From Halostagnicola sp. A-GB9-2 (lineage in GTDB: Archaea > Halobacteriota > Halobacteria > Halobacteriales > Natrialbaceae), in assembly GCF_030068615.1 (NCBI RefSeq), contig NZ_JASJOC010000001.1:558001-622000 (forward strand): DNA of 64,000 bases, in the 5' to 3' direction. Positions 1 to 64,000 of the stretch are shown piece after piece (positions within the stretch are counted from its first letter, which is position 1; each line of letters opens with the position of its first letter). The notes under the pieces were generated by a model. That model was given only the letters and a program-made list of their open reading frames with translations. It was not told the DNA's origin and ran no database searches. The translations under genes were made by a program, and so were the position numbers.

Positions 1-182
1 CGGTAGACGAAACGGTCGAAGAAAAGGTCGAAAAAACCGTCGATGAAAAGGTGGACGAAACTGTCGACGAGACGGTCGAAGAAACCGTCGAAGAAAAGGT
101 CGAGGAGAAAGTCGAAGAGATAGCGACCGAGGACGAGCCGCTGGCTGGCGACGACGACTCGGAACCGGATTCGACAAACTGA
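1..182 (+). CDS. C-terminal end of a protein with acidic tetrapeptide repeats (partial)
   Basis: Only the last 59 codons are in the window, read from base 3 and ending in TGA at 180-182. The visible part is about eleven copies of a four-residue unit of the type V-[D/E]-E-[T/K], followed by an acidic tail ending DSTN. At DNA level the repeat is a 12-base unit (gtcgaNgaNacN-like) with silent changes. The regular Val spacing suggests an extended amphipathic helix or coil. The family cannot be recognised without the N-terminus. Confidence 0.7.
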   Translation, partial: VDETVEEKVEKTVDEKVDETVDETVEETVEEKVEEKVEEIATEDEPLAGDDDSEPDSTN

Positions 183-313
183 CTCGAGCAACCGATTCGA
201 ACGAATCGAGGGGTGATTCGACCGACGTTCGTTCAACTGACTGTTGCCAACTCGTGGACGAGTCGCAGTATGCAGGCCATATTGGTTTTACCGTCGTCGG
301 CACAGAAGCGGGT

Positions 314-847
314 ATGTCAGAACTCGACCGGCGAACGATCGTCAAAGCGCTCGGAATGAGTATTCCGCTTGGCGGACTCGTGAGTTCGTCAGTCTTTGCA
401 CAGGAGGACGAGAACGGAACCCAAAGCGAGGACAACGACGACGGCGACGAGCCGGATTACGGCGACTGGTTCGACGACGTCGATAACTACGAGGAGACCG
501 AAGACGAACTCGACGAAGACGAGGTGACCGTCGAAGTGGGGACAGGTGACGACGGCTTCAAGTTCGATCCCCCCGCGATCCGAATCTCCGAAGGGACGAC
601 GGTGGTCTGGGAGTGGACCGGTGACGGCGGCCAGCACGACGTCGTCCACGACCCCGAAGCAGAGGAAGACGAAGATATCGAAGACGCGAGCGACGCTGAC
701 GAACCCGAGTTCGAAAGCGAGCTTTCGGACGAGGAAGGCCACACGTTCGAACACGAGTTCGACGGGGCGGGAACGTACCTGTACGTCTGTACCCCACACC
801 AGACTGTCGGCATGAAAGGCGCAGTCGTCGTCGACGAGTCCGAATGA
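314..847 (+). CDS. Halocyanin-type blue copper protein, Tat-exported
   Basis: This 177-residue secreted protein starts with a Tat signal (RR at residues 6-7, hydrophobic stretch to the Ala-Gln near 29-30). A very acidic linker runs to about residue 70, followed by a cupredoxin domain. The type-1 copper ligands are visible: His108 in GGQHDV, Cys159 in YVCTPH, His162 and Met167. Halocyanins are mobile one-electron carriers on the outer face of the haloarchaeal membrane. An acidic insertion at about 113-141 lies between the first ligand and the C-terminal ligand cluster. An in-frame ATG at 254 exists, but only the start at 314 places the Tat motif at the N-terminus. The gene stands alone. Confidence 0.88.
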   Translation: MSELDRRTIVKALGMSIPLGGLVSSSVFAQEDENGTQSEDNDDGDEPDYGDWFDDVDNYEETEDELDEDEVTVEVGTGDDGFKFDPPAIRISEGTTVVWEWTGDGGQHDVVHDPEAEEDEDIEDASDADEPEFESELSDEEGHTFEHEFDGAGTYLYVCTPHQTVGMKGAVVVDESE

Positions 848-880
848 ATCTCTGGTAGCGGACATCTCCTCTCGTGGCGC

Positions 881-1582
881 TCAGAGGAGTCCTCGACACG
901 CTTCGAGGGACGGAAACCAGAGCGTCTCCTCGCTCCCTTCGTCTCGAACCGCGGGATGAAAGCCGTCAGAGTCACGAACCAGCGGCGACTGGAAGTCCCG
1001 CCCGCCCATCCCGTTTACCGTCGCTCCGCGAGCGAGTCGGGTGAACGCCGGACAGACGAGCACGTCCGCTCCGTCGTACGCGCCGGGTCCGTAGAGAAAA
1101 CACGGCAGTTTCCGTCCGTCGACCGAGAGCGCCGGGTGATCGTGGCCGACGATGTACCGTTCGGCCGTCGAACTCGGCTCCTCGTGACCGTGACAGACCA
1201 CGGTCTTGCCGTCCTCGAGTCGATACTCCTCGCGAGCGGCTCCGTCGTAGACTCCCTCGAGCATCGTGTCGTGATTGCCGGGCGTGACGACGAGCGACGC
1301 GCCGAACGCGTCGATCAGCTCTCGCATCTCCTGGATAGCTGATTCGACGCCGCGTGGAACCCGATCGAACGAGTGCAAGAGATCGCCAGCGATCACGACT
1401 GTCGACGGCTCGTGTGTCTCGAGAAGCGCCTCGAGACGGGAGATGCTGTCGCCCGAATCATCGAGCGGCACCTCGACTCTCGAGGCGGCTCCTTTTCCCA
1501 GATGCAGATCGGCGGCGACGAGTGCGTCCGCCTGCGGGATGAAAACCGAACGCGAGGCGAGCGAAAACTCAGTCTCCACCAT
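881..1582 (-). CDS. Calcineurin-like metallophosphoesterase (COG1407 type)
   Basis: This 233-residue protein has the dimetal phosphoesterase motifs in order: D-x-H (ADLHLGK, about 25), GDLLH (about 66), GNHD (about 101) and the later H-x-H (CHGHE, GHDH). COG1407 proteins are often annotated as ICC-like phosphoesterases, and their substrate is not established. The start overlaps the end of the archaeosortase gene by 14 bases on the same strand, so the two are probably co-transcribed and translationally coupled. A role in archaeosortase processing is possible but is only an inference from that overlap. Confidence 0.85.
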   Translation of the reverse strand: MVETEFSLASRSVFIPQADALVAADLHLGKGAASRVEVPLDDSGDSISRLEALLETHEPSTVVIAGDLLHSFDRVPRGVESAIQEMRELIDAFGASLVVTPGNHDTMLEGVYDGAAREEYRLEDGKTVVCHGHEEPSSTAERYIVGHDHPALSVDGRKLPCFLYGPGAYDGADVLVCPAFTRLARGATVNGMGGRDFQSPLVRDSDGFHPAVRDEGSEETLWFPSLEACRGLL

Positions 1583-2612
1583 CGGTCGTCTTGTCCACGT
1601 TGACTGCCTCCTCGAGATCGTATTCGTTCCCCGAGAGGATAAAGAGTACCTCCTCTAAGGGCTCGAGGATCTCGGGGAGGATCTTGATGAGGAGGTAGGT
1701 GATCCCCAAGAGTGCGATCACCGATCCAACCTGGGAGATGTAGTTGTGGGCGACGAGGTAGGAGACGCGATTGGCCTCCGCACCCAGATAGGTCGTCATG
1801 ATGTGGACGATCGTCTCCTGCTGGAACCAGCCCCACGGCGATGCGAGGCCGATGAAGACGTTCCGGACGAGGTTGAGGAACCAGATGACGCCGATCGCGA
1901 TGGCGAACGCGACCGCTTTCCGTTTGAGCGGCGCTTTCACGGCGGCGATGAGACCGCCGAAGATGGCCATACTGCCGAGTCCGGTACAGGCCATGACGAT
2001 GTAGGTCGTCCGACCCGTGACGGTTTCCTCGGAGTCGAAGTCGAACCGACTCTCGTACCCGTTGCTCCCTTCGACGATTCCCGGACTGTGACCGAGCAGT
2101 TCCATGCCGTAGTGGGTCTGGGCCGCGGTCGTCTCGATCAACCATGTGCGGACAAACGGGATCGTCTCTGCGGGCAGATAGATCAGCCCCATGATCGCAA
2201 CCGCCTTCGAGAGCAACAGCAACGACTCTCGACCGCCGACGAGCAGATACGCCGTATACGCACACAGCGGGAGCGCAACGAGCGCGAGTATGCTCTGGAG
2301 TGGGCTCTGGATTTCATAATAGTAGTGTGGCGTCATTAACAGCCAGAAGAACCCGAACAACACCCACGCCGTCGCGGCGACGTGGCGAGCGGGGTCGATC
2401 GCGCCGCGCCACTGGAGGACGAAGGCCAGGACGAAAATCCCGATCGACGCCCATGCGAGCAGATCCACGAGTGCGATCGAGCCGATGATCGTCACCCGCG
2501 TCAATTCCGTAATTGCCGGAGTCATCGTCGCCGGGTTCGCGGCCTCGAGGCCGGCGCTCGAGTCGAACGCACCGGCCGCCGAAATACCAGTCGCCGCGGG
2601 GAGAGACGACAT
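1569..2612 (-). CDS. artA: Archaeosortase A
   Basis: This 347-residue polytopic membrane cysteine peptidase/transferase has about eight hydrophobic segments. The exosortase/archaeosortase signatures are present: catalytic Cys209 in MACTGLGSM, Arg250 in NLVRNVFIG, and the conserved Arg282/His289 region. In Haloferax, ArtA removes the C-terminal PGF-CTERM helix of surface proteins such as the S-layer glycoprotein and allows lipid attachment. No PGF-CTERM substrate is encoded in this window, so it acts on proteins from elsewhere. I chose ATG at 2612; a GTG two codons upstream (2618) and ATG at residue 31 are alternatives. The 3' end overlaps the metallophosphoesterase gene. Confidence 0.92.
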   Translation of the reverse strand: MSSLPAATGISAAGAFDSSAGLEAANPATMTPAITELTRVTIIGSIALVDLLAWASIGIFVLAFVLQWRGAIDPARHVAATAWVLFGFFWLLMTPHYYYEIQSPLQSILALVALPLCAYTAYLLVGGRESLLLLSKAVAIMGLIYLPAETIPFVRTWLIETTAAQTHYGMELLGHSPGIVEGSNGYESRFDFDSEETVTGRTTYIVMACTGLGSMAIFGGLIAAVKAPLKRKAVAFAIAIGVIWFLNLVRNVFIGLASPWGWFQQETIVHIMTTYLGAEANRVSYLVAHNYISQVGSVIALLGITYLLIKILPEILEPLEEVLFILSGNEYDLEEAVNVDKTTDGGD

Positions 2613-2796
2613 ATTCACGTCGAAGTGACGGACTCTCGCGCTATCAACTTGACGAAAGGGGAGGCGTCGGGGCTCGGTTCTCCATTTCGGACCCGCTTGA
2701 GGTCCTCTCGATCGGCGGAGTCAATCGACTGGTCGGCAGATTCCGGGAGCGAAAGGCGACACGGTGATTTATGCCCGTTGTATGACAATGTCTGGT

Positions 2797-3579
2797 ATGG
2801 TCCGTCCAACCTACGACTACGGCGATTCGACGGTCGTCATCACGGGAGCCAGTTCGGGAATCGGGCGCGAAATCGCCCGTCGGTTCGGTTCGTGTGGCGC
2901 GACCGTCCTCAACGGCGACCTCGAGCGCGACCCGAAGGACGCCGACATCCCGACGGACGAACTGCTCGAGGACGGCCCCGGAACCGGCGTCTACGTCGAG
3001 ACCGACGTGACCGAACGCGAGTCGCTCGAGTCGCTCGTCGAGGCGGCCCGCGAGTACGGCGGCATCGACGTGATGATCAACAACGCCGGACTCCAGATCC
3101 CGAAATCGATGGCCGACGTGACTCCCGAGGAGTTCGATCGCATCCACGCCGTCAACTCAAAGGGCGCGTTTTTCGGCACGCAGATCGCCGCAGAAGAGAT
3201 GCTCGAACGGGACGATCCCGGCGCGATCATCAACACGGCCTCGATCAGTTCGAATCACGCTCAGTTCGAACAGGTTCCATACGATTCGTCCAAAGGCTCG
3301 GTTCGAATGATTACTCGAGGAGCCGCCCTCGAGTACGCTGAGGACGGAATCAGGGTCAACGGCGTCGCGCCGGGCCAGATCGCGACCGAGTTCACCGACG
3401 GCTGGGCCGAACAGGCTCGAGAGAAGGTCGAAAACGACGAGTTGCTCAAACCGGTCCCGCTGGGTCGCGCCGGCACGCCCGAGGACGTTGCGGGAGCCTA
3501 TCTCTTCCTCGCGAGCGACGACGCCGCCTACGTCGTGGGCGAACTGCTCCACGTCGACGGCGGCTGGCAGACCTGCTGA
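2797..3579 (+). CDS. Short-chain dehydrogenase/reductase (glucose dehydrogenase/FabG-like)
   Basis: This is a classical SDR of about 260 residues: the Rossmann glycine motif TGASSGIG, the structural NNAG, the catalytic Ser in ASISS, YDSSK with the Tyr-x3-Lys pair, and a C-terminal VDGGW. It is probably NAD(P)-dependent and cytoplasmic; the substrate cannot be deduced. The start is uncertain: in-frame GTG 2764 and ATG 2782, 2788 and 2797 exist. A TTTAT box near 2768-2772 fits a leaderless transcript beginning around 2790-2797, so I use 2797. It is monocistronic and divergent from artA. Confidence 0.85.
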   Translation: MVRPTYDYGDSTVVITGASSGIGREIARRFGSCGATVLNGDLERDPKDADIPTDELLEDGPGTGVYVETDVTERESLESLVEAAREYGGIDVMINNAGLQIPKSMADVTPEEFDRIHAVNSKGAFFGTQIAAEEMLERDDPGAIINTASISSNHAQFEQVPYDSSKGSVRMITRGAALEYAEDGIRVNGVAPGQIATEFTDGWAEQAREKVENDELLKPVPLGRAGTPEDVAGAYLFLASDDAAYVVGELLHVDGGWQTC

Positions 3580-3620
3580 CCGGTCTCGGCGATATAGTTA
3601 ATCGACCGGAGCAATCCCAC

Positions 3621-4121
3621 TCAGTCCAACCGCTCACTGGTTTCTGCGTGTTCTTTCGAGAGCGAGACGTACCGTTCGGCGGTCTCTGCGAGCCTCGAGC
3701 CCTCGATTTCGGTTTTGGGCTCGGCGGGGGCTCCCGCAACGAGCGTCGACGGCGAGACGTCAGTCCCTTCCGTCACGACGCTTCCCGCCGCCACGACGGC
3801 CTTCTCGCCGATGTGTGAACCGTCGAGAACAACCGCGTTCATCCCGACGAGCGCGCGTTCGGCGACCGTCGCGTTGTGGACGATCGCGCTATGTCCGATC
3901 GTCGAGTAGGGCTCGAGTTCGGCGTCTTCGTGGAGGACGGCGTTGTCCTGGACGTTCGCACCTTCGCCGACCACGATCGTCCCGTGATCGCCGCGCAGGG
4001 TCGTGTTCGGCCAGACGCTGGCGTCCGCTTCGATCACGACGTCGCCGATGACGACCGCGGCGTCGTCCACGTAGGCCGAGTCTGCGATCCGGGGCTCCGT
4101 CCCGTCGAACGAGCGTATCAT
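3621..4121 (-). CDS. Gamma-carbonic-anhydrase-like hexapeptide-repeat protein
   Basis: The protein has 166 residues built of left-handed beta-helix hexapeptide repeats ([IV]-G-x4 type). It is preceded by the typical gamma-class N-terminus with TLRGD, and the ligand-type histidines are seen in VLHED, IGHSA and IVHNA. Such proteins are trimers that bind a metal between subunits. Some are carbonic anhydrases and many have unknown activity. The open frame extends upstream, but only the ATG at 4121 gives the family-type start (MIRSFDG). It lies 3' of the DUF3006 gene on the same strand with a gap of about 90 bases. Confidence 0.83.
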   Translation of the reverse strand: MIRSFDGTEPRIADSAYVDDAAVVIGDVVIEADASVWPNTTLRGDHGTIVVGEGANVQDNAVLHEDAELEPYSTIGHSAIVHNATVAERALVGMNAVVLDGSHIGEKAVVAAGSVVTEGTDVSPSTLVAGAPAEPKTEIEGSRLAETAERYVSLSKEHAETSERLD

Positions 4122-4209
4122 ACGTAGGGCTGTCTCGAGAACGGGCTTGAAACTGCCCATTCCTGTTGTGTCAGTTGCGGATTTCGGCAGGCGAATTCCG
4201 CCCGCCCTG

Positions 4210-4482
4210 CTACTCGTCCGAAAGTCGTTCGGAGAGGTCGTCGAATCGATTCTGGGCTTGCTCGCGGCGCTCCCGTTCGTCTTCGGCTTTGTAGGCTGTC
4301 TCGAGGATCGAATCCTCACTCACGTCGACTTCGAAGACAGCACCCTCGTGTCGGCCGTTGGCGGGAAGCTCCTCGATCGGAACAGTTCGTTCCTCGGTTA
4401 CGGATCCGTCTTCCTCGAGCAGGAGCACCGCCGTTTTCCCGTCGACGATCCGGTCGAGGACGGCCGTGTATTTGGACGACAT
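4210..4482 (-). CDS. DUF3006 domain protein
   Basis: This small acidic protein of 90 residues has a beta-rich core (about 1-50) and a charged helical tail rich in Glu and Arg. The N-terminal pattern (tAVLDRIVDGKTAVLLLEE) is that of DUF3006, a family of unknown function that is commonly encoded beside ComEC/Rec2-like beta-lactamase-fold proteins. Here it follows exactly such a gene. The ATG overlaps the upstream stop codon by one base (TAATG), so translation is coupled. Confidence 0.8.
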   Translation of the reverse strand: MSSKYTAVLDRIVDGKTAVLLLEEDGSVTEERTVPIEELPANGRHEGAVFEVDVSEDSILETAYKAEDERERREQAQNRFDDLSERLSDE

Positions 4483-5594
4483 TAGCTGAGTGCAACACCT
4501 CCGGTGGTATCAATCGGGGTGTCTGCGTCTCGGATAACGTTTGCGGCGTCGTCCTCGTTACCAGCCTGGTCGTTCGATTTCTTCTCGAGCAGATCCTCGG
4601 GGTCGCTCGAGCCCTCGTGCTCGGTCGAAACGGCGCTCGATTCGCCGTCGGTCGTCACGACCACGTCGCCATGGACGGCGGTCCAGTAGGTTTCGATATC
4701 GCGCTCGCCGAACTCCTCGAGCACCTCGTCGTTCGGGTGGTCGTACTGTGACTCTGCCGCGCTCGAGATGACCGCGATTTCGGGTGTCGACGCGTCGAGT
4801 TTCGGAGCGGTCGAAGAGGTCGACGAACCGTGGTGACCCGCCTGATAGACGTCGCTCTCGAGGTGGTCACCCCACTCTTCGGCCATTCGCTCTTCGGCGT
4901 CTTCCTCGGCATCGCCCGTCGTGAGATACGAGAACTCGCCGAATTCGATCGAGAGAGCGACGCTGTTGTAGTGGAGGTCGGCCCCCGAGTCTCCCTCGGG
5001 CGGGTTCAGGACCGAGGCCTCGAGCCCCTCGTCATCGACCGGGAGCTCGTCCCCTTCCGCGACCTCGAACAGTTGCACATCGTGTTCCTCGATCGCGTCA
5101 AGGTAGTTGTCGTAGGTCTGGCTCGTGTGCGCGACGCCGGAATCGTAGGCCGCACCGACGCCGTCGCCCTCGTCCTCGAAGTGTTCGATAACCGCCGCGT
5201 GGCCGCCGATGTGGTCGGCGTGGCCGTGGGTCGCAACCAGATGATCGACGCGATAGACGCCGCGGTCCTCGAGATACTCGATAACGTCGGATCCGTCGCT
5301 CTGCCAGTCGCCGGTATCGATCAGGATCGTCTCGTCGTCGGGCGTGATCAGGAGCGTGGCGTCAGCTTGACCGACATCGATGTGATGCAGTTCGAGCTCT
5401 CCGTCGACATCGGCCGTCGACGGCGAGATTTCGTCGTCCGTTCCCGGAATGCTGGTACAGCCGGCGAGGACGAGCATCGTCGCCACGGCCAGTACGAGTA
5501 AGACACGCTTCGAAGCCAACGTGCGTCTTGATGGGACTAGATGTCTCGGAGAGGCCACACGCCCGGAAGGCAATAGATGGCTCAGCGCACTCAT
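4482..5594 (-). CDS. ComEC/Rec2-like metallo-beta-lactamase-fold lipoprotein
   Basis: A 370-residue protein with a hydrophobic N-terminal segment (about 31-45) ending in the lipobox LAGC (Cys46), so it is probably an externally anchored lipoprotein. The mature part is a metallo-beta-lactamase fold: GQADATLL, IDTGD, the metal motif THGHADH, TTGDAEEDAE and AGHHGS. These resemble the hydrolase domain of ComEC, which degrades the non-transforming DNA strand in competent bacteria, but the ComEC membrane channel is absent. A low-complexity tail runs from about 325 to the end. The n-region before the signal is long, so the true start may lie downstream. Nuclease activity is an inference. Confidence 0.8.
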   Translation of the reverse strand: MSALSHLLPSGRVASPRHLVPSRRTLASKRVLLVLAVATMLVLAGCTSIPGTDDEISPSTADVDGELELHHIDVGQADATLLITPDDETILIDTGDWQSDGSDVIEYLEDRGVYRVDHLVATHGHADHIGGHAAVIEHFEDEGDGVGAAYDSGVAHTSQTYDNYLDAIEEHDVQLFEVAEGDELPVDDEGLEASVLNPPEGDSGADLHYNSVALSIEFGEFSYLTTGDAEEDAEERMAEEWGDHLESDVYQAGHHGSSTSSTAPKLDASTPEIAVISSAAESQYDHPNDEVLEEFGERDIETYWTAVHGDVVVTTDGESSAVSTEHEGSSDPEDLLEKKSNDQAGNEDDAANVIRDADTPIDTTGGVALS

Positions 5595-5690
5595 AAAGTG
5601 AAAAGGTAGCGTGCAAGTAAGGTCGTTGGGGAAACCAGTTCAGGCCTCGAGGTCTGCAATCGAGTACTGGTATCGATCGATCGATCGGTG

Positions 5691-5722
5691 GGTTCGATCG
5701 GCCAGTGGTTCGATCGGCCAGT
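5691..5722. repeat. Perfect 16-bp tandem duplication
   Basis: The unit GGTTCGATCGGCCAGT occurs twice without a gap (5691-5706, 5707-5722), directly after a run of GATC steps at about 5675-5688. It lies between the lipoprotein gene (starting at 5594, minus strand) and the 3' end of the OsmC gene. No function is evident. Confidence 0.8.
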
Positions 5723-5767
5723 GGGTCTCAATTAATCGGTTCTGCAGCGTCTCTAAGGCTCAGTCGA

Positions 5768-6163
5768 CTAGAATGCGCCGCCCTCGAGGCTCTTGTCGGC
5801 GTGCAACTCGCTTTTCAGCGCGTCGTGGACCTTGCAGAGTTCGTCCGCGCGCTCGAGGACGTTCTCGGCGGTTTCGTCGTCGACGTCGGCTTCGACCTGG
5901 ATGTCGAACTCGATCGACTCGAGTTTGTCGTCGTCGTTTTGCTCGCCGCTGACGTCGATTTCGATCCGTCCCATGTCGTCGACGCCACGTTGTTCTCCGC
6001 CGACGCGGAGCGCGGGGACGTAACATGAACCATACGCGGCCAGCAGGGCCTCGAGCGTGTCGGGAGCGTCCTCGCCCGTCGCGTCGATGGTCGTCTCGAA
6101 GTCCCGGGTTTCGTTCGTCGCGCTGAATCCTTCCTCGGACGTCGTGGTTACTGTTTTGGACAT
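5768..6163 (-). CDS. OsmC family protein
   Basis: The protein has 131 residues with the OsmC/Ohr fold: an N-terminal beta part, LEALLAAYGSCYVPAL carrying the first conserved cysteine (about 47), and a C-terminal C-x-V-H segment (ELCKVHDAL) carrying the second (about 110). The Cys pair of this family reduces organic hydroperoxides. With both residues present, a peroxidase role in oxidative defence is likely, though some OsmC members act otherwise. It is a single gene on the minus strand. Confidence 0.88.
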   Translation of the reverse strand: MSKTVTTTSEEGFSATNETRDFETTIDATGEDAPDTLEALLAAYGSCYVPALRVGGEQRGVDDMGRIEIDVSGEQNDDDKLESIEFDIQVEADVDDETAENVLERADELCKVHDALKSELHADKSLEGGAF

Positions 6164-6369
6164 CTCATTGGGACGGTCAACAGCCGAGCGTGTAAACGTT
6201 GCCCTCAGTAGAGAGGAGATACCCTGCTCGCGAAAACGCCGAACTTCGGCCGCGTCGGACCCGACTCACTGTCGCACTGGGAGCGGTTCGTCGCCCGAGA
6301 GGCGGCGCTCGAGAACGGGTTGTCGGTCGAGAACGGGTTGTACGACTGGTCTGGCGGACGACCGAACTG

Positions 6370-7098
6370 TCACCCGCTCAGTTCGAACGGCTCGTCGGCC
6401 TCGAGCGCGTGAACCTCGGCGTCGCTTCCGGTCGCCGCCACTTCGCTCGCGAACTCCTCGGGATCCTGTTCGATCGGCGGGAACGTGTCGTAGTGCTGTG
6501 GGAACGCGTGATCGACGTCGAGCCAGTCAACCGCGATGGCGGCCTGCCACGGCCCCATTGTGAAGTGGTCCCCGATCGGGACGGCGACGGCGTCGGGCTC
6601 TAAGTGCGGGCCGATCACGTCGCGCATCTCGCTCATGAGTCCGGTATCGCCGGTGTGGTAGAACGTCGTCGACTCCTCGTCGCTGACTTGCGTCGGCTTC
6701 GTATCGGAGATGATGAAGCCGCCGGGCATTCCGACGTCGTACTCGTAGTCGGTCATCACGCCGTTCGTGTGGTCCGCTCGGTGCATCGTCACGTAGGCGT
6801 CACCGCATTCGACGGTTCCCCCGATATTCATCCCCATGCCGCCGACGGCGTCCTCGTACCCGAATTCGTCCTCGGCGTAGGACACTAACTCTGGGGTCGC
6901 CACGAGCGTCGCGTCCGAGAACGCTCCCGCGTGGGCGATGTGGTCTGCGTGCCCGTGTGTCAACAGGACGTAATCCGGCGTCTCGATGTCGGACGGCTCG
7001 AGGCCGGTCTTCGGATTGTCGAAAAACGGGTCGATTAACAGCTCCGTCTCCCCAACGGTGACGTGCCACGTCGAGTGACCGTGCCAGGTGACTTCCAT
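6370..7098 (-). CDS. UPF0173-type metal-dependent hydrolase, beta-lactamase fold
   Basis: This 242-residue cytoplasmic protein shows the UPF0173 pattern: WHGHSTWHV at the N-terminus, [17 protein letters not shown] (metal ligands), MHRADHTNG, and [13 protein letters not shown] near the end. The family is annotated as a metal-dependent hydrolase without a defined substrate. The start was set at ATG 7098, which gives the conserved MEVTWHGHS beginning. An upstream in-frame start at 7155 would add a segment without family similarity. Confidence 0.88.
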
Positions 7099-7307
7099 AG
7101 CGTTCGGGCTATTGTCTGACGATAACTTAAGTTTGGAGGAGAGCGGAGCTGTCATAGGGTCGTTCGTATCTATTTCAGCCAGCCTGAGCAGAGAACGAGG
7201 TTCGGGGGACGAAACCGGCGACGGAGTATCTACGCCGGGAGAGAATTACGAACGACCCTCTCAATCCGTATGCGTGTCGTTTTTTATCCGGCGCTCGTAG
7301 CACGACC

Positions 7308-7571
7308 ATGCTCACGCTGAATCTCGAGGAGTTCATGGTAGAGTTGAACGAGGGATCGATCAAGAACGTCGGCGCGGCCAACAAGTCCGCGACCGTCAAA
7401 CTGTTCGAAGTCGAGTCCGCCGAAGCCCGAGAGTTCGGCGACAAACGCGTCAAGCTCGTCCTCGAGGACGACGACGGAAACGAGGTGCAGGTGTCGCTGT
7501 TTCCCGAACAGATTCGAGAGATCGTCAGCGACGTCGAGGAACTCGAGGAGAACTCGCCGGTCTTCGAGTGA
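7308..7571 (+). CDS. Small acidic protein of unknown function
   Basis: I do not recognise this 87-residue protein. It looks like one compact alpha/beta domain, with the hydrophobic segment VKLVLEDDDGNEVQVSLF in the middle and an acidic C-terminus. Codon use matches neighbouring genes and the ATG is well placed behind a TTTTTTAT box near 7280, so it is probably real. A MITE-like repeat begins two bases after its stop codon. Confidence 0.6.
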   Translation: MLTLNLEEFMVELNEGSIKNVGAANKSATVKLFEVESAEAREFGDKRVKLVLEDDDGNEVQVSLFPEQIREIVSDVEELEENSPVFE

Positions 7572-7572
7572 G

Positions 7573-7706
7573 ACGGTCTGCTGTAACGATTTACCGGTGG
7601 TGAGTCGAACCGTGTGAGACGAGCCTCGGTGGAGGAGCGAAGCGAGTCAACCGTTGCAACCGCGATCGGCCTGCGGTTGCACCGGCAATGACTTACAGCA
7701 GTCCGT
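7573..7706. mobile_element. MITE-like palindromic element, about 134 bp
   Basis: The two ends form an imperfect inverted repeat: ACGGTCTGCTGTAA at 7573 matches the reverse complement of TTACAGCAGTCCGT ending at 7706, and 20 of 26 terminal bases are complementary. The inside is non-coding with further short complementary stretches around a GC-rich middle. Size, ends and intergenic position fit a non-autonomous miniature element. No transposase is nearby and no clear target duplication is seen. From 7707 to 7993 I see no gene, only the promoter region of the next one. Confidence 0.55.
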
Positions 7707-7993
7707 ATGGGTCGCTCGGGAAGCTGTCTTGTCGAGCGGCTGTCGTCGAAACGCGAACGATAACCGCTCGTCTTTTCCGAAAAATCAGATGTCGATACTG
7801 TCGTCAATTGCCGACCGTCTAGTCCAGCCATCCGTTTGAAGCGCCGATACGAAGGGACGGCATCGAAATCGGATATTCGGCTTAGAGGCGCCTAAACACC
7901 CACATTCTGGATATACTCGTGGAAATCGCTTCGACGACTCCCGCGGACGCATTTCGACAACAGTTTTAGGCCGAACCTGCTTGTTGCGAGTAG

Positions 7994-10204
7994 ATGGGTA
8001 ACTGTATCATCTGCGGCAAGCCCGTAGACGGCTTGGTCTGTGAGGCCCACGAGGAGGACGTCGCCTTCGAGTTCGAAGGCACCTCCGCCTCACAGCTCTC
8101 GCCCGGTCGGTTTTACCGGGGTACCGTCGACGGGTACGCTGACTTCGGCGTCTTCGTCGATGTCGGCGATCACGTCACCGGACTGTTGCACAGAAGCGAA
8201 CTCGACCAGCGACTCGAGAGTCTCGACTGGGAGCCAGGAGACAGCGTCTACGTTCAGGTTCTCGACGTCAGAGACAACGGAAACATCGACCTCGGCTGGT
8301 CGATCAGACAGCAAGACCGCGATTTCCGCGGCAAACTGATCGAAACCGCCGACGACGAACTCCTCCCTGAGGAGTTCGAGGACGGGAGCTCGGACGAACC
8401 CGAAACGGACGAATCTTCGACCGACGAGTCAACGGAGACGACTTCGGTCGACGACCCAACGGAGACGACGGCGTCGCCGTCCGAAACGGGTTCCGAACCC
8501 GTCACGAACGGGACCGGCTCGACGGCAACCGAAAGCGGATCGTCCGAGACGACGAGCCCGACCGAAACGGCCGCCACCACCGAAAGCGCCGGCGCGGTCG
8601 AGTCGGTTGCAGAATCAACCGAAGAAGCTGAAGACGTCGAAGAAGCCGAGGAAGCCGATGGCGACTCCGACTTCGAGTTCGGAACCGAACCGTCGCTGAA
8701 CCGAACGACGGTCGATGCCATCGAGTCACAGGTCGCCAGTATCGTCCGACTCGAGGGCGAGATCACCGGCATCCGGCAGACCTCCGGCCCGACCGTCTTC
8801 GAACTCAGCGACGAAACGGGGACCGTCGAGTGTGCCGCGTTCGAGGAGGCAGGCGTCCGCGCCTACCCCGACGTCGAACTCGACGACGTCGTCGCCCTCG
8901 AGGGTGAGGTCGAGCGCCACCACGGCGACCTACAGGTCGAGACCGAGGCGCTCGAAGTGCTCACGGACGAGGAGCGAGAGAGCATTCTCGAGCGACTCGA
9001 AGAAGCGATCGAACAGGAAGCGCGTCCGCCGGCGCTCGAACTGTTCGACGATCACGAGGCGGTCTCGGCCGTCGAGGACGAACTCTTCGAGGCCGCAACG
9101 GAGATCCGCCGCGCGGTGATGGAATCGCGACCGATCGTCGTTCGTCACCAGGCGACCGCTGACGGCTACATCGCCGGTGCCGCGATCGAACGCGCCGTCC
9201 TGCCGCTGATCCGCGAGAAACACACCCGCGACGACGCGGTCTATCATTACTTCGAGCGACGGCCGCTCGAGGGTCGCGTCTACGACATGGACGCGGCGAC
9301 CGACGACGTCACCTCGATGCTCGAGGCTCGCGAGCGACACGGCGAACAGCTGCCGCTCGTCGTCCTCGTCGACGCCGGTTCGACCGCCGAATCGGCCGAC
9401 GGCTACGACCTCCTCTCGCTGTACGACACCGAGTCGGTCGTCATCGACGACAGTCGCGCCGACGAGGAGATTACTGAGTCGGTTTCGCTGGCAGTCGCAC
9501 CGTCGCTTGCCGACGCCGATGTCTCCGATCTCACTTCGACGGCGCTCAGCGTAAACGTCGCTGCCGCCGTTAACGACGACGTTCGAGACGACCTCGGGCA
9601 CCTTCCGGCAGTGAGCTACTGGGAGGACGCTCCCGAATCGTACCTCGAACTCGCAACCGAAGCGGGTTACGACGAGGAGACCCTCGCCGAACGCCGCGAA
9701 GCCGTCGCGCTCGAGGCGTTCTACCAGTCCTACAAGGACAAACGCGAACTCGTGATCGACCTGCTGTTCGACGACGACGGGGACCTCGCGGCCCACGTCT
9801 CCGAACAGTTCCGCGACAAACTCGAGACCGAACTCGAGGCCGCTTCGGAGAACTGCTCCGCTCGCGGCATCGACGGCGTGACCCTGTCGATTCTGGACAC
9901 CGGCTCGTTCACTCACCGGTACAACTTCCCGACGACGAAGCTGCTGTTGGACGCGCTCCACCGGCGCGAACAATCGCGAGCCGATCCGCCGTTCGTCACG
10001 CTCGGCGTCGGCGACGACGAACTGCACGTCCGCTCGACCGAAACGCTTGACGTCCGCGAACTCGGCAACGAAATCGCCGAGCGCGTTCCCGACGCGGGCG
10101 TCTCGGTCGTCGGCGGACGCGACGGCCACATCGAATACCTCTCGGGCGAACGCGACGCCGTCAAAGAGGCTACAGTCGAGACACTCGGCGAAACCCTCGC
10201 CTAA
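7994..10204 (+). CDS. RecJ/GAN-like DHH-family protein with zinc, S1 and OB domains; catalytic motifs degenerate
   Basis: A 736-residue protein in four parts. Residues 1-25 form a zinc knuckle (C-x2-C, C-x2-H). Residues about 30-110 are an S1 RNA-binding domain. An acidic Thr/Ser/Glu-rich linker runs from about 120 to 235, followed by an OB fold at about 240-320. A RecJ-like DHH plus DHHA1-like region fills the rest. Where active haloarchaeal relatives read close to RHHADTDGY, this one has RHQATADGY, and the DHH motif is replaced by IDDSRAD. It therefore probably lacks nuclease activity and may be structural, like Cdc45-type RecJ homologues in the replisome (inference). It is a single gene. 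Confidence 0.8.
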   Translation: MGNCIICGKPVDGLVCEAHEEDVAFEFEGTSASQLSPGRFYRGTVDGYADFGVFVDVGDHVTGLLHRSELDQRLESLDWEPGDSVYVQVLDVRDNGNIDLGWSIRQQDRDFRGKLIETADDELLPEEFEDGSSDEPETDESSTDESTETTSVDDPTETTASPSETGSEPVTNGTGSTATESGSSETTSPTETAATTESAGAVESVAESTEEAEDVEEAEEADGDSDFEFGTEPSLNRTTVDAIESQVASIVRLEGEITGIRQTSGPTVFELSDETGTVECAAFEEAGVRAYPDVELDDVVALEGEVERHHGDLQVETEALEVLTDEERESILERLEEAIEQEARPPALELFDDHEAVSAVEDELFEAATEIRRAVMESRPIVVRHQATADGYIAGAAIERAVLPLIREKHTRDDAVYHYFERRPLEGRVYDMDAATDDVTSMLEARERHGEQLPLVVLVDAGSTAESADGYDLLSLYDTESVVIDDSRADEEITESVSLAVAPSLADADVSDLTSTALSVNVAAAVNDDVRDDLGHLPAVSYWEDAPESYLELATEAGYDEETLAERREAVALEAFYQSYKDKRELVIDLLFDDDGDLAAHVSEQFRDKLETELEAASENCSARGIDGVTLSILDTGSFTHRYNFPTTKLLLDALHRREQSRADPPFVTLGVGDDELHVRSTETLDVRELGNEIAERVPDAGVSVVGGRDGHIEYLSGERDAVKEATVETLGETLA

Positions 10205-10281
10205 CCTCGGATCACTCGTCCTGCCGTTCGATCGACAAATCGGAAGAAACATCTTTCGTCGTCGCCCGAGAACTATCATCC

Positions 10282-10782
10282 ATGAGTGACGATCCGGCGA
10301 CTCGAGTCCGTGAGAACATCACGGAGATCACTTCGATGATCGTCACTGGCCTGTGGCTCGGGTTGATGTTTGCGGGGATCGGCGGCAACCTCTGGCTCGC
10401 GGTCCTATTAGTCGGGTACATCGTCGTCGTCCCGCTGGTCGCACTGTTGTTCGGCGACGAAGCGGACAAGGCGGAATGGTGGGACGACTGGTGGGGAGAC
10501 GAATCCTGGGAGGAGTGGTGGAGCGGTGAAACGGACTCGAACGATGGAACACCGACTCAGCAGGGATCCCAGAGTGGTCGAGAGACCAGCACAGGCCAGG
10601 ACAACCGCGAAGCCCTCGAAACGCTCCGTTCTCGGTATGCCGCCGGCGAGCTGACCGACGCGCAGTTCGAACGAAAACTCGAGCGGCTGCTCGAGACGGA
10701 GACGCTGGAGGACGTCGAGCAGTGGCGTGGATCCGAAGGCGACGCTCGAGATCGAGATCGCGACCTCGAGTACGAGACGTAG
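10282..10782 (+). CDS. SHOCT-domain membrane protein
   Basis: The protein has 166 residues with two hydrophobic helices at about 18-55, then a Trp/Asp/Glu-rich stretch (WWDDWWGDESWEEWW), a polar linker, and a C-terminal SHOCT motif (ALETLRSRYAAGELTDAQFERKLERLLE, about 111-138, given in part). SHOCT is a short oligomerisation module found at protein ends. The function is unknown. It lies in the gap between the RecJ-like gene and the convergent Mrp operon. Confidence 0.8.
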   Translation: MSDDPATRVRENITEITSMIVTGLWLGLMFAGIGGNLWLAVLLVGYIVVVPLVALLFGDEADKAEWWDDWWGDESWEEWWSGETDSNDGTPTQQGSQSGRETSTGQDNREALETLRSRYAAGELTDAQFERKLERLLETETLEDVEQWRGSEGDARDRDRDLEYET

Positions 10783-10934
10783 CGGTGGATCAGTGAAACC
10801 GGAGACGGACCAGTCGGAATTCGTTCGCGGGCCCGGATCGAAACGCGACCTCGATCGTTCCTCGAATGGTTCAGCGAGTAGCCAGTTCGTCAGTCGCCAC
10901 AGCGTGTGTCCGTCAGTCCGTCGCACGCGACTCG

Positions 10935-11297
10935 CTACTCGTCGGTCTCTTCTCCCGTCTCGTCGGTCCGTCTCGCCTGCGAGGATTCGGCGGGCCAGGT
11001 CACGCCCTCGAGGAACGGAACGCCGATTCGTTGTGCCGAGCGGGCGATCATGTGTGCGCCCGTCGGCACGGTCATGAAGAGAAAGACGATTCCGATGAGC
11101 GACGTGAGTCCCTCACTTCCCGGTCCGAAAGAGACGAAGCCCGCGAGAAAGATCGCGGCGGTCCCGAGCGTCGTGGGCTTGCTCGTGGCGTGCATCCGGT
11201 TGTACACGTTCGGCAGCCGAAGCAGGCCGATCGTTCCGACCGTCAGGAAAAACGAGCCGACGAGGACCAGCGCGATCACGATCGCTTCGCGGATCAC
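10935..11297 (-). CDS. mnhG: Mrp Na+/H+ antiporter subunit G
   Basis: The protein has 120 residues and three predicted helices, with the MnhG/PhaG pattern GSFFLTVGTIGLLRLPNVYNRMHATSKPTTLG. It is the last gene of the seven-gene operon and overlaps mnhF by four bases (ATGA). In the complex it is a small membrane subunit needed for assembly and activity. The C-terminus is a charged cytoplasmic tail. Confidence 0.92.
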   Translation of the reverse strand: MIREAIVIALVLVGSFFLTVGTIGLLRLPNVYNRMHATSKPTTLGTAAIFLAGFVSFGPGSEGLTSLIGIVFLFMTVPTGAHMIARSAQRIGVPFLEGVTWPAESSQARRTDETGEETDE

Positions 11298-11593
11298 TCG
11301 ATCACCTCTCCTTCGGTGACGAACTTCGCGACTGAGACGGTCGCGATGAACCCGATGATGGCGAGGACGAGACTCACCGTCACGAACAGTCCGCGCCCGG
11401 TCAGGAGTGCAAACAGGACGGCGATAGCAACCACGTTGGTGGCGATCGTGTCGAGCGCAACCACGCGATCCGGCACAGTAGGTCCTCGGATAACTCGATA
11501 GCTACAGAGTACGCACAGTCCGCTAACGAGGATCAGTGCGCCTGCTACCGTCATTTCGAGGAGCACCGGCGCACCCATCGTCGGATCACTCAT
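11294..11593 (-). CDS. mnhF: Mrp Na+/H+ antiporter subunit F
   Basis: The protein has 99 residues and three transmembrane helices. It carries the MnhF signature around YRVIRGPTVPDRVVALDTIATN, shown here only in part. It overlaps mnhE upstream by eight bases and mnhG downstream by four, so all are on one message. It is a small membrane subunit of the Mrp complex. Confidence 0.92.
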   Translation of the reverse strand: MSDPTMGAPVLLEMTVAGALILVSGLCVLCSYRVIRGPTVPDRVVALDTIATNVVAIAVLFALLTGRGLFVTVSLVLAIIGFIATVSVAKFVTEGEVIE

Positions 11594-12155
11594 TTCCGGT
11601 TCCTCCGTCGACGATGATTTCCGGTGCCGGATCGTCCGGCGATCGTTTCTCGGTGAACATCTCGAGTGCGTACGTTTCCCAGGTTCGTATCGGCTCGACG
11701 ACCGACTCGAGGTCGCGGCCGTCGATCACGTGGACGTAGAGCGCATTGGTCTCCGGATCGTGATCCAGCGTCACCGTCCCCGGGGTGATCGTGATGCTGT
11801 TCGCGATGATCGTCACCGCGATGTCCGATCGAACGCGGAGCGGAATCAAGATTACTTCCGGTTCGATCCGGGGATCGGGAGCGAGGACGCGATAGGCGAC
11901 GTCGAAGTTCGCTCGGATGAGTTCGGCGACGAACGTCGCGGCGTAGCGCCCGGCGTAGGGGGCCGCGTAGACTCCCTGCTGAAGGTCGATCCGTTTGACG
12001 TACAGCCGCCGGAAGACGAACGCGACGGGAAGTCCGACGACGAGTCCGAAGAGGAACTGGCCGACGAGCGCCGCCGGCGCGAGTTCGACGCCGCGGATGA
12101 ACACCCACAGCGCGGCGAAGACGAGGCTGGCGACGGGCCACGTTCGAACGTTCAC
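11586..12155 (-). CDS. mnhE: Mrp Na+/H+ antiporter subunit E
   Basis: The protein has 189 residues. Two or three hydrophobic helices (about 6-50) are followed by a cytoplasmic domain with the MnhE hallmark (ITPGTVTLD and YVHVIDGRD). It starts within the last codons of mnhD (four-base overlap). MnhE is a structural membrane subunit at the junction of the antiporter modules. Confidence 0.92.
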   Translation of the reverse strand: MNVRTWPVASLVFAALWVFIRGVELAPAALVGQFLFGLVVGLPVAFVFRRLYVKRIDLQQGVYAAPYAGRYAATFVAELIRANFDVAYRVLAPDPRIEPEVILIPLRVRSDIAVTIIANSITITPGTVTLDHDPETNALYVHVIDGRDLESVVEPIRTWETYALEMFTEKRSPDDPAPEIIVDGGTGNE

Positions 12156-13744
12156 GGCTGCTCACCCCCGTTGACTGCTTGCGGGTCGACGGCCTCGACG
12201 TAGGACTCGGTATCGAGCGCGGCCGTCGCGGCGGCATCGGCGAACCGGTAGACGGATTCGAATTCGACGCCGACCGCGAGTATCGCCGCGGCGAGTCCAA
12301 CGAGGATGGCTACCTGTATCGGATCCACGGCGGCGTCCTCGACTGCCGGCGTCCGCACCCCCCAGAATCCGCGGTTCCACGCTCGGCTCGTGTAGGCGAT
12401 GGTCAGCAGCGACCCCACGAGCAACAGCGCGAGGACCGAGGCCGCGCCCGCCCGGACCGCGGTATCGAACACGAGTAACTTTCCGAAAAAGCCCGATAGC
12501 GGCGGAATACCGACGAGCGCGAGCGTCCCGACGAAAACGGCACTCGAGAGCGCGGGCGAACGACCGGCCAGCCCGCCCAGTTCGTCGAGGTCGGTCGTCC
12601 CGGTCGCGCTCTCGATCGTGCCGGCCGCCAGAAAGAGCAGTCCCTTCGCGATCGTGTGGTTGAGCGCGTACACCAGCGCCGCGAGGATCCCGACCCGTCG
12701 CAACGTCGGGCTCGAGGTGGTCGCGGCGATCGCGACCGGGATCGCGATGAATCCGACCTGTCCGATGCTCGAGTACGCGAGGACGCCCTCGACGGAGTCG
12801 CGACCGACCGCGCCGAGGCCGCCCACGAGGATACTTCCGGCGGCCATGACGAACAGAATGGGGCCGACGAACGCGAGGGGGGAAGAGCCCGAAACCCACG
12901 GAAGCGAGACCGGAACCTGTGCGCCGGCGAACACCGTAAACGAGAGGCGGATGATCGCGTAGATGCCGACCTTCTTCGAAGCTCCGGCCAGGAGGGCCGT
13001 AATCGGCGGCGGTGCAGCGCGGTAGGCGGTCGGAATCCAGAACTGGAACGGAACGAGTCCCGCTTTGATCGCGAAGACGGAGAGCAACAGCGCAAGGAGT
13101 CCGACGACCGGCGCGGGATCGATCCCGGCGGCCGCCGGATCCGCCAGCCGCTGGGCGATGTCGGCCATGTTGAGCGTTCCGGTCGTCGCGTAGATGCCGC
13201 CCACCGCGAGCAAGAAGACGGCGCTGGCGACGAGATTCAACGCGACGTACCAGAACGCCGCGCGAGTATGTTGGGGGCCGCCGTAGTATGCGACGAAGAC
13301 GTAACTGGCCATCAACATCACTTCGAACCAGACGAACAGATTGAACAGGTCCCCGGCGAGAAACGCGCCGGTGACGCCGAGCAACAGGAAATGGGAGAGC
13401 GGATAGTAGAAGGTCCGACGATCGTACTTGGGAAGGTACCTCGCGGAGAACACCAGCGACGCCGGTCCGATCGTCGCGACCATCGACAGCATGAACACCG
13501 AAAGGCCGTCGGCCACGAGCGTAATGCCGAACGGTGCCGGCCAGTCTCCGACCTGATACGTCGCGATACCGGGAGCGGCGGGAGCGATAACGACGTACCA
13601 GGCGAGCGCGGCGACCGCGACCGCGTACCCGACGGCCCCGGAGAGACTCACGGCCAGTCGAACGCGGGGCTGACGGCGAAAGAGTAGCGTTCCGACCGCC
13701 GCGACGAGAACGACGAGCATCGGCGTGATGACGAGTCCGTCCAT
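12152..13744 (-). CDS. mnhD: Mrp Na+/H+ antiporter subunit D
   Basis: A 530-residue protein of about 14 transmembrane helices from the proton-pumping NADH:quinone oxidoreductase ND2/4/5 (NuoL/M/N) family. A conserved Glu occurs in NLFVWFEVMLMASY, the region of the proton-channel glutamate, and a Lys in the discontinuous helix region (IAKGLLFL). It works with MnhA to exchange Na+ for H+. It overlaps mnhC by one base and mnhE by four. Confidence 0.92.
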   Translation of the reverse strand: MDGLVITPMLVVLVAAVGTLLFRRQPRVRLAVSLSGAVGYAVAVAALAWYVVIAPAAPGIATYQVGDWPAPFGITLVADGLSVFMLSMVATIGPASLVFSARYLPKYDRRTFYYPLSHFLLLGVTGAFLAGDLFNLFVWFEVMLMASYVFVAYYGGPQHTRAAFWYVALNLVASAVFLLAVGGIYATTGTLNMADIAQRLADPAAAGIDPAPVVGLLALLLSVFAIKAGLVPFQFWIPTAYRAAPPPITALLAGASKKVGIYAIIRLSFTVFAGAQVPVSLPWVSGSSPLAFVGPILFVMAAGSILVGGLGAVGRDSVEGVLAYSSIGQVGFIAIPVAIAATTSSPTLRRVGILAALVYALNHTIAKGLLFLAAGTIESATGTTDLDELGGLAGRSPALSSAVFVGTLALVGIPPLSGFFGKLLVFDTAVRAGAASVLALLLVGSLLTIAYTSRAWNRGFWGVRTPAVEDAAVDPIQVAILVGLAAAILAVGVEFESVYRFADAAATAALDTESYVEAVDPQAVNGGEQP

Positions 13745-14103
13745 CAGTCCTGATCACCTAGTTCGGAGAGATCCAGCGTGTCGTGTTCCTCGTACACCCG
13801 ATAACTCAGGACGAGCGCGAACGCGGTCATCCCGAACGAGATGACGATAGCGGTCAGAACGAGCGCCTGAACCAGCGGGTCGGCGGTCTGTGCATGGGAC
13901 GCCTCCTCGCCGTGACCGGCGAGAATCGGAACCGCCTCGAACGATGCCGGGGCGATTTCCCCCATCGCGAGTAGGTACACGTTCGCGGCCTGTCCGATAA
14001 TGGCCAACCCCCAGACGACCCGGATCAGATCGCGACGGAGAAGGAGAAACGTTCCCAGCGCGAACAGCGAACCAACCACGGCGGCGAGCACGACCGCCGT
14101 CAT
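13744..14103 (-). CDS. mnhC: Mrp Na+/H+ antiporter subunit C
   Basis: This 119-residue NuoK-like protein has three helices and the sequence RVVWGLAIIGQAANVYLLAM typical of MnhC. I placed the start at ATG 14103, four bases inside the end of mnhB. A longer open frame extends upstream but reads through mnhB in the wrong frame and has no membrane character. Confidence 0.92.
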   Translation of the reverse strand: MTAVVLAAVVGSLFALGTFLLLRRDLIRVVWGLAIIGQAANVYLLAMGEIAPASFEAVPILAGHGEEASHAQTADPLVQALVLTAIVISFGMTAFALVLSYRVYEEHDTLDLSELGDQD

Positions 14104-14564
14104 TCTGCACCCACCACCGAGAGGATCGTCAACAGGCCGCCGACGACAACGCAGTAGACGCCGAAGTCGAACGCGAGCGCGCTGGCGAGCTCGAGGTGGC
14201 CGTACAACGGAACGTTCTCGAACTCGACGTAGGTCTGGGAGAGAAACGGGAGATCGAACAGGAGCGGGACCAGCCCGCTCGCGACGGAGATCGCCAGACC
14301 AAAGCTGAACACCCGACGGTAGGCGATGACAACGCGATCTCTCGAGGGGGTTTTTCCCGGTTCGATGTCGCGACCGAGGACGCCGCGCTCGAGGAAGTCG
14401 AGTCCGAACGCGATATAGAGGAGCGCAAACGCGGTCGTCGTGAGGACGCCCGCGATGAAGCCACCGCCAGGAAGGTTGTGGCCCTCGACGAACAGCGAGA
14501 GTGCGACGACGAGGATAATCGGGACGACCGCGCGAGCCGTCGTCCGCATGATGACTGTCGTCAT
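14100..14564 (-). CDS. mnhB: Mrp Na+/H+ antiporter subunit B
   Basis: The protein has 154 residues and four helices. The MnhB domain signature VEGHNLPGGGFIAGV lies at about 25-40. It overlaps mnhA by four bases (ATGA) at its start and mnhC at its end. It is a membrane subunit that, in the Mrp structure, completes the MnhA/B/C side. Confidence 0.92.
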   Translation of the reverse strand: MTTVIMRTTARAVVPIILVVALSLFVEGHNLPGGGFIAGVLTTTAFALLYIAFGLDFLERGVLGRDIEPGKTPSRDRVVIAYRRVFSFGLAISVASGLVPLLFDLPFLSQTYVEFENVPLYGHLELASALAFDFGVYCVVVGGLLTILSVVGAE

Positions 14565-16909
14565 TCAGCGTCACCTCCGGAGCGCATGACGAGCAGCGTG
14601 ATCACCGAAATTGCGGCGATAGCGACGACGACGAGTTCTCCCAATGTGTCGAAGCTTCGGAAGTCGACAAGAACGACGTTGACGATATTCGTTCCCCCGC
14701 CTTCCGGAACGGCTCGTTCGGTGTAGTAGCGCGCGACGTCGCTGGTTCCCTCGGAGCGAGCGGAAGTGGTGACGATGACCGTCAGAAAGGCGGTCACGCC
14801 GATACCGATCGAGAGGACGGCATCCCGAGCGACCTTTCCAAGACCGACCTCGTAGTACTCGGGAATCTCCTCGAGGATGAGCAGGAAGACGAGGAGGATG
14901 AGCGTCTCGACGACGAGCTGGGTTAACGCGAGGTCGGGCGCGCTGGCGAGAATATAGAAGATTGCGATCATGAATCCGAGGATCGAGAGCGTGAGGATGC
15001 CCGCGACGTGAGAAGGAGAGAGCACCACTGCGACGCCGGCGACGACCGCGACGAGCAAGACGAGCCCTATTTCGGGCGACGCCTCGATCCCGACGGTCGC
15101 GCCGACGACGGCTCGAGTCGCGACGAAGCCGGAGATCGTGAGCACGCAAGTGGTGGCGAGCGTCCACGTCGCGTACGTCCGGAGCAGGCCGTTGTGAACG
15201 GTCGACGCGAGCCTCGATCCCGTTTCGGTGAGGCCGTCGACCGCGACGTCGTACCACCAGTTCGCACCGATCGGTGGAACGGCCACCGGAATCGAACGGA
15301 TTCCCCCGTGAATGCGTCCGAAAGAGAAGTAGGAGACAGCGCCCAGACCGATCGCGATCGCGCTCATTTCGACGGCCGGCGAGTACGCCCTCGGGAGACC
15401 GACGTGCATCGAATGCGGATCCGTAACCGTCACGTCGACCGCCGACTGGACTATCGCGCGCACGGCGAGATCCGGATAGACGCTCACGACGGCCGTAAGC
15501 GCCGCGAGGAGCGCGGGAGGAGCGAGCAACAGTATCGGCGGCCGGTGGACGCGTCCGAGCCCGTCGGGTCGCCGTCCGAAAAAGAGAGCGAGAAAGCGGA
15601 GCGAGTAGAGGACGGTAAACACGCTACCGATCGTCGCGACGGCGGGGTAGATCCAGCCGAGCGTCCCCAGTCCGTAGGCCGCCTCGACCGTCGCTTCGAA
15701 GAGGAGTTCCTTCGAGTAAAAGCCACTAAAGGGCGGGATACCGGCCATACTGAGCCCGGCGATCGCGGTGACGGCCGCAGTTACTGGAAGATCGCGGCGA
15801 AGACCGCCGAGTTCGTCGAGCCGCCGGGTTCCGGCCTCGTGCGCGACGATCCCTGCGACGAGAAACAGCGCCGCCTTGAACAGGGCGTGATTGAAGAGGT
15901 GGAAGACGCCCGCCTCCGCGCCGACGACCGACGTAAACCCGAAGCCGGCGACCATCAACCCGAGGTGACTCGCCGTCGAGTAGGCGAGTAACTCCTTGAT
16001 ATCCCTCGAGGCGACCGCGAGTGCGGCGCACACGGTCATCGTGGCGAGTCCGACCGTCGCAAATAGGAACAGCCACTCGGTACTCGTCAGCAGCGGTCGA
16101 AGCCGTCCGATCAGGTAGACGCCCACTTTCACCATCGTCGCGGAGTGGAGGAACGCCGAGACCGGCGTCGGAGCGGCCATCGCGTTCGGCAGCCAGAAGT
16201 GGAGCGGAATCTGGGCCGACTTCGCCCCTGCGCCGACGGCGATCAGGGCCAACGTCGGAACGAAGAGATTGCGCTCGCGCAGTCCCGCCTGGACCGCCTC
16301 GGGTTCGGCGAGAATTGCCGCGAGATCGAACGCGGAGCCGTCGAGGACGTTCCCGGCGACCAACGCGAGCAACAGCAGTCCCACGAGCAAGAACAACCCG
16401 CCGCCGACGGTGACGAACATCGCCATTCGAGCGGCGTACTGTGAGGATCGATCGGCGGTGTGAAAGCCGATCAGGACGAACGAGCAGACGCTCGTCAGCT
16501 CCCAGAACAGGAAGAGCGCGATCAGATCTGCCGCGAGCGCGACGCCGATGATCGAGCCCATAAACGCGAGCAACGCCGCATAGTACCGCGCGAGTCCCGA
16601 CTCGCCGTGCATGTAGACAGGCGAGTACGCGAACACGAGAACGCCGATGCCGCTCGCGAGCAAGGCGAACAGCAGCGCCCAGGCGTCGACGGTGAACCGG
16701 AGCGCGATCTCGAGCGACGGAATCCACGAGAGCGCGACCGTTCCGTCGGAGCCGTACTGGGACGCGAGCAGTCCGAAACACGCGAACGCGACCGCCGCTC
16801 CGACGTACCCCGTTCGTTCGCCGAAGAGACGAAACAGTAGCGGCGTGAGTCCTGCGGCGACGAATGGTAACGCGACCGCGATAATTACCACCGTCAGGTC
16901 CGGTGACAT
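14561..16909 (-). CDS. mnhA: Mrp Na+/H+ antiporter subunit A
   Basis: The protein has 782 residues and is the first gene of the operon. The N-terminal part (about 1-480) is a NuoL-like antiporter domain with LFLFWELTSVCSFVLIGFH (channel Glu) and HSATMVKVGVYLI (Lys). The C-terminal part has additional helices with the PDLALTQLVVETL motif (about 655-690), as in long MnhA proteins. The complex exports Na+ in exchange for H+ and supports pH and salt homeostasis. A short gap after the ATG at 16909 leads to the divergent elp3 region, which must hold the operon promoter. Confidence 0.93.
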   Translation of the reverse strand: MSPDLTVVIIAVALPFVAAGLTPLLFRLFGERTGYVGAAVAFACFGLLASQYGSDGTVALSWIPSLEIALRFTVDAWALLFALLASGIGVLVFAYSPVYMHGESGLARYYAALLAFMGSIIGVALAADLIALFLFWELTSVCSFVLIGFHTADRSSQYAARMAMFVTVGGGLFLLVGLLLLALVAGNVLDGSAFDLAAILAEPEAVQAGLRERNLFVPTLALIAVGAGAKSAQIPLHFWLPNAMAAPTPVSAFLHSATMVKVGVYLIGRLRPLLTSTEWLFLFATVGLATMTVCAALAVASRDIKELLAYSTASHLGLMVAGFGFTSVVGAEAGVFHLFNHALFKAALFLVAGIVAHEAGTRRLDELGGLRRDLPVTAAVTAIAGLSMAGIPPFSGFYSKELLFEATVEAAYGLGTLGWIYPAVATIGSVFTVLYSLRFLALFFGRRPDGLGRVHRPPILLLAPPALLAALTAVVSVYPDLAVRAIVQSAVDVTVTDPHSMHVGLPRAYSPAVEMSAIAIGLGAVSYFSFGRIHGGIRSIPVAVPPIGANWWYDVAVDGLTETGSRLASTVHNGLLRTYATWTLATTCVLTISGFVATRAVVGATVGIEASPEIGLVLLVAVVAGVAVVLSPSHVAGILTLSILGFMIAIFYILASAPDLALTQLVVETLILLVFLLILEEIPEYYEVGLGKVARDAVLSIGIGVTAFLTVIVTTSARSEGTSDVARYYTERAVPEGGGTNIVNVVLVDFRSFDTLGELVVVAIAAISVITLLVMRSGGDAE

Positions 16910-17159
16910 TAGCTAAGGTATTTTCCTCGGGTCGGTCCTTAAACAGTCACCCTGCGGAATTCGAATGGACCGAGTACGTGCTACGAGCGGGGTGCATCCC
17001 GGAGAGTCTACCTGTCTGTCGAGTTTCACACAGTACGCGCGATCGGAGGGTCCGCGATATCGACGGTACAGAAGCTCCCGGCCTGATCGAGTCTCACTGC
17101 TCTCGGGTCCGTCCTCGAGTCCGACACGCTTATTCGCCGACAGCCCCGAAAACGGGGTA

Positions 17160-18821
17160 GTGAGTACCGACACGCCCGACCCGACCGAAACTGAAGCGTT
17201 CGAGCGGGTCTGTGAAACGCTCGTCGAGCGGATCATCAATGGCGAGGTCGAGCGCGACGAGGTCGAGAAGGCCAAACTCGAGGCCTGTTCGGAGCACTCG
17301 GCACCCAAGGTGCCCAAAAACTCCGAACTGCTGGATTACGCGCCACAGGAGTACCGCGAGGACCTAGAGCCCGTGCTCCAGCGCAAGCCGGTTCGAACCG
17401 CCTCCGGCGTCTCGCCGGTGGCGATCATGACCTCTCCTGAGCGATGTCCCCACGGGAAGTGTCTCTACTGCCCCGGCGGCCCGGACTCGGAGTTCTCTTC
17501 CTCCCAGAGTTACACGGGCGAAGAACCCGCGGCCGCACGCGGCGTCCAGAACGATTACGACCCGTACGGACAGGTCACGCTCCGCCTCGAGCAGTTGCGC
17601 GAGATCGGCCACCCCATCGACAAGGTCGAGTTGATCCTGATGGGCGGGACGATGACCGCCCGGAGCCACGATTACCAGGAGTGGTTCGTCAAGCGCGCGC
17701 TCGAGGCGATGAACGACTACGACGTCGACAAGGAACCCGAACCCGCTCAAGGCGTGAGCTTCGCGGAGGATCCCGAGGAGTACGAGTGGAAGTATCTCGA
17801 GGATGTCATCGCCGAAAACGAGACGGGCGACATCAGGAACATCGGGACGACATTCGAGACCAAACCCGACTGGTGTGACCCCGAACAGATCGACCGGATG
17901 CTGGATCTCGGCGGGACGAAAGTCGAGGTCGGCGTCCAGACGACCTACGAGCGGATCAACCGCGAAATGCACCGCGGTCACGGCGTACAGGCGTCGATCC
18001 AGGCCAACCAACGACTCCGGGACGCGGCCTTTAAGGTCGGCTTCCACATGATGCCCGGTCAACCGGGGATGAGCCACGAAATGTGTCTCGAGGACTTCCG
18101 TCGCATCTTCGAGGCGGAGCAGTGGAAGCCCGACTACCTGAAGATCTATCCGACACTGATCGTCCGCGGCACGGCGACCTACGACTGGTGGCACAAAGGC
18201 GAGTACGATCCGTTAGACAACGAGGAAGCCGCAGAGCTTGTCGCGGAGATCAAGGATATGATCCCCCGCTATACGCGCCTCCAGCGCGTCCAGCGTGACA
18301 TCCCAGCCGACTTCATCGACGCCGGCGTCTGGAAGTCGAACCTCCGCCAGCTCGCGCGAAAACGGATGGACGAACACGGCTGGGAGTGTGAGTGCATCCG
18401 CTGTCGCGAAGCCGGGATGAACGACGAAGAGCCCGAGAACGTCGAACTCGACGTCATGACCTACGAGGCCAGCGGCGGGACGGAACACTTCATCAGCTTC
18501 GAGGACTTCGAAAAGGACCTCCTGATTGGCTTCTGCCGGCTCCGGTTCCCGAACAAGCCGGTCAGAGGCGAACTCGAGAACGCGGCGCTTCTCAGGGAAC
18601 TCCACGTCTACGGCACCGAGGTCGCGATGGGCGACGAGGGCGAGACTGACCAACACCAGCATCAGGGGTACGGCCGCCGACTAATGGAGCGAGCCGAAGC
18701 GTTGGCCGCCGACGCGGGCTACGACAAACTCAGCGTCATCTCGGGTATCGGCGCTCGAGAGTACTATCGGAACAAACTGGGGTATCATCAGGACGGCCCG
18801 TACGTGAGCAAGCGACTGTAG
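17160..18821 (+). CDS. elp3: Elp3 family tRNA U34 acetyltransferase / radical SAM enzyme
   Basis: The protein has 553 residues. A radical SAM domain with the Elp3 cluster motif C-x4-C-x2-C (Cys96, 101, 104) is followed by a C-terminal GNAT acetyltransferase domain (about 440-553, with GYGRRLMERAEALAAD for acetyl-CoA binding). Archaeal Elp3 starts cm5U-type modification at wobble uridine 34 of tRNA using acetyl-CoA and SAM. I set the start at GTG 17160, because a CTTATT box at about 17129-17134 lies the right distance upstream for a leaderless message. The open frame runs 65 codons further upstream without family similarity. Confidence 0.93.
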   Translation: MSTDTPDPTETEAFERVCETLVERIINGEVERDEVEKAKLEACSEHSAPKVPKNSELLDYAPQEYREDLEPVLQRKPVRTASGVSPVAIMTSPERCPHGKCLYCPGGPDSEFSSSQSYTGEEPAAARGVQNDYDPYGQVTLRLEQLREIGHPIDKVELILMGGTMTARSHDYQEWFVKRALEAMNDYDVDKEPEPAQGVSFAEDPEEYEWKYLEDVIAENETGDIRNIGTTFETKPDWCDPEQIDRMLDLGGTKVEVGVQTTYERINREMHRGHGVQASIQANQRLRDAAFKVGFHMMPGQPGMSHEMCLEDFRRIFEAEQWKPDYLKIYPTLIVRGTATYDWWHKGEYDPLDNEEAAELVAEIKDMIPRYTRLQRVQRDIPADFIDAGVWKSNLRQLARKRMDEHGWECECIRCREAGMNDEEPENVELDVMTYEASGGTEHFISFEDFEKDLLIGFCRLRFPNKPVRGELENAALLRELHVYGTEVAMGDEGETDQHQHQGYGRRLMERAEALAADAGYDKLSVISGIGAREYYRNKLGYHQDGPYVSKRL

Positions 18822-19395
18822 CGCCCGCCGTTCGATCCGTTCTCAACCGTCGTTAATGAGTACCAGCAGATCTAGTACACGAATCGGCACTCTCGAGCAC
18901 CGGGTTCGTTATTTTCGCCATCTATGTGCTTTCGGGCTTCCGTAAAATTCAACCAACCAACGCCATAAAACATATACGGCGACAATTAGTATTACAAATT
19001 GCCGACAGCAGTCGGCCAACATTGCCGATTTCCCACTCTGGCAATGTAACCGAACCACCCCGTTCCAACCGTGGAACCACCCCGTTCCATCGCGTTGTCA
19101 TCGTGTATGCCACGTCCGATCGTGGCGACGCGTATTCACCTATCTCGCTCGGGTCTCCCCCGACCTGAGCGGACCATCCTTGGCCCAACAGCTACTCGCA
19201 CGACGGCCACCGTTTACGCAGGGAATCGCGTGCTGGCCCCGTTTACGTTCTCCATTCCCGGAGAAACATCAGTAGCTGGTTCGTCCCGGTGAGCATCGAT
19301 CGCTGGCTGGTTTCAGAGGACCAAAGGGCTGTTCCAGAAAACGCGAACGGCTGGTTCAGAAGACCTGGTAAAGGAGTCGTCGCGGCCGGTCGAGA
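18822..19395. other. Gene-free region with two inverted repeats and a tandem palindromic site
   Basis: No convincing gene lies in these 574 bases; short open frames on both strands lack family similarity and start signals. The part 18890-19000 is AT-richer than its surroundings. Two hairpins are visible: GCCGAC/GTCGGC at 19001-19016 and ACATTGCC/GGCAATGT at 19019-19047. They sit directly beside the 22-bp spaced repeat listed separately. Confidence 0.6.
19052..19089. repeat. Two 16-bp direct repeats, each semi-palindromic, 22 bp apart
   Basis: GAACCACCCCGTTCCA occurs at 19052-19067 and 19074-19089. Each copy has the symmetrical form GAAC-N6-GTTC. The centre-to-centre distance is 22 bp, about two helical turns, as expected for two bound dimers of a regulator. 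No adjacent promoter is obvious; the nearest gene downstream is on the minus strand and ends here. Confidence 0.6.
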
Positions 19396-20046
19396 CTAGT
19401 CGTCGATCGTTACTTCGAGTTCGAGCAAGCCGAGATAGCCCGGCGCACCGCCTCCGCTCTCCCGAAACTCCTCGGGCGAGGAATCGACGTACCTGTAGAA
19501 CTCCGGTTGGGTTTGTGGGTAGTACGTAGAGCCGTCGTCGTGGTGGAGATACGCCGGCGAGTCGGTCTGCTCGAGTTCCTCAACGAGCGAATTCCATTCG
19601 GTGCTCTCGTAGAGGAACACGCCGAACGAAAAGCGACCGGCACCGATCGCCGTATCCTTCGAGGTGAACTGCTTGGACTCCTCGAAGGTGAACTCGTCGT
19701 CGCTCACCCATGCGATCGCGGCGACGTCGTCGGCGGTAAGCAGGTACGCGTCCCACTCCTTCGAGGCGTCGAACACGCCCCAGGCACTGCGGGGTCCGAC
19801 GGCACCGACTTCGACGCTGAAGGCCGGAACGGACCTCGTCTCCTCTGATTCCTGGATGAACATCGCATCATAGCCCGGCACGCGAATGCCGCGATCGTGA
19901 TAGACGATGCCCTCGATATCCATCTCGAGGTCGATCTCCAGTTCGTCGACCGCTTCTTTGATCGAAACGGCTTGCTGGTCCTCGAGCCGGTCGAAAAACT
20001 GCGGGAGACGGTATATATCTGACCAGCCGTCACGTTCTTCGGTCAT
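19396..20046 (-). CDS. Conserved-looking protein of unknown function
   Basis: I do not recognise this 216-residue acidic protein. It seems globular, without signal peptide or membrane segments. An N-terminal helical part (about 15-45) is followed by a beta-rich region with many Tyr, Phe and Trp. The ATG at 20046 is the first start and codon bias is typical of the genome. The neighbouring regions are gene-free on both sides, so context gives no clue. Confidence 0.65.
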   Translation of the reverse strand: MTEERDGWSDIYRLPQFFDRLEDQQAVSIKEAVDELEIDLEMDIEGIVYHDRGIRVPGYDAMFIQESEETRSVPAFSVEVGAVGPRSAWGVFDASKEWDAYLLTADDVAAIAWVSDDEFTFEESKQFTSKDTAIGAGRFSFGVFLYESTEWNSLVEELEQTDSPAYLHHDDGSTYYPQTQPEFYRYVDSSPEEFRESGGGAPGYLGLLELEVTIDD

Positions 20047-20412
20047 CGGTCACGAACCCCTCCGTGACTCCGCTCGAGAGAGGGGATCGCGATTGGGTGG
20101 GGCACTCCGTTCATGTGAGCACAACGGAGACTGTGACTGATTAGGCTTTCTGAATGCGAGACGAAGTATCCCTCGAGTACAGTCTTAGTGGAGTTGTGGC
20201 GGGCAGTATCGGTAGCGAACCGTCTCGTAGCGACGGACTCGAAAGGAGGGGATACTGAACGCTAGTCGCGTCCACTCGTTCGTAGTGTCACCCCAAAGAC
20301 GGTGAAGATCGAAACAAACGTTCGACTAGTCGAGAGTGTTCGTATCGACAATACTGGGGTTTTACTCCCTCGTTCGATGGGAATCAGGTGCTCCCTGCGA
20401 GCAGTGATACTA
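20047..20412. other. Intergenic region, divergent promoters
   Basis: These 366 bases separate two divergent genes of unknown function. No RNA gene, repeat or convincing open frame is seen. The GGGGTTTTACTCC segment near 20356-20366 may be the promoter of the downstream Tat-exported protein. Confidence 0.5.
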
Positions 20413-20886
20413 ATGGACGACACGAATACAAGCGAGCGAGCACAGTCCCGGTACGATCGACGGTCCGTGTTACAAGCGACGGGCGTCGCCGCGGTGAGCG
20501 GCGCGCTATTTACCGGATCCGCGACGGCACAGCTGCCCGACGAAGTCTCGAATTCGGCAACGGAGAGCTACGAAGAGTCACTCGAGCAGGCAGAGGCGGC
20601 GGAAAACGTCGCCGACGAATACGATTTCGAGTTACCTGACGAACCGGATACTCCAGCGGACGACTTTTCGGACGACGGAGCGACGGAATACGATTCAACG
20701 GAGGTCTCACAAGAGGTCACGAACGAATCGGTGCAAACGTCGAACGAATCGGTAGAGATCTCGGACGTTACGTCGGACGACGAAACGGCAGTGACAGAAG
20801 ACATTACGACTGAGCCGGCCGAAACCTCGAGTTCCGTTTCCGACGGATTAGAAGTGCTCTCGGACCTGGAGTTTGACTTCTGGTAA
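20413..20886 (+). CDS. Tat-exported acidic Ser/Thr/Glu-rich protein of unknown function
   Basis: The protein has 157 residues. Residues 1-40 form a Tat signal (YDRRSVLQATG, then a hydrophobic run to ATA-QLP). The mature part is low complexity, made of Glu, Asp, Ser, Thr and Val with repeats such as V-[QE]-[TI]-S-N-E-S-V, and ends in FDFW. It is probably a secreted or surface-associated protein. Upstream in-frame starts (20302, 20377) would place the RR motif too far in, so ATG 20413 was chosen. The function is unknown. Confidence 0.75.
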   Translation: MDDTNTSERAQSRYDRRSVLQATGVAAVSGALFTGSATAQLPDEVSNSATESYEESLEQAEAAENVADEYDFELPDEPDTPADDFSDDGATEYDSTEVSQEVTNESVQTSNESVEISDVTSDDETAVTEDITTEPAETSSSVSDGLEVLSDLEFDFW

Positions 20887-21003
20887 CAGGCCTCGGGAAC
20901 CACATCCCCGCCGTTCGAACGGTAGTAGAACGCCAGCCATCTCACTCGAGGCATCGTCGTGCGGAACGACACGCCTTTTGGGCCGCGCGAAGCAGTTGGA
21001 GGT

Positions 21004-23166
21004 ATGGATCCGAAGCGGGAACTCACCAGCGTCGACCTCGCCGCGCTCGTTCGCGAACTGAGTGCCTACGAGGGCGCGAAGGTCGACAAGGCCTATCTCT
21101 ACGGCGACGACCTCTTGCGGCTGAAGATGCGCGATTTCGATCGAGGTCGCACGGAACTCATCTGCGAGGTCGGCGAGACCAAGCGCGCCCACACGGTCGA
21201 CCCGACGCGCGTTCCGGACGCTCCCGGACGACCGCCGCAGTTCGCAATGATGCTCCGAAACCGACTCTCCGGGGCGGATTTCGCGGGCGTCGAGCAGTTC
21301 GAGTTCGACCGTATTCTCGAGTTCGTCTTCGAGCGCGAGGACGGAACCACGAGGATCATCGTCGAACTGTTCGGACAGGGCAATATCGCGGTGACCGACG
21401 GCGAGTACGAGGTAATCGACTGCCTCGAGACCGTCCGGCTCAAATCCCGAACCGTTGTCCCCGGCTCGAGGTACGAATTTCCTGACTCGCGGACGAATCC
21501 GCTGACGGTCTCCCGCGAGGCGTTCGACCTCGAGATGGAGGACTCCGATACGGACGTCGTTCGAACGCTCGCGACGCAGTTGAACTTCGGCGGACTATAC
21601 GCCGAAGAGGTCTGTACCCGCGCGGGCGTCGAGAAGGCCCTCGACATCGAAGACGCGACCGAGGACGAGTACGACGCGATTTACGAGGCCATCGAGCGAC
21701 TCGCACTCGATATCCGAAACGGAAATTTCGATCCGCGTATCTACGTCGACGCCGAGGAGTCCTCGAGCGACTCCGACGGGAACGCCGACGGCGATGACGA
21801 CCGCTCGTCAAACAGCGTCGTCGACGTCACTCCGTTCCCGCTCGAGGAACACGCGGAACTCGCCGGCGAGGCCTACGACAGCTTCGCGACGGCACTCGAC
21901 GACTACTTTTTCCGAATGGAACTCGAGGACGAGGAGCCGGACCCGACCGATCAACGGCCGGATTTCGAGGAAGAGGTCGCGAAATACGAACGGATCATCG
22001 AACAGCAGGAGGGAGCCATCGAAGGATTCGAACAACAGGCAGAGGCCCAGCGCGAGCAGGCGGAGTTGCTGTACGCGAACTACGACCTCGTCGACGACAT
22101 CCTCTCGACGGTACGGGAGGCGCGAGAACAGGACCGTCCGTGGGACGAAATCGAGGAACGGTTCGAGGAGGGCAAAGACCGCGGCATCGAAGCCGCCGAG
22201 GCCGTCGTCGACGTCGACGGTAGCGAGGGGACGGTGACCGTCGATATCGACGGCGAACGGATCGGTCTACTGGCTCACGAAGGTCTCGAGCAGAACGCGG
22301 ACAAACTTTATACGGAAGCCAAACAGATCGCCGAGAAGAAAGAAGGGGCGCTCGCGGCCATCGAAGACACTCGCGAGGACCTCGAGGACGCGAAGCGTCG
22401 ACGGGAGGAATGGGAAGCGGACGACGGTGAAGACGACGACGGCGAGGACGCGGCTGACGGACGGGCGGACCGCGATTGGCTCTCACAGTCGTCGATTCCG
22501 ATCCGCGAGAACGAACCGTGGTTCGACCGGTTCCGGTGGTTTCACACGAGCGACGACTTTCTCGTCATCGGCGGCCGCAACGCGGATCAGAACGAAGAGT
22601 TGGTCAAGAAGTACTTAGAGCGCGGCGACAAGGTGCTCCACACGCAGGCCCACGGCGGGCCCGTCACCGTGCTTAAAGCGACCGATCCGAGCGAGGCCTC
22701 CTCGGAAGATATCGAGATTCCCGACTCGAGCGTCGAGGAGGCGGCACAGTTCGCAGTCTCCTATTCGTCGGTCTGGAAGGACGGACGGTACGCAGGCGAC
22801 GTCTACGTCGTCGACTCCGATCAGGTGACGAAAACGCCCGAAAGCGGCGAGTACCTCGAGAAGGGGGGCTTCGCGGTTCGGGGCGATCGAACGTATCACG
22901 AAAGTACGCCAGTCAGTGTCACTGTAGGGGTCCAGTGTGAGCCCTATACGCGCGTCATCGGCGGTCCGCCGTCGGCGATCGAAGAGCGGGCGGTGACGAC
23001 GATCGATATCGAACCAGGACGGTACGCACAGGCCGACGCGGCAAAGCGGATCTACCGTCAACTCCGCGAACGGTTCGAAGACGAATCGTTCGTCCGGAAG
23101 ATCGCCAGCCCGGACAAGATTCAACACTTCATGCCGCCCGGTGGCAGCCGAATCGCCGAAGAGTAG
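21004..23166 (+). CDS. rqcH: RqcH/NEMF-family ribosome quality control protein
   Basis: The protein has 720 residues. An NFACT-N domain (about 1-230; KRELTSVDLAALVRELS) is followed by helix-hairpin-helix and coiled-coil segments (about 300-480, interrupted by an acidic Asp/Glu run) and an NFACT-R/DUF814 domain (WFDRFRWFHTSDDFLVIGGRN, about 500-600, given in part). NEMF/Rqc2/RqcH proteins bind stalled large ribosomal subunits carrying peptidyl-tRNA and add alanine-type tails for degradation. The ATG at 21004 gives the family-type beginning MDPKREL. It is monocistronic. Confidence 0.9.
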   Translation: MDPKRELTSVDLAALVRELSAYEGAKVDKAYLYGDDLLRLKMRDFDRGRTELICEVGETKRAHTVDPTRVPDAPGRPPQFAMMLRNRLSGADFAGVEQFEFDRILEFVFEREDGTTRIIVELFGQGNIAVTDGEYEVIDCLETVRLKSRTVVPGSRYEFPDSRTNPLTVSREAFDLEMEDSDTDVVRTLATQLNFGGLYAEEVCTRAGVEKALDIEDATEDEYDAIYEAIERLALDIRNGNFDPRIYVDAEESSSDSDGNADGDDDRSSNSVVDVTPFPLEEHAELAGEAYDSFATALDDYFFRMELEDEEPDPTDQRPDFEEEVAKYERIIEQQEGAIEGFEQQAEAQREQAELLYANYDLVDDILSTVREAREQDRPWDEIEERFEEGKDRGIEAAEAVVDVDGSEGTVTVDIDGERIGLLAHEGLEQNADKLYTEAKQIAEKKEGALAAIEDTREDLEDAKRRREEWEADDGEDDDGEDAADGRADRDWLSQSSIPIRENEPWFDRFRWFHTSDDFLVIGGRNADQNEELVKKYLERGDKVLHTQAHGGPVTVLKATDPSEASSEDIEIPDSSVEEAAQFAVSYSSVWKDGRYAGDVYVVDSDQVTKTPESGEYLEKGGFAVRGDRTYHESTPVSVTVGVQCEPYTRVIGGPPSAIEERAVTTIDIEPGRYAQADAAKRIYRQLRERFEDESFVRKIASPDKIQHFMPPGGSRIAEE

Positions 23167-23386
23167 GTTCCGGTTCCCTTGGCACGGTCCTCGGGTGAAT
23201 CTGCTGTTCCCGAACGGCATCCTCGAGAGGGCCGTCTACGGCGTTATTCTCGAGTGCCGTCGTTCAGAGCGCACGCTCTCGAGTGCCGTTGTCTACGATA
23301 CGGCGTCCGTGAGAGCGCTACCGACTTGCCGGCTAGGTGATTCATGCCGACCGTTTATACGCACCCACGATGGTTTCTGCGATAGC

Positions 23387-23860
23387 ATGTCTGAAGACCT
23401 CGATGATATCGATCGGGAGATTCTGTACGCCCTCCAACAGGACGCGCGGAATAACTCCAACGCCGATATCAGCGAGCAGGTCGGCGTCTCCCCGAGCACG
23501 GTTGGAAAACGTATAACGAGACTCGAGGAGCGAGGAGTGATTCTGGGATATCGCCCGAAAATCGACTACGAACTGGCGGGACTCCCGCTCGAAGTCCTGT
23601 TCATCTGTACGGTTCCAATCGCCGAGCGAGAGTCGCTCGTCGAGTCCGCTCACAAAATCGACGGCGTCGTCAATGTTCGCGAAATGATGACCGGGAGGAA
23701 AAACGTCCACATTCGAGTCGTTGGCGCCTCGAACGACGAGATCACACGCATCGCAACAACGATCGATAACCGTGGATATGACATCACCGACGAGATATTA
23801 CTACGGAGTGAGCGTGACTCTCCCGCTTCGGTCTTTCTCGAGTCAACTTTAGACGAGTAA
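23387..23860 (+). CDS. Lrp/AsnC family transcriptional regulator
   Basis: The protein has 157 residues. An N-terminal winged helix (DDIDREILYALQQDARNN; ADISEQVGVSPSTVGKRI as recognition region) is followed by an alpha/beta ligand-binding domain from about 70 onward with the pattern EVLFICTVP and NVHIRVVG. Lrp/AsnC proteins are octameric regulators of amino-acid and related metabolism; the effector cannot be inferred. A TTTATA box at about 23354-23359 sits at a distance that fits a leaderless or very short leader. A longer open frame upstream overlaps rqcH and is rejected. Confidence 0.9.
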   Translation: MSEDLDDIDREILYALQQDARNNSNADISEQVGVSPSTVGKRITRLEERGVILGYRPKIDYELAGLPLEVLFICTVPIAERESLVESAHKIDGVVNVREMMTGRKNVHIRVVGASNDEITRIATTIDNRGYDITDEILLRSERDSPASVFLESTLDE

Positions 23861-24022
23861 GACTAACATGAACAATCATTTTGTTTTAGATCGTTCGTTG
23901 AATGGATCTTTTCGGTCACTCGTGGCTGAAATCCGGAATCGTTCGTTTTTTGGTTGCTTGCGAGGGATTCGAAAGTGATTATTCCCGAGTCTTTATACCG
24001 AGTCAAGCCTTGAAACAGACCA

Positions 24023-24601
24023 ATGGAAACAACACTCTCTGGACCACTCGAGACACGGTCCAACTCACAGCCACTAAGTGTCCAGGTAGTTCGAAAAATC
24101 GCCGAGAAAGAAGGAATAGATCCAACAGAACTCGATGCGCCACTGTACGACGTTATTAACCCCGAGGCGCTCGACGAACTTTTCGAAACGAGACGGAACG
24201 GAGAATCGAGATACGGAACCGTCGAATTTACGTATCAGGGCTATCACATCGTCGTCGAGCAAGACGACAGCGATGGCGGTCCGACAATCACGCTCGAGGA
24301 GTCGGGAGACCAGCCCGTCGACGCGAGCGGGGGCGAAGCTGAGTCAGACGGCAATTCAGTACCGGATGCAAGCCACTATTGTCTCGACTGTGACTGGATG
24401 CTTCCGGCGGACGATGAGTACTCGACGAGCGATCGATCTGGGCTCGCGATCACCCACCACGTCGAGACGGGACACACGATCGAGGCCAACGACTCGACTA
24501 CCGAATCGACCGCGCCGACCAACGCGGTTGAGGAGCTATCTGGTGCATCCGACGAGAAGGCCGCGTTGGCTGCAACTGACGATTCGATCGTCACAAACTG
24601 A
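24023..24601 (+). CDS. HalOD1 output-domain protein with C-terminal zinc-finger-like module
   Basis: The protein has 192 residues. Residues about 15-90 match halobacterial output domain 1: SVQVVRKIAEKEGIDPTEL, then APLYDVINPEALDELF and VEFTYQGYHIVV. This domain usually ends halobacterial signalling proteins. A C-x2-C ... H-x4-H type arrangement follows (HYCLDCDWML at about 115, ITHHVETGH at about 145), probably binding zinc. There is no sensor or receiver domain, so it may be a stand-alone output module. The C-terminus is low complexity. Confidence 0.8.
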   Translation: METTLSGPLETRSNSQPLSVQVVRKIAEKEGIDPTELDAPLYDVINPEALDELFETRRNGESRYGTVEFTYQGYHIVVEQDDSDGGPTITLEESGDQPVDASGGEAESDGNSVPDASHYCLDCDWMLPADDEYSTSDRSGLAITHHVETGHTIEANDSTTESTAPTNAVEELSGASDEKAALAATDDSIVTN

Positions 24602-24632
24602 TCGGTCGGTTACTGACCCTCGAACAAATCGA

Positions 24633-24677
24633 ACTGAATCCCGATCAGACTAAACTGAGTCCCGATTAGTCGGGACT
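24633..24677. promoter_or_regulatory. Repeated and palindromic site upstream of the CobW-type GTPase gene
   Basis: The 16-base sequence ACTGARTCCCGATYAG occurs twice, at 24633-24648 and 24654-24669, exactly 21 bp apart. The second copy is part of a 20-bp inverted repeat AGTCCCGATTAGTCGGGACT (24658-24677, eight-base arms). It is followed by TACAA-CCT-TTGTA and then the start codon 38 bp downstream. Position and symmetry suggest an operator for a dimeric, perhaps metal-responsive, regulator. Confidence 0.6.
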
Positions 24678-24714
24678 ACAACCTTTGTAGGTCGTGGGGT
24701 GCATACCGGAACGC

Positions 24715-26079
24715 ATGCAACAGGATACGGTTCCCGTGACGGTCCTGTCCGGGAGCCTCGGTGCCGGCAAAACCACGTTACTCAATCATCTTCTCCGAAA
24801 CGCTGGGGAGCGCGACCTCGCCGTCCTTGTCAACGACATGGGCGAGGTCAACGTCGACGCCGAACTCGTCGCGGCGGACTCGGAACTCGAGGTCGAGGGG
24901 GGTGTCGCCGAGCTGTCGAACGGCTGTATCTGTTGTGAACTCCAGGACGATCTCGAGACGGCGGTCGTCAGGCTTGCTCGAGAGCGGGAGTTCGACCAGC
25001 TGATCGTCGAATCCTCGGGCATTTCCGAGCCCGAACCGGTTGCGCGGCTCTTTACGACGACCTCTCGCGTCGCGGCCCGGTACGAAATCGATTCGCTGGT
25101 CACCGTCCTCGATACGCGGCTCTTTCTCGACTCGTTCGAGGGGGAATCGATACCGGAACGCCGAGGGGCGAACGACGGAGGGGGTCCCGGGTCGAACCAG
25201 GACGAATCCGTGCGACCGCTCTCTGATCTCCTAATCGAACAGCTCGAGGTCGCCTCGATCGTCCTGCTCAATAAGACCGATCTGTGTACCGAGGAGGAAC
25301 TCGACCGGGCGGAAGCGCTCGTGAACGCACTCCAACCGGATGCAAGGTTGATTCGAACTACGTTCAGCGCCGTCGATCCGGATCGACTCCTCGAGGCGGA
25401 CCGATTCGATCCCGACGAACTCGGTGAGCTCGCGGGTTGGCAACGCGCGCTCGCGGAAGACGAACGCGCCGAACGCGAAAATGTCGATCACAACGACGAC
25501 GAGACCGGCCACAGCGACGACGAGACGGACGGCAACCACAGCGAAACGGATCACGACCACCGCCATCCCGACGAAGTCTACGGCGTGGATTCGTTCGTCT
25601 ACCGCAAGCGACGTCCGTTCCACCCAAAGCGGTTCCTCGAGTTCCTCCAATCACTCCCCGAGAACGTTATCCGGTCGAAGGGAGTCGCGTGGGTCGCGGG
25701 TCGGGACATCAAACTCGGAATCGGTCAGGCGGGCCCCTCGATTCGGGCGACGGTTCGGGGGCCGTGGATCGCGGCCCTTCCCGAAGTCGACCGACAGCTG
25801 TACCGGTCGAACCGACCGAATCTCGAATGGGACGACGATCACGGCGACCGAGAGACCAAACTCGTATTCATCGGAACCGGTCTCGAGGAATCCGAACTTC
25901 GATCCGAGCTCGAGGCATCGCTTGTCACCGACGACGAATGGGAGCAAGCCGAAACGCTCGAGAATCGGTTCCCGAACGAACAGGGAGAAGAACGCGTGCT
26001 CCGAGCGCCCGTTTCAGGGTTGACACCGGAGAACCAAACCCGTGGGCGAGCCTCAAAATCCGGCCACAGAAACGACTAA
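24715..26079 (+). CDS. CobW/COG0523 family GTPase, putative metallochaperone
   Basis: The protein has 454 residues. The N-terminal G domain has a P-loop (GSLGAGKTT, about 12-20), the metal-binding GCxCC-type motif (NGCICCE, about 69-75) and NKTD (about 192). A His/Asp/Glu-rich loop lies at about 254-286, and the CobW C-terminal domain runs from about 290. COG0523 GTPases deliver zinc or other metals to client proteins, and His-rich loops are typical of the zinc-related branch. The start was set at ATG 24715 rather than the in-frame GTG at 24694. The palindromic repeats just upstream support regulated expression, perhaps under zinc limitation (inference). Confidence 0.87.
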   Translation: MQQDTVPVTVLSGSLGAGKTTLLNHLLRNAGERDLAVLVNDMGEVNVDAELVAADSELEVEGGVAELSNGCICCELQDDLETAVVRLAREREFDQLIVESSGISEPEPVARLFTTTSRVAARYEIDSLVTVLDTRLFLDSFEGESIPERRGANDGGGPGSNQDESVRPLSDLLIEQLEVASIVLLNKTDLCTEEELDRAEALVNALQPDARLIRTTFSAVDPDRLLEADRFDPDELGELAGWQRALAEDERAERENVDHNDDETGHSDDETDGNHSETDHDHRHPDEVYGVDSFVYRKRRPFHPKRFLEFLQSLPENVIRSKGVAWVAGRDIKLGIGQAGPSIRATVRGPWIAALPEVDRQLYRSNRPNLEWDDDHGDRETKLVFIGTGLEESELRSELEASLVTDDEWEQAETLENRFPNEQGEERVLRAPVSGLTPENQTRGRASKSGHRND

Positions 26080-26104
26080 GTAAGCGACGAACACCTGTTC
26101 TGCC

Positions 26105-26338
26105 ATGAGCGACTCCGACGACGATCGAGCCGGCTTTCGAGACGGGCTCGAGTCCTCCGAGGGCGATCCGCGGATACTCGCCATCCTGAACGCCGTTCTG
26201 TCGGCGGCGTTCGCCTGGCTCCTCGTCTGGGGCGGCAGCATCATCGGGATGCTCGAATACGGCCTGACGAACGTTGCACTCGTCGCTGCCGGACTGTTCC
26301 TCTTTACGTTTATTATGAGTCGATCGTCGACCTCGTGA
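26105..26338 (+). CDS. Small two-helix membrane protein of unknown function
   Basis: The protein has 77 residues: a charged N-terminus (about 1-22), then two hydrophobic helices (about 24-46 and 51-70). It begins 25 bases after the CobW gene on the same strand and could be in its transcript. I do not recognise the family. Confidence 0.6.
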   Translation: MSDSDDDRAGFRDGLESSEGDPRILAILNAVLSAAFAWLLVWGGSIIGMLEYGLTNVALVAAGLFLFTFIMSRSSTS

Positions 26339-26371
26339 TCCGTGGGAGACGACGGATTCTCGAGTCCACCC

Positions 26372-26998
26372 CTACCCGTGATCGAGGTACTCGATAGCCT
26401 CTTCATCAGTCACCTGTCCGAACGTCCGGTAGTACTGACCGACGGCCCGGAAGTCCGCCGGCGAACGCAGCGCGATCACGTCGTCGGCTTCGTCCTCGAG
26501 ATCAGCGAGCGAGTCCGATGGCCCGACGGGAACGGCCAGGGTTACGTGAGCCGCGTTTGCCTCACGGACCTGTCTAAGACACGCGATCGCGGTCGCTCCC
26601 GTCGCCACGCCGTCGTCGACGACCACCACGTGTTTTCCCTCGAGATCCGGAAGTCCGGGCGTCTCTCGATATCTGTCGGCCTTTTCGCGGGCGTTTTCGG
26701 CCTCGTCGGCGCGAACCGACTCGAGATGCGATTCGGAGACGTTCAACCGCTCGACGAGCGCGTCGTTAAGCCAGACGCTCCCCTCGCTGGCGACCGCACC
26801 TAACGCGAGTTCAGGGTTGTTCGGCGCGCCCAGTTTGCGTGCGACGACTACGTCGAGTTCCGCCCCAAGAGCGTCTGCGACCGGCCGTGCGACCGGGAGC
26901 GCGCCGCGAGGAATACCGAGGACGATATCGGCCGTCGTTCCGCGGCGCTCGAGTTCCGATGCGAGTCGATCGCCGGCGTCGGTTCGATCCTCGAACAT
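26372..26998 (-). CDS. Phosphoribosyltransferase-domain protein
   Basis: The protein has 208 residues of type I PRTase fold. The PRPP-binding motif VVVVDDGVATGAT is at about 123-135, preceded by GIPRGALPVA and VARKLGAPNN, which are features of the family often fused to hydrolases in bacteria. Here it is stand-alone. The substrate base is not identifiable and may not be a nucleobase. It converges with the small membrane protein gene. Confidence 0.85.
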   Translation of the reverse strand: MFEDRTDAGDRLASELERRGTTADIVLGIPRGALPVARPVADALGAELDVVVARKLGAPNNPELALGAVASEGSVWLNDALVERLNVSESHLESVRADEAENAREKADRYRETPGLPDLEGKHVVVVDDGVATGATAIACLRQVREANAAHVTLAVPVGPSDSLADLEDEADDVIALRSPADFRAVGQYYRTFGQVTDEEAIEYLDHG

Positions 26999-27569
26999 GG
27001 CGTAGTGCTACGACGCCACCGTACTAGATTCTTGGGTCGATCGTTCGTTTCCGTTGAGAGGTCTGCGCTGCCACCAGCCTTCTACCCGGTAGATCATCGG
27101 GCTTTAGCGATCGAATTCCGATTCGCGGACGCCTCTCCACTGCTCGTCTGTCCCACCGTGTTCAGAGAACGTCTCGTCTGCTCCACGGTGTTCTGATAAG
27201 CTGAGTCCATGTGAAGACGAACGATCTAACCCACTCTTCAGCCAGCTTTGCGTAGACATTACTGAAGGAGTTTGAAATTTCCCATCTGAAATCGAGGCCG
27301 TGTCGTTGGCAGGCATACTTCACCGATTTATCGCCATCGCCGAGAAACACGCCACCCTCGACGTCGTAGTTCTCGAGCGGTTTCCGGAAAAATAACTTAC
27401 GATGACTTTTCCCTGACCGGTTCAAGCTTTGTGTACGGCGATATGTTCATTTCGGGATCGGCGTCTCTGCGACGGTGTCGTAGACAAATTCTATTGGATC
27501 CCGTCCATCGGCCTCGAACCAATCAACCGTGGCGGCACGTTTTTATGAACGAGCGGATACAGTGTCGAT
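26999..27569. other. Gene-poor region with a 30-bp spaced direct repeat
   Basis: No confident gene lies here. Two related 19-base stretches (CGTCTGTCCCACCGTGTTC at 27145-27163 and a copy with three changes at 27175-27193) are 30 bp apart. The stretch is AT-richer than average from 27190 to 27440. A TTTTTATG box at 27540-27547 is the likely promoter of the next gene. Confidence 0.5.
27162..27425 (-). pseudogene. Doubtful open frame, possibly a gene relic
   Basis: An 87-codon open frame without recognised domain. The middle (GGVFLGDGDKSVKYACQRHG) reads like real protein, but the ends do not, and codon use is less GC3-biased than in neighbours. It may be a fragment of a transposase or other decayed gene. 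It could also be non-coding. Confidence 0.25.
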
Positions 27570-27896
27570 GTGGGACGCTACCATCCGGGAAAACACGACT
27601 CGTTCATCAAGTGTGAAACGCCACGATGTGGGGCGAATAATGCTCCGGAAGGATCGACAGAATATGATACGGACTGCTGGCGATGTGGAGAATCGCTTGG
27701 TGGAAAACCAGAGCTAGGTGACGTTATTACCGTTGATATCGTTGACGAGAAATCTGATGGAACACTCGTCTGCAAGACGGAAAGTGGATTCGTTCTATTC
27801 CTCGAGGAAGACATTGGGGCTATCCAGGCCACTGTTCGGGTCACTTCTGTCGACGAGACATACGGAGAGGCAGAACTCGTTGAAACGAACCAGTAG
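27570..27896 (+). CDS. TRAM-domain protein with N-terminal zinc-binding cysteines
   Basis: The protein has 108 residues, starting with GTG at 27570. Residues about 15-41 carry four cysteines (C-x4-C ... C-x2-C) that probably bind zinc. Residues about 48-105 form a TRAM-like beta barrel (GDVITVDIVDEKSDGTLVCK; ATVRVTSVDETYGEAELVE), a fold that binds RNA. Stand-alone TRAM proteins are common in haloarchaea and methanogens, where some act as RNA chaperones. The TTTTTATG box 25-30 bases upstream supports a leaderless GTG start. Codon use is less biased than in its neighbours. Confidence 0.72.
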   Translation: MGRYHPGKHDSFIKCETPRCGANNAPEGSTEYDTDCWRCGESLGGKPELGDVITVDIVDEKSDGTLVCKTESGFVLFLEEDIGAIQATVRVTSVDETYGEAELVETNQ

Positions 27897-28001
27897 CTTC
27901 GCGCCGTACACTTCTCTTTGCACCGCGAGAACACGTTCTGTCGTAAACCACGAGATCCCAACGCGGGAGTCCTTGTGCCTCAGGGCGAGGCGGACGTCAA
28001 A

Positions 28002-28967
28002 TCACGTCGGGAGACCCATCGCTTCGATCTGTTCCTGATATCGGTTTCGAATAGTTACCTCCGTTACCTGGGCGACATCTGAAACCTCCCGTTGAGTCCG
28101 TTTTTCATTGCAAAGGAGTCCGCTGGCATAGATTGCAGCTGCAGCATAGCCGGTCGGTGATTTACCAGACAACAGCCCCTCCTCGGCTGAGGTGTCGATA
28201 ATCTCGTTGGCCTTCACCTGTACCTCCTCAGGGAGATCGAGTTCGGAACAGAATCGCGGGACGTATTTTTTCGGATCGACGGGTTCCATCTCGAGATTGA
28301 GCTCCTGGGCCACGTATCGATATGTGCGTCCGATCTCTTTCCGATCAACACGAGAGACCGCCGAAACTTCTTCGAGTGACCTGGGAATGCCCTCCATTCG
28401 ACAGGCCGCGTAGAGTGTACTCGTGGCTACACCTTCGATAGAGCGTCCTCGAATGAGGTCTTCCTCGAGAGCACGTCGATAGAGGACGCTAGCAACTTCC
28501 CGGACGGATCGGGGAACGCCTAACGCGGAAGCCATTCGATCGGTTTCCGAAAGCGCGAACTGGAGATTCCGCTCACCTGCATCTTTCGTTCGAATGCGCT
28601 CTTGCCATTTCCGGAGTCGGTTCATCTGACTCCGTTTGTCTGAAGACAGAGATCGACCATAGGCATCCTTGTTTTTCCAGTCGATCGTCGTCGTCAAGCC
28701 CTTATCGTGCATCGTTTGCGTTGTTGGGGCTCCAACACGGGATTTATTATCGCGCTCGGTGTGGTTGAATGCTCGCCATTCAGGCCCTCGATCGATCGTT
28801 TCTTCCTCGAGGATCAACCCGCAGTCTTCGCAGCTGACTTCGCTTTCATCTGCACTTCGAACGAGTGAACTCGAATCACATTCAGGACAGGTCTGAACGC
28901 CCTCTTGTTCAGTCGTTTCATGCGATGTCTGCTCACCACGTTCTTTCTGACGGGTCGGGCGTTTCAT
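28002..28967 (-). CDS. tfb: Transcription initiation factor TFB
   Basis: The protein has 321 residues. The N-terminal zinc ribbon (CPEC at about 27-30, CEDC at about 46-49) is followed by the B-finger/linker with GPEWRAF and two cyclin folds (about 115-210 and 215-315). It recruits RNA polymerase to TBP-bound promoters and contacts the BRE through a C-terminal helix-turn-helix (EVSDVAQVTEVTIRNRY). Haloarchaea have several TFBs that direct different gene sets; a second full-length copy lies at 58703. It converges with the TRAM gene. Confidence 0.94.
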   Translation of the reverse strand: MKRPTRQKERGEQTSHETTEQEGVQTCPECDSSSLVRSADESEVSCEDCGLILEEETIDRGPEWRAFNHTERDNKSRVGAPTTQTMHDKGLTTTIDWKNKDAYGRSLSSDKRSQMNRLRKWQERIRTKDAGERNLQFALSETDRMASALGVPRSVREVASVLYRRALEEDLIRGRSIEGVATSTLYAACRMEGIPRSLEEVSAVSRVDRKEIGRTYRYVAQELNLEMEPVDPKKYVPRFCSELDLPEEVQVKANEIIDTSAEEGLLSGKSPTGYAAAAIYASGLLCNEKRTQREVSDVAQVTEVTIRNRYQEQIEAMGLPT

Positions 28968-29387
28968 TAGCTCTTTATACCAAATTGCTGGAAGTGTTTA
29001 AAGACTGTGAGCGACTCCTCCGGTAGCGAGTTAAAATTATGTCATATATGAGCTAATGAATAATATAAAGATAGTTAATTATGTGTGGGCAATGAATATC
29101 CATATTGATTATCTTAAAATTTTTCATAATATGTTTATGAGGTGTCGATTTCAAATCAAAAGGTCGTTGTTTTACGGAGTTATTTTCATAGATGATGGAC
29201 GATATGTATCGACAGAATAGCGAGAAGAGAACTTCCAATCGTGGCTTTCTGCGATGCGTACTCAACGCGAACAGTAGTAGTAGCTTCTCCCCCTCTCGAC
29301 TCGCCGATCGGCTCGAATTTCTCCCCCTCTCGAGTTCCCCGGAGCACGCTTGCCGAACGCCTACCCCCGCCGACGGAAACACCCGGT
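28968..29387. promoter_or_regulatory. AT-rich divergent promoter region between tfb and nnrD
   Basis: About 29020-29200 is strongly AT-rich in an otherwise GC-rich sequence, with many TATA-like stretches (CATATATG, AATATAAAG, AATTATG, AATATGTTTATG). A CTCTTTATA box at about 28972-28980 lies close to the tfb start on the minus strand. Nearer nnrD, TTCTCCCCCTCTCGA occurs twice, at 29285 and 29319. No gene is seen. The AT-rich island may be a regulatory region or DNA of foreign origin. Confidence 0.5.
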
Positions 29388-30164
29388 ATGGGACGACTCC
29401 AGCAAACGCTCGCCGGTGTGAGTAGCGAGACGGGGACGGAAAACGGTCGCGTCGGCATCATCGGCGGAACGGTCGAGTATCCAAACCAGCCTGCACTCGT
29501 CGCTCAGGCGGCGCTCAGAACGGGATCCGACCACGTCCGCGCGCTCGTTCCCGAGGAAATCTACGGGATTGTCGCCGGCCACTCGCCGAACGTGCTCGTG
29601 AGCCGGTACCCGGACGAGCGCTTCACCGGAAACGCGCTCGAGCAAGCCCGAAAGCTCGGGGGTTGGGCCGACGCGCTCGTCATCGGACCCGGGCTCGTCG
29701 AGGCGGAACGCGACGCCGTTCAAGCGACGATCGCCGAGACGGACGTTCCGATCGTTGTCGACGCGCTCGCGATCGAACCCGCACTCGAGGCGGACCTCTC
29801 TAGAGCGGTCCTCACACCCAGCGAAGCCGAAGACGACCCGATCCGCGAGACGTACGGCTCCCTCGAGGCGTTTTCAGCCGAGACCGGAGCCGTCCTCACG
29901 CTGACGGGTACCGTCGACGAGATCGTCGCGAGCGGCGAACGGAGTCAGAACGAAACCGGAACGTCCGCACTGACGGTCGCCGGAACGGGAGATACCCTCG
30001 CCGGGATCACCGTCTCGTTGCTCGGACAGGGGATGGCTCGAGACGAGGCCGCGGAACTGGCCGCCTGGGTTCTCGGGAAGACCGGCGAACTTGCGACCGC
30101 AGACAAGGGGCCCGGTGTCGTCGCGACGGACGTCATCGAGCGGATTCCGGACACGATTCGGTGA
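29388..30164 (+). CDS. nnrD: ADP-dependent NAD(P)H-hydrate dehydratase, stand-alone
   Basis: The protein has 258 residues with the ribokinase-like fold of the YjeF C-terminal half. Visible are GRVGIIGGTVEYPNQPAL, ALVIGPGL, VVDALAI and the catalytic AGTGDTLAGI (about 203-212). It repairs damaged NADHX/NADPHX by ADP-driven dehydration. Many organisms fuse it to the epimerase; no epimerase domain is present here. I used ATG 29388, because the upstream in-frame extension from 29241 is low-complexity and unlike the family. Confidence 0.88.
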   Translation: MGRLQQTLAGVSSETGTENGRVGIIGGTVEYPNQPALVAQAALRTGSDHVRALVPEEIYGIVAGHSPNVLVSRYPDERFTGNALEQARKLGGWADALVIGPGLVEAERDAVQATIAETDVPIVVDALAIEPALEADLSRAVLTPSEAEDDPIRETYGSLEAFSAETGAVLTLTGTVDEIVASGERSQNETGTSALTVAGTGDTLAGITVSLLGQGMARDEAAELAAWVLGKTGELATADKGPGVVATDVIERIPDTIR

Positions 30165-30293
30165 TCCGCGCTCGAGGGGCCCAGCGTCGTGGCCGAACAG
30201 ATCGATGCCGCGAACGAACGAAACCTAGACGATTGCGTACACAGTCCCCCCACGTGACAGAAATTTATGTAGGTGGCCGTCCCTCTTTTCGTC

Positions 30294-31466
30294 GTGCCAC
30301 CACAGATCACCGAAATCGAGTCTATCGAGTTCTCGTACGAACTGTCCGACGTCGGGACGGACGAGAACGGGTTCAATCTGGTCTACGAGCCCGGATCGAC
30401 GACCACGCGAAAGTTGTTCGCACTCAGCATCGAAACGGATGTCGGGATCACCGGCGAGTACGTCGGCGGAAACTCGCCGGCGGCCGCCCAGATCAACACG
30501 TTTGCGGACTATCTCATCGGGAAGAACCCGCTTGAGCGCGAACGCCACTGGAGCGAGATCAAACGAGGGTTACGAAAGTACGACCGGATGGGAATTGGGC
30601 CGGTCGATATCTCGCTCTGGGACTTCGCCGGGAAGTACCACGATGTGCCGATTCACGAACTGCTCGGCACCTACACGAAACGACTCCCGACGTACGCCTC
30701 GACCTATCACGCCGACGACAACGGCGGCCTCGACTCGCCGGAGGCCTACGCGGACTTCGCCGAGGAGTGTCTCGAACTTGGCTTCCCCGGCTTCAAAATA
30801 CACGGCTGGGGCGGAAGCGACGCCGCACGGGATATCGACCGCGAAATCGAAACCGTCCACGCCGTCGGCGACCGCGTCGGCGACGAGATGGACCTCATGA
30901 TCGACCCCGCTTGTGAGTACCAGACCTACGGCGACGCACTCAAGGTCGGCCGCGCCTGCGACGAGCAGGACTTTTTCTGGTACGAAGATCCCTACCGCGA
31001 CGGCGGCATCTCCCAGCACGCCCACCGAAAGCTTCGGGAATCACTCGAGACGCCGATCCTCCAGACCGAACACGTCCGCGGGCTCGAGCCCTTTACCGAC
31101 TTCATCGCGAACGACGCGACCGACTTCGTCCGTGCGGATCCCGAGTACGACGGCGGAATTACCGGCGCGATAAAGCGGGCCAGAATCGCCGAAGGGTTCG
31201 GCCTCGACGTGGAGTTTCACGCGCCCGGGCCCGCACAACGACAGTGCATCGCCGCGATTCGGAACGCGAACTACTACGAACTCGCGCTGGTCCATCCCGA
31301 CTGTGCGAACACCCAGCCGCCGGTGTACCTCGGCGACTACTCGGAGGCGCTCGAGTCCATCGACGACGACGGAACGGTTCCGGTTCCCGACGACCCAGGC
31401 CTCGGCGTCGAGTACGACTGGGATTTCATCGAAGAGAACGCGATCGGCCGCCGGATTTACAACTAG
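30294..31466 (+). CDS. Enolase-superfamily (mandelate racemase/muconate lactonizing type) enzyme
   Basis: The protein has about 390 residues. A capping domain (about 1-120) is followed by the TIM-barrel: the KIH segment where the catalytic K-x-K usually sits, metal ligands Asp in MIDPACEY, Glu in WYEDPYRDG and Glu in TEHVRG, then RADPEYDGGITG and the general-base-region His in EFHAPGP. It should abstract a proton alpha to a carboxylate, as sugar-acid dehydratases do. The substrate is unknown. The start is GTG 30294 (leaderless behind AAATTTATGT at 30261-30270) or GTG 30273. It overlaps the convergent nucleoside hydrolase gene by four bases. Confidence 0.87.
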   Translation: MPPQITEIESIEFSYELSDVGTDENGFNLVYEPGSTTTRKLFALSIETDVGITGEYVGGNSPAAAQINTFADYLIGKNPLERERHWSEIKRGLRKYDRMGIGPVDISLWDFAGKYHDVPIHELLGTYTKRLPTYASTYHADDNGGLDSPEAYADFAEECLELGFPGFKIHGWGGSDAARDIDREIETVHAVGDRVGDEMDLMIDPACEYQTYGDALKVGRACDEQDFFWYEDPYRDGGISQHAHRKLRESLETPILQTEHVRGLEPFTDFIANDATDFVRADPEYDGGITGAIKRARIAEGFGLDVEFHAPGPAQRQCIAAIRNANYYELALVHPDCANTQPPVYLGDYSEALESIDDDGTVPVPDDPGLGVEYDWDFIEENAIGRRIYN

Positions 31467-32410
31467 TTTCCGCGTTCGGCGACCACTCGGTCGACCGTCT
31501 CCGTGAATAGCTCCCGATACCGTTCGAAGTCGGCCTCGAGTGCGACCGAACCGTTCGGCTCTCCGTCCGTGACGTCGTTTACGTCACAGACGAGCGCTCC
31601 CTGATCGATATCCGAGTCGGTGCCGACAGTCATGTGGTAGGATTCGGTCTCGAGGAGCCCCTCGTCGACGATACCTGCAATCGCCAGCGCGTCGTGAATC
31701 GCCGTCGTTTCGAAGTCGTACTGCTCGAGTTGGTCTCCGGAGTAGTAGGTGAGCCATTCGACGATCGATCGGCCGAGCGGGCTCTCCTGGGGGAGCGAGT
31801 CGATCCAGTCGGCGGGGAGGTTCGCGGCGTTCGTTACGTCGAGTCCCACGATCGTCGGCTCTGCGTCTCGAACCACTCGAGCCGCCGCCTCTGGATCCGA
31901 GTGGAAATTGGCCTCCGCGAGCGGCGTGACGTTTCCGGGAGTAAACGCTGCACCGCCCATAATAACCAGTTCGTCGAGCAGGTCCGGAAGGTCGGGTTCG
32001 ATCGCGAGCGCGAGTGCGACGTTCGTCAGTGGTCCGATCGCCGCGAGCGTTAGCTCGCCCTCGTACTCCCGTGCGGTCTCGACGATGAACTGCGCGGCGT
32101 GTCCCTCGATCGGTGCAGTCTCACTCGTTGGTTCCGGAAGTTCGCCGCGGATCCCTCCCTCCCCGTGGATGTGTTCGGCCGTCTCGAGTTCGACCGTAAG
32201 CGGAAGCGTCGCCCCCTTCGAGAGCGAGATTTCGGTTCGGTCGAAGAACTCGAGGAGCGAGCGGGCGTTTCTCGTCGTGTCGGTGACGGGCGCGTTTCCG
32301 TGGACAGTGCTGATGCCGACGACGTCGAGTTCGTCGCGCTCGAGCGCGAGCAAAAGTGCGAGTGCGTCGTCGCATCCGGGATCGGTATCGATCAATATCG
32401 GCCGAGACAT
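31463..32410 (-). CDS. Inosine-uridine-preferring-type nucleoside hydrolase
   Basis: The protein has 315 residues with the calcium-binding DTDPGCDDALALLLAL at 7-22 (Asp cluster) and the downstream motifs VHGNAPVTDT, AIGPLTNVALAL, IMGGA and AIHDALAIAG. It cleaves N-glycosidic bonds of nucleosides for base salvage or catabolism. ATG 32410 yields the canonical start; the open frame beyond is not family-like. The stop codon overlaps that of the enolase-superfamily gene tail to tail. Confidence 0.92.
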   Translation of the reverse strand: MSRPILIDTDPGCDDALALLLALERDELDVVGISTVHGNAPVTDTTRNARSLLEFFDRTEISLSKGATLPLTVELETAEHIHGEGGIRGELPEPTSETAPIEGHAAQFIVETAREYEGELTLAAIGPLTNVALALAIEPDLPDLLDELVIMGGAAFTPGNVTPLAEANFHSDPEAAARVVRDAEPTIVGLDVTNAANLPADWIDSLPQESPLGRSIVEWLTYYSGDQLEQYDFETTAIHDALAIAGIVDEGLLETESYHMTVGTDSDIDQGALVCDVNDVTDGEPNGSVALEADFERYRELFTETVDRVVAERGN

Positions 32411-32535
32411 GCTCGAATCGTCGAATCGCCGGGAGTTAAAAGGTCGGAACCGTCCTCGTTCGGCGACGGTTGGTGGGGAAAGGGCGCTCCCCGCGACCAC
32501 ACCCCTTTTTGGTGTCGTCGCCTAACGACCAGTGT

Positions 32536-33315
32536 ATGGTCGATGTCCTCGACAACAAACGAGCTGCGACGCGGTTTCGGATCCTCGTCCAGATCGCCGA
32601 GCGCCAGCCTGCGGTGAGCCAGGGAGAGATCGCAGACGACGTCGGGGTGACGAGTCAGGCGGTCAGCGAGTACATCCGCGAACTCGTCGACGACGGTCTC
32701 GTCGAAAAAGAGGGGCGTTCCCGATACCGGGTTACCAACGAGGGTGTCGACTGGCTCTTTACCGCCGCCGACGACGTTCGCCGGTTCGCAGATCACGTCA
32801 CCGGAGACGTTCTCGACGCGATGAGCGAAGCCGCCTATATCGCGACCGACGACATCGAGGAGGGAGAGACCGTGACGCTGTCCGTTCAGGAAGGGCTGTT
32901 ACACGCGAGCCCTGGAGAGGAAGGCCCGGCAACCGGCGTCGCCACGACCGACGCCGAGGCCGGCACCGACGTCGGCGTCACGAGTTTCGAGGGCGTCATG
33001 GAACTCGAGCCCGGCTCCGTCACGGTTCTTCAGATTCCCGCAGTCCGGACGGGTGGCAGTCGGGAAATTTCCGACGAGTTCGTCAGCGAGACCTGCGACG
33101 GCCCAGACCTCGTCGTGGCGACGGGCGTCGAAGCCGTCGTCGCCTGTCGACAGGCCGGAACTGCTCCGGCCGTAAACTTCGCCGCCGGTGAAGTCGCCGC
33201 CGACGCGGCGGAACGCGGCCTCGAGGTGGTCGCGGTCGTGACGATCGACTCCGTCGGACGGGTTACGGACGCGCTCCGTGATACCGGCGTGGCCTACGAA
33301 GTGCTCGAAGGGTAG
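32536..33315 (+). CDS. Winged-helix transcriptional regulator (DUF7839-like haloarchaeal family)
   Basis: The protein has 259 residues. The N-terminal winged helix (FRILVQIAERQPAVSQGEIADD, VGVTSQAVSEYIRELVDDGL; about 13-60, in part) is of MarR/ArsR character. It is followed by a region rich in Val, Ala and Gly that alternates beta strands and helices and resembles a small-molecule-binding Rossmann-like domain. It probably senses a metabolite or redox state; the ligand is unknown. An imperfect inverted repeat, ACACC/GGTGT, spans 32509-32525 over its promoter and may be an autoregulatory operator. Confidence 0.8.
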   Translation: MVDVLDNKRAATRFRILVQIAERQPAVSQGEIADDVGVTSQAVSEYIRELVDDGLVEKEGRSRYRVTNEGVDWLFTAADDVRRFADHVTGDVLDAMSEAAYIATDDIEEGETVTLSVQEGLLHASPGEEGPATGVATTDAEAGTDVGVTSFEGVMELEPGSVTVLQIPAVRTGGSREISDEFVSETCDGPDLVVATGVEAVVACRQAGTAPAVNFAAGEVAADAAERGLEVVAVVTIDSVGRVTDALRDTGVAYEVLEG

Positions 33316-33321
33316 TTTGCG

Positions 33322-33747
33322 TTAGGGCGCGTTACCGGCGATGACGTGCTGTAAGTGGACGTACTCCTCGAACGACATCGGCGCTCGACGCTCGATTTTC
33401 TGTTGGATTTCCTTCGCATCGAGATCGATCCCCAGTTCGCTCTCGACGGCGTCGACGTCGAGGACGGCCGTCGACATGCCGAGCAAAAGGTGTTCACAGG
33501 CCATCGTTTCGATCGTCTCCGGATCCGGATCGTCCGTCCCCTGTGACTGGATCTGGGCCGCGTCCTCGAGCGACAGCGACGGGGTTTCACCCGTTCTGAT
33601 CGCCTCGAGGGTTTCCTCGTCTACCCCTGTCAACAGCGAGATCTGATCGAGACCGGTGGTTTCGATGATCTCCTCGAGGTCGGCTTCGTACTCCGATCGA
33701 AGTTGCTCCGGCGAATCGGGCACGGACATTCGTTGCTCGTAGAACAT
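33322..33747 (-). CDS. DUF5791-like conserved haloarchaeal protein
   Basis: The protein has 141 residues, acidic and mostly helical, with no membrane segment. The start (MFYEQRMSVPDSPEQ) and helix-rich body with TGVDEETLEAIRTGE match a small family widespread in haloarchaea and of unknown function. The TGVDEETL segment looks like part of a helix-turn-helix. It converges with the wHTH gene, with a six-base gap between stops. Confidence 0.7.
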   Translation of the reverse strand: MFYEQRMSVPDSPEQLRSEYEADLEEIIETTGLDQISLLTGVDEETLEAIRTGETPSLSLEDAAQIQSQGTDDPDPETIETMACEHLLLGMSTAVLDVDAVESELGIDLDAKEIQQKIERRAPMSFEEYVHLQHVIAGNAP

Positions 33748-33900
33748 ATCGGTTCGAACGGGAAACGGGCTCAAATGGGTTGCCATTGAAGCTGACCCGT
33801 CGAGATTCGCGTCGGCGAGTAGCTCCCCGCGGTCGGACACCCTCGAGCAGTGACGGGGAGGTATCCCCCGATAGCCATCGTCACCGACTGGGACAGCACC

Positions 33901-34530
33901 TTACGAAAGCACGCGTCGGATCCGCTCGAGAAGGGGAGTATCGTCAGATCGACCGGCCCTGGTATCTGGCGTTGAGACGTCGCTCTCGGTCGACGATCCA
34001 TCGACTGCTGGTGGAGCGGTCCCCGTCGAATCACGCGCCCCCGCATTCTCGTCCGATAGCGAGGGGGCGGCGAGTTGGGCTTCGACCTGCTGGTGATCGA
34101 TCCCGTTCAATTCCCCGAGACGACGATGAGTGAGGTGATTCTGTTCTCGTTGCTCGCTCGCGCGTGTCGGAGGGGCGTGCGTCTGTGTATCCATTCCGGA
34201 AACGAGTACGGTAGTGTTCGTGTCCGTCGTTGCTCTTTCGAGCGCTTCGACGCGACGCTCGAGTCGGTCGACGGTTGCGACTGCCGAATCCGCGCGTCGT
34301 TCGACGCTCTCGTTGACCGAGCGAACGTTTCCGACGTAGCCGCGCAGTGCCTGTGTACTCCCCTCGAGTTCGGCGATACGAGTGGCCAACTCCTCCGTTT
34401 GTTCGTCGAGTCGGTCGATATCGTCGGCAATAGCGGCAGTTTCCGGAACGTCGCGGACCGGTCGATCGCTCTCCGTGAGTGCCCGTTCGACGGCGGCGAG
34501 TCGCCGTTCGAGCCGCTCGAAATCGCTCAT
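33901..34530 (-). CDS. Coiled-coil protein (DUF7310-like)
   Basis: The protein has 209 residues. Residues about 1-115 form a heptad-rich coiled coil (FERLERRLAAVERAL, RLDEQTEELATRIAELE, VDRLERRVEALERA). The C-terminal half is polar and probably disordered, ending in a short helix LLERIRRVLS. The function is unknown. It is divergent from cetZ, with start codons 95 bases apart, so regulation may be shared. Confidence 0.7.
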   Translation of the reverse strand: MSDFERLERRLAAVERALTESDRPVRDVPETAAIADDIDRLDEQTEELATRIAELEGSTQALRGYVGNVRSVNESVERRADSAVATVDRLERRVEALERATTDTNTTVLVSGMDTQTHAPPTRASEQREQNHLTHRRLGELNGIDHQQVEAQLAAPSLSDENAGARDSTGTAPPAVDGSSTESDVSTPDTRAGRSDDTPLLERIRRVLS

Positions 34531-34625
34531 GGAGGTCCTGGCCTCGTCTCGGTATTTAAATGTACACCCGGTTCCCCTCGACCGACCCCGCAACGTTCAA
34601 CAGCCCTCCCCCTCATGAGAGTCGT

Positions 34626-35708
34626 ATGAAGGTAGCCCTGATCGGAGTAGGTCAGGCTGGTGGGAAGGTAACCGAACGGCTCGTCCGTTTCGATGCCGAG
34701 ATGGAGTTCGACGCGATTCAAGGTGGGTTCGCCGTCAACTCCGCGAAAGCAGACCTCCAGTCTCTCGAGTTCGTTGATACGCAACTCATCGGTGCAGACC
34801 GCGTCAACGGCCACGGCGTCGGCGGCGATAACGAACTCGGCGCAGAGATCATGCAACGTGACATCGACCAAGTTATCGGCGGTATCGACGGTCGGATTAC
34901 CTCGAGCGCGGACGCGGTATTCGTCGTCGCCGGTCTCGGTGGCGGGACCGGCAGTGGTGGGGCTCCAGTCCTCGTCAACAACCTCCAGCGAGTCTACGAC
35001 ATCCCCGTCTACGCGCTCGGGATCCTCCCAGGACAGAACGAAGGGGCGCTATATCAGGCGAACGCTGGACGGTCTCTGAAGACGCTCGTCCGCGAGGCGG
35101 ATTCGACGCTCCTGGTCGACAACGACGCCTGGCACGAACAAGGAGAGAGCGTCGAAGGAGCGTTCGAAACGATCAACGAGAACATCGCTCAACGTGTTGG
35201 ACTCCTCTTCGCGTCGGGCGAGGGGATAGACGGCGTCGGCGAAAGCGTCGTCGATTCCAGCGAAGTTATCAACACGCTTCGGGAAGGCGGCGTCGCCGCG
35301 CTCGGCTACGCGAGCGAGGTCGCCGCCGATGACAGCGAGGAGAACATTCGAACCGTGATGAACGTCTCGAGACAGTCCCTGTTGACCGGGACGAGTCTCC
35401 CGGATGCAACGACCGCCGATGCGGCGCTGCTCGTCATCGCCGGGAAGCCCGACGTGATCCCGCGAAAAGGCGTCGAGAAGTCTCGCCGCTGGCTCGAGGA
35501 CGAAACCGGGAGCATGCAGGTCCGGGGTGGCGACTTCCCCCTGCAGAGCGATCGGGTCGCCGCGCTCGTCTTGCTCGGTGGCGTCGAGCGTTCCGACCGG
35601 ATCGACCAGTTCATGGAACGCGCCCGCGAAGCGCAAAAACAAGAGGACGAGCCGAAAGAAGACCCGGCCGAGCAGTTCGCCGACGACCGGCTCGAGAACC
35701 TATTTTAG
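34626..35708 (+). CDS. cetZ: CetZ tubulin/FtsZ-superfamily GTPase
   Basis: The protein has 360 residues. The GTP-binding domain shows GVGQAGGKV (about 7-15), the tubulin signature GGGTGSGGAP (about 105-114) and NNDAW-type T-loop contacts. The C-terminal domain is followed by a charged tail (from about 330). CetZ proteins polymerise with GTP and control cell shape and motility in Haloferax; FtsZ1/2 handle division. Haloarchaea carry several CetZ paralogues and I cannot assign a number. ATG 34626 gives the standard N-terminus. Confidence 0.92.
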   Translation: MKVALIGVGQAGGKVTERLVRFDAEMEFDAIQGGFAVNSAKADLQSLEFVDTQLIGADRVNGHGVGGDNELGAEIMQRDIDQVIGGIDGRITSSADAVFVVAGLGGGTGSGGAPVLVNNLQRVYDIPVYALGILPGQNEGALYQANAGRSLKTLVREADSTLLVDNDAWHEQGESVEGAFETINENIAQRVGLLFASGEGIDGVGESVVDSSEVINTLREGGVAALGYASEVAADDSEENIRTVMNVSRQSLLTGTSLPDATTADAALLVIAGKPDVIPRKGVEKSRRWLEDETGSMQVRGGDFPLQSDRVAALVLLGGVERSDRIDQFMERAREAQKQEDEPKEDPAEQFADDRLENLF

Positions 35709-35788
35709 GCCGAAAACGCTTCTATGGGCGGTCTTTCTGGGTCCGAGCGAACCGACATCGACGAGTCTCTCACTCGATTTCGGTGCCG

Positions 35789-35971
35789 TTATCGATTCGC
35801 CGGACGACCGATTTCGGCTCCGTCGTCACTGACGATGGTGATAGTGACTGCACCGCAGTCGCACTCGTAGGCTCGGCGCGTTCCGTCCTCGGTTCGCATC
35901 GAGAGTATCAGTCGGTCTGACTCGAGTGACTGGTCGCAGTGTTCGCACGTACAGGAGAGTTCTTCCAGCAT
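35789..35971 (-). CDS. Small zinc-ribbon-like protein
   Basis: The protein has 60 residues with cysteines paired as C-x-C-x2-C (CTCEHCD, about 6-12) and C-x-C (ECDCG, about 35-39), probably one zinc site. The rest is acidic and polar. The function is unknown; such small zinc proteins are common in haloarchaea. An in-frame start ten codons upstream (36001) is possible but lacks the compact family look. Confidence 0.6.
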   Translation of the reverse strand: MLEELSCTCEHCDQSLESDRLILSMRTEDGTRRAYECDCGAVTITIVSDDGAEIGRPANR

Positions 35972-36301
35972 AGATACGTCTCGTTCAGGAAGGCATGTCA
36001 ATCTCCGCCAACAGGAGAGTGAAAGTGAAAGTAAAACGGAGACGAACTACACGGCTCGAATTAACTATTTGTCACCTGAAAAACGTTACCGCTCCGAACG
36101 GAGACTGACAGTCGGCCAGTAGCTCGAGCGGACTTCGAAACTGACTCGTTCACACGCGCTTCGATAGGCACTCGAAAACGGTTGAGCGTAACCTCATACT
36201 TGGGGTTGATCGACAGTGAGAGAGAAAATTGCTCGCTCGACAGCGTCCGTCATTTATGTGCAATCGCGACCCCCATGCTAGTCCCCAACACACGTTATGG
36301 G

Positions 36302-36326
36302 CCCCCTGCTAACGGTTTTCAGGGGG
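36302..36326 (+). terminator. Strong GC hairpin followed by a T run
   Basis: CCCCCTG (36302-36308) pairs perfectly with CAGGGGG (36320-36326) around an 11-base loop, and TTTT follows directly. It looks like an intrinsic-type terminator on the plus strand. No annotated gene ends just upstream on this strand, so it may close an unannotated short RNA that starts behind the CATTTATG box at 36251. Confidence 0.5.
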
Positions 36327-36329
36327 TTT

Positions 36330-36349
36330 TGTACCGGTACATTTAAATT
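36330..36349 (+). promoter_or_regulatory. Promoter box with 12-bp palindrome at the BRE position
   Basis: The perfect palindrome TGTACCGGTACA (36330-36341) abuts the TATA-like TTTAAATT (36342-36349). This is where TFB would contact DNA, so a bound regulator would block initiation. The next gene starts at 36499, which would give a leader of about 130 bases. A second AATCTTATT box near 36419 could drive it with a shorter leader. Apart from these signals, 35972-36498 contains no convincing gene. Confidence 0.45.
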
Positions 36350-36498
36350 ACGTGCGGCAGTAGTTACAGGTACCAGAACGCCATCGGGGCGCGTATCGCT
36401 CGACGAACGATGACAGGAAATCTTATTCACCGAGATTTCGCAGGTTCTGAGCGTATGCTGTCGCCGATGCGGGAATGGCACAGAAGGTTTACTAACAC

Positions 36499-37380
36499 AT
36501 GGTAGACGAATCCAAAAACATCGAACTCACAGAAGACGACCTCGAAAACAAATCGAAAGGCCAGCTCATCAAGATGGCCGGCCAGCTCCGAGATCGGCGG
36601 AATGATCTCAACCAGATGGCCTCCGAGCGGGCATCCAGCCGCGACGACTTGAACGCAAAGACGCGCGAAAAGGTTGACGAGGCACAGGAACACCGCGAAA
36701 AACGCGACGAGCTCAACGAACAGGTACAAGAGCACAAAGAGAGCCGAAACGAGCTCAACGCGGAAGCGAACAAGCTCTTCGACCGCGTCGAGAAGCTCAA
36801 ATCCGACATGGAACTCGACGAGGGAAAAGACCTCGAGAAGCTCGAAGAAGAGATCGAGCAACTCGAGTTCAAACAGCAGACCGAAGTCCTCTCGAGTGAG
36901 GAAGAACAGGAGCTCATCGAGAAGATCGAGTCCAAACGCGAGGAGTATGCGGAGCGAAAGGACAAGCTCGACCAAAACGACGACCTCGAAGAGCTCGTCG
37001 AAGAGGCAGAGGAAGTGCGTTCGGAGGCCTCCCAGCACCACCAGAAGGTCACCGAACTCGCCGACAAGGCCCAAGAGCACCACAACGAAATGATCGAGGC
37101 CTATCGAGAGGCCGACGACATCCGCGACGAGGCCGACGAGATGCACGAGTCCTTCGTCGAAGCTCAGGAAGCCGCTGACCAGCACCACGAGGACTTCGTC
37201 CGCGTTCAAAAGCGCCTGCGCGAACTCGACAAGAAAGAGGAAAAAGAGCGCAAGTCCCAGCGGGACAAGAAAAAAGAGGAGGCCAAGGAGGAAGCCGAGG
37301 AGATCTACCAGAAGTTCAAGGAAGGAGAGACTCTCGACACCGAGGACCTCATGAAACTCCAGAAGACCGGCCTGCTCTAA
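36499..37380 (+). CDS. Long coiled-coil protein (COG1340-like)
   Basis: The protein has 293 residues and is almost wholly alpha-helical coiled coil, Glu/Lys-rich and without membrane segment. Segments such as LFDRVEKLKSDMELDEGKDLEKLEEEI (about 92-118, partly quoted) and KKEEAKEEAEEIYQKFKEGE follow the pattern of archaeal COG1340 proteins, whose role is unknown. The short globular end (TEDLMKLQKTGLL) is conserved-looking. It was sometimes misannotated as a phosphoserine phosphatase. Its proximity to smc/scpA is suggestive only. Confidence 0.8.
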   Translation: MVDESKNIELTEDDLENKSKGQLIKMAGQLRDRRNDLNQMASERASSRDDLNAKTREKVDEAQEHREKRDELNEQVQEHKESRNELNAEANKLFDRVEKLKSDMELDEGKDLEKLEEEIEQLEFKQQTEVLSSEEEQELIEKIESKREEYAERKDKLDQNDDLEELVEEAEEVRSEASQHHQKVTELADKAQEHHNEMIEAYREADDIRDEADEMHESFVEAQEAADQHHEDFVRVQKRLRELDKKEEKERKSQRDKKKEEAKEEAEEIYQKFKEGETLDTEDLMKLQKTGLL

Positions 37381-37629
37381 CGACGTCGCCTTCCCGCGTT
37401 TCGTTTTGCGGATTTCCGTTCATTTTGTCTTTCCGTCGACTCCCGGTCCTCGAGCCGCGGCTCTCGATTCGCTTCGCTGGGGCGTCGATCTCGAGTCCGG
37501 TAAGCCACACTTGTTGGTCTCGAGTTTAGCAAGTCACGTTGCTGGCCTCGAATCGCTCTCTTCGGCGTTCGGAACGAACGCGCAGTTGACGGGTGATGAT
37601 TTTTGCGTCTCGTTTCCGTCGGAGAATCC

Positions 37630-38115
37630 ATGAGCGAAGCGAACGGTCCGTCGCGCCGTCGGCCGTTCTTCCTTGCCGGAGTGACCGTGGGCATCGGATT
37701 CGGTGCGGTACTCGACGTGATCATCTTTCATCTCACCTTTCAGACTCATCACCTGTTTTCGGGATTCTACGATCCCTACAGCTACGACGGGCTTCGAACG
37801 AACGTCATGTTCGACGGCGTGTTTTTGCTCGCGATGGTCGCGGTAACGGCACTGGGTCTCGGGATGGTGTGGCGGGTCGTAAACCGCACCGACGAGGCGC
37901 TTTCGACGCTGTTTCTCCTCGGATCGATCGTCGTCGGCATGGGACTGTTCAACCTCGTCGACGGCGTGGTAAGTCACGAAGTGTTGGATCTGCACAACGT
38001 CGTCCACGGCACGGAGGCCTGGAACCTCCCCTGGATCGTCGTAAGCGTGCTCATGCTGGCCCTCGGATTCGTCCTCCTCAAAGTGGCAGGTGATCACCGC
38101 CGCGGTTCGAATTGA
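37630..38115 (+). CDS. DUF2243 membrane protein
   Basis: The protein has 161 residues with four predicted transmembrane helices (about 12-35, 62-85, 95-115, 132-152). It carries the DUF2243 pattern: GIGFGAVLDVIIFHLTFQTHH near the start and LFNLVDGVVSHEVLDLHNV in the middle. Conserved His and Asp residues within helices suggest metal or heme contact, but the function is unknown. ATG 37630 was chosen over 37603. Confidence 0.82.
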   Translation: MSEANGPSRRRPFFLAGVTVGIGFGAVLDVIIFHLTFQTHHLFSGFYDPYSYDGLRTNVMFDGVFLLAMVAVTALGLGMVWRVVNRTDEALSTLFLLGSIVVGMGLFNLVDGVVSHEVLDLHNVVHGTEAWNLPWIVVSVLMLALGFVLLKVAGDHRRGSN

Positions 38116-38297
38116 GTTCCGACGCGAACGACGGTCTCGTGGTCTGGCTCGCACCACGTTCACCACAACCAGCAACAGGTCGTCACAAGAGCGTGTTCAC
38201 GCCATCAGAGGCGATCCGATATCGAGCCACAACTCCTGCCAATACGAGTATGCTTGTCTGACGTACGTTTATGTATCCGGACCAACCCCTAGTTGGT

Positions 38298-38636
38298 ATG
38301 TCGAAAAACCGCGTCGAGAAGCTGGAATCGACGGTTGCGGAACTCGAGTCGACGGTCGAAGGACTCACCGAAGAGCTCGTCGAATCGAAAGAGCGCATCC
38401 GCGTCCTCGAGGCCGAACTGGACACAGAAACGCCGACGCGAGCCGCCTCGAGACGGACGAGCCGGAAGGGAGAAGCATCGTCGGAGGAGCCGGCGTCGGA
38501 CGAAATGATAGACGCCGAGGCGGCGGAGGCTGAGGCCGCAAACGCCGAGGCCAACTCGGAAGCAGAATCGACCGACGCCGATTCCGGCGAGGACGAAGCG
38601 GAAGACTCAGGTAGCGACGACATTATCGTCGCATAA
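38298..38636 (+). CDS. Small coiled-coil protein preceding smc (DUF7518-like)
   Basis: The protein has 112 residues. Residues 1-45 are a leucine-rich coiled coil (VEKLESTVAELESTVEGLTEE), and the rest is a disordered acidic Ala/Glu/Ser tail ending in DDIIVA. Small coiled-coil genes of this type commonly sit just before smc in haloarchaea, so a role with the condensin complex is possible but unproven. It ends 108 bases before smc. Confidence 0.72.
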   Translation: MSKNRVEKLESTVAELESTVEGLTEELVESKERIRVLEAELDTETPTRAASRRTSRKGEASSEEPASDEMIDAEAAEAEAANAEANSEAESTDADSGEDEAEDSGSDDIIVA

Positions 38637-38744
38637 CAACAGATTCCTGCGACCGCTCGCGAGAAGCGGTCACGGTCCGACCGGTACGGATAATCGCCGT
38701 GATTTCTCGCCGAGGGAGGTCAACTATGGAGGTTTCGCAAGACG

Positions 38745-41700
38745 ATGTATATTAAGGAACTCGTTCTGGACGGCTTCAAGAGCTTCGGCCGAAAAACGAA
38801 GATCCCGTTCTACGAGGACTTTACCGTTATTACCGGTCCGAACGGCTCCGGTAAGTCGAACATCATCGACGCCGTCCTCTTTGCACTCGGGCTCGCTCGA
38901 ACGCGCGGTATCCGCGCCGAGAAACTGACCGATCTCATCTACAATCCCGGTCACGAAGGCGGCGACAACAGCGCCGGCCCCCGCGAGGCGACCGTAGAGG
39001 TAATCCTCGACAACTCCGACGACACCCTCGAGCGCTCGCAGGTCGTCAACGCGGCAGGAAGCGACGACGTCGGTGACTGCAAGGAAGTTCGAATCCGCAG
39101 GCGCGTCAAGGAGACCGAGGACAACTACTACTCTTATTACTACCTGAACGATCGCTCGGTCAACCTCTCGGATATTCAGGACTTACTCGCACAAGCGGGC
39201 GTCACGCCGGAGGGGTACAACGTCGTCATGCAGGGCGACGTCACCGAGATCATCAACATGACGCCCTACAACCGGCGGGGGATTATCGACGAAATCGCCG
39301 GCGTCGCCGAGTTCGACGCGAAAAAAGAGGACGCCTTCGAAGAGCTAGAGGTCGTCCAGGAGCGAATCGACGAAGCCGAACTCCGTATCGAGGAAAAGCG
39401 CGAGCGCCTCGCACAGCTCGAGGACGAGCGCCAGACCGCCCTTCGCTACCGACGACTCCGCCGCGAGAAAGAGGAGTTCGAAGGCTACCGGAAGGCCAGC
39501 GAACTCGAGGAAAAACGCGAGGAACTCGAGAACGTCCAGGAACGGGTCGACGGACTCGAAGGCGACCTCGAGGACCTCCAGCGCGAACTCGATGAGCGAC
39601 AGGGCAAGGTCGTCCGTCTACAGGAGGACCTCGAGGATTTAAACGCCGAAATTGAGCGCAAGGGAGAGGACGAGCAGTTGCGCATCAAAAGCGAGATCGA
39701 GGAGGTCAAAGGCGATATCTCCCGACTTGAGGACAAGATCGAGTCCAGCGAGGACCAGATCCAGTCGGCCGAATCCGATCGGCGCGAGGCGTTCGTCCAG
39801 ATCGACCGCAAACAGGAGCAAGTCGAGGATCTCACGAGCGAGATGCGCGAGCATAAACTCGAGAAGGCCTCGATCAAGTCCGAGGTTCAGGAACGCGAAG
39901 CCGAACGCGAGGAACTCCAAGCCGAGATCGACGCCGTCGACACGGAGTACGACGAGGTCAAAGCCGAACTGCAAGAGCGAAAGGAAGCACTCGAGGACGA
40001 AAAGACGGAGAAAAACGACCTTCAGCGCGAGCAGGATCGCCTGCTTGACGAAGCGCGCCGGCGTTCGAACGCGATCAGTGAGAAAGAAGAAACGATCGAG
40101 GAGACCGAAGACGAACTCCCCGAACTCGAGAGCCAGCGATCGGATCTCGAACGAGAACTCGAGAAGGCCGAAAAGAATCGGAAGAGCATTGAGGGCGTCG
40201 TCGAGGATCTCAAAGGCGAGAAACGGCGTCTGCAGGATGATCTCGACGACCTCGACGACGATATTCAGGCTAAACAGGCCGAGTACGCCGAACTCGAGGC
40301 GAACGCGGGCGAGAGCGGCGACTCCTCGTTCGGCCGTGCCGTCACGACAATTCTCAATTCGGGAATTGACGGCTTACACGGCGCGGTCGCCCAGCTAGGG
40401 ACGGTATCCGGCGAGTACGCCACGGCCTGTGAGACCGCCGCGGGCGGCCGACTCGCGAACGTGGTCGTCGACGACGACGTGATCGGCCAGCAGTGTATCG
40501 AGTACCTCAAATCCCGAAACGCCGGCCGGGCGACATTTCTGCCGATCACGAAGATGCGCGAACGCAACCTGCCGAGCGCACCGTCGGACCCCGGTATCGT
40601 CGGCTTCGCGTACGACCTCGTCGACTTCGACGACCAGTACGCCGGCATCTTCTCGTACGTCCTCGGCGACACCCTCGTCGTCGAAGACATCGAAACAGCC
40701 CGCTCGTACATGGGCGACTACCGGATGGTCACCCTCGACGGCGACCTCGTCGAGAAAAGCGGCGCGATGACTGGCGGCTCGCGAAAGGGCTCGCGGTACT
40801 CCTTTTCGGGCGGCGGCAAGGGCCAACTCGAGCGGGTCGCAAAGCAGATCACCGAGTTGCAAGACGAACGCGAATCGGTTCGCGAGGAGCTTCGGGGCGT
40901 CGAGGACCGACTCGACGACGCCCGAGACCGTCAGACGGACGCCAAAGACGAAGTGCGCTCGATCGAGTCGAAACTCGAGGGTATCGACGACAGTCGGGAA
41001 GACCTCGAGGACGACATCGATCGCCTCGAGGACGAACTCGAGGAGTTGCGCGAAGAACGCGAGTCCGTCGACGAGCGGATGACCGAGATCTCCGAAGAGA
41101 TCGAGACACAACAGGCCGATATCGAGGAGATCGAAGCGGATATCGACGAGCTCGAATCCGAACTCGCGGACTCGAAGATTCCGGAACTCACCGCCCAGAT
41201 CGAGGAACTCGACGGCGAGATCGACGAGCGCGAGGACAAGATCGACGAGCTCGACGGGAAACTCAACGAACTCGAACTCGAGAAGCAGTACGCCGAGGAC
41301 GCGATCGAGGACCTCCACGACGATATCGAGGAGGCCCAGAACCGTAGGGCCGAACACGAGGTAAAAATCGAGGAGTTCGAGGAGCAAATCGAGGACAAAC
41401 GCGGCGTCCTCGAGGCAAAACGCGAAGCAGTCGAGGAACTCGAAGAAGAGCTCACCGAACTCAAGGAGGATCGCCGTGAGCTCAAAGACGAACTCGGCGA
41501 CGCGAAGACGGACCGCGATCAACAACAGGATCGAGTCAACACCGTCGAGAGCAAACTCGAGGACAACCGCGAGCGGGCGGACGATCTCGAGTGGGAACTC
41601 GAAGCGCTTGAGGAGGAGGTCGGCGACTACGATCCCGAAGACGTTCCGGACCACGAGACCGTTATCGAGATGATCGAACTGCTCGAGTCGGATATGGAAG

Positions 41701-42317
41701 CACTCGAACCGGTCAACATGCTCGCGATCGACGAGTACGACGAGGTTCGAGACGATCTCGAGCGTATCGAAGAAGGAAGAGACACGCTAGTCGAGGAGGC
41801 CGACGGCATTCGCGAGCGGATCGAACAGTACGAATCTCAGAAGAAACGGACGTTCATGGATGCCTATGAGTCGATCGCCGAACACTTTACGGACATCTTC
41901 GAGAAGCTCTCGGAGGGGACTGGCTCGTTGCACCTCGAGAACGAGGAAGACCCCTTCGAGGACGGGTTGACGATGAAAGCTCAGCCGGGCGACAAGCCGA
42001 TCCAGCGCCTCGACGCGATGTCCGGCGGGGAGAAGTCCCTGACCGCGCTGGCCTTTATCTTCGCGATTCAGCGACACAACCCCGCGCCGTTCTACGCGCT
42101 CGACGAGATCGACGCCTTCCTCGACGCGGTCAACGCCGAACGCGTCGGACAGATGGTCGACGAACTCGCGGGCGAGGCCCAGTTCGTCGTGGTCTCTCAC
42201 CGCTCGGCGATGCTCGACCGCTCCGAGCGGGCGATCGGCGTGACGATGCAACAGGACAACGTGAGCGCGGTGACGGGTATCGACCTGAGCGCCGAGGAGG
42301 TGCCGGCGGATGACTAA
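38745..42317 (+). CDS. smc: Chromosome segregation protein Smc
   Basis: The protein has 1190 residues with full SMC architecture: Walker A GPNGSGKSN (31-39), coiled coil (about 170-510), hinge (about 520-680, with GLHGAVAQLGTV and MTGGSRKGSR), the returning coiled coil, and the C-terminal head with signature MSGGEKSLTALAF and Walker B ALDEIDAFLD. It forms a dimer that compacts and segregates chromosomes with the kleisin ScpA. The stop codon lies inside the start of scpA (eight-base overlap), giving coupled translation. Confidence 0.96.
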   Translation: MYIKELVLDGFKSFGRKTKIPFYEDFTVITGPNGSGKSNIIDAVLFALGLARTRGIRAEKLTDLIYNPGHEGGDNSAGPREATVEVILDNSDDTLERSQVVNAAGSDDVGDCKEVRIRRRVKETEDNYYSYYYLNDRSVNLSDIQDLLAQAGVTPEGYNVVMQGDVTEIINMTPYNRRGIIDEIAGVAEFDAKKEDAFEELEVVQERIDEAELRIEEKRERLAQLEDERQTALRYRRLRREKEEFEGYRKASELEEKREELENVQERVDGLEGDLEDLQRELDERQGKVVRLQEDLEDLNAEIERKGEDEQLRIKSEIEEVKGDISRLEDKIESSEDQIQSAESDRREAFVQIDRKQEQVEDLTSEMREHKLEKASIKSEVQEREAEREELQAEIDAVDTEYDEVKAELQERKEALEDEKTEKNDLQREQDRLLDEARRRSNAISEKEETIEETEDELPELESQRSDLERELEKAEKNRKSIEGVVEDLKGEKRRLQDDLDDLDDDIQAKQAEYAELEANAGESGDSSFGRAVTTILNSGIDGLHGAVAQLGTVSGEYATACETAAGGRLANVVVDDDVIGQQCIEYLKSRNAGRATFLPITKMRERNLPSAPSDPGIVGFAYDLVDFDDQYAGIFSYVLGDTLVVEDIETARSYMGDYRMVTLDGDLVEKSGAMTGGSRKGSRYSFSGGGKGQLERVAKQITELQDERESVREELRGVEDRLDDARDRQTDAKDEVRSIESKLEGIDDSREDLEDDIDRLEDELEELREERESVDERMTEISEEIETQQADIEEIEADIDELESELADSKIPELTAQIEELDGEIDEREDKIDELDGKLNELELEKQYAEDAIEDLHDDIEEAQNRRAEHEVKIEEFEEQIEDKRGVLEAKREAVEELEEELTELKEDRRELKDELGDAKTDRDQQQDRVNTVESKLEDNRERADDLEWELEALEEEVGDYDPEDVPDHETVIEMIELLESDMEALEPVNMLAIDEYDEVRDDLERIEEGRDTLVEEADGIRERIEQYESQKKRTFMDAYESIAEHFTDIFEKLSEGTGSLHLENEEDPFEDGLTMKAQPGDKPIQRLDAMSGGEKSLTALAFIFAIQRHNPAPFYALDEIDAFLDAVNAERVGQMVDELAGEAQFVVVSHRSAMLDRSERAIGVTMQQDNVSAVTGIDLSAEEVPADD

Positions 42318-43326
42318 GGGCGGAAGGGATAGAGAACGTGAATCCGACTCCGGCTCTCCGGACGACGATATTCCACTGAATATCGCGGGCCACGAAGAAC
42401 GCAAGCGCTCGAGCGACTCCGCGGATGACGACGTTTTTTCGTTCAGCGAAGAAGCGGCGGCTGGAGACGACCTAACGGAGAGCGACGTCCTCGAGAGCTC
42501 CGCCCAGCGTGGCGAAGAGCAGGACGACGATGACGATGAAGTCGAACCCGTCGAACTCCTGGTCCAACTCGCCAAAGACGGCGAGATCGACCCGTGGGAT
42601 ATCGACATCGTCGCCGTGACCGACAAGTTCCTCGAGGTGCTCGACGAGGCGGACCTCCGGACGTCGGGTCGGGCGCTGTTTTACGCGAGCGTGCTCCTGC
42701 GGATGAAAAGCGACGAACTGTTCTCGCCTGACGAGCCCGACGAGGAGGAACTGCCGCCGTGGGAAGCTCCCTTCGCGGACGACGGCCCCGCCGAAGACCA
42801 CGAACCCGGCTTCGACCCCATCGAGAGCCTCGAGGCCGAGATGGATCGACGCCTCGAGCGCAAGTCCGCCCGCGGGAAGCCGGAGACGCTCGACGAGCTC
42901 GTTCGGGAGCTTCGAGACGCCGAACGGGGCACCTGGTGGAAGGAATCTCGAAGCTACGACACGAGCGACTCGCCCAGCGGCTACGATCGCGGGATGCAAG
43001 AGCTGAGCTACCACTCGGGCGACGACTTTCGGGTCGACGACGAGCCGACCGCCGGCGACGTAACCCACACCACCCACGAGGAGGACATCGAGGACGTGAT
43101 CGAGGACGTCGAAAGCGTCCTCGAGACCCAATACGAGAACGGCCGGGAGGAAGTGTTGTACGCCGAAATCGACGAAACCGGCGGCTCTCGAGTCATGACC
43201 TACCTCGCATTGTTGTTTTTGGCGCATCGAGGGAGCGTGGTTCTCGAGCAGGACGAACTGTTCGGCGACCTCTGGATCCAGCAAGCGGGCGTGGAAGCGG
43301 AGCCGAGTGAAGCGATTGCGGACTAG
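42310..43326 (+). CDS. scpA: Segregation and condensation protein ScpA (kleisin)
   Basis: The protein has 338 residues. An acidic disordered N-terminus (about 1-70) is followed by the kleisin N-domain (VELLVQLAKDGEIDPWDIDIVAV) that contacts the Smc neck. A long variable linker precedes a C-terminal winged helix (SRVMTYLALLFLAHRGSVVLEQDELFGD, quoted in part) that binds the Smc head. It follows smc with an eight-base overlap. No scpB is adjacent; the partner, if any, is elsewhere. Confidence 0.93.
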   Translation: MTKGGRDRERESDSGSPDDDIPLNIAGHEERKRSSDSADDDVFSFSEEAAAGDDLTESDVLESSAQRGEEQDDDDDEVEPVELLVQLAKDGEIDPWDIDIVAVTDKFLEVLDEADLRTSGRALFYASVLLRMKSDELFSPDEPDEEELPPWEAPFADDGPAEDHEPGFDPIESLEAEMDRRLERKSARGKPETLDELVRELRDAERGTWWKESRSYDTSDSPSGYDRGMQELSYHSGDDFRVDDEPTAGDVTHTTHEEDIEDVIEDVESVLETQYENGREEVLYAEIDETGGSRVMTYLALLFLAHRGSVVLEQDELFGDLWIQQAGVEAEPSEAIAD

Positions 43327-43403
43327 TCGCTTCGGTAGCCGTTTTTAGAGGGTGACGTTCCTATTCGGATCCCAATTTCTGAGTGAAGTACTGAAAGGGG
43401 TTT

Positions 43404-43602
43404 CCGCACCGTGATGGCTACGCTACGTGCGGTGGTGCGCACTGCTCGCGGGTCGCGATAGCGATCCGCGAGTGAAACTGCACGAGGGATGAGTGAGCGG
43501 AGCGTCGCGGAACAGCGAACGGCGAAGTCGTTCGAAACGGCCTGCCGTTTCGTGACTGAGCGAATCACAGATTCGCGAGGTCCGCGAGATCAGAGATCTC
43601 GC
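43404..43602. repeat. Cluster of five short hairpins in a gene-free region
   Basis: Five inverted repeats occur in 200 bases: CCGCAC/GTGCGG (43404-43432), CTCGCGGGTCGC/GCGATCCGCGAG (43445-43472, one mismatch), CGAAACGG/CCGTTTCG (43533-43552), GCGAATC/GATTCGC (43560-43576) and GCGAGATC/GATCTCGC (43584-43602). The whole interval 43327-43765 has no convincing gene. Such clusters often mark ends of mobile elements in haloarchaea. Confidence 0.6.
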
Positions 43603-43765
43603 TTGATGACGAAAGACGCGAGCATCTTTCGAACCACCGTGAGCCTGCGAGCGAGCGAATCGGCTGGGGAGGATGTGGAAATTCCTGTTGCCAGCGTTCG
43701 TCTTGTTGTCCAACGCAGCAGCACTTCCCGTAGACACATTATTCCCCACCTGAAACAATAGTTAT

Positions 43766-43921
43766 ATGACACTACAGGGCGTAATGGCAAATGGAAGCCA
43801 ACACTCCACGGAAGGGGGCGTTCGTATTGAAATGCCCTGGGTGGTAAGAGCACCCGAGACGTGGCTTCCGAACCCGTCAAGGGTCAGTTGCCATGATACG
43901 ATTGCTTCTCCGCGGGCTTAA
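43766..43921 (+). ncRNA. Compact structured element; possible RNA or solo IS200/IS605 end
   Basis: Nested stems are directly visible. P1 is ATGGCAA (43784-43790) with TTGCCAT (43888-43894). P2 is GGAAGCCA (43793-43800) with TGGCTTCC (43862-43869). Inside P2, GGGCGTT pairs with AATGCCC (43816-43837) and GGGTG with CACCC (43839-43855). Between the P2 and P1 3' arms, ACCC pairs with GGGT (43872-43884). A GTTATAT box lies at 43761-43767. A 51-codon open frame (43766-43921) covers the same bases but has unbiased third positions. It may be a free RNA or a remnant right end of an IS200/IS605-type element whose scaffold RNA folds like this. The strand is uncertain. Confidence 0.45.
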
Positions 43922-43986
43922 ACATCCCGTCCGACAGACTCGTAGTATAACAACCAGAAACGGCACTCGGAAACGGACAAGCGGTT

Positions 43987-44379
43987 CTAGGCGTCTCGGT
44001 CCGCCGCTTCGAGTAAGATGACCGCTCCCCCGAGCAAGGCGACGTTCTTCAGGAAATTGGTCTTGTTCGCCTGCCGCTCCTCGCCCTCCATGGTCCAGAA
44101 GTCGTGGATCGACGGCGTGGTGGTCAAAAAGAAGACGATCAGCGCACCGGCGGACACTCGAGGGAATTTCCAAAGCAGGATGCCGAGATTCGCCACGAAG
44201 AGCATGCCGGTCACGAACGGAACCAGGAGGTCCGGAACCGGAACGCCCTTCGCTCGAGCGACCTCGACGCGCTTTTCGTTGTTCTTGAATCCATCGACGG
44301 CCATGTACGCGAGGATGCCGCCGTACAGCGCCCGGCCGAGGGCCGACGGCGGCTCACTCGAGGAGCCGGGATCGGACAC
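43987..44379 (-). CDS. DoxX family membrane protein
   Basis: The protein has 130 residues and four hydrophobic helices (about 13-30, 50-72, 75-95, 106-122). It has the DoxX pattern near VPVPDLLVPFVTGMLFVANLGILLW, quoted in part. DoxX-like proteins occur with oxidoreductases and redox systems; no precise function can be given. It starts with GTG immediately after the TGA of the Asp-box protein gene (TGA-GTG, no gap), so it is the second gene of that operon. Confidence 0.75.
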   Translation of the reverse strand: MSDPGSSSEPPSALGRALYGGILAYMAVDGFKNNEKRVEVARAKGVPVPDLLVPFVTGMLFVANLGILLWKFPRVSAGALIVFFLTTTPSIHDFWTMEGEERQANKTNFLKNVALLGGAVILLEAADRDA

Positions 44380-45426
44380 TCAGATCACCTCGAGTCGGCT
44401 GACGTTCGCCTCGAGTCGGCCGACGGTGTGGTACTCTCCGTCGTCGTCCCGTCGCATGATTCGGCCCTCTACGTCGTCACGCTGATCGGGCACGTCGAAC
44501 AGGCCCGAACCACAGATGACGTCCCCCTTGTACACGTCCCACGTCTCAACGATTTCGTGCGGTTCGCCGGGGTAGGGGACCCGATCGAAATCGCGTCCGA
44601 AGTTCGTCGACTCGAACAGCGCCGCCTCGTGGTCGTCCTCGACCCAGGCCGGCGGAGCCTCCTCCCCGCCACAGAAGAAGACGATGCCGTCGTGGACGAA
44701 GACGCACCTGATGTAGGAGAAGTCGTTCCCGTCGTCGAGGCGCGACCAGGAGTCGCCGGCGTCGGTCGTCCGGTAGAGCCCGCCCGCGCCGACCGCGTGG
44801 CCCAGTCCGAGATTCTCGAGTTCGTGATCCAGATACCCCGTGGTCGCGAGCCAGACGTCCGCCGAAATCGGGAGGATCTGATGCACGTCGTCGACGATCG
44901 TATCCCGCCGATCCCGCCACGTTTGCCCCCCGTCGTCGCTCAGGTGGATGCCGCCGGCTTCGACGCCGGCGATCAACCGCTCCGGTCGGCCGGGGACGGC
45001 CTCGAGCGCCCGCAATCGCGCGTAGTGGGGATCGATCGGGGACTCCCAGTAGCCTCGAGAGGGGAGATCGCGAAACCCCTTCAGTTCGTCCCACGTCTCC
45101 CCGTCGTCGACCGACCGATAGAGGTACGGATCGTTCGTGCCCGCGTAAAGCGCCCCGTCGGCCGTCGCCAGAATCGACCACACCTCGCTCTCGCCGGCGT
45201 GCCAGAAGCGGTCCCCCAGCGGTACCTCGAGGTCCTCCCACGTCTCGCCGTCGTCGTGCGACCGGTACGCGCCACTCGAGGACGCGACGAAGACGCCGTC
45301 GGTGTGATCCCACGATTTCACGGCCGTCACCACGTCACACTCGAGAACGCATTCCGCCTCCGATCGGTCGAACGGAATTTCGTCGACCCGGTACAGGCCG
45401 TCGTCTGTGCCGATCAACAATGGCAT
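44380..45426 (-). CDS. Asp-box (BNR) beta-propeller protein
   Basis: The protein has 348 residues. At least four Asp-box motifs (S-x-D-x-G-x-T-W type) are visible: SHDDGETWEDL, SVDDGETWDEL, SDDGGQTWRDR and TTDAGDSWSRL. They are spaced as in six- or seven-bladed propellers of the sialidase/photosystem-assembly (VPS10/YCF48) type. There is no signal peptide, so it acts in the cytoplasm. Sialidase catalytic residues are not evident, and a scaffolding or binding role is as likely. ATG 45426 is used; its promoter carries the composite operator at 45454-45479. Confidence 0.75.
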   Translation of the reverse strand: MPLLIGTDDGLYRVDEIPFDRSEAECVLECDVVTAVKSWDHTDGVFVASSSGAYRSHDDGETWEDLEVPLGDRFWHAGESEVWSILATADGALYAGTNDPYLYRSVDDGETWDELKGFRDLPSRGYWESPIDPHYARLRALEAVPGRPERLIAGVEAGGIHLSDDGGQTWRDRRDTIVDDVHQILPISADVWLATTGYLDHELENLGLGHAVGAGGLYRTTDAGDSWSRLDDGNDFSYIRCVFVHDGIVFFCGGEEAPPAWVEDDHEAALFESTNFGRDFDRVPYPGEPHEIVETWDVYKGDVICGSGLFDVPDQRDDVEGRIMRRDDDGEYHTVGRLEANVSRLEVI

Positions 45427-45453
45427 ACGACCAGTGTGTGAGTTAGACACACA

Positions 45454-45479
45454 GATAAAGTTTTACCAGGCCGTAAAAC
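45454..45479 (-). promoter_or_regulatory. Composite operator-promoter of the Asp-box/DoxX operon
   Basis: On the minus strand, GTTTTAC-N6-GTAAAAC (45460-45479) is followed by TTTATC (TATA box, ending at 45454). Measured as TTTAC-N6-GTAAA, the inverted repeat ends two bases before TTTATC, so a bound protein would cover the BRE. The same arrangement stands before the amidohydrolase at 51640. TetR, encoded in this cluster, is the likely binder (inference). Confidence 0.65.
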
Positions 45480-45591
45480 GCTAAGTGCCGGCGGACGAAA
45501 GAGGGTACTCGAGACGGATTCGTTCGGCCACCCGGGACGACATCGCTTTCGCAAATCCCAGCGTCCGACGTACCACGAAAGCCACAGATCC

Positions 45592-46590
45592 ATGACACCG
45601 ACACACCCGACGAAACGACCGACCGATGCGACACACCTTGGGGAGGGACCGGATCTCCCAACCGAATTGCTCAATCTTCCCTGGATCGACATCCACAACC
45701 ACGCGCACACGCTCTCGTGGGAGGACCGGGAGCGCTATGCTCTCGCCGGGTGCGAGTCGATGGTGATGGTCGCCTCCGGCTACCACTGGACGCCATACAA
45801 GCCGGTCAGGGCCGAAGATGTCCGCTTTCTCTGGGACGACGCGGTGAACCGCCGCGCGGCCATCGAGCGCGATCACTTCTTCGAGGCGAACCTCGGGTTG
45901 GGCATCCACACCGGCGTCCGCATCGAGAACCCGGACGAACTGCTCGAGGCGATGGCCGACTACTGCGAGCTCGAGGAGGTCGTCGCCGTCGGCGAGACGG
46001 GCGTCACACCCGCCCAGCACGTCGAAGCCTGGGACGTAGACGAGCAACGCGCCATGGTTCAAGGGCAGATGGAACTCGCGGACGCACACGACCTGCCGGT
46101 GCTCTTGCACACGCCGAACCAGTCCGGCGATTCAGGTCGATCCTACCGCTCGGAAATCGGCGTTCCGGGCTACGAGAAGAATACGGAACTGGGAGCTGAT
46201 CCGGTCCTCGAGGGCGACAATCCGGCGCTCGAGGCTGTCAAACTCGACGTCGAGGCGATGGACGACGCCGGGATCGACGACGAGCGCGTCGTGGCCTCGC
46301 ACGCGGACGGAAACAACACCGAGTATCTCATGGAGGACACGGACTGCTACCTGAGTTACACCATCGGCCACTCGTGGCTGATCGGCGTCGACGCCGCGGA
46401 CGTCGCGGACGCGATCGACGAATACGGCCCCGAACGGATCATGATCGACACGGACTGTGCGAACGTACTCCGGACGGATCCGTTCGCGCTGAAGCGGGCC
46501 ATCTTCGAACTCTATCGGTACGGTATCGACGAGGACGCGATTCGAACAGTCGTGCTCGAGAATCCGCGCGCCGTGTTCGATATCGCATGA
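45592..46590 (+). CDS. TatD-like metal-dependent hydrolase
   Basis: The protein has 332 residues with a TIM-barrel amidohydrolase-superfamily fold of TatD type: IDIHNHAH (first metal site, about 33-39), VGETGV (Glu), LLHTPNQ (His), VASHADGNN (His) and MIDTDCANV (Asp). TatD proteins include nucleases, but this branch is divergent and could hydrolyse another substrate. It is divergent from the Asp-box operon and precedes the HTH-10 regulator on the same strand. Confidence 0.8.
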   Translation: MTPTHPTKRPTDATHLGEGPDLPTELLNLPWIDIHNHAHTLSWEDRERYALAGCESMVMVASGYHWTPYKPVRAEDVRFLWDDAVNRRAAIERDHFFEANLGLGIHTGVRIENPDELLEAMADYCELEEVVAVGETGVTPAQHVEAWDVDEQRAMVQGQMELADAHDLPVLLHTPNQSGDSGRSYRSEIGVPGYEKNTELGADPVLEGDNPALEAVKLDVEAMDDAGIDDERVVASHADGNNTEYLMEDTDCYLSYTIGHSWLIGVDAADVADAIDEYGPERIMIDTDCANVLRTDPFALKRAIFELYRYGIDEDAIRTVVLENPRAVFDIA

Positions 46591-46650
46591 CGTTTCGATC
46601 GTGTTCGCCGGAACCGCAGCAACACCACGGGCGACGAATGCAGAGGGCAG

Positions 46651-46664
46651 TTGGAATATTCCAA
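46651..46664. promoter_or_regulatory. Perfect palindrome TTGGAATATTCCAA upstream of the HTH-10 gene
   Basis: The 14-bp palindrome lies 37 bases upstream of the start codon at 46702 and just before a TCTTTACGG box (46669-46677) that fits a leaderless start. Its arms (TTGGAA/TTCCAA) match those of the palindrome upstream of the amidohydrolase gene at 47661. The position directly upstream of the TATA-like box suits an activator or autoregulator. Confidence 0.6.
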
Positions 46665-46701
46665 AACCAGTCTTTACGGGCTGTTCGATAACACAATACT
46701 C

Positions 46702-47490
46702 ATGCAAGCTTTCGAATTCACGATTACGTACGAGAGGGGTGCCGACGAGTTGATGGACGTCTTCATCGAGAATCCGGGGCTGTATTCGAAGACGATCTCG
46801 TGTAACGTCTCCGATGGGACGATGTGGCGACTGGACGAAGTGACGGGACCGACCGAGTCGCTACTGGCCTACGACGACGTGATCGAGGGGTTACATCGGT
46901 GTACGAATCTCGAGGGCGTCGGCGGGTGCCAGATCGACTGGTCACACGAAGTGCTCGTCGAGACGGCAAATCGTCGCGTTATCTACTCGAAACAGTCCGA
47001 GGGCCCTGGCTGTCGATCGGTGCCGTACCTGGTGAGAGAGTCTCTCGGCGACGGGGCGCTGTTCCGCGCAGAACAGTATCACGATACGTACAAGTGGCGC
47101 GTCCTCGTCGAAAACGACGCATCGTTGAGCCCGATCTACGAGACGATCGACGCTCATCTCAGGTCGGGCCTCGAGCTACGATTCGAGCGCGTGGATCACT
47201 CGCCCGAGTGGGACGATCGCCGATCGGCCGCTGAGGATCTGTCCCACGAACAACGCGAGGCACTGCAAACGGCGGTGGAGTACGGCTACTACGAGTCGCC
47301 GCGTGAGGTATCCTTACAGGAAATCGCAAACGACGAGGGGATACCAGTCTCGACGCTCCAGTATCGGGTTACGCGTGCAGAAGCCTGGCTCGCGAAGCGC
47401 TACCTTTCGGGATTCGTCGAGGACCCATCGGAGTCGACTAACTCCGGCGAAGACGCCAGTCCCGAAAGCGAAATGTCGGTTTCCTCCTGA
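46702..47490 (+). CDS. HTH-10 (bacterio-opsin-activator-type) transcriptional regulator
   Basis: The protein has 262 residues. The N-terminal part (about 1-180) is the unclassified alpha/beta domain usual for this haloarchaeal family. The C-terminal HTH-10 domain (about 190-250) shows LSHEQREALQTAVEYGYY, EVSLQEIANDEGI and STLQYRVTRAEAWLAKRY. These proteins activate neighbouring genes in response to an unknown small molecule. Its own promoter and that of the next gene share a palindrome, which suggests direct regulation of the amidohydrolase. Confidence 0.85.
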   Translation: MQAFEFTITYERGADELMDVFIENPGLYSKTISCNVSDGTMWRLDEVTGPTESLLAYDDVIEGLHRCTNLEGVGGCQIDWSHEVLVETANRRVIYSKQSEGPGCRSVPYLVRESLGDGALFRAEQYHDTYKWRVLVENDASLSPIYETIDAHLRSGLELRFERVDHSPEWDDRRSAAEDLSHEQREALQTAVEYGYYESPREVSLQEIANDEGIPVSTLQYRVTRAEAWLAKRYLSGFVEDPSESTNSGEDASPESEMSVSS

Positions 47491-47596
47491 GTCAACTCGG
47501 TTTTCGGGATCGGTCGCCCAGTTCGAGTCTTCAGCACAATGAGACCGATTGATGAATCGGTGGAGAAACGACCAGCTGACAGCGACGACGACATCC

Positions 47597-47616
47597 CGTT
47601 TGGAACGTTCCAAACG
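47597..47616. promoter_or_regulatory. Perfect 20-bp palindrome upstream of the exported amidohydrolase
   Basis: CGTTTGGAACGTTCCAAACG is perfectly symmetrical and ends 44 bases before the ATG at 47661. The core TTGGAA-N2-TTCCAA equals the site at 46651-46664, and only the two central bases differ (CG instead of TA). It is the best candidate binding site for the HTH-10 protein encoded just upstream. Confidence 0.65.
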
Positions 47617-47660
47617 AGGCCACTTCTCCCACCGAGGTAATCATCAACTGTGACCCGACG

Positions 47661-49157
47661 ATGAAGGAACCGACAACTGCTGATGGACGGACGGTATCGC
47701 GACGGAACTATCTCAAGCTCGGTGCCGGGACAGCGCTGTCGCTGCCGCTTGCCGGCTGTTTCGGATTCGGCGACGACTCGGCAACGGACATGTCCGGGTC
47801 CCCATCCGATGGCTCGTCCTTGACAATTATCAAGGACGGCACGCTGGTCCCCGTCGATCCCGACGTGGGCGTTCAGGAGCACGCGGACGTGTTGATCGAG
47901 GACGGAGAGATCGTCGAAATCGCCGATACCATCGACGAGGCCGACGCCGAAATCGTCGACGCGAGCGACGCCATTGTCCTCCCCGGGTTCGTCAACTCCC
48001 ACCTGCACACCTGGCAGGCGAGCGTCCGCGGCACCACCGGTGACTGGACGTTCTCCGAGTACCTCGAGTTGATGCTCGGCGATGTCAGCAGCCGGTATGA
48101 ACCCGAGGACGCGTATTTGGGGAACCTCTTCGGCGCGGTCGAGCAACTCCACACCGGAACGACGACGGTCTTGGACTGGTTCCACATCGCGAACTCCCCG
48201 GACCACACCGATCGGGCGATCGACGGACTTGAGGACGCCGGTATTCGGTCGGTGTTCGCTCACGGGCCACCCGGGGACGACGGCGATACGTGGTGGGAGG
48301 CGAGCACGGAACCGCATCCGTCCGATATCGAGCGACTGCACGACGAGCGGTTCCCGGCCAACGACGGGTTGGTGACGCTGGCGATGGGTATTCGCGGTCC
48401 CGATTACGCGACCGACGAGGTCGTCGAGGACGACATCACCCTCGGCCGAGAACTCGACATCCCGATCTCGATGCACATCGGCTCGCTCGGTCCGGGCGGC
48501 ATCTACAATCTCGAGGAACTCGATCTCTTGGGATCGGATCTCAACTACGTCCACGGGAACCGGTTCGAGCAAGAAGAGTTCGAATTAATCGGCGACTCCG
48601 GCGGCTCGATTTCGATCACGCCGGAGGTCGAAATGCAGATGGGAATGGGGATGCCGGTTCTCGGCGAGGCCATAGCGGCGGGCGCGACACCGACCCTTGG
48701 CGTCGACATCACGTCGAACGTCAGCGGCGAAATGTTCACCCAGATGCGGATGGCCCTGCAGGCGCAGCGAGCGCTCGACAACCAGCCGGCCGTCGAGCGA
48801 AACGAACAGATCGAATCGGTCTCTCTGGACGCCCGACGCGCGCTCGAGCTTGCGACCATCGAGGGCGCACGCGCACTCGGGATGGAAGACCGGATCGGCT
48901 CGATCACGCCGGGCAAGCGGGCCGACATCGTCTTGCTTCGTACCGACGACATCACCACCGCACCCGTTCACGACCCGGTCGAAACGGCGGTGTTCCAGGC
49001 GGGCACCTCCACCGTGGACACCGTACTGGTCGACGGACGTATCGTCAAACAAGACGGCGTGGTACACAACAAGGCGATCGAAACGCACTGGTCGGCGTTC
49101 GAACAGTCGGGCGCCGATATCATCGACGAGAGCGTCGTCGAGCCCGAACGCCCCTGA
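47661..49157 (+). CDS. Exported Tat-lipoprotein amidohydrolase
   Basis: The protein has 498 residues. The signal SRRNYLKLGAGTALSLPLAGC carries twin Arg at 14-15 and the lipobox Cys at 33, so the mature enzyme is anchored outside the cell. The amidohydrolase domain resembles the cytosine deaminase/chlorohydrolase (ATZ/TRZ, SsnA) group: GFVNSHLHTWQ (H-x-H), SMHIGS (His), YVHGN (His), GVDITSN (Asp), then the composite C-terminal part GKRADIVLL. It should hydrolyse or deaminate a heterocyclic or C-N compound. A Tat-exported member of this group is unusual, and a cytosolic paralogue lies at 50282. Confidence 0.87.
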   Translation: MKEPTTADGRTVSRRNYLKLGAGTALSLPLAGCFGFGDDSATDMSGSPSDGSSLTIIKDGTLVPVDPDVGVQEHADVLIEDGEIVEIADTIDEADAEIVDASDAIVLPGFVNSHLHTWQASVRGTTGDWTFSEYLELMLGDVSSRYEPEDAYLGNLFGAVEQLHTGTTTVLDWFHIANSPDHTDRAIDGLEDAGIRSVFAHGPPGDDGDTWWEASTEPHPSDIERLHDERFPANDGLVTLAMGIRGPDYATDEVVEDDITLGRELDIPISMHIGSLGPGGIYNLEELDLLGSDLNYVHGNRFEQEEFELIGDSGGSISITPEVEMQMGMGMPVLGEAIAAGATPTLGVDITSNVSGEMFTQMRMALQAQRALDNQPAVERNEQIESVSLDARRALELATIEGARALGMEDRIGSITPGKRADIVLLRTDDITTAPVHDPVETAVFQAGTSTVDTVLVDGRIVKQDGVVHNKAIETHWSAFEQSGADIIDESVVEPERP

Positions 49158-49305
49158 GGACCGAACGGAGCGGACGCCACAACCGTGCCCTCAGCCCCCC
49201 TTCGACGCAAGTCGAATCGAGAACGCGTTCACACTGGCAGTGAGGAGGGAGGGGTGCCACGATCCGTGCAAACGCCTGCGTGAGAGCGGCGAGTTTCGAG
49301 GCCGA

Positions 49306-50193
49306 TCAGTCGAACCGACAGGTGTTCGTCAGCTCGCCGACGCCCTCGATCCCGATCGTGACCTCGTCGCCGTCCTCGAGCAGGACCGGCGGTTCCCGGT
49401 AAACGCCGACGCCCGGCGGCGTCCCGGTGAAGATGAGATCGCCCGGCTCGAGCGTGAACGCCTGGCTACAGAACGACACCAGCTCGTCGACGCCGAAGAT
49501 CAGGTTGTCGGTCGTCGACTCCTGGAGCCGATCGCCGTTTACCTCGGCCCAGATCTCGAGGTCGTGGGGATCCTCGAGTTCGTCCGTCGTTACGAGCTCC
49601 GGGCCGACCGGCGCGAAGGTATCGAGGCTCTTGCCGCGAACCCACTGACCGTCGCCGTGCTGGAGGTCTCGAGCCGACACGTCGTTGCCGACGAGGTAAC
49701 CTGCGACGTGCTCGAGCGCGTCGTCCTCGCTGACCCGTCGCGCTTCGCTGCCAATGACGACGACGAGTTCCGCCTCGTAGTCGACTTTTTCGGTGAGGTT
49801 GGGATCCCAGGAGATGGTGCTCTCTGGCCCGGTAACCGCCGTCGGGAACTTCGAGAAGAGCACGGGCTCGTCCGGAATCGGATTGTCGCCCTCCTCGGCG
49901 TGATCGCGGTAGTTGAGGCCGACGCAGACGATCTTGTTCGGGTCGCTAACCGGCGCTACTCGTGTCACGTCCTCGGCGTCGTAGGTTCCTGTTCCCGTCT
50001 CCTCGGCGTACTCGAGGGCGAGTTCGGCTTTCCGACGCCACTGCCAGTCGGCGAGGAGATCGGTCGTTGCTCGAGGAATCTCAAGGCCGGCTTGCGCTCC
50101 TGCCTCGGAAAGGTTGACCACGGTTTCGTCGGTTGTCGATACGCCACACCACGGCCGATTCGTGTTCGCCGATTCGTATTGTCCAATTCGCAT
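49306..50193 (-). CDS. Fumarylacetoacetate hydrolase family protein
   Basis: The protein has 295 residues. The FAH domain (about 85-295) has GLNYRDHAEE, the metal ligands in VDYEAELVVVIG (Glu-x-Glu) and GYLVGNDVSARDLQ (Asp), plus the loop TGTPPGVG. Family members hydrolyse C-C bonds of diketo acids or decarboxylate and hydrate ring-cleavage products. It lies between the two amidohydrolase genes and is read towards the exported one, so it may process a downstream catabolic intermediate. Confidence 0.87.
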   Translation of the reverse strand: MRIGQYESANTNRPWCGVSTTDETVVNLSEAGAQAGLEIPRATTDLLADWQWRRKAELALEYAEETGTGTYDAEDVTRVAPVSDPNKIVCVGLNYRDHAEEGDNPIPDEPVLFSKFPTAVTGPESTISWDPNLTEKVDYEAELVVVIGSEARRVSEDDALEHVAGYLVGNDVSARDLQHGDGQWVRGKSLDTFAPVGPELVTTDELEDPHDLEIWAEVNGDRLQESTTDNLIFGVDELVSFCSQAFTLEPGDLIFTGTPPGVGVYREPPVLLEDGDEVTIGIEGVGELTNTCRFD

Positions 50194-50281
50194 GTTTGGC
50201 GTGCTGTTAGTTATCGTGTCACGAGTTACGTCTTCGGTTCGGATCGCGGGCGCTGTCGGGTCCGATCGTGGAACCCGACCG

Positions 50282-51640
50282 CTACAGATCCAGCCCCGCT
50301 TCGTCGATCAGTCGACGTCCGGACTCCACGAACCGGTCGAACTCCTCGCTCACCGCAGGGTTCAGGAGTTCGCCGTCGCGTTTGACCGGTTCGCCGTCGA
50401 CGAGCACCGTGTCGATGTGGGACGGATCCGACTGGAAGACGACGGTCTGGATGGGCGAGTGGGCGGGAGCCGTCGTGAAGTCGTCCGTTCGAATCGTCAC
50501 GATATCCGCGCGTTTACCGGGCGTGAGCGTGCCGATCTCGTCTTCCATGCCCAGGGCCTTCGCGCCCTCGATGGTCGCCATCTCGAGCGTGTCTCGGCAG
50601 GTCAGGCTCACGCTGGTGACCTCCTCGTCGTTCTCAAGCGTTTTCTGATTATCCAGCATTCGCTGGACCTGCAGGCCGACGCGCATCTGACTGGTCATGT
50701 CGCCGCTGATATCCGAACAGACATCGACGCCCCAGGTCGGCCGCCCGCCGGCCTCGAGCACCTTTCCGGTAACGGGGATGCCGTGGGCCATCTGCATCTC
50801 GACCTCCGGCGTCGCCGAGAAGGAGACGCCCTGATCGACGGCGTGTTGGATGTCCTCCTGAGAAAAGTGATTCGCGTGGGCGACGTTGACGTCCGGGCCG
50901 AGCATGTCCGAAATCGCGCCGAAGCCCTGGTAGTCCTCGCCGTAGATCGACGAGGGCCAGAGCGCGGCGCCCATATGAATAGTCGCGACGACGCCGAGGT
51001 CGCGCGCGAGTTCGAGATCGCTCCGGGCGACCTCCTCGGTCGTGAAGTCGGGACCGCGAAGCGCCAATCCGAGCGAGAGCAGGTCGTCGTCTTCGATTTT
51101 CTCCTCGCGGAGCTGTCGGACGTGCTCTTCGGGGTGGCTCTCAGTGCTGTCGAACCACCACGTCGCCGCGTCGTTTCCGGGCGGGCCGTAGGCGTAGACG
51201 GTCCGAAGCCCGGCCTCTTTCAGCCCGTCGACGGCCCGTTCTGCGTGTTCGGGTGTATTGATGGCGTGGGACCAATCCAGCGCGGTCGTCGTTCCCGTGT
51301 GGAGCTTCTCGAGCGCACCGAAGAGGTTCCCGAGGTACATATCCTCGGATTCGTAGAGCCCCGCGATGTTCCCCAACATGTCGTCGAAGTAATCGCCCAT
51401 GAGCGACCAGTCACCGGCGATCCCCCGCACCTGGGTCTGCCAGAGGTGGATGTGCGAGTCGACGAATCCCGGGAGAACGATCCGATCCGTCGCGTCGATC
51501 ACGTCGGCGTTCGACGCGGAGAGACCGCGCCCGATATCGACGATTTCGCCGTCTTCGATCAGGACGTCCGCGCCCTCGAGTTGTCCGATCTCCGGGTCGA
51601 GCGAGACGATTGTGCCGTTCCGTATGATTGTTCGTGACAT
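50282..51640 (-). CDS. Cytosolic amidohydrolase, paralogue of the exported enzyme
   Basis: The protein has 452 residues without signal peptide. The composite N-terminal part is followed by the barrel with GFVDSHIHLWQ (H-x-H), TIHMGA (His), VAHANHF (His), WGVDVCSD (Asp) and GKRADIVTI. Long stretches correspond to the exported paralogue (VRGIAGDWS against VRGTTGDWT; LHTGTTTALDW against LHTGTTTVLDW), so the two share chemistry and differ in location. It is divergent from the TetR gene; the composite operator TTTAC-N6-GTAAA-N2-TTTATC sits in its promoter. It ends 88 bases before the FAH gene and may be co-transcribed with it. Confidence 0.88.
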   Translation of the reverse strand: MSRTIIRNGTIVSLDPEIGQLEGADVLIEDGEIVDIGRGLSASNADVIDATDRIVLPGFVDSHIHLWQTQVRGIAGDWSLMGDYFDDMLGNIAGLYESEDMYLGNLFGALEKLHTGTTTALDWSHAINTPEHAERAVDGLKEAGLRTVYAYGPPGNDAATWWFDSTESHPEEHVRQLREEKIEDDDLLSLGLALRGPDFTTEEVARSDLELARDLGVVATIHMGAALWPSSIYGEDYQGFGAISDMLGPDVNVAHANHFSQEDIQHAVDQGVSFSATPEVEMQMAHGIPVTGKVLEAGGRPTWGVDVCSDISGDMTSQMRVGLQVQRMLDNQKTLENDEEVTSVSLTCRDTLEMATIEGAKALGMEDEIGTLTPGKRADIVTIRTDDFTTAPAHSPIQTVVFQSDPSHIDTVLVDGEPVKRDGELLNPAVSEEFDRFVESGRRLIDEAGLDL

Positions 51641-51667
51641 GCGCAGTTGGCTAGTCTTACCACGAGG

Positions 51668-51690
51668 ATAAAAATTTACTGCTCAGTAAA
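51668..51690 (-). promoter_or_regulatory. Composite operator-promoter of the cytosolic amidohydrolase
   Basis: On the minus strand, TTTACTGAGCAGTAAA (51675-51690) is followed after two bases by TTTATC. The seven-base arms are perfectly complementary. The same TTTAC-N6-GTAAA-N2-TTTATC order is found at 45454-45479. The TetR gene is divergent, with its own box AATTATATA at 51724-51732, which places the operator as a probable repressor site. Confidence 0.68.
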
Positions 51691-51752
51691 CATTCTGCGG
51701 ACAGTGGTCTCCGGAGCAATCAAATTATATAGCGTTCTCCCAGAGTAGCCCT

Positions 51753-52373
51753 ATGAGCGAGTCCGACGGGAAAGTGACCTCCAAAGACACCGAAGTAGTG
51801 ATCATGGAGGCGACCTTTCGTGCGTTGAGCAAGCACGGGTACTCGGACCTCAGAATGCGCGATATCGGCGAAGAGATGGAGTTGACTCGGCAGGTCATCC
51901 ACTATCACTACGATGGGAAGTACGATCTGCTCTCCTCGTTTCTCGAGTACGTCATCGAGCAGTATGAGGGGAGCGTCGAAGTTGAGGCGGAGGCGGACCT
52001 CCGAACGGAACTCGACGCCCGGATCGACCAGTGTCTGTTCGGCCCGGAATTTGGCGAGTTTACCCACTGGGACCGCATGAAGGTGTATCACGAACTGTAC
52101 ACGCAGGCCCAGAACGACGACCAGCACCGAGAAATTTTCAACGAACACTACAAACAGCTTCGGGGAAGCGTCGTCAAAGTCATCGAAGAGGGGATCGAAC
52201 AGGGAACGTTCCGCGACGTCGACGCCCAACGCATGGGGCAACTCATCACGGACGTTATCCACGCCGCGCGGGGCCGACGGATCTCCCTCGGCCACGAGGA
52301 CGCCCCCGAACAGGCCCGCCAAGCCATCGACGAATTTATCCTCGACTCGTTGGCTCTCGAGGAACAACAGTAG
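51753..52373 (+). CDS. TetR/AcrR family transcriptional regulator
   Basis: The protein has 206 residues. The N-terminal TetR helix-turn-helix (about 12-58) shows ATFRALSKHGYSDLRMRDIGEE followed by the recognition part TRQVIHYHYDGKYDLL. The C-terminal helical domain binds an unknown ligand. It is divergent from the cytosolic amidohydrolase, whose promoter carries a palindrome of typical TetR size. A leaderless start behind AATTATATA is likely. It is the last gene before the mobile element and probably represses the cluster. Confidence 0.88.
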   Translation: MSESDGKVTSKDTEVVIMEATFRALSKHGYSDLRMRDIGEEMELTRQVIHYHYDGKYDLLSSFLEYVIEQYEGSVEVEAEADLRTELDARIDQCLFGPEFGEFTHWDRMKVYHELYTQAQNDDQHREIFNEHYKQLRGSVVKVIEEGIEQGTFRDVDAQRMGQLITDVIHAARGRRISLGHEDAPEQARQAIDEFILDSLALEEQQ

Positions 52374-52420
52374 ACAGAGCATAATTCCTTTCTTTAAGAT
52401 CGGCTCGAAAACTGCAATAC

Positions 52421-52720
52421 GTAACAGTAACCTCTGTTACTGGGGGAATCGGCAGGCGTCGTAGACGCCTGCCACAACTCCCGGCAAAATCCGTTGATGC
52501 CGTCAGAACACACGGCATTCTGATAATGTCAAACACCGCAGCTGCGAGGTTTCACCCCGCTCCGTCGGTGAACCACTCGCTTCGTCTTCGCACGGCTACG
52601 CCGCGCGAACGGTTCACGGAACGTTCAGTTCCACGCTACCTAATTCAGCGAGAGAGTCCCGCCGTTTACGGCGTCCTCAGAACGCAAGCGTTCTGATGGG
52701 CATCGCAAACCTTCGGTTTG
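52421..52720. repeat. Left-end hairpin array of the IS element
   Basis: Several hairpins follow each other: GTAACAG/CTGTTAC (52421-52440, overlapping CAGTAAC/GTTACTG), GGCAGGCGTC/GACGCCTGCC (52451-52473, ten perfect pairs), CAGAACG/CGTTCTG at about 52677-52694 and GCAAACC/GGTTTGC at about 52706-52722. No gene is present. Subterminal hairpins are the recognition structures of IS200/IS605 transposases. Confidence 0.65.
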
Positions 52721-52764
52721 CTCAACGGGCGTGAATCGCGTAAGCTCCGTTCCGCGTCCGCCGA

Positions 52765-52905
52765 TCACTGCTGGTCTGGGGCCACCAAGTCGTCGGCAGC
52801 GTGGATTAGCATCCCTCGCCACGTCAGGCCGTGGTCGTTTTTCACGCGCTTAATACGCTCGTACTGTTCGTCGTCCGGTACTTCGATGTTGACGTGGTTC
52901 GACAT
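52765..52905 (-). CDS. Small protein encoded divergently beside tnpB
   Basis: The protein has 46 residues, beginning [19 protein letters not shown] and ending APDQQ. The start (short beta strand, then a helix) resembles ribbon-helix-helix DNA-binding proteins. Similar small ORFs stand upstream of tnpB in haloarchaeal IS1341-type elements (from memory). It may regulate the element. It lies opposite and just before tnpB, with 56 bases between start codons. Confidence 0.6.
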
Positions 52906-52961
52906 ACTATCTACGAGAACCCGTATGTTTATGTTAGTTCCGGCCGTAGCAGTAGATAGCG

Positions 52962-54235
52962 ATGAAGCGGACCAACACCTTCGAAGTCGTTCCTCAGTCC
53001 GACGCGGACGAGGAGTTGCTTCGTGGTCTGTTGGACGCTTCAGCCGCTCTCTGGAACGAAATCAACTACGAGCGCCGCCAACACTACGCCGACCCCGATG
53101 GCGACGTGTGGGAGAGCAGGAGTACCGCGGACGGTATGGCGGCACACTCGGCGCTTCGACGGTTCAGCAAATCGAACGCAAGAACCGCGAAGCGTGGCGG
53201 TCGTTCTTCGCGCTCCAAAAGAAGGGAGAAGCCAACGGCAAGCCCGGCTTCTGGGGCAACGAACGCGAAGGACGCGACCTTCAGACGTACATCCGCAACA
53301 CATCGTACTCGGTCGAATGGGGCGAATACTCTCGCCTCGAAATCCTCGTCGGGAGCGACCTGAAGGAGGAGTACGGACTCGGGGCGCGGGAACGCCTTCG
53401 CCTCGAAGTTCGCGGAGAACCAAACTGGAAAGAGTACGACAAGCAAGGTCGGCTCGAACTGTACTACGACGAGACCGCACAGACGTTCAGGGCCTTTCAG
53501 CCAGTCACCGTAGACAATTCTCGACTGGCACAACCACTGGCTTCGGAAGAAGCTGCCTTGGACATCGGTGCGAACAACCTCGTCGCGTGTACGACCACAA
53601 CCGGCCAGCAGTACCTCTACGAAGGCCGCGGCCTGTTCGACCGCTTCCGCGAAACCACGCGCCGAATCGCCGAGCTTCAGTCGAAGCTTCGAGATGGTCG
53701 GTACAGCAGCAAGCAGATTCGCTCGCTATACCGGCGTCGAACGCGCCGACGCGACCACGCCCAAGACGCGCTTTGCCGCAACCTCATCGAACGGTTGTAC
53801 GACGAGGGTGTTGCGACAGTGTACGTCGGCGATCTCACCGACGTTCTCGAAACGTCGTGGTCCGTCCGATCGAACGCGAAGACGCACAACTTCTGGGCGT
53901 TCCGGGCGTTCATCAATCGTCTCGCGTGTACCGCCGAGGAGTTCGGCATCACCGTCGAAGTTCGGACGGAAGCGTGGACTTCGCAAGAGTGTCCGAACTG
54001 CGGTTCGACCGACCGTACGACTCGGCATCAAGACTCGCTCACGTGCGCCTTCGGCTCTGACGGTCACGCGGACTTAACGGCGAGCGAGACGTTCCTGAGA
54101 CGGCACAACAGCGTAGTACGGCCGATGGCACGGCCTGTATGCCTCAAGTGGGACGACCACGAATGGTCAGAGTCACCACGCTCAGTTCCCAACGAGGAGC
54201 ATACGAACCCGCAAGTTGCCTCCGTGGGTCGGTAA
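52962..54235 (+). pseudogene. tnpB: tnpB (RNA-guided nuclease of IS1341 group), frameshifted
   Basis: The reading begins [20 protein letters not shown] and runs about 50 codons. It must then change frame near 53113-53120 to continue as [19 protein letters not shown] to the stop at 54235, so one base is missing. RuvC-I is present ([10 protein letters not shown]), as is the RuvC-III region ([12 protein letters not shown]). The first zinc pair CPNC is intact, but the second reads CAFG, where relatives have C-x-C. RuvC-II has VYVGDL, without the usual Glu before Asp-Leu. TnpB cuts DNA guided by a right-end RNA; this copy is probably inactive. Confidence 0.85.
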
Positions 54236-54287
54236 GCGAGACCCCCAGCGTGAGGAAACCCCGGCGTTCACGCCGGGGAGGATGTCA
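54130..54287 (+). ncRNA. Candidate omega/reRNA scaffold at the IS right end
   Basis: The last part of tnpB and the bases after it hold the conserved-looking right end, closing with a strong hairpin CCCCGGCG-TTCA-CGCCGGGG (54259-54278). In IS200/IS605 elements this region is transcribed in sense with tnpB and serves as the guide-RNA scaffold; in Halobacterium such sense-overlapping RNAs are known for IS1341-type genes. The guide would lie beyond about 54287. The 5' boundary is a guess. Confidence 0.5.
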
Positions 54288-54444
54288 TTCGCGGATGCTG
54301 GTGTTTTCAACAGTGGTCACGTCGCCCCGAGTACAGGATTCGGTTGACTGTCGAGCGGAACGATCTTCGCGGCGAGAGACTCCTGCGTGCACTGGTATGA
54401 GGTCACCTGAAGACACATTATTCTGTGTCAGCATAGATTTCTGT

Positions 54445-54675
54445 ATGCCTAGTATCACGGTCAACGTGGACGACGACCTCAAAGACCAAATGGAAAAACA
54501 CCCGGAAATCAACTGGAGTGAGGTCACGCGACAGGCCATCCAAGAGAAGATTGAGACGCTCGAGATGATGGACGAACTTACCAATGAGAGTGAACTCACC
54601 GAGCGCGATGTTCAGGAAATCGCCAATAAAATAAACGAACAAGGACGCAAGCACGTCGAAGAAGAATCGACGTAG
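54445..54675 (+). CDS. vapB: VapB-type antitoxin
   Basis: This 76-residue protein starts with a ribbon-helix-helix motif: strand ITVNVDDDL, then helices KDQMEKHPEINWSEVTRQAIQEKIE. A charged C-terminal helix would cover the toxin. In haloarchaea this antitoxin type pairs with a PIN-domain VapC. Only a stump of that toxin follows (54685), so the antitoxin is orphaned. A longer open frame from 54139 crosses the IS end and is not real. Confidence 0.82.
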   Translation: MPSITVNVDDDLKDQMEKHPEINWSEVTRQAIQEKIETLEMMDELTNESELTERDVQEIANKINEQGRKHVEEEST

Positions 54676-54684
54676 ACTTGGCGA

Positions 54685-54747
54685 ATGAAGCTGGTCATCG
54701 ATGCCAACGTCGTTATCTCTGCACTTATCGCGGATTCGAAATGGTAA
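54685..54747 (+). pseudogene. VapC toxin stump (20 codons)
   Basis: It starts nine bases after vapB. The frame reads MKLVIDANVVISALIADSKW and then a stop. This is the first strand of a PIN domain with the first catalytic Asp (VIDANV); the remaining about 110 residues with the other acidic residues are gone. The following bases lead straight into the 3' end of the next gene, so a deletion removed the rest. Confidence 0.75.
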
Positions 54748-54810
54748 TCGCCATTTGACGACCCTCGAGAGGGCGACACATTCGCTCGTTCTCGAGCGCG
54801 TTTTCGCCAA

Positions 54811-55749
54811 TTACTCCCCAAGATGCGGAAGCTCCGCGGCGAGGTACTCGACGAATTTCTCAGGGTGTTCGGCGTGGGGGAGTAAGGTCGAGTAGTCGAT
54901 AACGACCAGATCCAGATCAGCCGCTTCCGCGAGGTCTCGCCCGTCGCGCAGGGGAACTAACTCGGCGTCACGACCCCAGATGAGCGTCGTTGGCGTCTCG
55001 AGGGCGGCGAGTTCGGTCTGGAGGTCGAACTCGGAATCGGGATCGAGCGTGCCCGACGCGAACGACGCTGGGGCATAGCGCGCGCCCGGCTGGTGGGCGC
55101 TCTCCCAGCCGTAGGCGACCTGTTCCTCGTCGATGTTGGCCGAATCGTAGTAGCCGTCGCGGTCGTAGAAGTAGCGGATCGACGGCTTGCTCGAGAGGAA
55201 GTTAAACAGCGTCGTGCCGATGACCGGCGTCCGAAGGAGCGTTCGGAGCCGGGGCCGTTCGTCCCCGGTTTCAGCCGTCGGACAAATGAGCACGAGTCGC
55301 TCGAGATCCGCTTCTTCGGCGGCTTCAGCGGCGAACGCGCCGGTAAGCGACGACGCGACGAGGATCGGCGAGTCCGCCACGTCGTTCGCGAAATCCCGGA
55401 TAAACTCGCCGTACAGCCGCGAGGAGTATACCAGCGGCGGTCGATCCGACCGTCCGAATCCGGGGAGATCGACGGCGATTACGTGATAGTCCTCGGCGAG
55501 GCGTTCGAAAATCGGATCGAACTCGTTGCTACTGGCGGCCGCGTGGATGCCGTGACAGAGGAGCATATCCGGCGCGTCGGGGTCGCCGGCGACCGTATAG
55601 GAGATGTCCATCCCCCGCCACCGATAGGTTCGCTCGACGCCGGGCAAGGGGTTCTCGAGGTCACCCGCCCGTCGTGCGAGCAAGCGATTTCCGAGGACGG
55701 CTGCACCAGCGGTTCCCAGGGCTCCGGCGACTACCGTTCGAAGCTTCAT
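54811..55749 (-). CDS. Alpha/beta-fold hydrolase with N-terminal membrane segment
   Basis: The protein has 312 residues. A hydrophobic N-terminus (RTVVAGALGTAGAAVLGNRLL) may anchor it. The fold shows LLCHGIHAAASSNEF (oxyanion), DLPGFGRSDRP, the nucleophile elbow ILVASSLTGAF (a variant of G-x-S-x-G with Ser in the third place), and LLPHAEHPEKF with the catalytic His near the end. The substrate is unknown. The start is ATG 55749, ten codons inside the longest frame. Confidence 0.82.
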   Translation of the reverse strand: MKLRTVVAGALGTAGAAVLGNRLLARRAGDLENPLPGVERTYRWRGMDISYTVAGDPDAPDMLLCHGIHAAASSNEFDPIFERLAEDYHVIAVDLPGFGRSDRPPLVYSSRLYGEFIRDFANDVADSPILVASSLTGAFAAEAAEEADLERLVLICPTAETGDERPRLRTLLRTPVIGTTLFNFLSSKPSIRYFYDRDGYYDSANIDEEQVAYGWESAHQPGARYAPASFASGTLDPDSEFDLQTELAALETPTTLIWGRDAELVPLRDGRDLAEAADLDLVVIDYSTLLPHAEHPEKFVEYLAAELPHLGE

Positions 55750-55950
55750 GCCCCGTGGTTCGTCGTCGACGACCTTCAACTTGCGGCCGGTCTACAGAAG
55801 CTGTGTTCGATCGGCCGCAGACGGTATCACTGCGAAAAAAGCCGCACCGGCCGCGTCGCACTGACGACTGCGTATACTGTCGGCTGGAAGTCGTTCACAG
55901 TTCTCGTCGCCCGGGGTGGGAGAATCTTTATAGAGGGACAGCCGACAGTG

Positions 55951-57084
55951 TTAGGACTGCGAACTCGTCTCCGGAGTCTCCTCCGTTTTGAGTCCCTCGA
56001 GACACTCCTCGACCGGCTCGAGAAGGTCGTCGGCGATCGTGTACGGATCGGTGTCGCCGGTTCGGACCGCGTCGGCTAACGCTTCGACGCCGCCGGCATC
56101 CTGAAGTCGCTCTTCGAGGAGCGCATTAACGTCCTCTCTGAGGAGAGTCCTGATCTCCTCGGCGTAACGTTGACGCGCGTTTTCCGCCTGCTCGCCGGAT
56201 TCCTCGAGGTAGGTTTGGTGGGTTGCAAATTCCGATAAGAGCTCGTCGATTCCCTCACCCTTCGTGGCGACGGTTTCGACGATCGGGGGTCGCCAGCTCG
56301 CGTCACCGTCCGAGACGTCTGCGTCTGCCGAATCGGCGTTCGATCCACCGACATCTGCCGCGTCGCCGGCATCGTGAGTCGCGTGATCCGTGGCGTCGGG
56401 TCCGTGATGGCCGCTCCCGCCGCCGAATCCGCCGCCCTCGCCGAGGTCGATCATCTCCATTAACTCCTTGACGGTCCGATCGGCTCCCGGCCGGTCGGCT
56501 TTGTTGACGACGAACACGTCGGCGATCTCGAGGATCCCCGCCTTGAGCGTCTGGATCGAGTCGCCCGAGCCCGGCGGGACGAGCACGCCAACGGTGTCGG
56601 CGGTGCGAACGATATCGATCTCGTTCTGGCCCGCGCCGACGGTCTCGATGATGATTTTGTCCTTTCCGAAGGCGTCCATAGCTTTGACGGCGTCCGCGGT
56701 CGCCGTCGAGAGGCCGCCGAGGGTGCCACGGGCGCTCATCGAGCGCACGAAAACGTCCATATCGCCGACCGTCGAGGCCATCCGAATGCGATCGCCCAGC
56801 ACCGCGCCGCCGGTAAACGGCGAGGAGGGGTCGATGGCGATGACGCCGACCGTTTCGCCGCGCTCGCGGTACGTTTCCGCGAGTTTGTCGACCAGCGTCG
56901 ACTTGCCGGCACCGGGGCTTCCCGTGATGCCGATAACGTCCGCCTCGCCAGTGTGCGCGTAGAGCTTCGAAACGAGATCGCGGTAGCCCGGCGACCGGTT
57001 CTCGATCTTCGAAATCGTCCGGGCGAGCGCGCGATGCTTTCCGGCGAGCAGTTCCTCGAGAAGCTGGTCGTCCGCCGCGCTCAT
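55951..57084 (-). CDS. meaB: MeaB/ArgK GTPase, chaperone of methylmalonyl-CoA mutase
   Basis: The protein has 377 residues of SIMIBI-class G protein: P-loop GSPGAGKSTL (about 49-58), switch IDPSSPFTGGA, ETVGAGQNEID and NKAD (about 206). After that a low-complexity Gly/His/Asp/Ala insertion of about 45 residues interrupts the domain. MeaB protects methylmalonyl-CoA mutase and gates B12 loading. It overlaps the upstream B12-binding subunit gene by four bases, so they are coupled. The longer frame to 57465 is out of family. Confidence 0.93.
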   Translation of the reverse strand: MSAADDQLLEELLAGKHRALARTISKIENRSPGYRDLVSKLYAHTGEADVIGITGSPGAGKSTLVDKLAETYRERGETVGVIAIDPSSPFTGGAVLGDRIRMASTVGDMDVFVRSMSARGTLGGLSTATADAVKAMDAFGKDKIIIETVGAGQNEIDIVRTADTVGVLVPPGSGDSIQTLKAGILEIADVFVVNKADRPGADRTVKELMEMIDLGEGGGFGGGSGHHGPDATDHATHDAGDAADVGGSNADSADADVSDGDASWRPPIVETVATKGEGIDELLSEFATHQTYLEESGEQAENARQRYAEEIRTLLREDVNALLEERLQDAGGVEALADAVRTGDTDPYTIADDLLEPVEECLEGLKTEETPETSSQS

Positions 57085-57497
57085 CGTTGCGGGGCGTTTT
57101 CGCGGACGAAGTCGACCGTCTCTTCGATGGAGGTCCCTGGACCGAAGATGGCGGCGACGCCCTCGTCCTCGAGCGCCGGTCGATCTTCGTCGGGGATCAC
57201 GCCGCCGACGAGGACGAGCGTGTCGTCTTTGGCACCGTACTCCTCGAGACCGTCCATGATCTTCGGGACGAGCGTGTTGTGGGCTCCCGAGAGGATAGAA
57301 ATGCCGAGGACGTCGACGTCCTCCTGGACCGCGGCTTGTACAACCTCGTCGGGCGCTTTGTGCAGTCCGGAGTAGATGACCTCGAATCCGGCATCGCGGA
57401 ACGCTCGAGCGATGACGTGTGCCCCGCGGTCGTGTCCGTCGAGACCGACTTTCGAGACGAGACACCGAATCGACTCCGCTTCCTGTTCGCTGCTCAT
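57081..57497 (-). CDS. Methylmalonyl-CoA mutase, cobalamin-binding subunit
   Basis: The protein has 138 residues forming a B12-binding Rossmann domain with the base-off ligand motif KVGLDGHDRG (D-x-H-x2-G; His about 22), then SGLHKAPDEVV, SILSGAH and GGVIPDED. In haloarchaea the mutase is split, with this domain separate from the substrate-binding subunit, which is not in the window. With MeaB it belongs to the propionyl-CoA to succinyl-CoA route. Confidence 0.92.
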   Translation of the reverse strand: MSSEQEAESIRCLVSKVGLDGHDRGAHVIARAFRDAGFEVIYSGLHKAPDEVVQAAVQEDVDVLGISILSGAHNTLVPKIMDGLEEYGAKDDTLVLVGGVIPDEDRPALEDEGVAAIFGPGTSIEETVDFVRENAPQR

Positions 57498-57725
57498 AGG
57501 CCTACGTTTCCGGGCCGTCTGTTTGACTTTAACGGTCGTTCCTTATGGTGTGTCAGTATCAATCATGTGAATGGTGTCCATAAACGGTAAAGCACGTCAG
57601 GTGTCGTCGTTGCCCACCTAATACGACCGTCCGGAACCAAAACCTGCCCGAACCAAAGGCTAAAGAGCGAAACGACCGTATATTCCGGTAATGACTATCA
57701 TTCGTTTGCTGCGGAGGGATCTCTC

Positions 57726-58400
57726 GTGGGCGTCGAAATAAAAGAAAACAGGGTATCCGACGCTGAGTTCGAGGCGATGAAAAGTTTTGTCTTCGAGTAT
57801 CTAGCGGCCAGCGTCGAGAAAGAGGACGAAGGTGGTCGCATGCGCTGGTACCCCTGGCATTCCGCCGAGTACCGACACAACCACATCCTCAACGTCGTCG
57901 CACTCGCCGAGGAGATCGCAGAACAAGAAGGTGCAGACGTCGACGTTACGCGCGTCGCCGGACTGTTTCACGACGTGGCCAAACTCGAGACCGATCAGGA
58001 ACTGCACGCCGAAGCCGGTGCTCGCGTCGCCCGCGAGTACCTCGAGTCCCGCGGTGAGTATCCCGAGTCGTTTATCTCGCAGGTCTGTCGAGCCGTCGAA
58101 TACCACTCCTATCAGGGCGACCTGGACGACCTCGCACTCGAGACCCAGTGTCTCATCGAGGCCGACTTGCTCGATAAGGTCGGCGCGAACGGAATCGCGT
58201 TGATGCTCCTGCGCATGGGCTACGAAGCTCGGACGCACATGGACTCCGAGGAGATGGTCGATCGGGTCCTCGAGCGCGGTCTCGAGGCCGCCAATCGCGT
58301 CGAAAGCGATGCGGCCGAGAGCATCGCCCACCAGCGGCTCAAACGCGTTCGCTGGTTCAGCGACTGGCTCGAAGACGAAATCGCGGCGATCGGCAACTAG
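57726..58400 (+). CDS. HD-domain hydrolase
   Basis: The protein has 224 residues. The metal-binding HD pattern is present: His in EYRHNHILNV (about 55), HD in VAGLFHDVAKLE (about 85) and Asp in CLIEADLLDKVGANG. Such proteins hydrolyse phosphate esters of nucleotides or related compounds; the substrate is unknown. The start GTG 57726 is likely, with ATG at residue 18 (57777) as an alternative. It is a single gene. Confidence 0.85.
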   Translation: MGVEIKENRVSDAEFEAMKSFVFEYLAASVEKEDEGGRMRWYPWHSAEYRHNHILNVVALAEEIAEQEGADVDVTRVAGLFHDVAKLETDQELHAEAGARVAREYLESRGEYPESFISQVCRAVEYHSYQGDLDDLALETQCLIEADLLDKVGANGIALMLLRMGYEARTHMDSEEMVDRVLERGLEAANRVESDAAESIAHQRLKRVRWFSDWLEDEIAAIGN

Positions 58401-58595
58401 GGCACTCGAGGGAGTCGGGCCCTGATTCGGCGTTGAGGCGTCAAAAACTGAACTGTTTTCACCCGTTTCGAGCCGTTGCCCTCTCGTGATATTCGAGCGG
58501 TTATTACCTCGTTATAGCCCGTATCAAACGATGTCTGCCGTCTGCCGTACCCGTTTGGGTCGAGTCCGACCGCTGAGGGCGTGTCGGAACGCGAA

Positions 58596-58622
58596 GCGGA
58601 TTCCTATTCGCTGGGAATCCGC
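58596..58622. promoter_or_regulatory. Nine-base-pair inverted repeat ahead of the second tfb gene
   Basis: GCGGATTCC (58596-58604) is complementary to GGAATCCGC (58614-58622), with nine bases between. It ends eight bases before the CTCTTATGC box at 58630-58638 that probably drives the gene at 58703. It may be an operator. The remainder of 58401-58702 has no gene. Confidence 0.5.
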
Positions 58623-58702
58623 CCCGCGCTCTTATGCCCCGCTCCGAATGTGCTAGATGACCACAACCTCGTCGCTTCCAGGAATCACAACCGCTCCGAA
58701 CC

Positions 58703-59683
58703 ATGGACAACATACGCACCAAGACCCCGCCTCGCGTCGACACACAGGAACCCATCGATCGGACGAAATCCCCCGACTCGAGGACCGAGTGTCCGGAATG
58801 CGACGGCACGCTCCAGCGGAGCGCCGAACAGGGAGAAACGGCGTGTCGCGAGTGCGGGCTCGTGGTACGGGAGAAAACGATCGATCGCGGCCCGGAGTGG
58901 CGGGCCTTTAGCGCCCAGGAGCGCGAATCTCGGAGCCGCGTCGGCGCGCCCTCGAGCGAACTCCGACACGACAACGGGCTCAGCACGCGGATCGACTGGC
59001 GAAACAAGGACGGGTACGGAAAGCAACTCTCGGCGAGAAAGCGCAAACTGTTCAAGCGACTCCGAACGTGGGACGAGCGATTCGTCACGAAAAACGCTCG
59101 AGAGCGGAACCTCAAGCAGGCGTTCGGCGAGATCGATCGGATGGCTTCCGCGCTCGGCCTTCCAAAGCCGTGTCGAGAAACGGCGGGCGTCATCTATCGG
59201 CGCGCCGTCGAGCGCGAACTGTTGCCGGGCCGATCCATCGAAGGGATGGCGACGGCGAGTCTCTACGCCGGCGCGCGACAACACGGGACGCCGCGGACAC
59301 TCGTCGAGTTCGAGACGGTGAGCCGTGTCGAAAAGCTTCGAATTCAGCGAGCTTATCGATATCTCTCTCAGGAACTGGACCTTCAACTCGAGCCAGCGGA
59401 TCCGCTCCAGTACGTTCCGCAGTTTTCCTCCGCGCTCGAGATCAGCGACGAAGCCGAAGGGCTCTCGCGGGAGTTGCTCGAGGCGGCGAAAGCCGAGGCG
59501 CTCCACAGCGGTCGAAGTCCGGCGAGTATCGCCGCCGCAGCGCTGTACGCCGCCGGTCGGCTGTCGAACGAGGACGTGACCCAGGAAGCCGTGAGCGACA
59601 TTGCTCACGTGAGTTGTGTGACGATTCGAAAACGCTATACAGAGATTCTCGATGTCTATGCAGAATACCAGGACGACCGATGA
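58703..59683 (+). CDS. tfb: Transcription initiation factor TFB (second copy)
   Basis: The protein has 326 residues. The zinc ribbon has CPEC (about 30-33) and CREC (about 49-52), then GPEWRAFSAQE and two cyclin folds (about 120-215, 220-318) ending in the helix-turn-helix SDIAHVSCVTIRKRY. It shares long blocks with the TFB at 28002 (TIDRGPEWRAF, RSRVGAP) but differs widely elsewhere, so it is an old paralogue and not a recent copy. It probably directs a different set of promoters. The stop overlaps a short reading frame leading into the next gene. Confidence 0.94.
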   Translation: MDNIRTKTPPRVDTQEPIDRTKSPDSRTECPECDGTLQRSAEQGETACRECGLVVREKTIDRGPEWRAFSAQERESRSRVGAPSSELRHDNGLSTRIDWRNKDGYGKQLSARKRKLFKRLRTWDERFVTKNARERNLKQAFGEIDRMASALGLPKPCRETAGVIYRRAVERELLPGRSIEGMATASLYAGARQHGTPRTLVEFETVSRVEKLRIQRAYRYLSQELDLQLEPADPLQYVPQFSSALEISDEAEGLSRELLEAAKAEALHSGRSPASIAAAALYAAGRLSNEDVTQEAVSDIAHVSCVTIRKRYTEILDVYAEYQDDR

Positions 59684-59705
59684 GCGACGCACAAGGAACC
59701 AGCGA

Positions 59706-59924
59706 ATGAATACCGAACAGCGAATACTCCGGCAGCTTTCCGAGCGGGAACCGCTCGACATGGCCGAACTCGCGTCCGTTCTCGAGGACCACCCGATGAC
59801 GGTCGAAGTCGCGTGCGATCGGCTCCACAAGCGGGGGCGCGTTCGGCTAATCGGGTCCGGCAGGTACCGACTTGCCGAAAGCGATACCGCTCACCCGCGA
59901 GAAACCAATTCTTCGGAAGAATAG
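59706..59924 (+). CDS. Small winged-helix protein next to tfb
   Basis: The protein has 72 residues: NTEQRILRQLSEREPLDMAE, then ASVLEDHPMTVEVACDRLHKRG as recognition helix and RVRLIGSGRYRL as wing. It is probably a DNA-binding regulator. It starts 22 bases after the TFB stop. A nine-codon frame, ATG 59680 to TGA 59709, overlaps both the TFB stop and this ATG (ATGA), which would couple translation. ATG 59652 inside tfb is a possible alternative start. Confidence 0.7.
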   Translation: MNTEQRILRQLSEREPLDMAELASVLEDHPMTVEVACDRLHKRGRVRLIGSGRYRLAESDTAHPRETNSSEE

Positions 59925-59969
59925 CTACCACAGCGGTGGCATTATGGGGTCTCGCCCCCGAATTTTCGT

Positions 59970-60875
59970 ATGCGAGTTGCAATTTTGGGCTGTGGCCACG
60001 TCGGCTGCGAACTCGGTCGCCAGCTCGCCGAGCGCGGTCACGACGCGATCGGCGTCCGACGCTCGAGCGAGGGTATCGAGACGATCGAATCCCACGGCTT
60101 CGAAGGGATTCAAGCGGATATCACCGACGAGCGCGAACTCGAGTCCGTGCCGGCCGTCGACGCCATCGTATTCGCCGCGAGCAGCGGCGGACGCGCCGCG
60201 AGTGCAGCGCGGCGGGTGTACGTCGAGGGCCTTCGCACGGCGATCGAAACCTTCGGGTCGCGCGACGATCCGCCGGATCGGCTGGTCTACACGTCTTCGA
60301 CCGGCGTTCACGGCGATCACGACGGCGACTGGGTCGACGAAGAGACGCCCGTAGAGCCGACCACCGAGAAGACGGAGGTGCTCGCCGAGGCCGAGCGCGT
60401 CGCGCTCGAACTCCCGCCCGAATACGGGTTCGACGGCACCGTCGCCCGATACGCGGGCCTCTACGGACCGGAACGCTACCGGCTCGAGCGATATCTCGAG
60501 GGGCCGGTCACGGCGGGATATCTGAACATGGTCCACCGCGACGACGCGGCGGGAGCCGTTCGATTCCTGCTCGAGGAGGACCTCGCACGCGGCGAGGTCG
60601 TGCAGGTCGTCGACGACGAACCGGTCGAGAAGTGGGCGTTTGCCGACTGGCTTGCCGAGGCCGCAGGCGTCGAAGAGCCGCCCAAGCAGACGAAAACCGA
60701 ACGACTCGAGGGAGGGGACATTTCGGCGGCCGCCGAACGGCGGATTCTGACCAGCAAACGATGCTCGAACGAGAAATTGCGGTCGCTCGGGTACGAATTC
60801 GCGTATCCGACGTTTCGTGCGGGGTATCGGGCCGCTATCGATGACTATTCCGGAAACGCTACGGCAAACGAGTGA
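59970..60875 (+). CDS. NAD-dependent epimerase/dehydratase-like extended SDR
   Basis: The protein has 301 residues. The Rossmann motif is VAILGCGHVGCELG (about 3-16), followed by AIVFAASSGG, VYTSSTGVHGD and a Tyr/Arg-containing VARYAGLYGPERYRL where the catalytic Tyr-x3-Lys is replaced. This fits YeeZ-like atypical SDRs. NADP(H) binding is likely (GVRRSSEG after the first beta strand pair); the reaction is unknown. Confidence 0.82.
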   Translation: MRVAILGCGHVGCELGRQLAERGHDAIGVRRSSEGIETIESHGFEGIQADITDERELESVPAVDAIVFAASSGGRAASAARRVYVEGLRTAIETFGSRDDPPDRLVYTSSTGVHGDHDGDWVDEETPVEPTTEKTEVLAEAERVALELPPEYGFDGTVARYAGLYGPERYRLERYLEGPVTAGYLNMVHRDDAAGAVRFLLEEDLARGEVVQVVDDEPVEKWAFADWLAEAAGVEEPPKQTKTERLEGGDISAAAERRILTSKRCSNEKLRSLGYEFAYPTFRAGYRAAIDDYSGNATANE

Positions 60876-60953
60876 ACACTACTGCCAATTATTGCTGGGT
60901 TGAAACGAGTCAGATGGGGGAAAATTCTTGGTGGCTCGATTTAACAGTGGGGT

Positions 60954-62153
60954 ATGAGCTATCGGGGAGTCCGTTTGCCGGGGGACGCGTCCGGCAGTGA
61001 CGGCGCGTTGGCGGTCGACGGCGCTGTGGATTTCGCTGAGTCGACGGATCCGCTCGTCCTTTCGTTAGTCGTTTTGGGGATTGTCGGAATCTTCCTGGGG
61101 GGTTGGTGGCTCGTCAGGTGGTTTCGCCGACCGCCCGGCTCGCGTCTCAAGCGGGTTCTGGCCACACACGACGAAGTGGCGGTGTTGATGCACCCAAACC
61201 CCGACCCCGATGCGATGGCGTGTGCGATGGGCGTCGCCGAAATCGCGGATTCGGTCGACACTGAGACGACGCTTCAGTATCCCGGCGAGATACGACATCA
61301 GGAAAATCGCGCGTTCAGGACCGTCCTGGACCTCGACCTCGAAACGGTCGAATCGAGCTCCGACCTCGCGGCCGAGACCGTGGTGCTGGTCGATCACAAC
61401 ACGCCGCGTGGGTTCACGGGAGCTCAAACCGTCGAGCCGGTCGTCGTTGTCGATCACCACCCGGGCAACGGGGCGGGAACGTCGTTTACCGACGTCCGAA
61501 CCGACTACGGCGCGGCCTCGACGATCATCGTCGAGTATCTCGAGGATATGGACGCGGTGATGGCCGAAGAGGAAGAGGACGACGGCGACTTCGAAATTTC
61601 GCCCGAACTCGCGACGGGGCTGTTGTACGGCATTCAGTCGGATACGAACAACCTGACAAAAGGGTGCTCGAGGGCGGAGTTCGACGCATGTGCGTTTCTC
61701 TTCTCGGGAATCGACGAGGACAGCCTCGATCGGATCGCCAACCCGCAGGTAAGCGACGACGTGTTACAGATCAAAGCAAAAGCGATCACGGAAAAGCGCG
61801 TCGAGGGTTCGTTCGCCACCTGCGACGTCGGGAAGATCGGCAACGTCGACGCGATTCCACAGGCCGCGGACGAACTCATGCACCTCGAGGGAGTTACGGC
61901 CGTCGTCGTCTACGGAGAAAACGACGGGACGTTACACCTCTCCGGGCGCTCGCGCGACGACAGGGTTCACATGGGAGAGACCCTTCGACACGTCGTCAGC
62001 GACATTCCGATGGCCAACGCCGGCGGTCACGCCCGAATGGGTGGCGGTCAGCTCTCGGTCGAACACATGCGCGGCATCGGCCCGTCGGACGGAATCAGCC
62101 ACGTTGAGTTCGAAGACCGGTTATTCTCGGCGATGGCTGGCGATCGGTCCTGA
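60954..62153 (+). CDS. Membrane-tethered DHH/DHHA1 phosphoesterase
   Basis: The protein has 399 residues. One transmembrane helix (about 34-57) is followed by a DHH domain with intact motifs HPNPDPDAMA (about 80), VVLVDHN, VVVVDHHPG and LYGIQSDTNN, and a DHHA1 domain ending in GGHARMGGGQ (about 361-370). NrnA/GdpP-type enzymes hydrolyse short oligonucleotides or cyclic dinucleotides. Unlike the RecJ-like protein at 7994, all catalytic residues are present. The membrane anchor would place it at the inner surface. The substrate is unknown; c-di-AMP or pAp are guesses. Confidence 0.88.
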   Translation: MSYRGVRLPGDASGSDGALAVDGAVDFAESTDPLVLSLVVLGIVGIFLGGWWLVRWFRRPPGSRLKRVLATHDEVAVLMHPNPDPDAMACAMGVAEIADSVDTETTLQYPGEIRHQENRAFRTVLDLDLETVESSSDLAAETVVLVDHNTPRGFTGAQTVEPVVVVDHHPGNGAGTSFTDVRTDYGAASTIIVEYLEDMDAVMAEEEEDDGDFEISPELATGLLYGIQSDTNNLTKGCSRAEFDACAFLFSGIDEDSLDRIANPQVSDDVLQIKAKAITEKRVEGSFATCDVGKIGNVDAIPQAADELMHLEGVTAVVVYGENDGTLHLSGRSRDDRVHMGETLRHVVSDIPMANAGGHARMGGGQLSVEHMRGIGPSDGISHVEFEDRLFSAMAGDRS

Positions 62154-62326
62154 AGCACAACGCGCGTTCTACCGACGCGGCGGATGTTCGACCACGCACG
62201 GTGTGGACTGGCGCTCGGTCGACGAAGCCGGTCGTCGGGGGAATCGAGACTCGAGCGAATCGGGCCAAAACGGATCAGTCGAAATCGACCGAAAAGAGGG
62301 TGTGAGTCGACGGACGAATCGAGCGG

Positions 62327-62497
62327 TTACCGGATTTCCTTCCACTTCGTGTTACATTCCGGACAAATCCGAATCGTCGTGATCGTATCCGGATCGTTTT
62401 CGGTCTTGAGGGGTTTATCACAGTCAGCACAGACCACTCGCTCGTAGGTGTCCTTATCGAGTTCACCCTTACGAAGTGCCTTCCGGATTGATTGCAT
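62327..62497 (-). CDS. HVO_0758-like small zinc-finger protein
   Basis: This 56-residue protein is shorter than usual gene-finding limits. It begins MQSIRKALRKGELDKDTYER and has two C-x2-C pairs (CADC, CPEC) that bind one zinc, then ends KWKEIR. It resembles the haloarchaeal HVO_0758 family of small zinc-finger proteins studied in Haloferax, which affect biofilm and swarming (from memory). Its start faces the MFS gene with 116 bases between start codons. Confidence 0.8.
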   Translation of the reverse strand: MQSIRKALRKGELDKDTYERVVCADCDKPLKTENDPDTITTIRICPECNTKWKEIR

Positions 62498-62613
62498 GTT
62501 CACCCCCTACGAAGGTCGGGGAGAAAAAGACAGGGGCTGTTTTTATCTCGAAACTTGTCATTTATGGCGTTTCGATTCGAAAGCATGACTTGGGAGCGAC
62601 CGACAGCTACCGT

Positions 62614-63831
62614 ATGAACGATCCAGTGACCCAGCGCTTTCGCGGCCGGACGGCAGTCTTCGGGTCGCTGTGCGGACTCGTCTTTCTGGTGAACCTCGGC
62701 CGGATGATCTACGCGCCGCTTCTCGAGCCGTTTCGAACCACGTTCGGTGCGAGCGCGGGCGCGGTTGGTCTCCTCGCGACGCTGGTCTGGGTCGGAAGCG
62801 CAGCGCCGCGCTTTCCGACGGGATACATCCTGACGAAAGTTCCCCGGCGATGGGTGGTGCTCGCAACGGGACTCATCCTCGCCGGCGGTTCGGTGTTCGC
62901 CGCGCTCGCTCCCTCGCTTTCGATTCTCTACGTCGGTGCCCTATTGATGGGCATCGCGAGCGGGGTCTATTACGTTTCAGCGATGCCGCTGGTGAGCGAG
63001 CTCTTTCCCGACCGACCGGGTCGTGCGATCGGGATCAACGGAATGGCGAGCCAGCTCGCGGCGGTCGCCGCACCGCCGCTCGTCGCCGCCGTCTACGCGA
63101 TCGCGTTCCTCCCGATCGCCGCCTGGCGGGTGATCTTTCTATTGATGGCTGTCGGGGCGGTGATCTCCGCGTTCGCGTTCTACCTGACCGCGCGCCGAGT
63201 GGACCTCCCCGGTGCCGGACGCACGGACCTGAACCTCACCGAGGCGCTGTTCGCCCAGTGGAAGATCATCCTCACGGGAATCGCGATCGTCGGCCTCGCG
63301 GGGCTCGTCTGGAACGGCGTTTTTAACATGTACGTGGTCTACCTCGTGGAATCGAAGGGATTCTCCGAGAGAATCTCGCAGATCCTGCTCACCGTCGTCT
63401 TTGCGACCGGCGTCCCCGCGTTCTGGCTCACTGGCGTTATCGCCGATAGAATCTCGTTCGTGCCGCTCATGCTCGCCGTTCTGATCGGCTTCGTCATCTG
63501 TCTCGTCGGCCTAATCCTCGCAGAAAGTCTCCTCGCCGTCTTCCTCATCTCGGCGGTGATCGGCTACGTGATGCACAGCCTCTTTCCGGCGACGGACACC
63601 TACATTCTGGCCTCCCTTCCGGATTCTCACCGTGGGAGCGGCTACGCCGTCTTCAGCGGCACGATGATGCCCATTCAGGCCGTCGGGAGCGTCCTCGTCG
63701 GCGGCCTCGTCGACATCGGATTCAGCTTCGACGAGGTGTTTACCGGGCTCGCCGGCGGGCTCGTCGTTTTGATCGTCGCACTGATCGGGCTCTGGCTCGC
63801 AAACCTGCTTCCCAACGGCGGCTCGAGATAA
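62614..63831 (+). CDS. MFS transporter
   Basis: The protein has 405 residues and 12 predicted helices. It has the MFS inter-helix motif region RFPTGYILTKVPRRWV (about 60-75) after helix 2, and a long central loop near 195-215. It is a secondary transporter or efflux protein of the inner membrane; the substrate cannot be inferred. ATG 62614 gives a short cytoplasmic N-terminus. The open frame upstream to 62476 would run into the divergent zinc-finger gene. Confidence 0.87.
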   Translation: MNDPVTQRFRGRTAVFGSLCGLVFLVNLGRMIYAPLLEPFRTTFGASAGAVGLLATLVWVGSAAPRFPTGYILTKVPRRWVVLATGLILAGGSVFAALAPSLSILYVGALLMGIASGVYYVSAMPLVSELFPDRPGRAIGINGMASQLAAVAAPPLVAAVYAIAFLPIAAWRVIFLLMAVGAVISAFAFYLTARRVDLPGAGRTDLNLTEALFAQWKIILTGIAIVGLAGLVWNGVFNMYVVYLVESKGFSERISQILLTVVFATGVPAFWLTGVIADRISFVPLMLAVLIGFVICLVGLILAESLLAVFLISAVIGYVMHSLFPATDTYILASLPDSHRGSGYAVFSGTMMPIQAVGSVLVGGLVDIGFSFDEVFTGLAGGLVVLIVALIGLWLANLLPNGGSR

Positions 63832-63946
63832 TCCAAACGCTCCCCCGAACTCACGAACGATCCCGCCGTGAGCGGCTGAGCCATCCTATCCGCCGTGGCT
63901 CGCCCGAGTCGTGGCCGTTTTGGTTCTCCGCTCGAAGTGTCCACCG

Positions 63947-64000
63947 ATGGAATACGTCCAGGAGCGAATTGCCACGCTCCACGAGTTCGGATCGACGCCT
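63947..64000 (+). CDS. Start of a gene running off the window (possible glycosyltransferase)
   Basis: Eighteen codons are visible, reading MEYVQERIATLHEFGSTP. The beginning resembles haloarchaeal family 2 glycosyltransferases annotated as glucosyl-3-phosphoglycerate synthases (from memory). Eighteen residues are too few for a firm call. Confidence 0.45.
   Translation, partial: MEYVQERIATLHEFGSTP

Follow-up and report, generated by a model that had tools for sequence, protein, structure and literature searches.

Between scpA and a minus-strand gene, the window (the whole 64,000-nucleotide stretch of Halostagnicola sp. A-GB9-2 DNA analysed here) carries at 43766-43921 a dense cluster of potential helices that no gene explains, raising the question of what kind of element it is. 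A sequence-only reading had proposed an independent RNA or a leftover IS200/IS605 right end containing a guide-RNA scaffold. Comparative analysis places the element in a leader RNA family that is widespread and carried by haloarchaea and some of their viruses and plasmids, and we consider the window element likely to be a copy of a cis-acting 5′ leader RNA that works as a riboswitch-like translational switch. Judged by fold and placement, this class of leader switch is apparently undescribed so far: a title and abstract search of the literature, with thin coverage of subscription journals, returned no published description of the leader RNA.

A folded RNA and its promoter

All features of the window copy lie on the plus strand. 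An archaeal TATA box (AATAGTTATATG, 43757-43768), placed by the position of the TATA-like 8-mer in the family and by the alignment of sister copies, stands upstream of a conserved RNA body running from about 43790 to 43939 (model match 43786-43937), which scores 112.9 bits (E = 1.3e-27) with covariance model R1 and 119 bits with the wider model R2. The conserved closing helix is P1, formed by GGAAGCCA (43793-43800) and TGGCTTCC (43862-43869), which closes a three-way junction; two-sided changes occur at 8/8 P1 pairs, and 97.1% of its cells are paired in alignment A5 (see below). Within it, P2 pairs GGGCGTT (43816-43822) with AATGCCC (43831-43837), the latter preceded by a conserved TTGAA loop and supported by alignments and covariation, with two-sided changes at 6/6 pairs. 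P3 pairs TGGGTG (43838-43843), in which T replaces the C of the other aligned copies, with CACCCG (43851-43856), placed by alignment and covariation and followed by the conserved junction GAGAC. Further downstream come the P4 hairpin ACCC-GTCAA-GGGT (43872-43884), recognised by eye in the alignments, outside the model and variable in sequence among copies, and the start-codon segment GCC-ATG (43890-43895). The leader opens a short ORF of 42 codons (43893-44021) that contains the P5 hairpin GCGGG-CTTAAACAT-CCCGT (43912-43930; two-sided changes at 5/5 pairs, 76.1% of cells paired). The tail of this ORF is not conserved among copies, and at this locus it is not family sequence past about 43939. 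The aligned copies share one layout, consisting of a TATA box, P1 (GGAAGCC/GGCTTCC) around P2 and P3, the GAGAC junction, the variable P4, GAAGCC or GGTTGCC, ATG and P5; the family forms are GGGGCAT/ATGCCCC with TGAA in the loop for P2, CGGGTG/CACCCG for P3 and a UAAA loop for P5.

Much of what had been read from the letters alone survives this comparison. Several helices are present, the eight-pair one being P1; the TATA-like GTTATAT does lie upstream; and the 51-codon frame over 43766-43921 is indeed not the coding frame, its start falling inside the promoter. The supposed closing stem of seven pairs (43784-43790 with 43888-43894, ATGGCAA/TTGCCAT) has to be given up, as it is not conserved in sister copies and begins 5′ of the predicted transcription start.

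Folding energy was ruled out as proof of structure, the window stretch having an MFE z of only -0.97 with 37 of 200 shuffles folding equally well, and the case for an RNA therefore rests on comparison, through copies and covariation. Model R1, built from 25 sequences, found the 83 distinct rows of alignment A5, from which R2 was built. In A5, 92.6% of cells pair and 23 of the 25 model pairs show two-sided changes, amounting to 129 two-sided cells against 26 in shuffles (0/500 as high), whereas sliding the partner by 1-3 columns left 5-12 pairs and 7-45 cells. Alignment A6 (60 rows, mostly from other families, with three chance rows kept in) gave two-sided changes at 24/25 pairs and 290 cells versus 89 in shuffles (0/500). 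Fitting the alignments to the model works in the model's favour, but the slid controls came nowhere near these values. The weakest helix is P5, at about 75% paired; explaining it by coding alone is not favoured, because the compensating changes alter amino acids (GGA/CCC to AGA/CTC), and broken P5 pairs do occur (76% paired). Conserved codons instead of compensatory base changes had been named earlier as the outcome that would count against an RNA; compensatory changes were found, and together with the 11 copies in the genome this covariation supports the earlier idea of a structured RNA. Rfam release 15 contains no family reaching its gathering score anywhere in the window. At E ≤ 1, locus L031 yielded only a sub-threshold Flavi repeat and snoU89, and seven distant leader loci yielded only a tRNA and a CRISPR repeat, both off the leaders.

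In 100 of 147 distinct family members a TATA-like 8-mer precedes P1 by 28 or 27 nt, and a TATA-like tetramer occurs in that region in 134 of the 147, compared with 17 in a control region. The usual distance from an archaeal TATA box to the transcription start fits a start at P1, and transcription is therefore predicted to begin there, at about 43790-43795 in the window copy.

Downstream genes and distribution

The family sits in cis, 5′ of genes, and is not a gene-less small RNA. Three of the 147 members have no ATG by the rule used and 139 have a closed first ORF, which is at most 95 codons long in 117; the remaining 22 open a longer ORF directly. A coupled second ORF (at least 45 codons, at -10 to +40 nt) follows 104 of the 117 short ORFs, exactly at ATGA in 56 cases, against 48/221 in the two remaining frames counted from that ATG. 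The C[PY]xC zinc-finger motif is found in 83 of the 117 short-ORF operons and in 9/221 in the other two frames, the contrast being weaker for a stop within ATGA (63/117 vs 70/234). In the majority of the family, then, the AUG begins a short ORF to which a zinc-finger gene is coupled; in other copies it leads into SWIM or viral early genes. A long first ORF can be the gene itself, for a SWIM protein, a PHROG viral protein or the zinc finger fused to the short ORF. For a Haladaptatus SWIM gene, RefSeq places the start codon at the leader's ATG. Further downstream genes encode PadR, integrases and RAMP-like proteins; no ribosomal protein gene appeared in the sample of downstream proteins examined. 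One Halostagnicola zinc-finger protein that was scanned matched HalOD1 at 19.9 bits, against a Pfam cut-off of 26.3 bits. The leader operons at L277 and L283 encode RAMP-superfamily proteins (E = 0.002 and 0.0005, a little short of the Pfam cut-off) that are possibly CRISPR-related. At about 1620-2047 of L304, a Natrinema plasmid, the PLSDB table, itself incomplete, lists no feature under or just after the leader, so small downstream genes may be unannotated.

The window locus departs from this arrangement. As the sequence-only reading had observed, the next plus-strand gene is about 1.7 kb away (start 45592), and no neighbouring gene uses the element. No leader lies within 1.5 kb downstream of scpA in four same-genus genomes that have scpA. 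Window positions 43427-43939, comprising a repeat-rich upstream part, the promoter and the leader, are collinear with a locus of genome G001 at which the leader precedes a 112-codon HalOD1-like zinc-finger gene; in the window genome, contig C33 has the flanks of this G001 locus side by side, with the middle part absent. On the simplest reading of these alignments, a fragment ending near 43939 probably moved beside scpA and left its gene behind, which would make the window copy a displaced orphan that has lost its zinc-finger gene, probably a relic. The move is probable and not proven, because the upstream part is itself repetitive. The portion at 43427-43700 is hairpin-rich, and pieces of it match C33:120318, C33:120453, C12:581146 and C1:793486 in the same genome. 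The copies in G001 and G003 were also considered as orthologues of the scpA copy and dropped, since the neighbouring gene differs.

DNA search detected 11 copies in the window genome, of which 8 align along most of the 261-base query at 79-100%, and the broader model R2 detected 16. Across the window genome and 60 relatives, 24 of 61 genomes had DNA matches. R1 matched 29/41 genomes of the family, with 1 to 32 copies each, and 40/146 order-level genomes. A covariance-model search of haloarchaeal genomes, as suggested from the sequence, gave R2 matches in 211 of 292 genomes of the class; at the level of the phylum, R2 matched 23/196 genomes, 23/23 in the window's order. An exact-pattern scan of named genomes returned 105 stretches, and all 80 kept as loci were haloarchaeal. 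The window leader also matches 10 plasmid records, and a distant leader matches 15 Haladaptatus records. Among eight virus stretches searched, R2 matched three haloviruses, HRPV-9 (E = 2.4e-11), Humcor2 (3.1e-8) and SNJ2 (5.2e-6), the model E-values being rough; the haloviral leaders lie directly 5′ of a rightward operon that includes an integrase. The exact-pattern scan of viral contigs gave 0 matches, blastn of the window and L106 leaders against phages gave none, and model searches of PhiCh1, HHTV-2 and LSV-48N stretches gave no significant match.

Several further loci deserve mention. BJ1 and Humcor1 are alike by eye only, and PhiCh1 (L224) has long inverted repeats at 5546-5806 and 1868-2128, just 5′ of the PadR and ORF49 start codons, in a layout that is similar by eye and is not matched by the models. 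Genome G002, of the same genus (2.8 Mb), has no copy by DNA search, R1 or R2, in contrast to the many in G000, G001, G003 and G004. At L059 (G024 C1:1565000-1580000), four leader copies lie in about 4.3 kb, one of them degraded (55 bits vs about 120), and a CRISPR repeat (RF01337) occurs at 7194-7223 of L103, about 2 kb from a plasmid leader. A transposable element or MITE appears less likely as an explanation of the copies, inspection of their alignment by eye having shown no terminal repeats, although the window copy itself probably moved.

Exclusive helices at the start codon

The 5′ leader contains a conserved structured domain, and its arrangement suggests how a switch could operate. Transcription from the TATA-box promoter would start at P1, and P1, P2 and P3 would fold into a three-way junction with a conserved core, followed by P4 and the start codon. 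The 3′ strand of P1 could then pair with the 5′ end of the RNA, which would leave the AUG accessible, or with the AUG and the bases immediately preceding it, which would hide the start codon; the pre-ATG segment repeats the 5′ strand of P1 in outline and can therefore replace it. We infer that something bound at the junction would stabilise P1, free the AUG and turn translation on, making translation the controlled step. Ribosomes would then translate the gene directly or enter a short ORF, the stop of which overlaps the zinc-finger gene's start. In the window copy, the putative anti-P1 switch strand CGTGGC (43860-43865), overlapping the P1 3′ strand, pairs with the start-codon segment at 43890-43895 in the MFE fold.

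Both exclusive helices show covariation across the family. An early test over all copies was weak (4.67 vs 4.52 bp, with the maximum of 300 permutations equal to the observed value), because a single arm sequence predominates and several rows had the 3′ arm parsed wrongly. In later tests, with arms taken from model alignments, the start-codon segment scored 16.1 against the P1 3′ strand over 16 arm types, versus 12.1 when permuted (0/2000), and 17.3 versus 12.9 +/- 0.36 over 57 leaders (0/2000); with the AUG included, 117 unique leaders gave 17.9 versus 15.4 (0/500). At 108 places where P1 is not Watson-Crick paired, the segment copies the 5′ strand in 20, does neither in 19 and restores pairing in 69; selection of the best-pairing register biases these counts towards pairing. 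The P1 fold is better by a median of 3.1 kcal/mol over 117 leaders; the two folds lie within 5 kcal/mol of each other in 80, the alternative wins in 26, and 64 have the AUG paired in full. In one member the MFE structure has the AUG hidden, in another free. For the window copy, the MFE structure hides the AUG, the centroid has P1, and a shorter folded stretch gives P1; its alternative helix has 6 bp and its fold is not unusually stable. In its genus many copies have GGTTGCC-ATG in place of GAAGCC-ATG, so that the alternative helix shrinks to about 6 bp. Taken together, covariation and computed energies indicate a mutually exclusive helix that would hide the initiation region, weakly so in the window copy.

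The main rival, which we consider unlikely, makes the leader a protein-bound operator in which a downstream zinc-finger product, a viral repressor or a ribosomal protein selects the fold, with no small-molecule ligand. The abundance of C[PY]xC zinc-finger operons (83/117), the SWIM zinc fingers behind other leaders, and the HRPV-9 and SNJ2 leader operons, which are divergent from a repressor or regulator gene, all suit such an operator. Self-regulation by the product is, however, hard to square with an RNA core that stays the same in front of proteins that share no relationship from one family to the next (zinc finger, SWIM, integrase, PadR, RAMP). Being diverse, these genes do not point to a metabolite either, and their diversity beside a constant core argues mildly for a host-wide signal.

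More doubtful still is a constitutive leader, in which the fold would protect the mRNA 5′ end or aid initiation without a Shine-Dalgarno site and the alternative pairing would be non-regulatory. P1 stands at the predicted RNA 5′ end and in 91 of 117 leaders matches or exceeds the alternative in stability, so it may simply stay formed; yet covariation between the start-codon segment and the 3′ strand of P1 is far stronger than chance would give, and a static fold has no need of it. An independent, trans-acting small RNA appears very improbable. The structured fold and the separate promoter that led to this idea do stand, and at the window locus no gene comes next on the strand, but the stand-alone part fails, since the family is a 5′ leader running into a start codon with a gene close behind in nearly all members, the window copy being an orphan. 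TnpB guide-RNA scaffolds of IS200/IS605 elements are likewise multicopy structured RNAs of haloarchaeal genomes, and this genome has 14 TnpB Zn-ribbon (PF07282) matches, but the nearest is about 10 kb from the window element, only 1/11 copies lies within about 3 kb of one, and the constant neighbour is a downstream start codon, most often that of a zinc-finger gene and otherwise of SWIM, integrase or PadR genes, not tnpB, so the scaffold is rejected, like the stand-alone RNA, on genomic context.

Known leaders and wider meaning

The translational switch that we favour resembles known translational riboswitches in being a 5′ leader whose conserved junction core and exclusive start-codon helix were both examined by covariation. 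It differs in that the AUG itself, and not a Shine-Dalgarno site, is hidden in many members, and that one RNA class precedes unrelated genes, including viral ones. Natural riboswitches are few in archaea, with only one experimentally determined, according to PMC8241225. That paper describes the fluoride riboswitch of Thermococcus kodakarensis as a natural archaeal leader thought to act on translation, as is presumed here; the genes differ, and no Rfam family reached its gathering score in the window or in seven distant leaders. The S15 leader of Halobacteria, an archaeal ribosomal-protein leader (PMC7247131), is also a structured haloarchaeal leader 5′ of coding genes, whereas no ribosomal protein gene was seen among the downstream genes examined here. 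The plasmid PL6 sequences CIS I/II likewise form a conserved sequence 5′ of an operon with overlapping genes and a CxxC protein, with GGAGG in the operon (PMC5974055); the family model finds nothing in PL6A bases 1-6056.

More broadly, and as a tentative proposal only, the family could form a riboswitch class found throughout the haloarchaea that responds to a general signal of the host by directly exposing or hiding the AUG. Plasmids and temperate viruses would have spread it, and its expansion to tens of copies per genome in Natrialbaceae might place a zinc-finger regulon under a common signal. If true, this would be a large riboswitch class in a tractable group, common to host chromosomes, plasmids and viruses. 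The leader would then act without a Shine-Dalgarno site, a testable claim on the translational control of leadered mRNAs in haloarchaea, and the family flags small zinc-finger genes, which are possibly unannotated.

Follow-up and report, generated by a model that had tools for sequence, protein, structure and literature searches.

Two palindromes in a 64,000-nucleotide stretch of the Halostagnicola sp. A-GB9-2 genome (contig NZ_JASJOC010000001.1, positions 558,001 to 622,000; hereafter the window, whose own numbering is used) are, on comparative sequence evidence, quite likely to be operators of the HTH-10/HVO_2928_N regulator encoded between them, with activation of the regulator gene and of an amidohydrolase gene as the favoured mode of control. 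The original prediction, that such a palindrome is a candidate recognition sequence for the neighbouring HTH-10 protein, gains support both from orthologous gene pairs and from the sites that paralogs have before metal ATPases.

The regulator, the two palindromes and the amidohydrolase

The regulator (46702–47490, + strand, 262 aa) consists of an HVO_2928_N domain at residues 4–170 (Pfam PF24281, E 5.6e-60, 202.1 bits against a cut-off of 27) and an HTH_10 domain at residues 180–230 (PF04967, E 1.4e-13, 50.9 bits against a curated cut-off of 23.1) with the recognition helix PVSTLQYRVTR, in which residue 220 is Gln. It is one of two HVO_2928_N proteins in the genome. A Pfam scan of the regulator found neither PAS nor GAF, and the protein is not a Bat proper. 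Translation from an in-frame TTG (46651) would take the reading frame through the first palindrome; this start was set aside, as conservation of the N-terminus begins only with the ATG at 46702. AlphaFold2, given a two-row alignment, returned a model with a mean pLDDT of 60.6 (mostly ≤50 in the HTH part) that suggests two beta-alpha-beta-beta-alpha-beta units in the N-domain. A PDB fold search with this model found nothing at E ≤0.001, and a sequence search for a relative of solved structure found none. In view of the low pLDDT and the missing fold match, no conclusion rests on the predicted model.

Both palindromes lie where they were first described. Candidate operator 1 (46651–46664, no strand assigned) is the perfect palindrome TTGGAATATTCCAA, which starts at −51 from the regulator ATG and leaves a gap of 37 bases. 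Candidate operator 2 (47597–47616, likewise unstranded) is the 20-bp perfect palindrome CGTTTGGAACGTTCCAAACG, separated by 44 bases from the amidohydrolase ATG at 47661; its 14-bp core, TTGGAACGTTCCAA, occupies 47600–47613 and starts at −61. The window contains two exact copies of TTGGAANNTTCCAA, compared with none in 100 dinucleotide shuffles, and the whole genome (4,679,536 bases) also holds two copies, both at the regulator locus, so that the proposed genome-wide search for TTGGAA-N2-TTCCAA led to these two places only. The looser dyad TTGG-N6-CCAA is found 20 times in the genome versus 67 for a reversed control pattern; stray sites may be avoided. Four of the 20 dyads adjoin the only two HVO_2928_N genes. 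None is close to any other HTH_10 gene (nearest ∼1.9 kb), and among the 46 HTH_10 matches in the genome only the two with HVO_2928_N have adjoining sites. One-mismatch sites elsewhere in the genome (L091–L095) have no family members nearby. Across the order, exact TTGGAANNTTCCAA is present in 131 of 392 genomes, and the reversed control in a single one, the window's own.

The putative target (47661–49157, + strand) encodes a Tat-exported amidohydrolase of the PRK08204/TRZ-ATZ-like family (PF01979, E 5.9e-36; NCBIfam NF006056, E 1.3e-163, above cut-off). Its signal reads SRRNYLKL...LAGC, and a Tat motif is common to 16 of the 18 called homologs. The window holds a second PRK08204-family amidohydrolase gene (50282–51640, − strand) that has neither a Tat signal nor a preceding palindrome; the two amidohydrolase genes are separated by one for an FAA hydrolase. 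Near regulator relatives in Natrinema versiforme and Halobaculum roseum (L171 and L182) there are adenine deaminase genes, a possible hint at purine-like substrates.

Conservation of the site in orthologs and paralogs

The ortholog group comprises 21 loci, with relatives of 51–66% identity; a related-locus search of genome contigs gave only two distant relatives. An amidohydrolase gene follows the regulator in 17 of these loci. The prediction was open to refutation by absence of the palindromes upstream of such gene pairs, and it held: a TTGG-N6-CCAA type site precedes the amidohydrolase in 17/17 (with one outer mismatch in 11), mostly at −60 to −62, as in the window, and in some at −49 to −55. 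Only 2 of 4200 random 200-bp stretches from the ortholog loci carry such a site at ≤1 outer mismatch. A site also precedes the regulator at −50/−51 in ten of the 17 (eight exact, two with one mismatch) and is lacking there in the other seven. The ortholog consensus is TTGGNA-YR-TNCCRA, in which the fifth and tenth bases are free and the last but one may be G. The core originally defined, TTGGAA-N2-TTCCAA, therefore stands for the two window sites but does not quite cover the variation in the orthologs, its AA/TT pair being stricter than the family needs. No TTGG-N6-CCAA site was found at three loci where the amidohydrolase is absent and a class III aminotransferase gene is adjacent (L060, L063 and L066), nor at L070, where no amidohydrolase was found either. 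In the three aminotransferase loci, which also have a RidA-like gene, a TTCG-GGAAGC-CGAA-like sequence upstream of the regulator, at about −52, replaces the TTGG dyad.

Because the motif itself had been the means of retrieving many loci of the wider family, a second spacing test used 63 relatives collected through protein similarity alone. A dyad with spacing 6 adjoins 28 of them; the other spacings between 0 and 14 give 0, 1 or 3. When one mismatch was allowed, spacing 7 also scored high, which was dismissed as a register artefact of CCAAA. Over all 100 regulators, 62 have TTGG-N6-CCAA versus 0.38 expected from DNA more than 1.5 kb away. Conversely, in the loci read, all 27 distinct TTGGAATATTCCAA sites (TA centre) that were found by pattern alone adjoin a family regulator, and 25 of them also a heavy-metal P-type ATPase gene. 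TTGGAANNTTCCAA sites with a CA or CG centre nearly always occur in the regulator–ATPase setting, those with AA, AT, GA or GC mostly elsewhere.

In two paralog groups the dyad, TTGGAATATTCCAA or TTGGCG-YR-CGCCAA, stands 51 bp before heavy-metal P-type ATPase genes. The second group, to which this genome's other HVO_2928_N gene belongs, has TTGGCG-YR-CGCCAA before a different P-type ATPase in 13/13 readable loci, one with a mismatch. Both ATPase types contain CPC and DMG motifs and are presumably Zn/Cd/Pb-type pumps. Contexts that carry the site thus include the amidohydrolase, two kinds of P-type ATPase and a divergent flavin oxidoreductase. Before the ATPase at this genome's other family locus (L104, G000:C1:293757-293792), two operator-like sites lie 22 bp apart, about two helical turns; such pairing recurs in L017 (1501 and 1523). 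Three plasmid records were read out of sample. Halarchaeum sp. CBA1220 (Gln helix) has a perfect TTGGGATATCCCAA at −52, and TTGGAATATTCCAA stands between the regulator and ATPase genes of Halalkalicoccus sp. FCH27 (Thr). The stretches read from Halomicrobium mukohataei, which encodes a Ser-helix regulator, contain no TTGGCG site.

Promoter position, specificity and rival readings

Operator 1 ends at −38 and adjoins the BRE/TATA region; a TATA-box-like TTTA (46673–46676, + strand) follows at −29 to −26 from the ATG, from which we infer a leaderless promoter. No clear TATA box follows operator 2 in the window. The 14-mer starts at −51 before the ATPases of both groups (distances that counted 48 run to a GTG one codon earlier) and at −50/−51 before regulators. 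The group B promoter consensus reads operator, CAAAG-like stretch (BRE region), TTAT at about −30 and start codon, and the TTTA of the window occupies the place of this TTAT. The site therefore keeps a constant distance from BRE/TATA, on its upstream side. Leaderless mRNAs make up 72% of protein-coding transcripts in Haloferax volcanii, for which TTWT has been proposed as the TATA motif (PMC4983044). The genes behind the sites described here are apparently leaderless too. A position just before BRE/TATA is the usual place of an archaeal activator and would suit contact with TBP/TFB; activation is the favoured direction because the spacing from the TATA box and the start codon is constant.

In the proposed mechanism, a regulator dimer would read TTGG...CCAA with its two recognition helices. 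Bound at operator 1, just upstream of BRE/TATA in the regulator's own promoter, it would be autoregulatory; at operator 2 it would control the downstream Tat-exported amidohydrolase. Activation would probably proceed by contact with TBP/TFB, and the Cys-containing N-terminal domain may provide the switch by sensing a ligand or a metal.

The same operators might instead serve repression, including negative autoregulation: the regulator would block TFB/TBP at the edge of the BRE until it is freed by a ligand. The closeness of operator 1 to the BRE would allow this, and autorepression is common among local regulators. A few relatives carry the site at −22 to −24, so that it covers the TATA-to-start region; a regulator bound there would obstruct the promoter, which suggests autorepression in those members, and the direction of regulation may therefore differ within the family. 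Sites such as TTGGCGATAGCCAA were seen at this distance from the regulator start in L075, L130, L131 and L074. However, the dominant site position is fixed upstream of BRE/TATA, the TATA boxes look weak, as would suit promoters in need of help, and Bat, DmsR and NarO, the HTH-10 relatives that have been characterised, act as activators (PMC11218638, PMC3184054). We therefore regard repression as a rather unlikely alternative to activation.

That another transcription factor controls these neighbours through the palindromes is much harder to sustain, and we consider it very improbable: the site travels with the regulator family across differing target contexts, its inner bases track a residue of the recognition helix, and the other HTH_10 genes of the genome have no adjoining sites. 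Short palindromes do arise randomly, and a terminator hairpin, the end of a mobile element or a restriction/methylation motif could look similar. Such an origin appears already contradicted by the comparative data and is extremely improbable, given that no shuffle reached two exact copies, that the reversed control is nearly absent from the 392 genomes, and that the sites keep a set distance from start codons and are not followed by a T-run.

For operators read by the regulator itself, the helix offers a further correlate. STL-x-YR is nearly invariant across the family, and residue 220 varies with the site: Thr goes with TTGGAA, Ser with TTGGCG, and Gln mostly with TTGGNAT or TTGGCG-A variants. 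Seven Arg220 members (STLRYR; L124, L127, L128, L129, L134, L137 and L142) have no clear TTGG dyad. A tree inferred from N-domain sequences alone requires no more than five changes at residue 220, so this covariation rests on few independent events. The broader proposal that all family members are dedicated activators throughout the haloarchaea, reading TTGG-N6-CCAA with one or two recognition-helix residues (216 and 220) setting the inner bases, seems to us evenly balanced. Such a setting would keep paralogs in one cell apart, here a TTGGAA regulator serving the amidohydrolase and a TTGGCG regulator the metal ATPase. In the N-domain, most ATPase-linked paralogs conserve His35, His46, Cys70, Cys76, Cys104, His109 and Cys156; the window regulator keeps Cys34, Cys67, Cys76 and Cys104 and lacks the His set. 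This residue pattern may point to metal sensing by the paralogs and to a different signal for the window regulator.

Relation to known haloarchaeal systems

In outline, local HTH-10 regulators that use palindromic operators are known. Our literature search, mostly outside subscription journals, yielded no description of this operator class, sensor domain or specificity pattern: no text contained TTGGAATATTCCAA, none described sites for the HVO_2928_N/HTH_10 subfamily, none linked HTH-10 proteins to metal ATPases, and HVO_2928 itself was mentioned solely in a transcriptomics paper. Haloarchaea have dozens of HTH-10 regulators, as the number of HTH_10 matches here illustrates, and very few have known sites. 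A fixed promoter position together with a readable helix-to-base rule would give direct and cheap predictions for the whole subfamily, likely activators of Zn/Cd-type efflux pumps among them, and specificity divergence between archaeal paralogs becomes testable through the TTGG-N6-CCAA site and the helix rule.

Bat of Halobacterium salinarum, the bop regulator, has the HTH_10 DNA-binding domain in common with the window regulator but carries PAS and GAF where the latter has HVO_2928_N. The bop site has the form ACC...GGT, unlike TTGG-N6-CCAA. Several genes, that of Bat among them, have upstream activator sequences to which Bat binds (PMC1885257). The NarO/DmsR-like activators are small HTH-10 regulators without PAS or GAF, as here, for which an HVO_2928_N domain is not reported. 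In Haloferax denitrification, a 12-bp semi-palindrome, CGAAYATDKTYG, lies upstream of target promoters, and mutagenesis showed that it matters for nos and nor; these studies did not identify its binding protein (PMC10062603, PMC11218638). Its half-site is CGAAC rather than TTGG, and it is placed 66–79 nt upstream of the ATG. In Halobacterium the Cu P-type ATPase YvgX is controlled by VNG1179C, an Lrp protein with a TRASH domain (PMC3551603). VNG1179C is likewise a haloarchaeal regulator of a P1B-type ATPase but belongs to an unrelated regulator family, whereas the paralogs described here are HVO_2928_N/HTH_10 proteins beside ATPases of the CPC type that have a DMG motif and resemble Zn/Cd pumps more closely.
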